Below are positions 1-8,675 of a stretch of DNA of 8,675 nucleotides, one piece after another. The stretch is from Deltaproteobacteria bacterium (GTDB lineage: Bacteria > Desulfobacterota > Desulfobacteria > C00003060 > C00003106): contig JAFDAE010000114.1 in NCBI GenBank assembly GCA_019314005.1, positions 1 to 8,675 of the forward strand, given 5' to 3'. Numbering within the stretch: the first letter of the stretch is position 1; each line of letters starts with the position of its first letter. The notes under the pieces are model-generated. The model ran no database searches, was not told the origin of the DNA, and saw nothing but the letters and a program-made list of their open reading frames with translations. Both the position numbers and the translations under genes were made by a program.

Positions 1-1095
1 CCTCCCATCGCCCTTCACAACCAATGGTACATTCCCACCACATACTTCCAGTTGCACTGTATCCGACACAACGGCATTCACCGCATCGAACAGGTAACTG
101 TGATTAAGTGATATCTCAAACGCATCATTGCTATCTTCGGAGCTATCTTCGGCGCTACCTTCGGTGATTTCCACCTCGTCCGATACAGATCCGTTCAGAG
201 TATCCGACTTAAGAATAAGGTGATTGTTATCCCTTGTAATGGACATTCTCCCATCTGCAGCGTTCCGCGCGATTACCTTTATGCGCGATAAGGAACGCAA
301 TAATTGTTTTTTACTTATTCCCATAGCGATAATCTCTCTCTCGTCATTGCCTTTTACTACTCTGTGGTAGTCAGGAAATTGACCATCAATCAGTTGTGCT
401 ATCAGAATTGTGTCGTACGTTTTAAAGATTGCCTTGTCTCCGGCAATGCCAATCTGAATTGACTTGTCACCGTCGTCGGATATTCTGGCGATCTCCTTCA
501 GTGTCTTTCTGGGAATGATAACCCCGCCGTCATTATCTATAGCGGAAGCTTTTTCGCAATATCCAGCCTGACTGATTGCCAGCCTACGACCGTTTGTCCC
601 GATAAGCCTCAAGAAAGACTCGTTTTTTTCAAAACAAACACCCTCCAGATTAGGCCTGCAATCGTCTGTCCCGGCCGCAAATACGGTTTGCCTTATAATC
701 TCTTTTAAATCATCAGATTTCATAGAGACAAAATCCGTTTCCTCTAATGGGAATTCAGGATATTCATCCACGGGAATGGAGTGAAACTTAGACGAAGCGT
801 TCCCACAAATGATTTTGTCGTCTTTGATAACAACCACATCATCACCAAGCAGCTCAACATATTCGAGAAGCTTTTGTCCTGCGAGAGCAACGCTTCCCTC
901 TTGAACTATCTCTGCCTCAACAGTAACACGTATGTTAACGGAGAGGTCTGTAGCGGTCAAAGACACACCATTGCTTTTTGTCTCAACCAGAACATAGTGC
1001 GCAGCTCTAAAATGCGTTCTCCGTCCCAGACTGACAACTCCTGATATTTTCTTTAATGCCTTCACTAAAATATCTCTCTTGATTTTAACTTTCAT
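1..1095 (-). CDS. dnaN: DNA polymerase III beta subunit (sliding clamp), 3'-truncated by window edge
   Basis: This is the ring-shaped processivity clamp that holds a replicative polymerase on DNA. The reading frame is open from the ATG at 1095 to base 1, giving 365 codons. Bacterial clamps have about 366-376 residues, so only about the last ten (the usual MPMR-type tail) lie outside the window. Family landmarks are an N-terminal TDLSVNI segment near residues 48-54 and IDGQFPDYHRVV near residues 234-245, plus the third-domain segment FEISLNHSYLFDAVNAV. An acidic Ser/Glu/Asp loop at residues 311-322 is built from a small DNA tandem repeat. The start is fixed by AAGGAGG five bases upstream, but that site lies inside a 9-bp hairpin. 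It is last in a minus-strand run after traT. An element-borne clamp would be additional to the host's; the host copy is assumed, not seen. Family identification is confident; which polymerase it serves is unknown. Confidence 0.93.
   Translation of the reverse strand, partial: MKVKIKRDILVKALKKISGVVSLGRRTHFRAAHYVLVETKSNGVSLTATDLSVNIRVTVEAEIVQEGSVALAGQKLLEYVELLGDDVVVIKDDKIICGNASSKFHSIPVDEYPEFPLEETDFVSMKSDDLKEIIRQTVFAAGTDDCRPNLEGVCFEKNESFLRLIGTNGRRLAISQAGYCEKASAIDNDGGVIIPRKTLKEIARISDDGDKSIQIGIAGDKAIFKTYDTILIAQLIDGQFPDYHRVVKGNDEREIIAMGISKKQLLRSLSRIKVIARNAADGRMSITRDNNHLILKSDTLNGSVSDEVEITEGSAEDSSEDSNDAFEISLNHSYLFDAVNAVVSDTVQLEVCGGNVPLVVKGDGR
130..165. repeat. Three tandem 12-bp repeats inside dnaN
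   Basis: Three adjacent copies of a unit close to GCTATCTTCGGA occur in frame. They encode the four-residue pattern [T/A/S]-E-[G/D]-S three times in an acidic loop of the third clamp domain. Because the unit is 12 bp, gain or loss of a copy would keep the frame. Confidence 0.85.
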
Positions 1096-1125
1096 TAGAT
1101 CCTCCTTGTCACTTGTACAAGGAGG
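1096..1125 (-). promoter_or_regulatory. Hairpin sequestering the dnaN Shine-Dalgarno site
   Basis: In the minus-strand RNA, CCUCCUUGU (1125-1117) and ACAAGGAGG (1109-1101) form a perfect 9-bp stem with a 7-nt loop. The 3' arm contains the whole AAGGAGG site, five bases before the dnaN ATG at 1095. In this fold the ribosome site is closed. The 5' arm extends to 1128 as CCCCCUCC, which is exactly complementary to GGAGGGGG (1165-1158) in the hairpin element just upstream. An alternative open state is therefore possible. The pairings are seen directly; regulation is inferred. Confidence 0.7.
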
Positions 1126-1135
1126 GGGTATTCAT

Positions 1136-1171
1136 TTCCCCAGAGGGGAATAAAATGCCCCCTCCGGGGAG
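1136..1171 (-). promoter_or_regulatory. Tandem triloop-hairpin element, copy A (upstream of dnaN)
   Basis: On the minus strand two short GC-rich hairpins stand side by side. Hairpin I is CCCC-GGA-GGGG (1169-1158, with one further G) and hairpin II is UUCCCC-UCU-GGGGAA (1150-1136), joined by an A/U-rich linker. No U-tract follows, so it is not an ordinary terminator. It fills the traT-dnaN gap and its last G lies 43 nt before the dnaN start. Copies B, C and D are at 4073-4106, 6321-6356 and 6529-6561. Confidence 0.7.
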
Positions 1172-1187
1172 TTTTCATATCGGTTGT

Positions 1188-1955
1188 CTACAGTATCCCG
1201 GCAATTGCCTTTCCAATAGATACCTGCAACCTGGGTAAGGCCTCCTCAAAGTCAAGATTCACTTTGTTAGCCTCTGAGACAACCCTTGTTCTGAACCGTT
1301 TGAAGTTCTCTGTTGTTTTGACCACCTGCTTGATTTTTGTCTGTGATCCCTGTGACAGGTCAGAACCAATCTCCTGTTCCACAACCGCTTTTGTCCTCTC
1401 TGAGAGCTGGACGTCTGTGACTATGGAAAAGACAACGTTCTTAACAAGAGCGTTTGCTACATGCTCCGTCAAACCACCGGCAAGAGCGCCAATGCCACCG
1501 CCAACAAGGTATCCGCTGGGGGATCTACTCATACTGTGACCCATCCCGGCGCCAACCAACCCGCCAACCAACCCGCCGTAACCGCCTGCAAGTGCCTGTT
1601 GAAGATCTACAGGTTTGGCTTTGCCGACAAACAGCACGTTAGCCTGAAGCAGGTAGTGTGCTTTATCAGGATCACTCTCTATGCGATAACCTTTTGAGAT
1701 TATCTCACTGGAAATGACGCTTTTAATGTCAATGTCTTTGTCGGACGTATTCTTGATTTGCAGAAAAACCGTTTTAAGTTCCGGTTTAACCGGATCAAGA
1801 AAAATCGTGTCCGACATTTTTGACCTTACCTCCAACTCCCTGTGCTCAATGGCCGTAGTCATTGCGGCACATCCTGAAAGCATGAATATCAGCATGAGCA
1901 AAAGCGCTGCTATCCACGTTCGTGTTCCTGCATCTAACTCCCTTATGTCCTTCAT
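1188..1955 (-). CDS. traT: TraT-family surface-exclusion outer-membrane lipoprotein
   Basis: TraT proteins sit in the outer membrane of cells carrying conjugative plasmids, block redundant mating and can confer serum (complement) resistance. This 255-residue protein has a lipoprotein signal: basic N-terminus, hydrophobic stretch at 14-26, then lipobox LSGC with acceptor Cys29. The order of recognisable family segments follows F-plasmid TraT: LEVRSKMSDTIFLDP, TVFLQIKNTSDKDI, SDPDKAHYLLQANVL, two glycine-rich hydrophobic segments (about 122-140 and 146-163), TDVQLSERTKA, TRVVSEANKVNL and the terminal IGKAIAGIL. The start is chosen for AAGGAGGT with nine-base spacing; that site overlaps the stop of the upstream gene, suggesting translational coupling. 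The first glycine-rich segment contains a duplicated 12-bp unit (1552-1575) encoding repeated GGLV. No other transfer gene is visible, so it may act as exclusion or surface protection without a local transfer operon. Confidence 0.93.
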   Translation of the reverse strand: MKDIRELDAGTRTWIAALLLMLIFMLSGCAAMTTAIEHRELEVRSKMSDTIFLDPVKPELKTVFLQIKNTSDKDIDIKSVISSEIISKGYRIESDPDKAHYLLQANVLFVGKAKPVDLQQALAGGYGGLVGGLVGAGMGHSMSRSPSGYLVGGGIGALAGGLTEHVANALVKNVVFSIVTDVQLSERTKAVVEQEIGSDLSQGSQTKIKQVVKTTENFKRFRTRVVSEANKVNLDFEEALPRLQVSIGKAIAGIL

Positions 1956-1970
1956 GTTGCTTGTACCTCC

Positions 1971-2234
1971 TTAATGTGTAATGTTTTTCGGACCGACTTT
2001 TTTCGGCACCGGTTTGATCCATACTTTTATCTTTTTATCCCACGCGAAACCCGCTTTCTTGAGATCACCTCTAAACTTAAAAGTGTTTCTACGGGCAACA
2101 AATCCTCCCAACGGTTCATTGTAGGCTATGTCTGTCTGCAGAATCACAATCCAGTCGAGATCATCAGGCGTGGGAATGTAACTTTGTTTTTGGGCATTTC
2201 GTGCCCTTAACACCTGTTCAATCACCTCGTTCAT
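1971..2234 (-). CDS. 87-residue unknown protein with C-terminal DLKKAGF..W module
   Basis: Function unknown. The ATG at 2234 is preferred over an upstream GTG at 2270 because GGAAGGAGG lies five bases before it, whereas the GTG has no SD and lies in the terminator. The N-terminal half is a charged region with DDLDWIVILQTDIAYNEP. Residues 50-75 carry NTFKFRGDLKKAGFAWDK followed by KVWIKPV, a short module of the kind found in small DUF5710-like proteins. The same module ends the annealing-like protein at 3151-3837, so the two may share a binding partner. It begins just after an intrinsic terminator and its stop overlaps the traT SD, so it is probably co-transcribed with traT. The tail is basic (PKKVGPK). 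No catalytic motif is apparent. Confidence 0.8.
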   Translation of the reverse strand: MNEVIEQVLRARNAQKQSYIPTPDDLDWIVILQTDIAYNEPLGGFVARRNTFKFRGDLKKAGFAWDKKIKVWIKPVPKKVGPKNITH

Positions 2235-2249
2235 TAAAACCTCCTTCCA

Positions 2250-2298
2250 AGGTATAAAAAAAGAAGCCACGTAATACTAAGGCTTCCCCTCTATACCT
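2250..2298 (-). terminator. Intrinsic terminator between ssb and the 87-residue gene, with clasping outer repeat
   Basis: In minus-strand RNA, GAAGCC (2286-2281) pairs with GGCUUC (2268-2263) around a 12-nt loop, followed directly by seven U (2262-2256). The structure is flanked by AGGUAUA (2298-2292) and UAUACCU (2256-2250), which are perfectly complementary and would enclose the hairpin and the U-tract. The start of the 87-residue gene is only about 20 bases further on. It may end the ssb operon or attenuate the 87-residue/traT/dnaN genes. Confidence 0.75.
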
Positions 2299-2336
2299 GC
2301 AATAAATGTAGTAATGTCTGATTTGGGTGCAATACC

Positions 2337-2750
2337 TCAGAAGGGTATGTCATCCTCATGGATTGGCTGATTGTCGCCAGGGATTGGCTGGTTATTGCCG
2401 GAAGTCTTGCCAGGCTTGTTGTTTTCACCCGTAGACCCCAGCATGACCATGGTCTTGGCCACGATCTCGGTAACTTGTCTCCTATTGCCTTCCTTGTCGT
2501 CCCACGACCTGGTTTGCAATTTTCCCTCAATAAGGACCAATTTGCCCTTAGTCAAATATTCACCGCAGACTTCCGCAAGTCTTTCCCATGTGACAATCTT
2601 GTGCCATTCGGTTTTTTCTTGCTTTTCGCCATCTTTTTTCCAGGTTTCCGATGTGGCAAGACTAAATGTTGCCACGGGTGTACCAGACTGGGTGTACTTG
2701 ACTTCGGGATCAGATCCTAATCTTCCAACTAATGTGACTTTGTTATACAT
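2337..2750 (-). CDS. ssb: Single-stranded DNA-binding protein SSB
   Basis: SSB coats single-stranded DNA during replication and recombination and recruits partners through its C-terminal tip. The 137-residue product has the OB-fold start [20 protein letters not shown], the [13 protein letters not shown] strand, [19 protein letters not shown], the [16 protein letters not shown] strand and [10 protein letters not shown] short Gly/Asn/Pro linker follows, with two related copies of a NQPI segment, and then the canonical acidic tip EDDIPF. The start at 2750 fits the family N-terminus; its SD (AAAGGGG) is modest, and the gene overlaps the end of the 129-residue gene by 8 bases, so coupled translation is likely. 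It is the last gene before the terminator at 2250-2298. It probably works with the annealing-like protein, the nuclease and the clamp. Confidence 0.96.
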
Positions 2751-3132
2751 AATTTGCCCCTTTCTTTTGTGCCAGGCTGTCGAGCAGCTCGGTGTCATGG
2801 TTATAATGTCCCCATTGTCTGTTTATCGTTAGGGATACATCATCACGGTTTTTATTTATTGAGTTCGCGGGGTTGTTCAGGGTAAAGGTACAAGTCTTCT
2901 GTACCCCGCCATGGCTGTTGTTGTGATTGAGATATACAGAGCATTTCAGTACATCTCGTTCCATTAAAACAGCAGCTACAGATCCTCCCTGGTCGGCATT
3001 CGCCGATATCCGGATTTTCTTATCCGATAAGGGAAAGATCGCAATGCCTGCATTCAACAGATCACCCAACATAGCGTCGTCATCACAACCGAACTCAACT
3101 TCTGCTTCAATTCCAAGTAATCCCTGCTTCAT
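2743..3132 (-). CDS. 129-residue unknown protein in the ssb operon
   Basis: I do not recognise this protein. The start at 3132 is supported by AGGTGG seven bases upstream, and the gene sits 18 bases after the annealing-like gene and overlaps ssb by 8, so it belongs to the same transcription unit. The N-terminus ([26 protein letters not shown]) is acidic and probably alpha/beta. A region near residues 37-66 ([27 protein letters not shown]) looks like mixed strand and helix. The second half is rich in Asn, His and Lys and lacks hydrophobic segments. There is no signal peptide, membrane helix or known catalytic motif. Its position between an annealing-like protein and SSB suggests a DNA-metabolism accessory, but that is guilt by association only. 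Confidence 0.8.
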
Positions 3133-3150
3133 GTTTATTCCACCTCTGAT

Positions 3151-3837
3151 TTATTGCATGGCGTAAACCCACTTTTTCAGTGGCTGCGAAAACGTAAATC
3201 CAGCGTCTTTCAGGTCCTGCCGGTTTTTGTACACGCTTCCTTCGGCTATAATATGGCTGTTCTCACGTTTGTATTTCACACCGTCCAGCTTGGGCAGCCC
3301 ATCAGGTAATCCGGATGGCCAGCTCTGCTCACTGTCTTTACCTGTGGGGGGAGAAGATTTATCTCCTGCCGCAGATGCCTTTTTGTCCGGGATGGACCGT
3401 TCCGGGGACTCGGCGCCCTGCGTGGCGTCCTCTTTCTGCAGGTTCACCTCAACCTTTTTGAGATTTTTCTGCTGTTGAAGAGCTGTCAGCAGTTCGTCAG
3501 CGGAACAAAATTCCCCGCCTCCGAAGCCCGCTGTGAACAGAACTCTACCCAACGCTGACGTCTCACAGTTTTCCACTGCCGATGTCGCGTTGATAACTCC
3601 ATCCCCTCTGATTTCTTCGGCGTGGCCCATTGCGACGATTTTTCCGTTCGGGTCTATGATATGTGCCTCGCAACGCACTGCATTGCCGTCATAATCCAGA
3701 CCTGTCACAACCTGCCATCCCGAGCTGATCGGATATTTTTCACGAAACTTGCGCAACCTTTCCGCAACAGTTTCGTAAGTCTTCTGACCCTTCACAGCTC
3801 CTGTCATCTCATCTTTTTTCTCAATTGTTACTGGCAT
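3151..3837 (-). CDS. Putative phage-type single-strand annealing / recombination protein with DLKDAGF..W C-terminal module
   Basis: The 228-residue protein has an N-terminal domain (about 1-118) with TYETVAERLRKFREKYP, then GHAEEIRG at 71-78 and INATSAVENCETSALGR at 82-98, then FGGGEFCSADEL. The pattern GHA-E, N-TSA-ENCETSA-GR and a final SADE is familiar from phage recombination-region proteins thought to be Rad52-like annealing proteins (Sak3-type). This is my recollection of a family signature, not a search. A low-complexity Pro/Ser/Lys/Glu linker spans about 120-190. Residues 199-226 repeat the module of the 87-residue protein (GSVYKNRQDLKDAGFTFSQP then KKWVYAM). The start has TGAGGAG six bases upstream. 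Location between a Cas4-like nuclease and ssb fits an exonuclease-annealing-SSB recombination set. The family call is moderate, the function inferred. Confidence 0.65.
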   Translation of the reverse strand: MPVTIEKKDEMTGAVKGQKTYETVAERLRKFREKYPISSGWQVVTGLDYDGNAVRCEAHIIDPNGKIVAMGHAEEIRGDGVINATSAVENCETSALGRVLFTAGFGGGEFCSADELLTALQQQKNLKKVEVNLQKEDATQGAESPERSIPDKKASAAGDKSSPPTGKDSEQSWPSGLPDGLPKLDGVKYKRENSHIIAEGSVYKNRQDLKDAGFTFSQPLKKWVYAMQ

Positions 3838-3852
3838 ATTATTCTCCTCAAG

Positions 3853-4029
3853 TTATATTCCGGGTTCAAGACAGAACTCTTCGACCCACATAAAATCCAC
3901 GTCTCTTATCTGTTCCCGGGCGATGACAGCATCGACTCTTTCCTTGATAATTTGCGAGGAATCCGCCTCAACCAGTATCTCTTCGAACGGTTCACCGTTC
4001 CGGAACAATGTTGCTGTATAAAACTGCAT
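3853..4029 (-). CDS. 58-residue unknown protein
   Basis: Unknown function. A longer in-frame reading to 4212 exists, but the ATG at 4029 is chosen because AAGGAGGTG stands four bases before it and the longer version would run through the nuclease gene and hairpin element B. The product starts MQFYTATLFRNGEPFEEILVE, has a helical middle (SQIIKERVDAVIAREQ) and ends in an acidic, aromatic stretch (DVDFMWVEEFCLEPGI). It is acidic overall, with one Cys and no membrane segment. It lies between the nuclease and the annealing-like gene with a 15-base gap to the latter, consistent with one operon. Small acidic proteins in such operons can be inhibitors or adaptors, but nothing in the sequence shows this. 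Confidence 0.78.
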   Translation of the reverse strand: MQFYTATLFRNGEPFEEILVEADSSQIIKERVDAVIAREQIRDVDFMWVEEFCLEPGI

Positions 4030-4072
4030 GATCCACCTCCTTTCTTTTAAATTAATGCGAAGAAGGCAGATA

Positions 4073-4106
4073 TCCCCCAGAGGGGAAATTGCCTCCCCCA
4101 CAGGGT
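4073..4106 (-). promoter_or_regulatory. Tandem triloop-hairpin element, copy B
   Basis: In minus-strand RNA, hairpin I is CCC-UGU-GGG (4105-4097) with further G residues after it, then a linker GGCAAUUU, then hairpin II CCCC-UCU-GGGG (4085-4075). Hairpin II matches copy A exactly. It lies between the nuclease stop (4124) and the 58-residue gene, 45-46 nt before that start codon. Hairpin I is the weakest of the four copies (three pairs, loop UGU instead of GGA). Confidence 0.6.
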
Positions 4107-4123
4107 TGCTTTTAAGGTTTTTA

Positions 4124-5083
4124 TCAGCTGACTTTGATGTATTTTGTTGTCTGCTTGCCCCCGTATCTCTCCCAGGCTTCAGGCATAGACTCTTTAAGTC
4201 CGTGCACATCAATCTTGGAGGAACGACGAGTTATTTCTTTGATTAGGGATTCATCTACCTTGATTGCCCTCGTGCCATTACCATTACAAGCATTATCAAT
4301 GGCTTCGGCAAAGATGACAGAGATCCTTTTCATGGCCGTCTCTGCTTCTTTTTTGGCTGTTCTCATTGTGAGATATTCCTCCAGTTCTTCATAGAGCGGA
4401 ACTTCAGGAACCTTCTCGTTGATAGAAAACGCAGGGCAACCCGGCCGGTGTTGACACCATGCGCACAGAGGCCCATCTTCCGTGGGTATCTCCGCGGCAT
4501 CAGTTTCAAGATTTAATGCACTCCATATCTTTTCAGCTTTATCTACCAGCAACCCGAAAGTAGCTGCATCAGGCTGATAGCCCTGAAAAACCTTTACCTG
4601 CCCGTCACCCACACTAACAGCAACCACAGCGCCCTCGATGTCTGTACTCATGTTATTGAGAGCTATGATACCCATCTGGTAGTGGAGTTGCCTTATCCAA
4701 CCGATATGCGGTTGAGAAGGCATACCATCAACACTTTTGCATTCCAGTACCAGAAGGTTTCCCTTGTCCCTGTTAAGAACAAAATCGGGATGTACTTTCA
4801 GGTGATGTGCATTGGGATGACTGTATTCAGGTTGGTAATTATATTTGATGTTCTCGGCATCAAGAGCATATTGAACAATATTTTCTGTTATATGCCCTCT
4901 CATGAACCTCACCAATGTGGCAAGGCTGAACCTGTCGGGATGTCTCCGTGAAAGTACTGCCTTGCGGATACATCCACTAACGTCCGAAGCTCCAATGTAT
5001 TCGGTTCGGTCTCCCAGGTCGTCAGCCGATTTTGTCGCACTGTGCTTTCTTATCCCTTCTTCTATTATCTTTTTGATTTCCAT
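4124..5083 (-). CDS. RecB/Cas4-like PD-(D/E)XK nuclease with four-cysteine iron-sulfur motif
   Basis: The 319-residue protein has the layout of iron-sulfur RecB-family nucleases (Cas4, AddB C-terminus, phage exonucleases). Cys38 (GASDVSGCIRKAVLSRR) sits before the nuclease core, and a C-x2-C-x5-C cluster at Cys207, Cys210 and Cys216 follows it. Such four cysteines usually hold a 4Fe-4S cluster. The core shows GHITENIVQYAL around His64, Asp100 in VHPDFVL, Glu114 and Lys116 in LVLECKS (the D-ExK metal site) and RQLHYQMG at 131-138 (QhxxY-type motif IV). The helical C-terminus (about 228-319) is an extra domain with no match I recognise. The start has AAAGGAG five bases upstream. It leads the minus-strand operon; no good promoter is visible in the 85-bp gap to the divergent gene. 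It probably resects DNA ends for the annealing-like protein. No cas1/cas2 or CRISPR is nearby, so a CRISPR role is not supported. Confidence 0.85.
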   Translation of the reverse strand: MEIKKIIEEGIRKHSATKSADDLGDRTEYIGASDVSGCIRKAVLSRRHPDRFSLATLVRFMRGHITENIVQYALDAENIKYNYQPEYSHPNAHHLKVHPDFVLNRDKGNLLVLECKSVDGMPSQPHIGWIRQLHYQMGIIALNNMSTDIEGAVVAVSVGDGQVKVFQGYQPDAATFGLLVDKAEKIWSALNLETDAAEIPTEDGPLCAWCQHRPGCPAFSINEKVPEVPLYEELEEYLTMRTAKKEAETAMKRISVIFAEAIDNACNGNGTRAIKVDESLIKEITRRSSKIDVHGLKESMPEAWERYGGKQTTKYIKVS

Positions 5084-5111
5084 TGAATCTCCTTTAACTT
5101 GTAGAAATAGC

Positions 5112-5140
5112 TTGACTTTCTTGTTTGTTCGTGATAGATT
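5112..5140 (+). promoter_or_regulatory. Sigma-70-type promoter for the plus-strand 69-residue gene
   Basis: TTGACT (5112-5117), a 17-bp spacer and TAGATT (5135-5140) give a near-consensus promoter pointing plus. The expected transcription start is about 5147, 22 bases before the GTG start at 5169. It lies between two divergent genes. Confidence 0.72.
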
Positions 5141-5143
5141 AAA

Positions 5144-5153
5144 CAGAACTTTT
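5144..5153 (+). promoter_or_regulatory. CAGAACTTTT motif at the predicted transcription start
   Basis: The 10-mer CAGAACTTTT covers the predicted start of the 5112-5140 promoter. The same 10-mer occurs twice upstream of the promoter at 7765-7794. A shared operator is possible; no protein partner is known. Confidence 0.35.
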
Positions 5154-5168
5154 AGAAGGAGGAAACAG

Positions 5169-5378
5169 GTGGGATTAAAAATAGTACAAGGTGGGTTTCA
5201 AGAGGGTGTATGGCAACATGATCGAGAAGCTTATACCGATGAAGATATTGAATCCTTCAACGAGTTTCTCAGAGCCGTCGCTAAACATCGCCCCCAGGCC
5301 GCCGAGGTAATATGGGATATACCACCCAAGAACAAACAGCCTGACCCAACCTTGGTAAAAAAAATAACCCATCCTTAA
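5169..5378 (+). CDS. 69-residue unknown protein, the only plus-strand gene
   Basis: Unknown function. The GTG start at 5169 is chosen because AAGGAGG lies six bases upstream and a clear promoter (5112-5140) would start transcription 22 bases before it. The product reads GLKIVQGGFQEGVWQHDREA, then an acidic helix (YTDEDIESFNEFLRAVAKHR), then a Pro/Lys-rich tail (IPPKNKQPDPTLVKK). It is soluble, without Cys and without a recognisable DNA-binding motif. It is transcribed divergently from the nuclease operon and convergently with the gene at 5375-5587; the two stop codons overlap in the palindrome TTAA (5375-5378). A separately promoted, oppositely oriented small gene beside a replication operon often encodes a regulator, but this is only positional. 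A minus-strand frame of 65 residues here lacks an SD and is not favoured. Confidence 0.8.
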   Translation: MGLKIVQGGFQEGVWQHDREAYTDEDIESFNEFLRAVAKHRPQAAEVIWDIPPKNKQPDPTLVKKITHP

Positions 5379-5587
5379 CTCTCCCTCCTTACCACAACCT
5401 TATAGTTTTCGTTCTTCATGACAGATACCGAAATAACATAACCATATTGAATGGAACATTCCGGTACTTCTCCGAATATCTTTATTACCTGCTCTCTTGT
5501 TAGCTCCTTTGACTTAACCTGACAGGGTCTTATGTTAATTCCACCCTGCCTGTCAGCAAGAACATTCGCGAAGTTTCTTAAATTCAT
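5375..5587 (-). CDS. 70-residue unknown protein
   Basis: Function unknown. The ATG at 5587 has AAGGAG seven bases upstream. The sequence begins MNLRNFANVLADRQGGINIR, contains a Lys/Glu-rich helix (SKELTREQVIKIFGEVPEC) and ends with beta-rich sequence (YGYVISVSVMKNENYKVVVRRES). It has two cysteines, no membrane segment and a basic C-terminus. It lies directly behind a terminator hairpin (5610-5656), with its SD just after the U-tract, so its expression may depend on read-through. Its stop codon overlaps that of the convergent plus-strand gene, so the two mRNAs are complementary at their 3' ends if they run past the stops. No family is recognised. Confidence 0.75.
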   Translation of the reverse strand: MNLRNFANVLADRQGGINIRPCQVKSKELTREQVIKIFGEVPECSIQYGYVISVSVMKNENYKVVVRRES

Positions 5588-5609
5588 TGGTAATCTCCTT
5601 ATTCTGCAT

Positions 5610-5656
5610 AAAAAAAGCGGTACCAGGGCACGCTTGAATGTGCCTGGATTTACCGC
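5610..5656 (-). terminator. Terminator/leader hairpin ahead of the 70-residue gene
   Basis: In minus-strand RNA, GCGGUA (5656-5651) pairs with UACCGC (5622-5617). Inside, after an AAU bulge, CCAGG pairs with CCUGG and CAC with GUG around an 8-nt loop. Seven U follow (5616-5610). The 5' strand GCGGUAAAUCC and the 3' run CCGC-U7-AUGCA recur in the structure at 5954-6040, so the two are related. It is a convincing terminator sitting only 23 bases before the next start codon. Confidence 0.8.
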
Positions 5657-5684
5657 TTTTACCGTAACTTAAAAGTGTTTGGGC

Positions 5685-5918
5685 TTACATCTGCGACCCT
5701 TGGGCTGCAAAAATAAACCATTTCGCACATGTCATTCTTCGTCCTGTTCGCGGATCATAATCAAGCTGATCTGCGAAGGTCCTCCAACCTTTTAGGGCAA
5801 AACAACGCACATCACCGTTTCCAACGTATTCTTTCACCTTAACAGCATAAACTTCATCAAGGCCAAAGACGTCAGGAGCAACAGTCGATGGGTCGAGAAA
5901 ACACCACTTGTTTTTCAT
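5685..5918 (-). CDS. 77-residue unknown protein
   Basis: Function unknown. Three in-frame starts are close: GTG 5927, ATG 5921 and ATG 5918. The SD-like GAGGTG covers the GTG itself, so an ATG is more likely; 5918 has six-base spacing and is used here. The product has NKWCFLDPSTVAPDVFGLDEVYAV and EYVGNGDVRCFALKGWRTFADQLDYDP, then a basic turn (RTGRRMTCAKW) and a short hydrophobic end. It is Trp/Phe rich with three Cys and looks like a small beta-rich domain. It is flanked on both sides by related terminator hairpins (5954-6040 upstream, 5610-5656 downstream), so it is a one-gene unit. No homologue family is recognised. Confidence 0.75.
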   Translation of the reverse strand: MKNKWCFLDPSTVAPDVFGLDEVYAVKVKEYVGNGDVRCFALKGWRTFADQLDYDPRTGRRMTCAKWFIFAAQGSQM

Positions 5919-5953
5919 CATTTTCACCTCAATAATTCTTGTTTGATTTGCAT

Positions 5954-6040
5954 AAAAAAAGCGGGCTCTGGAGTCGGCATATTTAAAATATGCCTATGAT
6001 GTCCTTATTGGACGTCACTGTTCCTCCAGGATTTACCCGC
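5954..6040 (-). terminator. Branched (three-way) leader structure ending in a U-tract
   Basis: In minus-strand RNA a closing stem GCGGG/CCCGC (6040-6036 with 5965-5961) and a second stem CUGGAG/CUCCAG (6029-6024 with 5973-5968) enclose two hairpins. One is an 8-bp arm GGCAUAUU/AAUAUGCC (5994-5976). The other is UGACGUCC/GGACAUCA (6017-5997), which has one C-A mismatch in this strand but a U-G wobble in the plus strand. Seven U follow (5960-5954). The outer sequence matches the hairpin at 5610-5656, as if a simple terminator had gained a branched insert. It lies 36 bases before the 77-residue gene. Confidence 0.72.
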
Positions 6041-6182
6041 TTTTTCTCGCTGTTCGGGAGAAAGACTTTGCTCCTGTCAGTCCTGAAACATACTGTCTCT
6101 ACTGACAGGAATGATTATTGAGGCTCTGTCCTCACTTACCAGTAACCTTCTAATCTTTAACCTTTCTCCTTTCCTTATCTTT
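6041..6182. other. 142-bp gap with 9-bp inverted repeat and an orphan Shine-Dalgarno site
   Basis: No gene is supported here. CCTGTCAGT (6073-6081) and ACTGACAGG (6101-6109) form a perfect 9-bp inverted repeat around 19 bases, with no U-tract. On the minus strand a good SD (AAAGGAG, 6172-6166) just after the 31-residue gene is not followed by ATG, GTG or TTG. The only nearby frame would begin with ATT at 6154 and encode 25 residues, ending at 6077 inside the inverted repeat. Confidence 0.5.
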
Positions 6183-6278
6183 TCATAACACAATGATTCC
6201 CAGGGCCACTAATCCCCATGCTGCCAAACTAAGTGCAAAACCATAGATAAACTCTGTTCGTTTAATTGTGATGTACAC
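6183..6278 (-). CDS. 31-residue micro membrane peptide
   Basis: A GTG at 6278 follows AAAGGAG with seven-base spacing and opens a 31-codon frame ending at TGA (6183). The N-terminus is polar and charged (YITIKRTEF), then residues 11-31 form one unbroken hydrophobic segment containing AAWGLVALG, long enough to cross a membrane once. The Lys/Arg before the segment predicts an N-terminus on the cytoplasmic side. It resembles in form the very small single-pass subunits of membrane complexes, but no partner is visible. It shares an FA-x(3-5)-WG-x-V pattern with the 22-residue peptide at 6420-6488, and both follow the same hairpin element, suggesting a duplicated unit. A longer frame across 6209-6427 has no SD and is rejected. 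Confidence 0.6.
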   Translation of the reverse strand: MYITIKRTEFIYGFALSLAAWGLVALGIIVL

Positions 6279-6296
6279 AGTAAGTCTCCTTTCCGG

Positions 6297-6312
6297 TTTT
6301 TCCCGGGAAAAA
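6297..6312. repeat. 16-bp perfect palindrome before the 31-residue gene
   Basis: TTTTTCCCGGGAAAAA is a perfect 16-bp palindrome between hairpin element C and the SD of the 31-residue gene. As RNA it could form a six-pair stem with a CCGG loop; as DNA it could be a dimer-binding site. Confidence 0.5.
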
Positions 6313-6320
6313 GGCGCAGC

Positions 6321-6356
6321 TCTCCCTGAGGAAGAATCGTGCCTCCCTCCGGGAGT
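6321..6356 (-). promoter_or_regulatory. Tandem triloop-hairpin element, copy C
   Basis: In minus-strand RNA, hairpin I is CUCCC-GGA-GGGAG (6355-6343) and hairpin II is CUUCC-UCA-GGGAG (6334-6322). The linker GCACGAU resembles that of the other copies. Base changes in hairpin II relative to copies A and B still pair (U-A and U-G replacing C-G), as expected if structure is conserved. It ends 44 nt before the GTG of the 31-residue peptide. Confidence 0.68.
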
Positions 6357-6419
6357 GTTAAATAACTTGTTTTGGGGTTTTTAAATATGGTGGGATTTTG
6401 TTCTGACTTTGATTTTGAC

Positions 6420-6488
6420 TCACACAAAAATTAAAGTCACAATTACCGTTCCCCATGTTACGATGGTGATAGTCGCAAACGCTTTCAT
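6420..6488 (-). CDS. 22-residue micro membrane peptide
   Basis: The ATG at 6488 is preceded by AAAGGAGG with five-base spacing, one of the best ribosome sites in the window, and opens a frame of only 22 codons ending at TGA (6420). Apart from Met-Lys at the start the whole peptide is hydrophobic (FATITIVTWGTVIVTLIF), enough for a single membrane pass. It is therefore either a micro membrane protein or a leader peptide. It lies about 140 bases upstream of the 31-residue peptide, to which it is similar (FA-x(3-5)-WG-x-V), and follows hairpin element D. The small size alone makes coding uncertain, but SD strength, composition and the matching second unit support it. The overlapping 78-residue frame (6594-6358) has no SD and is rejected. 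Confidence 0.58.
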   Translation of the reverse strand: MKAFATITIVTWGTVIVTLIFV

Positions 6489-6528
6489 GGCTGCCTCCTT
6501 TCTGTTGATTACAGAGAGAAAACAGTTG

Positions 6529-6561
6529 TCCCCCAGGGGGGATAATGTTCCCCTCCGGGGT
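6529..6561 (-). promoter_or_regulatory. Tandem triloop-hairpin element, copy D
   Basis: In minus-strand RNA, hairpin I is CCCC-GGA-GGGG (6560-6550) and hairpin II is a run of six C, one U and five G (6541-6530) that can form CCCC-CCU-GGGG. The linker AACAUUAU joins them. It ends 42 nt before the ATG of the 22-residue peptide. The sequence just upstream (CAAAACAC then UUUAAC) resembles that before copy C, so C and D with their genes may be a duplication. Confidence 0.68.
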
Positions 6562-6596
6562 TAAAGTGTTTTGTTGGGATAACGAATTTACCATAT

Positions 6597-6617
6597 AAAA
6601 AAAGACCTACCGGTCTC
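6597..6617 (-). terminator. Intrinsic terminator closing the candidate ncRNA
   Basis: In minus-strand RNA, AGACC-GGUA-GGUCU (6616-6603) forms a 5-bp stem with a 4-nt loop and runs directly into seven U (6603-6597). It separates the 6617-6961 structured region from element D and the 22-residue gene. Confidence 0.75.
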
Positions 6618-6961
6618 AAACATATGACCTGATAAGCCTTAATTTATAATACTTTTATACTTCCACGAGGGAAGTTCTTTTAAGAGCGTAACCCAACCTT
6701 CATTTATCCTCGATGGATACGGACAGGAAGGCTTTTGTCTCTCCCTTTTTTGGCCTGACATGTCTGCCAGTCTCAGATACCGGACTATGCGGTTTTAAAT
6801 TTGTAACCGTTTACCGGTAAATTAGGGCCTCGTGGTTCCTTTTGAAAGGCATCCAGCCTAACGAGGGTCTCTCTGGATAGAGAAATAAATGCGGCAGATG
6901 CAAGGCGATACACTTCTGACAATGGCTTTTCACTTCAAATCTTTTTCTTGTGTTGATCATG
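6597..6961 (-). ncRNA. Candidate structured noncoding RNA, about 360 nt
   Basis: No gene with a ribosome site fits this stretch, but the minus strand has a TATAAT box just upstream, a terminator at its end and many perfect stems between. They are UCUCU/AGAGA (6883-6870); CCUCGU/ACGAGG enclosing AGGC/GCCU (6866-6828); UACCGG/CCGGUA with CGGUU/AACCG nested inside (6819-6778); CUGGC/GUCAG (6770-6755); UAUCC/GGAUA (6719-6705); and ACUUCC/GGAAGU (6675-6659). The loop region CCUCGUGG of the last hairpin (6670-6663) is perfectly complementary to CCACGAGG (6835-6828), an 8-nt long-range or pseudoknot pairing. I recognise no known class (not tRNA, tmRNA, RNase P or 6S as far as I can judge). It could be a regulatory, packaging or scaffold RNA. 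A 49-codon frame (6960-6811) without an SD is the main alternative. Confidence 0.55.
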
Positions 6962-6967
6962 CCTCAC

Positions 6968-6973
6968 ATTATA
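6968..6973 (-). promoter_or_regulatory. TATAAT -10 box for the candidate ncRNA
   Basis: The minus strand reads GGGG-TATAAT-GTGAGG, a perfect -10 hexamer that would start RNA near 6961. No good -35 hexamer is visible 16-18 bp upstream, so the promoter is weak or needs an activator. Confidence 0.45.
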
Positions 6974-6999
6974 CCCCACATACAACGGATATTTTGGCA

Positions 7000-7016
7000 G
7001 TTTTTGTTATAAAAAC
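7000..7016 (-). other. A/U-rich hairpin downstream of the NYN gene
   Basis: In minus-strand RNA, GUUUUU-AUAAC-AAAAAC gives six pairs, five of them A-U, about 30 bases after the NYN stop. It has no following U-tract and is a poor terminator at best. Confidence 0.3.
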
Positions 7017-7046
7017 GTACTTCAAAGAATGGTGCCGAATTGTACA

Positions 7047-7685
7047 TTACCAGTGAGAAGGTTTTCTGATTTTATTACCCAGAGAGGTAATGAAGGGATC
7101 AGGAAATTGATATTTTGTGTATTGTCCCTTTTTGATTTCAAAGGAACCTGGGGCAAGGTGTGCAAGCTCCCTGTTTTTTCTCTGGTACGGAAACGCACAC
7201 ACGATCCGCTTAAAAGGGAATATTGCATTGACTGTTTTGACAGCTGGTACGATATCGGTATCGCCAGTCACCAAGACAGTGGTATCACATGCATCTCTAT
7301 AAAACACTTCAAATAATTTAACGGCGATAGCAACATCGGTTTCTTTTTCCTCAAATTTAATAAACTCTGTCCTGCAAGCACTACACCATACAGTTTTCTT
7401 TTTAAACCGATGGATTTCAGTCAGTATGCCAGATTCATGCAAACACCGAATATAGTCTCTATGCCTTTTGGTAACATCGGGGTTGGCAGCTTCAAGGTGC
7501 GTCGCGAGAGCTGAAAAATAATAGATTTCTTCCAGTTGGGCATCTCTCCCCAATAAATGAAGATATGACGTACAAAGGCTTTTAATATCAAGCCATTTTG
7601 TTGAAACTCCATTTAAATGGTATTGAGCTGTGCGTACAGAATGGTAAAGATTAAAACCATCTATTAGAAAGGTTACCCTGTTCAT
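7047..7685 (-). CDS. NYN-domain (PIN-like, LabA/DUF88-type) putative ribonuclease
   Basis: The 212-residue protein has the NYN pattern. The opening is FLIDGFNLYHS with Asp9 and Asn12, the middle is EKETDVAIAVKLFEVFYRD with Asp117, and then comes VLVTGDTDIVPAVK with Asp142 and Asp144. These acidic residues make the metal site of the PIN-like nuclease fold, so RNA cleavage is likely. A CxxC (Cys101, Cys104) in VWCSACRTEF sits between the first and second acidic motifs, on the short connection often found in this subfamily, and could bind zinc if other ligands help. The C-terminus (about 180-212) is basic and Pro/Gly rich. The ATG at 7685 is required by the family N-terminus but has no SD and lies five bases after a U-tract. 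A promoter and attenuator-like leader precede it. Such proteins act in RNA turnover, and in some systems defence; its target here is unknown. Confidence 0.85.
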   Translation of the reverse strand: MNRVTFLIDGFNLYHSVRTAQYHLNGVSTKWLDIKSLCTSYLHLLGRDAQLEEIYYFSALATHLEAANPDVTKRHRDYIRCLHESGILTEIHRFKKKTVWCSACRTEFIKFEEKETDVAIAVKLFEVFYRDACDTTVLVTGDTDIVPAVKTVNAIFPFKRIVCAFPYQRKNRELAHLAPGSFEIKKGQYTKYQFPDPFITSLGNKIRKPSHW

Positions 7686-7744
7686 ATCATAAAAAAAACC
7701 GCCGGATCGTAACCCAGCGGGGGCCAGTGAGCCCGCGGGCCCAT
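7682..7744 (-). CDS. Possible 20-codon leader ORF overlapping the NYN start
   Basis: An ATG at 7744 opens a frame (MGPRAHWPPLGYDPA...) through the terminator hairpin to TGA at 7682, overlapping the NYN start as ATGA. It has no SD, so coding is doubtful. If translated, it could couple ribosome arrival to the SD-less NYN start and affect the leader fold. Confidence 0.2.
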   Translation of the reverse strand: MGPRAHWPPLGYDPAVFFMI

Positions 7745-7749
7745 CTGGG
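7691..7749 (-). promoter_or_regulatory. Attenuator-like leader with competing terminator and antiterminator
   Basis: The terminator is CCGCUGG/CCGGCGG (7720-7714 with 7705-7699), a 7-bp stem with an 8-nt loop followed by eight U (7698-7691). The competing fold pairs CCCAG (7749-7745) with CUGGG (7717-7713), which takes away part of the terminator's 5' arm, and nests GGGCC/GGCCC (7742-7738 with 7725-7721) inside. The two folds exclude each other. The promoter at 7765-7794 starts RNA just upstream, so this is the 5' leader of the NYN gene as well as the end of the 7855-8655 unit. No known riboswitch class is recognised. Confidence 0.6.
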
Positions 7750-7764
7750 GATGACTTGGTTTAT

Positions 7765-7794
7765 TTAATAGCACCCATGGGAACCGTTTGTCAA
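7765..7794 (-). promoter_or_regulatory. Sigma-70-type promoter for the NYN gene
   Basis: On the minus strand TTGACA (7794-7789), an 18-bp spacer and TATTAA (7770-7765) form a strong match. Transcription would begin near 7758. The spacer contains the 8-bp palindrome CCCATGGG, which could be a binding site. Confidence 0.72.
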
Positions 7795-7805
7795 GAGTCT
7801 TTTTT

Positions 7806-7842
7806 CAGAACTTTTTACAGACAATAATTTACAGAACTTTTT
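7806..7842 (-). repeat. Direct repeats upstream of the NYN promoter
   Basis: AAAAAGTTCTG (minus strand) occurs twice, at 7816-7806 and 7842-7832, 26 bp apart and just upstream of the -35 box, in A/T-rich DNA. The core (CAGAACTTTT on plus) recurs at 5144-5153 beside the other strong promoter. Possible activator sites or an UP-like region. Confidence 0.45.
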
Positions 7843-7854
7843 TACTTTTTTTGA

Positions 7855-8322
7855 CTATCCTGCCGCTTTGACTGCTTTTGACGCCTTTGCTTTAGTCACC
7901 TTTTCCACGTCGATGACGTTAGTCTCGGTTGTTTCTTCGGTTTTCTCCCCGGTTTTCTCTTCGGGAACATCCTCTCCCGTTTTGAAAGCATGAAAGCGGC
8001 GGGGAGGCCTGAAGGGTAAGCCGCTAAGCTCTGTTACCCTCTCTGCAAATCTGTACATGTCAACGAGCATATTGTGGAACTCGTTGATTACTCCGCCAAC
8101 AAGCTCATTGGTGTATTTAGGACTGGTTCCCATATTATCCCTTAACCGCTTGAGGGCCTTGTCTATCGGAGGCTGCATATCGAGCATTGCTTTCGTGTCA
8201 TTCGTTCTGACAAGGGTTACCCTGGAATCTCTTTCCTGTGCCAGTGATACTTTCCGATCCGTTATCTCCCGAACAACCTCTTCCCTGGATTTTTTCTTTA
8301 TTTCTGTATTTTTCTCTGCCAT
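7855..8322 (-). CDS. 155-residue charged unknown protein
   Basis: I do not recognise a family. The ATG at 8322 is preferred to an upstream start at 8361 because AAAGGAG lies eight bases before it. The N-terminus (about 1-35) is Lys/Arg/Glu rich and likely helical or coiled coil (NTEIKKKSREEVVREITDRK). The middle (about 45-110) is the probable folded part: MLDMQPPIDKALKRLRDNMG, then NELVGGVINEFHNMLVDMYRF and LSGLPFRPPRRFHAF. The tail (about 112-155) is low complexity: acidic Glu/Thr repeats followed by Lys/Ala-rich VTKAKASKAVKAAG, like tails of basic nucleic-acid-binding proteins. There are no Cys residues, no signal peptide and no membrane helix. It follows the membrane gene by 39 bases, probably in one transcript, and the transcript would end at the 7691-7720 hairpin. 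Confidence 0.8.
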   Translation of the reverse strand: MAEKNTEIKKKSREEVVREITDRKVSLAQERDSRVTLVRTNDTKAMLDMQPPIDKALKRLRDNMGTSPKYTNELVGGVINEFHNMLVDMYRFAERVTELSGLPFRPPRRFHAFKTGEDVPEEKTGEKTEETTETNVIDVEKVTKAKASKAVKAAG

Positions 8323-8361
8323 TTTGATCTCTCCTTTAAAAATGTATTTTGGATTTTTCAC

Positions 8362-8655
8362 TCACTCCGTTTCAAGAGAATATCTCCTTCTCTTCCACGT
8401 TTTGACCATAATGCATATATACGGGACACATATGTATATCGTTGTTGTGACAGCTATAAAGTATGCCGACACGATAAGAACATCTTTAAAGCCGAGTAGG
8501 AACCCATACCAGGAGTTCAGTGTTACCATTGGTACTTCAAACCACTTATTATGAAACGTTAACAGGATTTTTGACAATCGGTCTTCTGTAAATACGACAA
8601 AGACAAGAGTATGATAAAATATCATGGCGAAAATGATTTTTAAGATGCCACTCAT
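8362..8655 (-). CDS. 97-residue small membrane protein, two predicted helices
   Basis: Unknown function. Residues 5-22 (LKIIFAMIFYHTLVFVVF) form a first membrane segment and about 58-83 (DVLIVSAYFIAVTTTIYICV onward) a second, longer one. Between them is a 30-residue loop with TEDRLSKILLTFHNKWFEVP and NSWYGF. The C-terminus is strongly basic (KTWKRRRYS), predicting both ends inside and the loop outside. Two cysteines lie in the second segment. The SD before the ATG at 8655 is weak (GCGGTG), so the start is less certain than elsewhere, although the family-free hydrophobic start at residue 1 is sensible. Only 20 bases remain upstream, so its promoter is outside the window. It is probably co-transcribed with the 155-residue gene. 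Phage holin-like or small surface/exclusion roles are possible but unsupported. Confidence 0.75.
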   Translation of the reverse strand: MSGILKIIFAMIFYHTLVFVVFTEDRLSKILLTFHNKWFEVPMVTLNSWYGFLLGFKDVLIVSAYFIAVTTTIYICVPYICIMVKTWKRRRYSLETE

Positions 8656-8675
8656 GAAAACACCGCTTAGAAAGC

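Follow-up and report, generated by a model that had tools for sequence, protein, structure and literature searches.

The translational attenuators of erm and cat genes are built of four segments, pairing of 1 with 2 and of 3 with 4 being set against pairing of 2 with 3, and the Shine-Dalgarno sequence (SD) lies in segment 4. Other leaders exploit the order in which RNA is made. In PMC6733600, a transient structure in the leader of the MS2 maturation gene is described as permitting translation before the stable fold forms, and in the toxin mRNAs of hok and aapA3 transcription sets the order of metastable helices and anti-SD segments. A repeated structured element, the STAXI motif (RF01728), is listed as a pseudoknot of Enterobacteriales in PMC2864571. 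The element described here occurs four times in the window, the 8,675-nt stretch of a Deltaproteobacteria contig that was analysed. Judged by sequence and folding models, it is probably a translational switch with two states that acts in cis and recurs in front of many genes of one inferred plasmid operon.

Four copies of the element in the window

A sequence-only reading of the window had placed tandem hairpins at four minus-strand sites (1136-1171, 4073-4106, 6321-6356 and 6529-6561), and all four are there. The covariance model R2, used at E up to 0.1, gives exactly four matches in the window (E 2.6e-15 to 6.9e-9); these copies, A-D, are part of its 53 training rows. When pairs of G+C-rich triloop hairpins are sought under strict rules, three of the four sites are recovered (C is missed), and both strands together give 9 register combinations against a mean of 0.24 and a maximum of 2 in 100 dinucleotide shuffles. 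In RNAfold the leaders have z-scores of -4.9 (A), -1.9 (B), -2.9 (C) and -4.6 (D).

The four sites are one element, as proposed, but the extent given for it was too short: the coordinates stop before the SD hairpin, which belongs to the element. Each copy consists of six segments, a-b-c-d-e-f, with the SD inside f (Table 1). The distance from site end to start codon, put at 42-46 nt, comes by hand count to 40 (A), 43 (B), 42 (C) and 40 nt (D). The minimum-energy folds of A-D also differ from two tandem triloop hairpins. In A, B and D the first half pairs with the second in one long hairpin and a further hairpin buries the SD; in C the first segment is paired with the region after the second hairpin. 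GGA loops can be read as a protein-binding motif of the CsrA type, a candidate that was rejected because the loops are not conserved; neither GGA nor UCU is kept across the family. It is correct that these are not ordinary terminators: the minus strand has six runs of at least six T, none after an element, and the two segments listed by a terminator consensus scan (6542-6529 and 1171-1158) have tails lacking such a run. The core of the proposal stands: unrelated genes share a structured RNA signal in an almost constant position before their start codons.

Table 1. Leader copies A-D and their mapped segments in the window
Feature	Positions	Strand	Basis
Copy A, entire element, upstream of dnaN (start codon 1095-1093)	1093..1172	-	R1 and R2 matches; fold
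Copy A, segment b	1153..1165	-	Duplex with e, -20.1 kcal/mol
Copy A, segment e	1117..1133	-	1133-1121 pairs with b; 1125-1117 pairs with f
Copy A, segment f, SD AAGGAGG	1101..1109	-	9-bp e:f hairpin in minimum-energy fold
Copy B, entire element, upstream of the 58-residue gene (start 4029-4027)	4027..4109	-	R2, 66.2 bits
Copy B, segment b	4090..4102	-	13 contiguous pairs with e, -20.5 kcal/mol
Copy B, segment e	4056..4071	-	4068-4056 with b; 4071-4060 with f
Copy B, segment f, SD inside	4031..4042	-	12 pairs with e, -15.1 kcal/mol
Copy C, entire element, upstream of the gene for the 31-residue membrane peptide (GTG 6278-6276)	6276..6359	-	R2, 48.2 bits
Copy C, segment b	6338..6354	-	Pairs with e, -23.7 kcal/mol; b:e preferred even at full length
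Copy C, segment e	6301..6318	-	6313-6303 pairs with f
Copy C, segment f, SD inside	6286..6296	-	e:f, -12.2 kcal/mol
Copy D, entire element, upstream of the gene for the second micro membrane peptide (ATG 6488-6486)	6486..6565	-	R2, 57.8 bits
Copy D, segment b	6546..6557	-	Possible b:e, -13.2 kcal/mol; not favoured even when cut before SD
Copy D, segment e	6511..6525	-	Fold and duplex energies
Copy D, segment f, SD inside	6491..6505	-	14 pairs with e in minimum-energy fold

Spread of the family and placement of its copies

The sequence-only reading implied that relatives would carry further copies, and many were found in related plasmids. The model R1 gives 107 matches in 669 kb of related loci, partial and antisense ones counted; 64 of these are full length with SD and start codon, 53 remain after an 85% similarity filter, and 52 after splitting into segments. 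Of 395 genomes sampled from the phylum (Desulfobacterota), 15 carry the element, which also occurs on plasmids of Alpha-, Beta- and Gammaproteobacteria. Relatives of the operon marker gene DUF3150 occur in 1123 of 72,556 plasmid records (218 over most of the query), and ten of the plasmid records that bear it were examined.

On the plasmids pSD and pPRO1 every R2 match falls within one stretch, and the operon-strand R1 matches lie within 10 nt of an annotated start in 9 of 10 and 10 of 10 cases, respectively. On seven further plasmids, 48 of 61 operon-strand R2 matches end exactly on an annotated start codon, compared with 113 of the 401 SD-preceded ATGs (28%) on the same plasmids that are annotated starts. 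Because R2 itself ends in SD and ATG, this share is a fair baseline, and a fairer one than the chance per random position (0.00086). At E up to 0.001, 19 of 27 matches on these plasmids are on annotated starts, no higher a share than for weaker matches.

Rfam 15, scanned with the window and 14 loci, holds no matching family, STAXI included; only group II introns, in two relatives, score above threshold, and one microRNA match (E 0.41) below it. No description of the element was found in the literature searched, a scope that mostly left aside subscription papers and likewise a 2017 list, reportedly of 224 candidate RNAs. Nor is it described in the available parts of PMC2864571, PMC3403914, PMC6733600 and PMC3118119. 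The copies make up a large and apparently undescribed RNA family.

Close DNA relatives of the window are absent among plasmids and phages at megablast sensitivity, and blastn leads to Agrobacterium and Desulfovibrio were dropped, R1 finding nothing in them with E up to 5. In viral contigs, single-protein scans gave no relative and an alignment scan gave two distant partial ones (L008 and L009). The exact-pattern matches in viral contigs were set aside: those in L001-L005 looked chance-like, and L084-L101 gave only 4 partial matches at two places.

Competing helices

Covariation was assessed by a swap test, in which duplex energies of a copy's own segments are compared with those of swapped ones, on the 53 non-redundant copies found by a model of sequence only. 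The first block (a, b and linker) pairs with e at -22.3 when own and -15.2 when swapped, and e pairs with f at -17.4 and -12.4; in both cases 0 of 2000 permutations were as good. The first block with c/d likewise does better with its own partner than with swapped ones (z -7.8), and there is no gain in the same 53 copies for the first block with f (z 1.4), c/d with e (-0.2) or c/d with f (-1.4). At the level of single segments (52 copies) the z-scores are -13.1 for b:e and -13.7 for e:f, with weaker covariation of b:c; the a:c comparison was left unused as a numerical artefact of duplexes without pairs. Covariation is absent from a:b, the first of the two hairpins proposed earlier (z 0.2), and marginal in c:d, the second (z -1.7, 85 of 2000 permutations as good). 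The covariation that the sequence-only reading expected is present and strong, but in b:e and e:f and not in its hairpin 1, and the tandem triloop was rejected as the functional fold on the a:b value.

Part of the seed set had been picked by scans that required these helices; the 32 non-seed copies give z -12.8 for the first block with e and -9.8 for e:f. In copies outside the training set, found by models from which e:f is absent, e:f reaches z -6.0 (n=27, the distinct ones among 31 R2 rows) and -8.9 (n=38, those of the 48 exact start-codon matches with segments long enough for the test). Double-change cells in alignment A6 number 86 for b:e against 43.6 when shuffled, and 33 against 16.4 for e:f (0 of 500 each), although A6 is unremarkable in two of five shuffle measures for e:f (183/500 and 83/500) and in one for b:e (45/500). 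On the sense strand, G.U cells outnumber A.C cells by 79 to 27 in b:e but by only 45 to 39 in e:f. As regards a riboswitch, whose mark is a conserved ligand-binding core, the conserved alignment positions are the pairing segments and the SD, linkers and loops being variable. The primary sequence of b, e and f is highly variable between copies. Covariation is strong for both b:e and e:f, two helices that exclude each other, e:f hiding the SD and b:e being expected to free it.

Folding was predicted with RNAfold, that is, by equilibrium thermodynamics without kinetics, and b:e was scored as formed at 5 or more pairs. Cut before the SD, 52 of 53 copies are predicted to form it, window copy D being the exception. 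Only 7 of 53 do so as full-length leaders, the other 46 favouring e:f, and 43 of 53 do so when the SD is forced open. If each copy is given the e of another one, an average of 23.9 of 53 form b:e. Copies outside the training set, found by a model that includes b:e and scored at a cut-off of 4 pairs, swing more weakly: 34/39 cut before the SD, 11/39 at full length and 27/39 with the SD forced open, 9 more of the 48 having been skipped. By thermodynamic prediction, then, b:e is a transient structure favoured before its downstream partner is transcribed.

Mode of action

A two-state SD switch is very likely. In its closed state e:f would hide the SD, and b would sit in a hairpin of its own with c, a likewise being paired with d; when the switch is open, b would take e, the c:d hairpin would sit inside the b:e loop, and the SD would be free. 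The segments b and f would compete for e from opposite ends, e overhanging f on one side and b on the other, with b:e preferred before the SD is made and e:f afterwards. Translation would take place chiefly on nascent RNA, or as long as a ribosome holds the SD, and would be shut off as the leader relaxes to e:f at equilibrium. Masking and unmasking of the SD, which the sequence-only reading did not bring up, is most plausibly how the signal acts; it is the trigger that we infer, and control by the nascent-RNA window is put forward tentatively. A still more doubtful extension is that many genes of this operon for plasmid recombination and maintenance have independent, self-timed translation windows, a per-gene RNA clock admitting ribosomes only during transcription or prior occupancy. 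Output would track fresh transcription, such as that right after entry by conjugation, and old RNA would be silent; the arrangement would be conserved across several proteobacterial classes and Desulfobacterota in structure more than in sequence.

The same switch might instead be driven by the upstream ribosome, which on ending the previous gene would cover a and free b; b would take e, the next SD would open, in the manner of erm-type attenuators, and neighbouring genes would be coupled. A previous ORF of at least 45 codons is found in 52 of 53 copies, its stop codon usually lying a short way ahead of the element (median gap 21 nt). When a is blocked, the predicted opening of the SD goes up from a mean of 0.20 to one of 0.34 (copies above 0.5 rise from 5/53 to 12/53); blocking b, the control, gives 0.15 (0/53 above 0.5). 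The effect of blocking a is only partial, however; 14 of the 52 gaps reach or exceed 60 nt, 48 gaps in the proteobacterial and Geoalkalibacter set span 0 to 299 nt, and five copies, window copy D included, follow by eye a terminator-like T run and not a gene end. As a universal trigger, coupling was rejected on the gap data, and as the driver of the switch it is unlikely. Comparably improbable is that the switch is set in trans by an RNA-binding protein or chaperone of plasmid or host origin. One architecture common to unrelated genes of one operon does suggest a shared signal, but b, e and f vary so widely in sequence that a protein would therefore have to read shape. A plasmid-borne NusG/RfaH-like factor was rejected, as pSD, pPRO1 and the BuS5 plasmid have no NusG-family match, and a gene-content comparison with a Pfam scan of ten proteins yielded no obvious candidate. 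The element may have a protein ligand or a stabilising role, as had been suggested, to which these data give no pointer.

It is distinctly improbable that e:f matters alone, as a static limiter of translation, with b:e a by-product of the resemblance of b to the SD. The predominance of e:f at full length and its covariation would fit, but b:e covaries as strongly as e:f, also at positions outside the e:f overlap (columns 90-93), and a foreign e supports it in fewer than half of the copies. Far less probable than any of these is a signal at the DNA level, either protein-binding palindromes or Frpo-like single-stranded DNA promoters, which belong to the leading region. SSB and recombination genes enter early in conjugation, and the halves of the element are near-palindromic, which also yields weak antisense matches. 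Yet full copies are oriented with the gene up to SD and start codon, 61 of the 67 matches in the set behind the start-codon count are on the operon strand, the covariation takes in the SD, and the G.U excess on b:e belongs to the sense strand.

If the two-state switch works as predicted, a conjugative plasmid would control recombination and DNA-handling proteins gene by gene within one operon, with no dedicated regulator needed per gene. Engineered strand-displacement switches would then have an equivalent in nature, one whose many natural variants could be instructive.

The element has the four-segment logic of the erm/cat attenuators, its mutually exclusive helices, one masking the SD, being indicated by covariation and folding. 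It differs by the extra c:d hairpin in between and by its reiteration before many genes of an operon; no leader peptide was noticed by eye, and an upstream ORF ends near it in most copies, though not all. It resembles STAXI, as presented in PMC2864571, in being structured, repeated and located near ssb and further genes for DNA handling, but the loci scanned give no STAXI match in Rfam. The MS2 leader is a single site in a phage, whereas here the early helix b:e is itself backed by covariation. In hok and aapA3, according to PMC6733600, transient structures help to keep translation off; the early structure of the present element would leave the SD open.

The leader family and its window copies

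The four window sites proposed by the sequence-only reading as tandem triloop hairpins were all recovered, and shuffled sequence rarely contains such two-hairpin sites. The tandem arrangement itself did not survive folding: three of the four leaders instead pair the first half with the second half, in copy C the first segment pairs with a later one, and in three of four the Shine-Dalgarno (SD) lies in a further hairpin beyond the span first described. A scan of relatives found additional paired C-rich hairpins before SDs in the plasmids pSD (Geobacter anodireducens) and pPRO1 and in other genomes. A search for the complete architecture returned 62 hits from 689,248 bases, compared with 8 after these bases were shuffled once (33 vs 3 at score >=26).

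Twenty-four copies align with a clear consensus, from which unguided RNAalifold returned a single helix. The leader is described here as segments a to f, f containing the SD, and this helix is b:e. The further copies anticipated in relatives were plentiful: R1, a sequence-only model of the family, gave 107 matches in 668,629 bases (E up to 0.5, counting partial and antisense ones), of which 64 are full-length with SD and start codon, ATG in 61. A similarity filter reduced these 64 to the 53 analyzed.

The minus strand of the window encodes DnaN, a TraT homologue, SSB, a RecE-like nuclease, an NYN-domain protein and several small genes. Relatives of the RecE-like protein occur on six plasmids (Desulfosarcina, Geobacter, Pelobacter, Campylobacter, Nitrosophilus). 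The mating-pair formation type assigned to pSD and pPRO1 is MPF_F. We infer that the window is plasmid DNA. Three T-run sites in it look like attenuators or antitermination sites; the short gap after them leaves scant room for a promoter, and GCGG(G)TAAATCC and GCTTTTTTTATGCA are common to two of them.

Features in the window and in other loci
Sequence	Position	Strand	Feature
Window	1-1095	minus	Copy of sliding clamp gene dnaN, apparently on a mobile element, preceded by one of the leaders
Window	6040-5950	minus	Terminator-like T run; SD and start codon within 45 nt after
Window	5660-5600	minus	As above
Window	2300-2255	minus	As above
Window	7795-7699	minus	Promoter-like hexamers TTGACA and TATTAA (spotted by eye, absent from scan list), then terminator-like hairpin, immediately upstream of NYN-domain gene
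L084 (viral contig)	8200-8310		Several consecutive TGTCTCCCC...GGGGAGACA hairpins
L044	~15997		Element directly after terminator-like T run (recurrent arrangement)
L045	~17240		As for L044
L014	~8792		As for L044
L006	~9764		As for L044

Two mutually exclusive helices

Helices were tested in 52 copies by comparing the duplex energy of a copy's own segments with that of segments exchanged between copies. Helices b:e (z -13.1) and e:f (z -13.7) were strongest, b:c was moderate (z -5.1), a:e (z -4.2) and a:d (z -2.3) were weaker, and the remaining combinations ranged from -2.0 (c:f) to 1.7. Covariation was absent from the first hairpin originally proposed (a:b) and only marginal in the second (c:d). 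Both leading signals persist in 32 non-seed copies; that of e:f also persists in two further sets (27 and 38 copies) that were not part of the training alignment and were collected with R2, a covariance model containing b:e but not e:f. Pair counts in the alignment of copies agree with both helices, with some shuffle measures unremarkable.

Helices b:e, which would leave the SD free, and e:f, which hides it, have most of e in common and are mutually exclusive. In addition, each helix has pairs of its own. Columns 90-93 of e covary with the loop preceding b, and columns 72-73 covary with the end of f, as would be expected of competing strands with separate toeholds. On b:e, G.U outnumbers A.C (79 vs 27), an excess that fits sense-strand RNA; on e:f the counts (45 vs 39) are uninformative.

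Placement and range

Operon-strand R1 matches lie <=10 nt from an annotated start in 9/10 cases in pSD and 10/10 in pPRO1. With R2, which covered both plasmids completely, all matches at E up to 0.1 fall inside two stretches (L014, L015) with RecE-like, MoxR-like, DUF3150, VWA and RadC genes; the other six stretches (245,899 bases) gave none. Outside its stretch, pSD has one weak partial R1 match (E 0.18). On the BuS5 plasmid, R2 found two good matches, one preceding a DUF932 gene and one a JAB-domain gene, as well as a weak third (E 0.09); all three end on annotated starts. Seven further plasmids (one Geoalkalibacter, six proteobacterial) gave 67 matches, 61 on the operon strand, and 48 of these end exactly at an annotated start codon. 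R2 itself ends in SD and ATG; the fair yardstick is therefore how many of the ATGs preceded by an SD are annotated starts, 113/401 in these plasmids.

Relatives of DUF3150 were found in 1123 plasmid records. Ten such plasmids were examined (pSD, pPRO1, the seven just described and one Vibrio) and nine have element matches; the exception is the Allochromatium plasmid, without a match at E up to 1. On the Vibrio plasmid each of the eight matches ends at an annotated start; the two weakest have E 0.22 and 0.32, the latter only 25 nt without an element-like fold. The three Azonexus matches (E 0.003 to 0.2) all end at annotated starts. In these plasmids the operon runs, with some variation, ssb, bet or recT, exonuclease, AAA ATPase, DUF3150, VWA and sometimes radC, and we take it to be kin to SXT/R391 and IncC elements. 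In the phylum sample, R1 matches 7/395 genomes and R2 15/395 (E up to 1e-4).

A predicted switch and known systems

In folding predictions for transcripts cut right before the SD, b:e forms in 52/53 copies; at equilibrium at full length it is favored in 7/53 and not in 46/53, and with the SD forced open it forms in 43/53. Exchanging e for a foreign e leaves b:e in only 23.9/53 on average. In the other plasmids the counts are 34 (cut), 11 (full length) and 27 (SD opened) of 39. Since b:e is favored before the SD is made and rarely at full length, the nascent leader is predicted to be open, with b:e formed, and the finished leader would close unless ribosomes hold the SD. Coupling to an upstream ribosome as the trigger fits many copies, but neither those distant from a stop codon nor those behind terminator-like T runs; a limited search found no protein factor for the switch.

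No Rfam 15 family matches the element in the loci scanned, and no description of it was found in the open-licence literature searched. Attenuators and metastable leaders already use exclusive-helix logic around the SD; the RNA family, its repetition ahead of many genes in an operon and its distribution across plasmids appear to be new.
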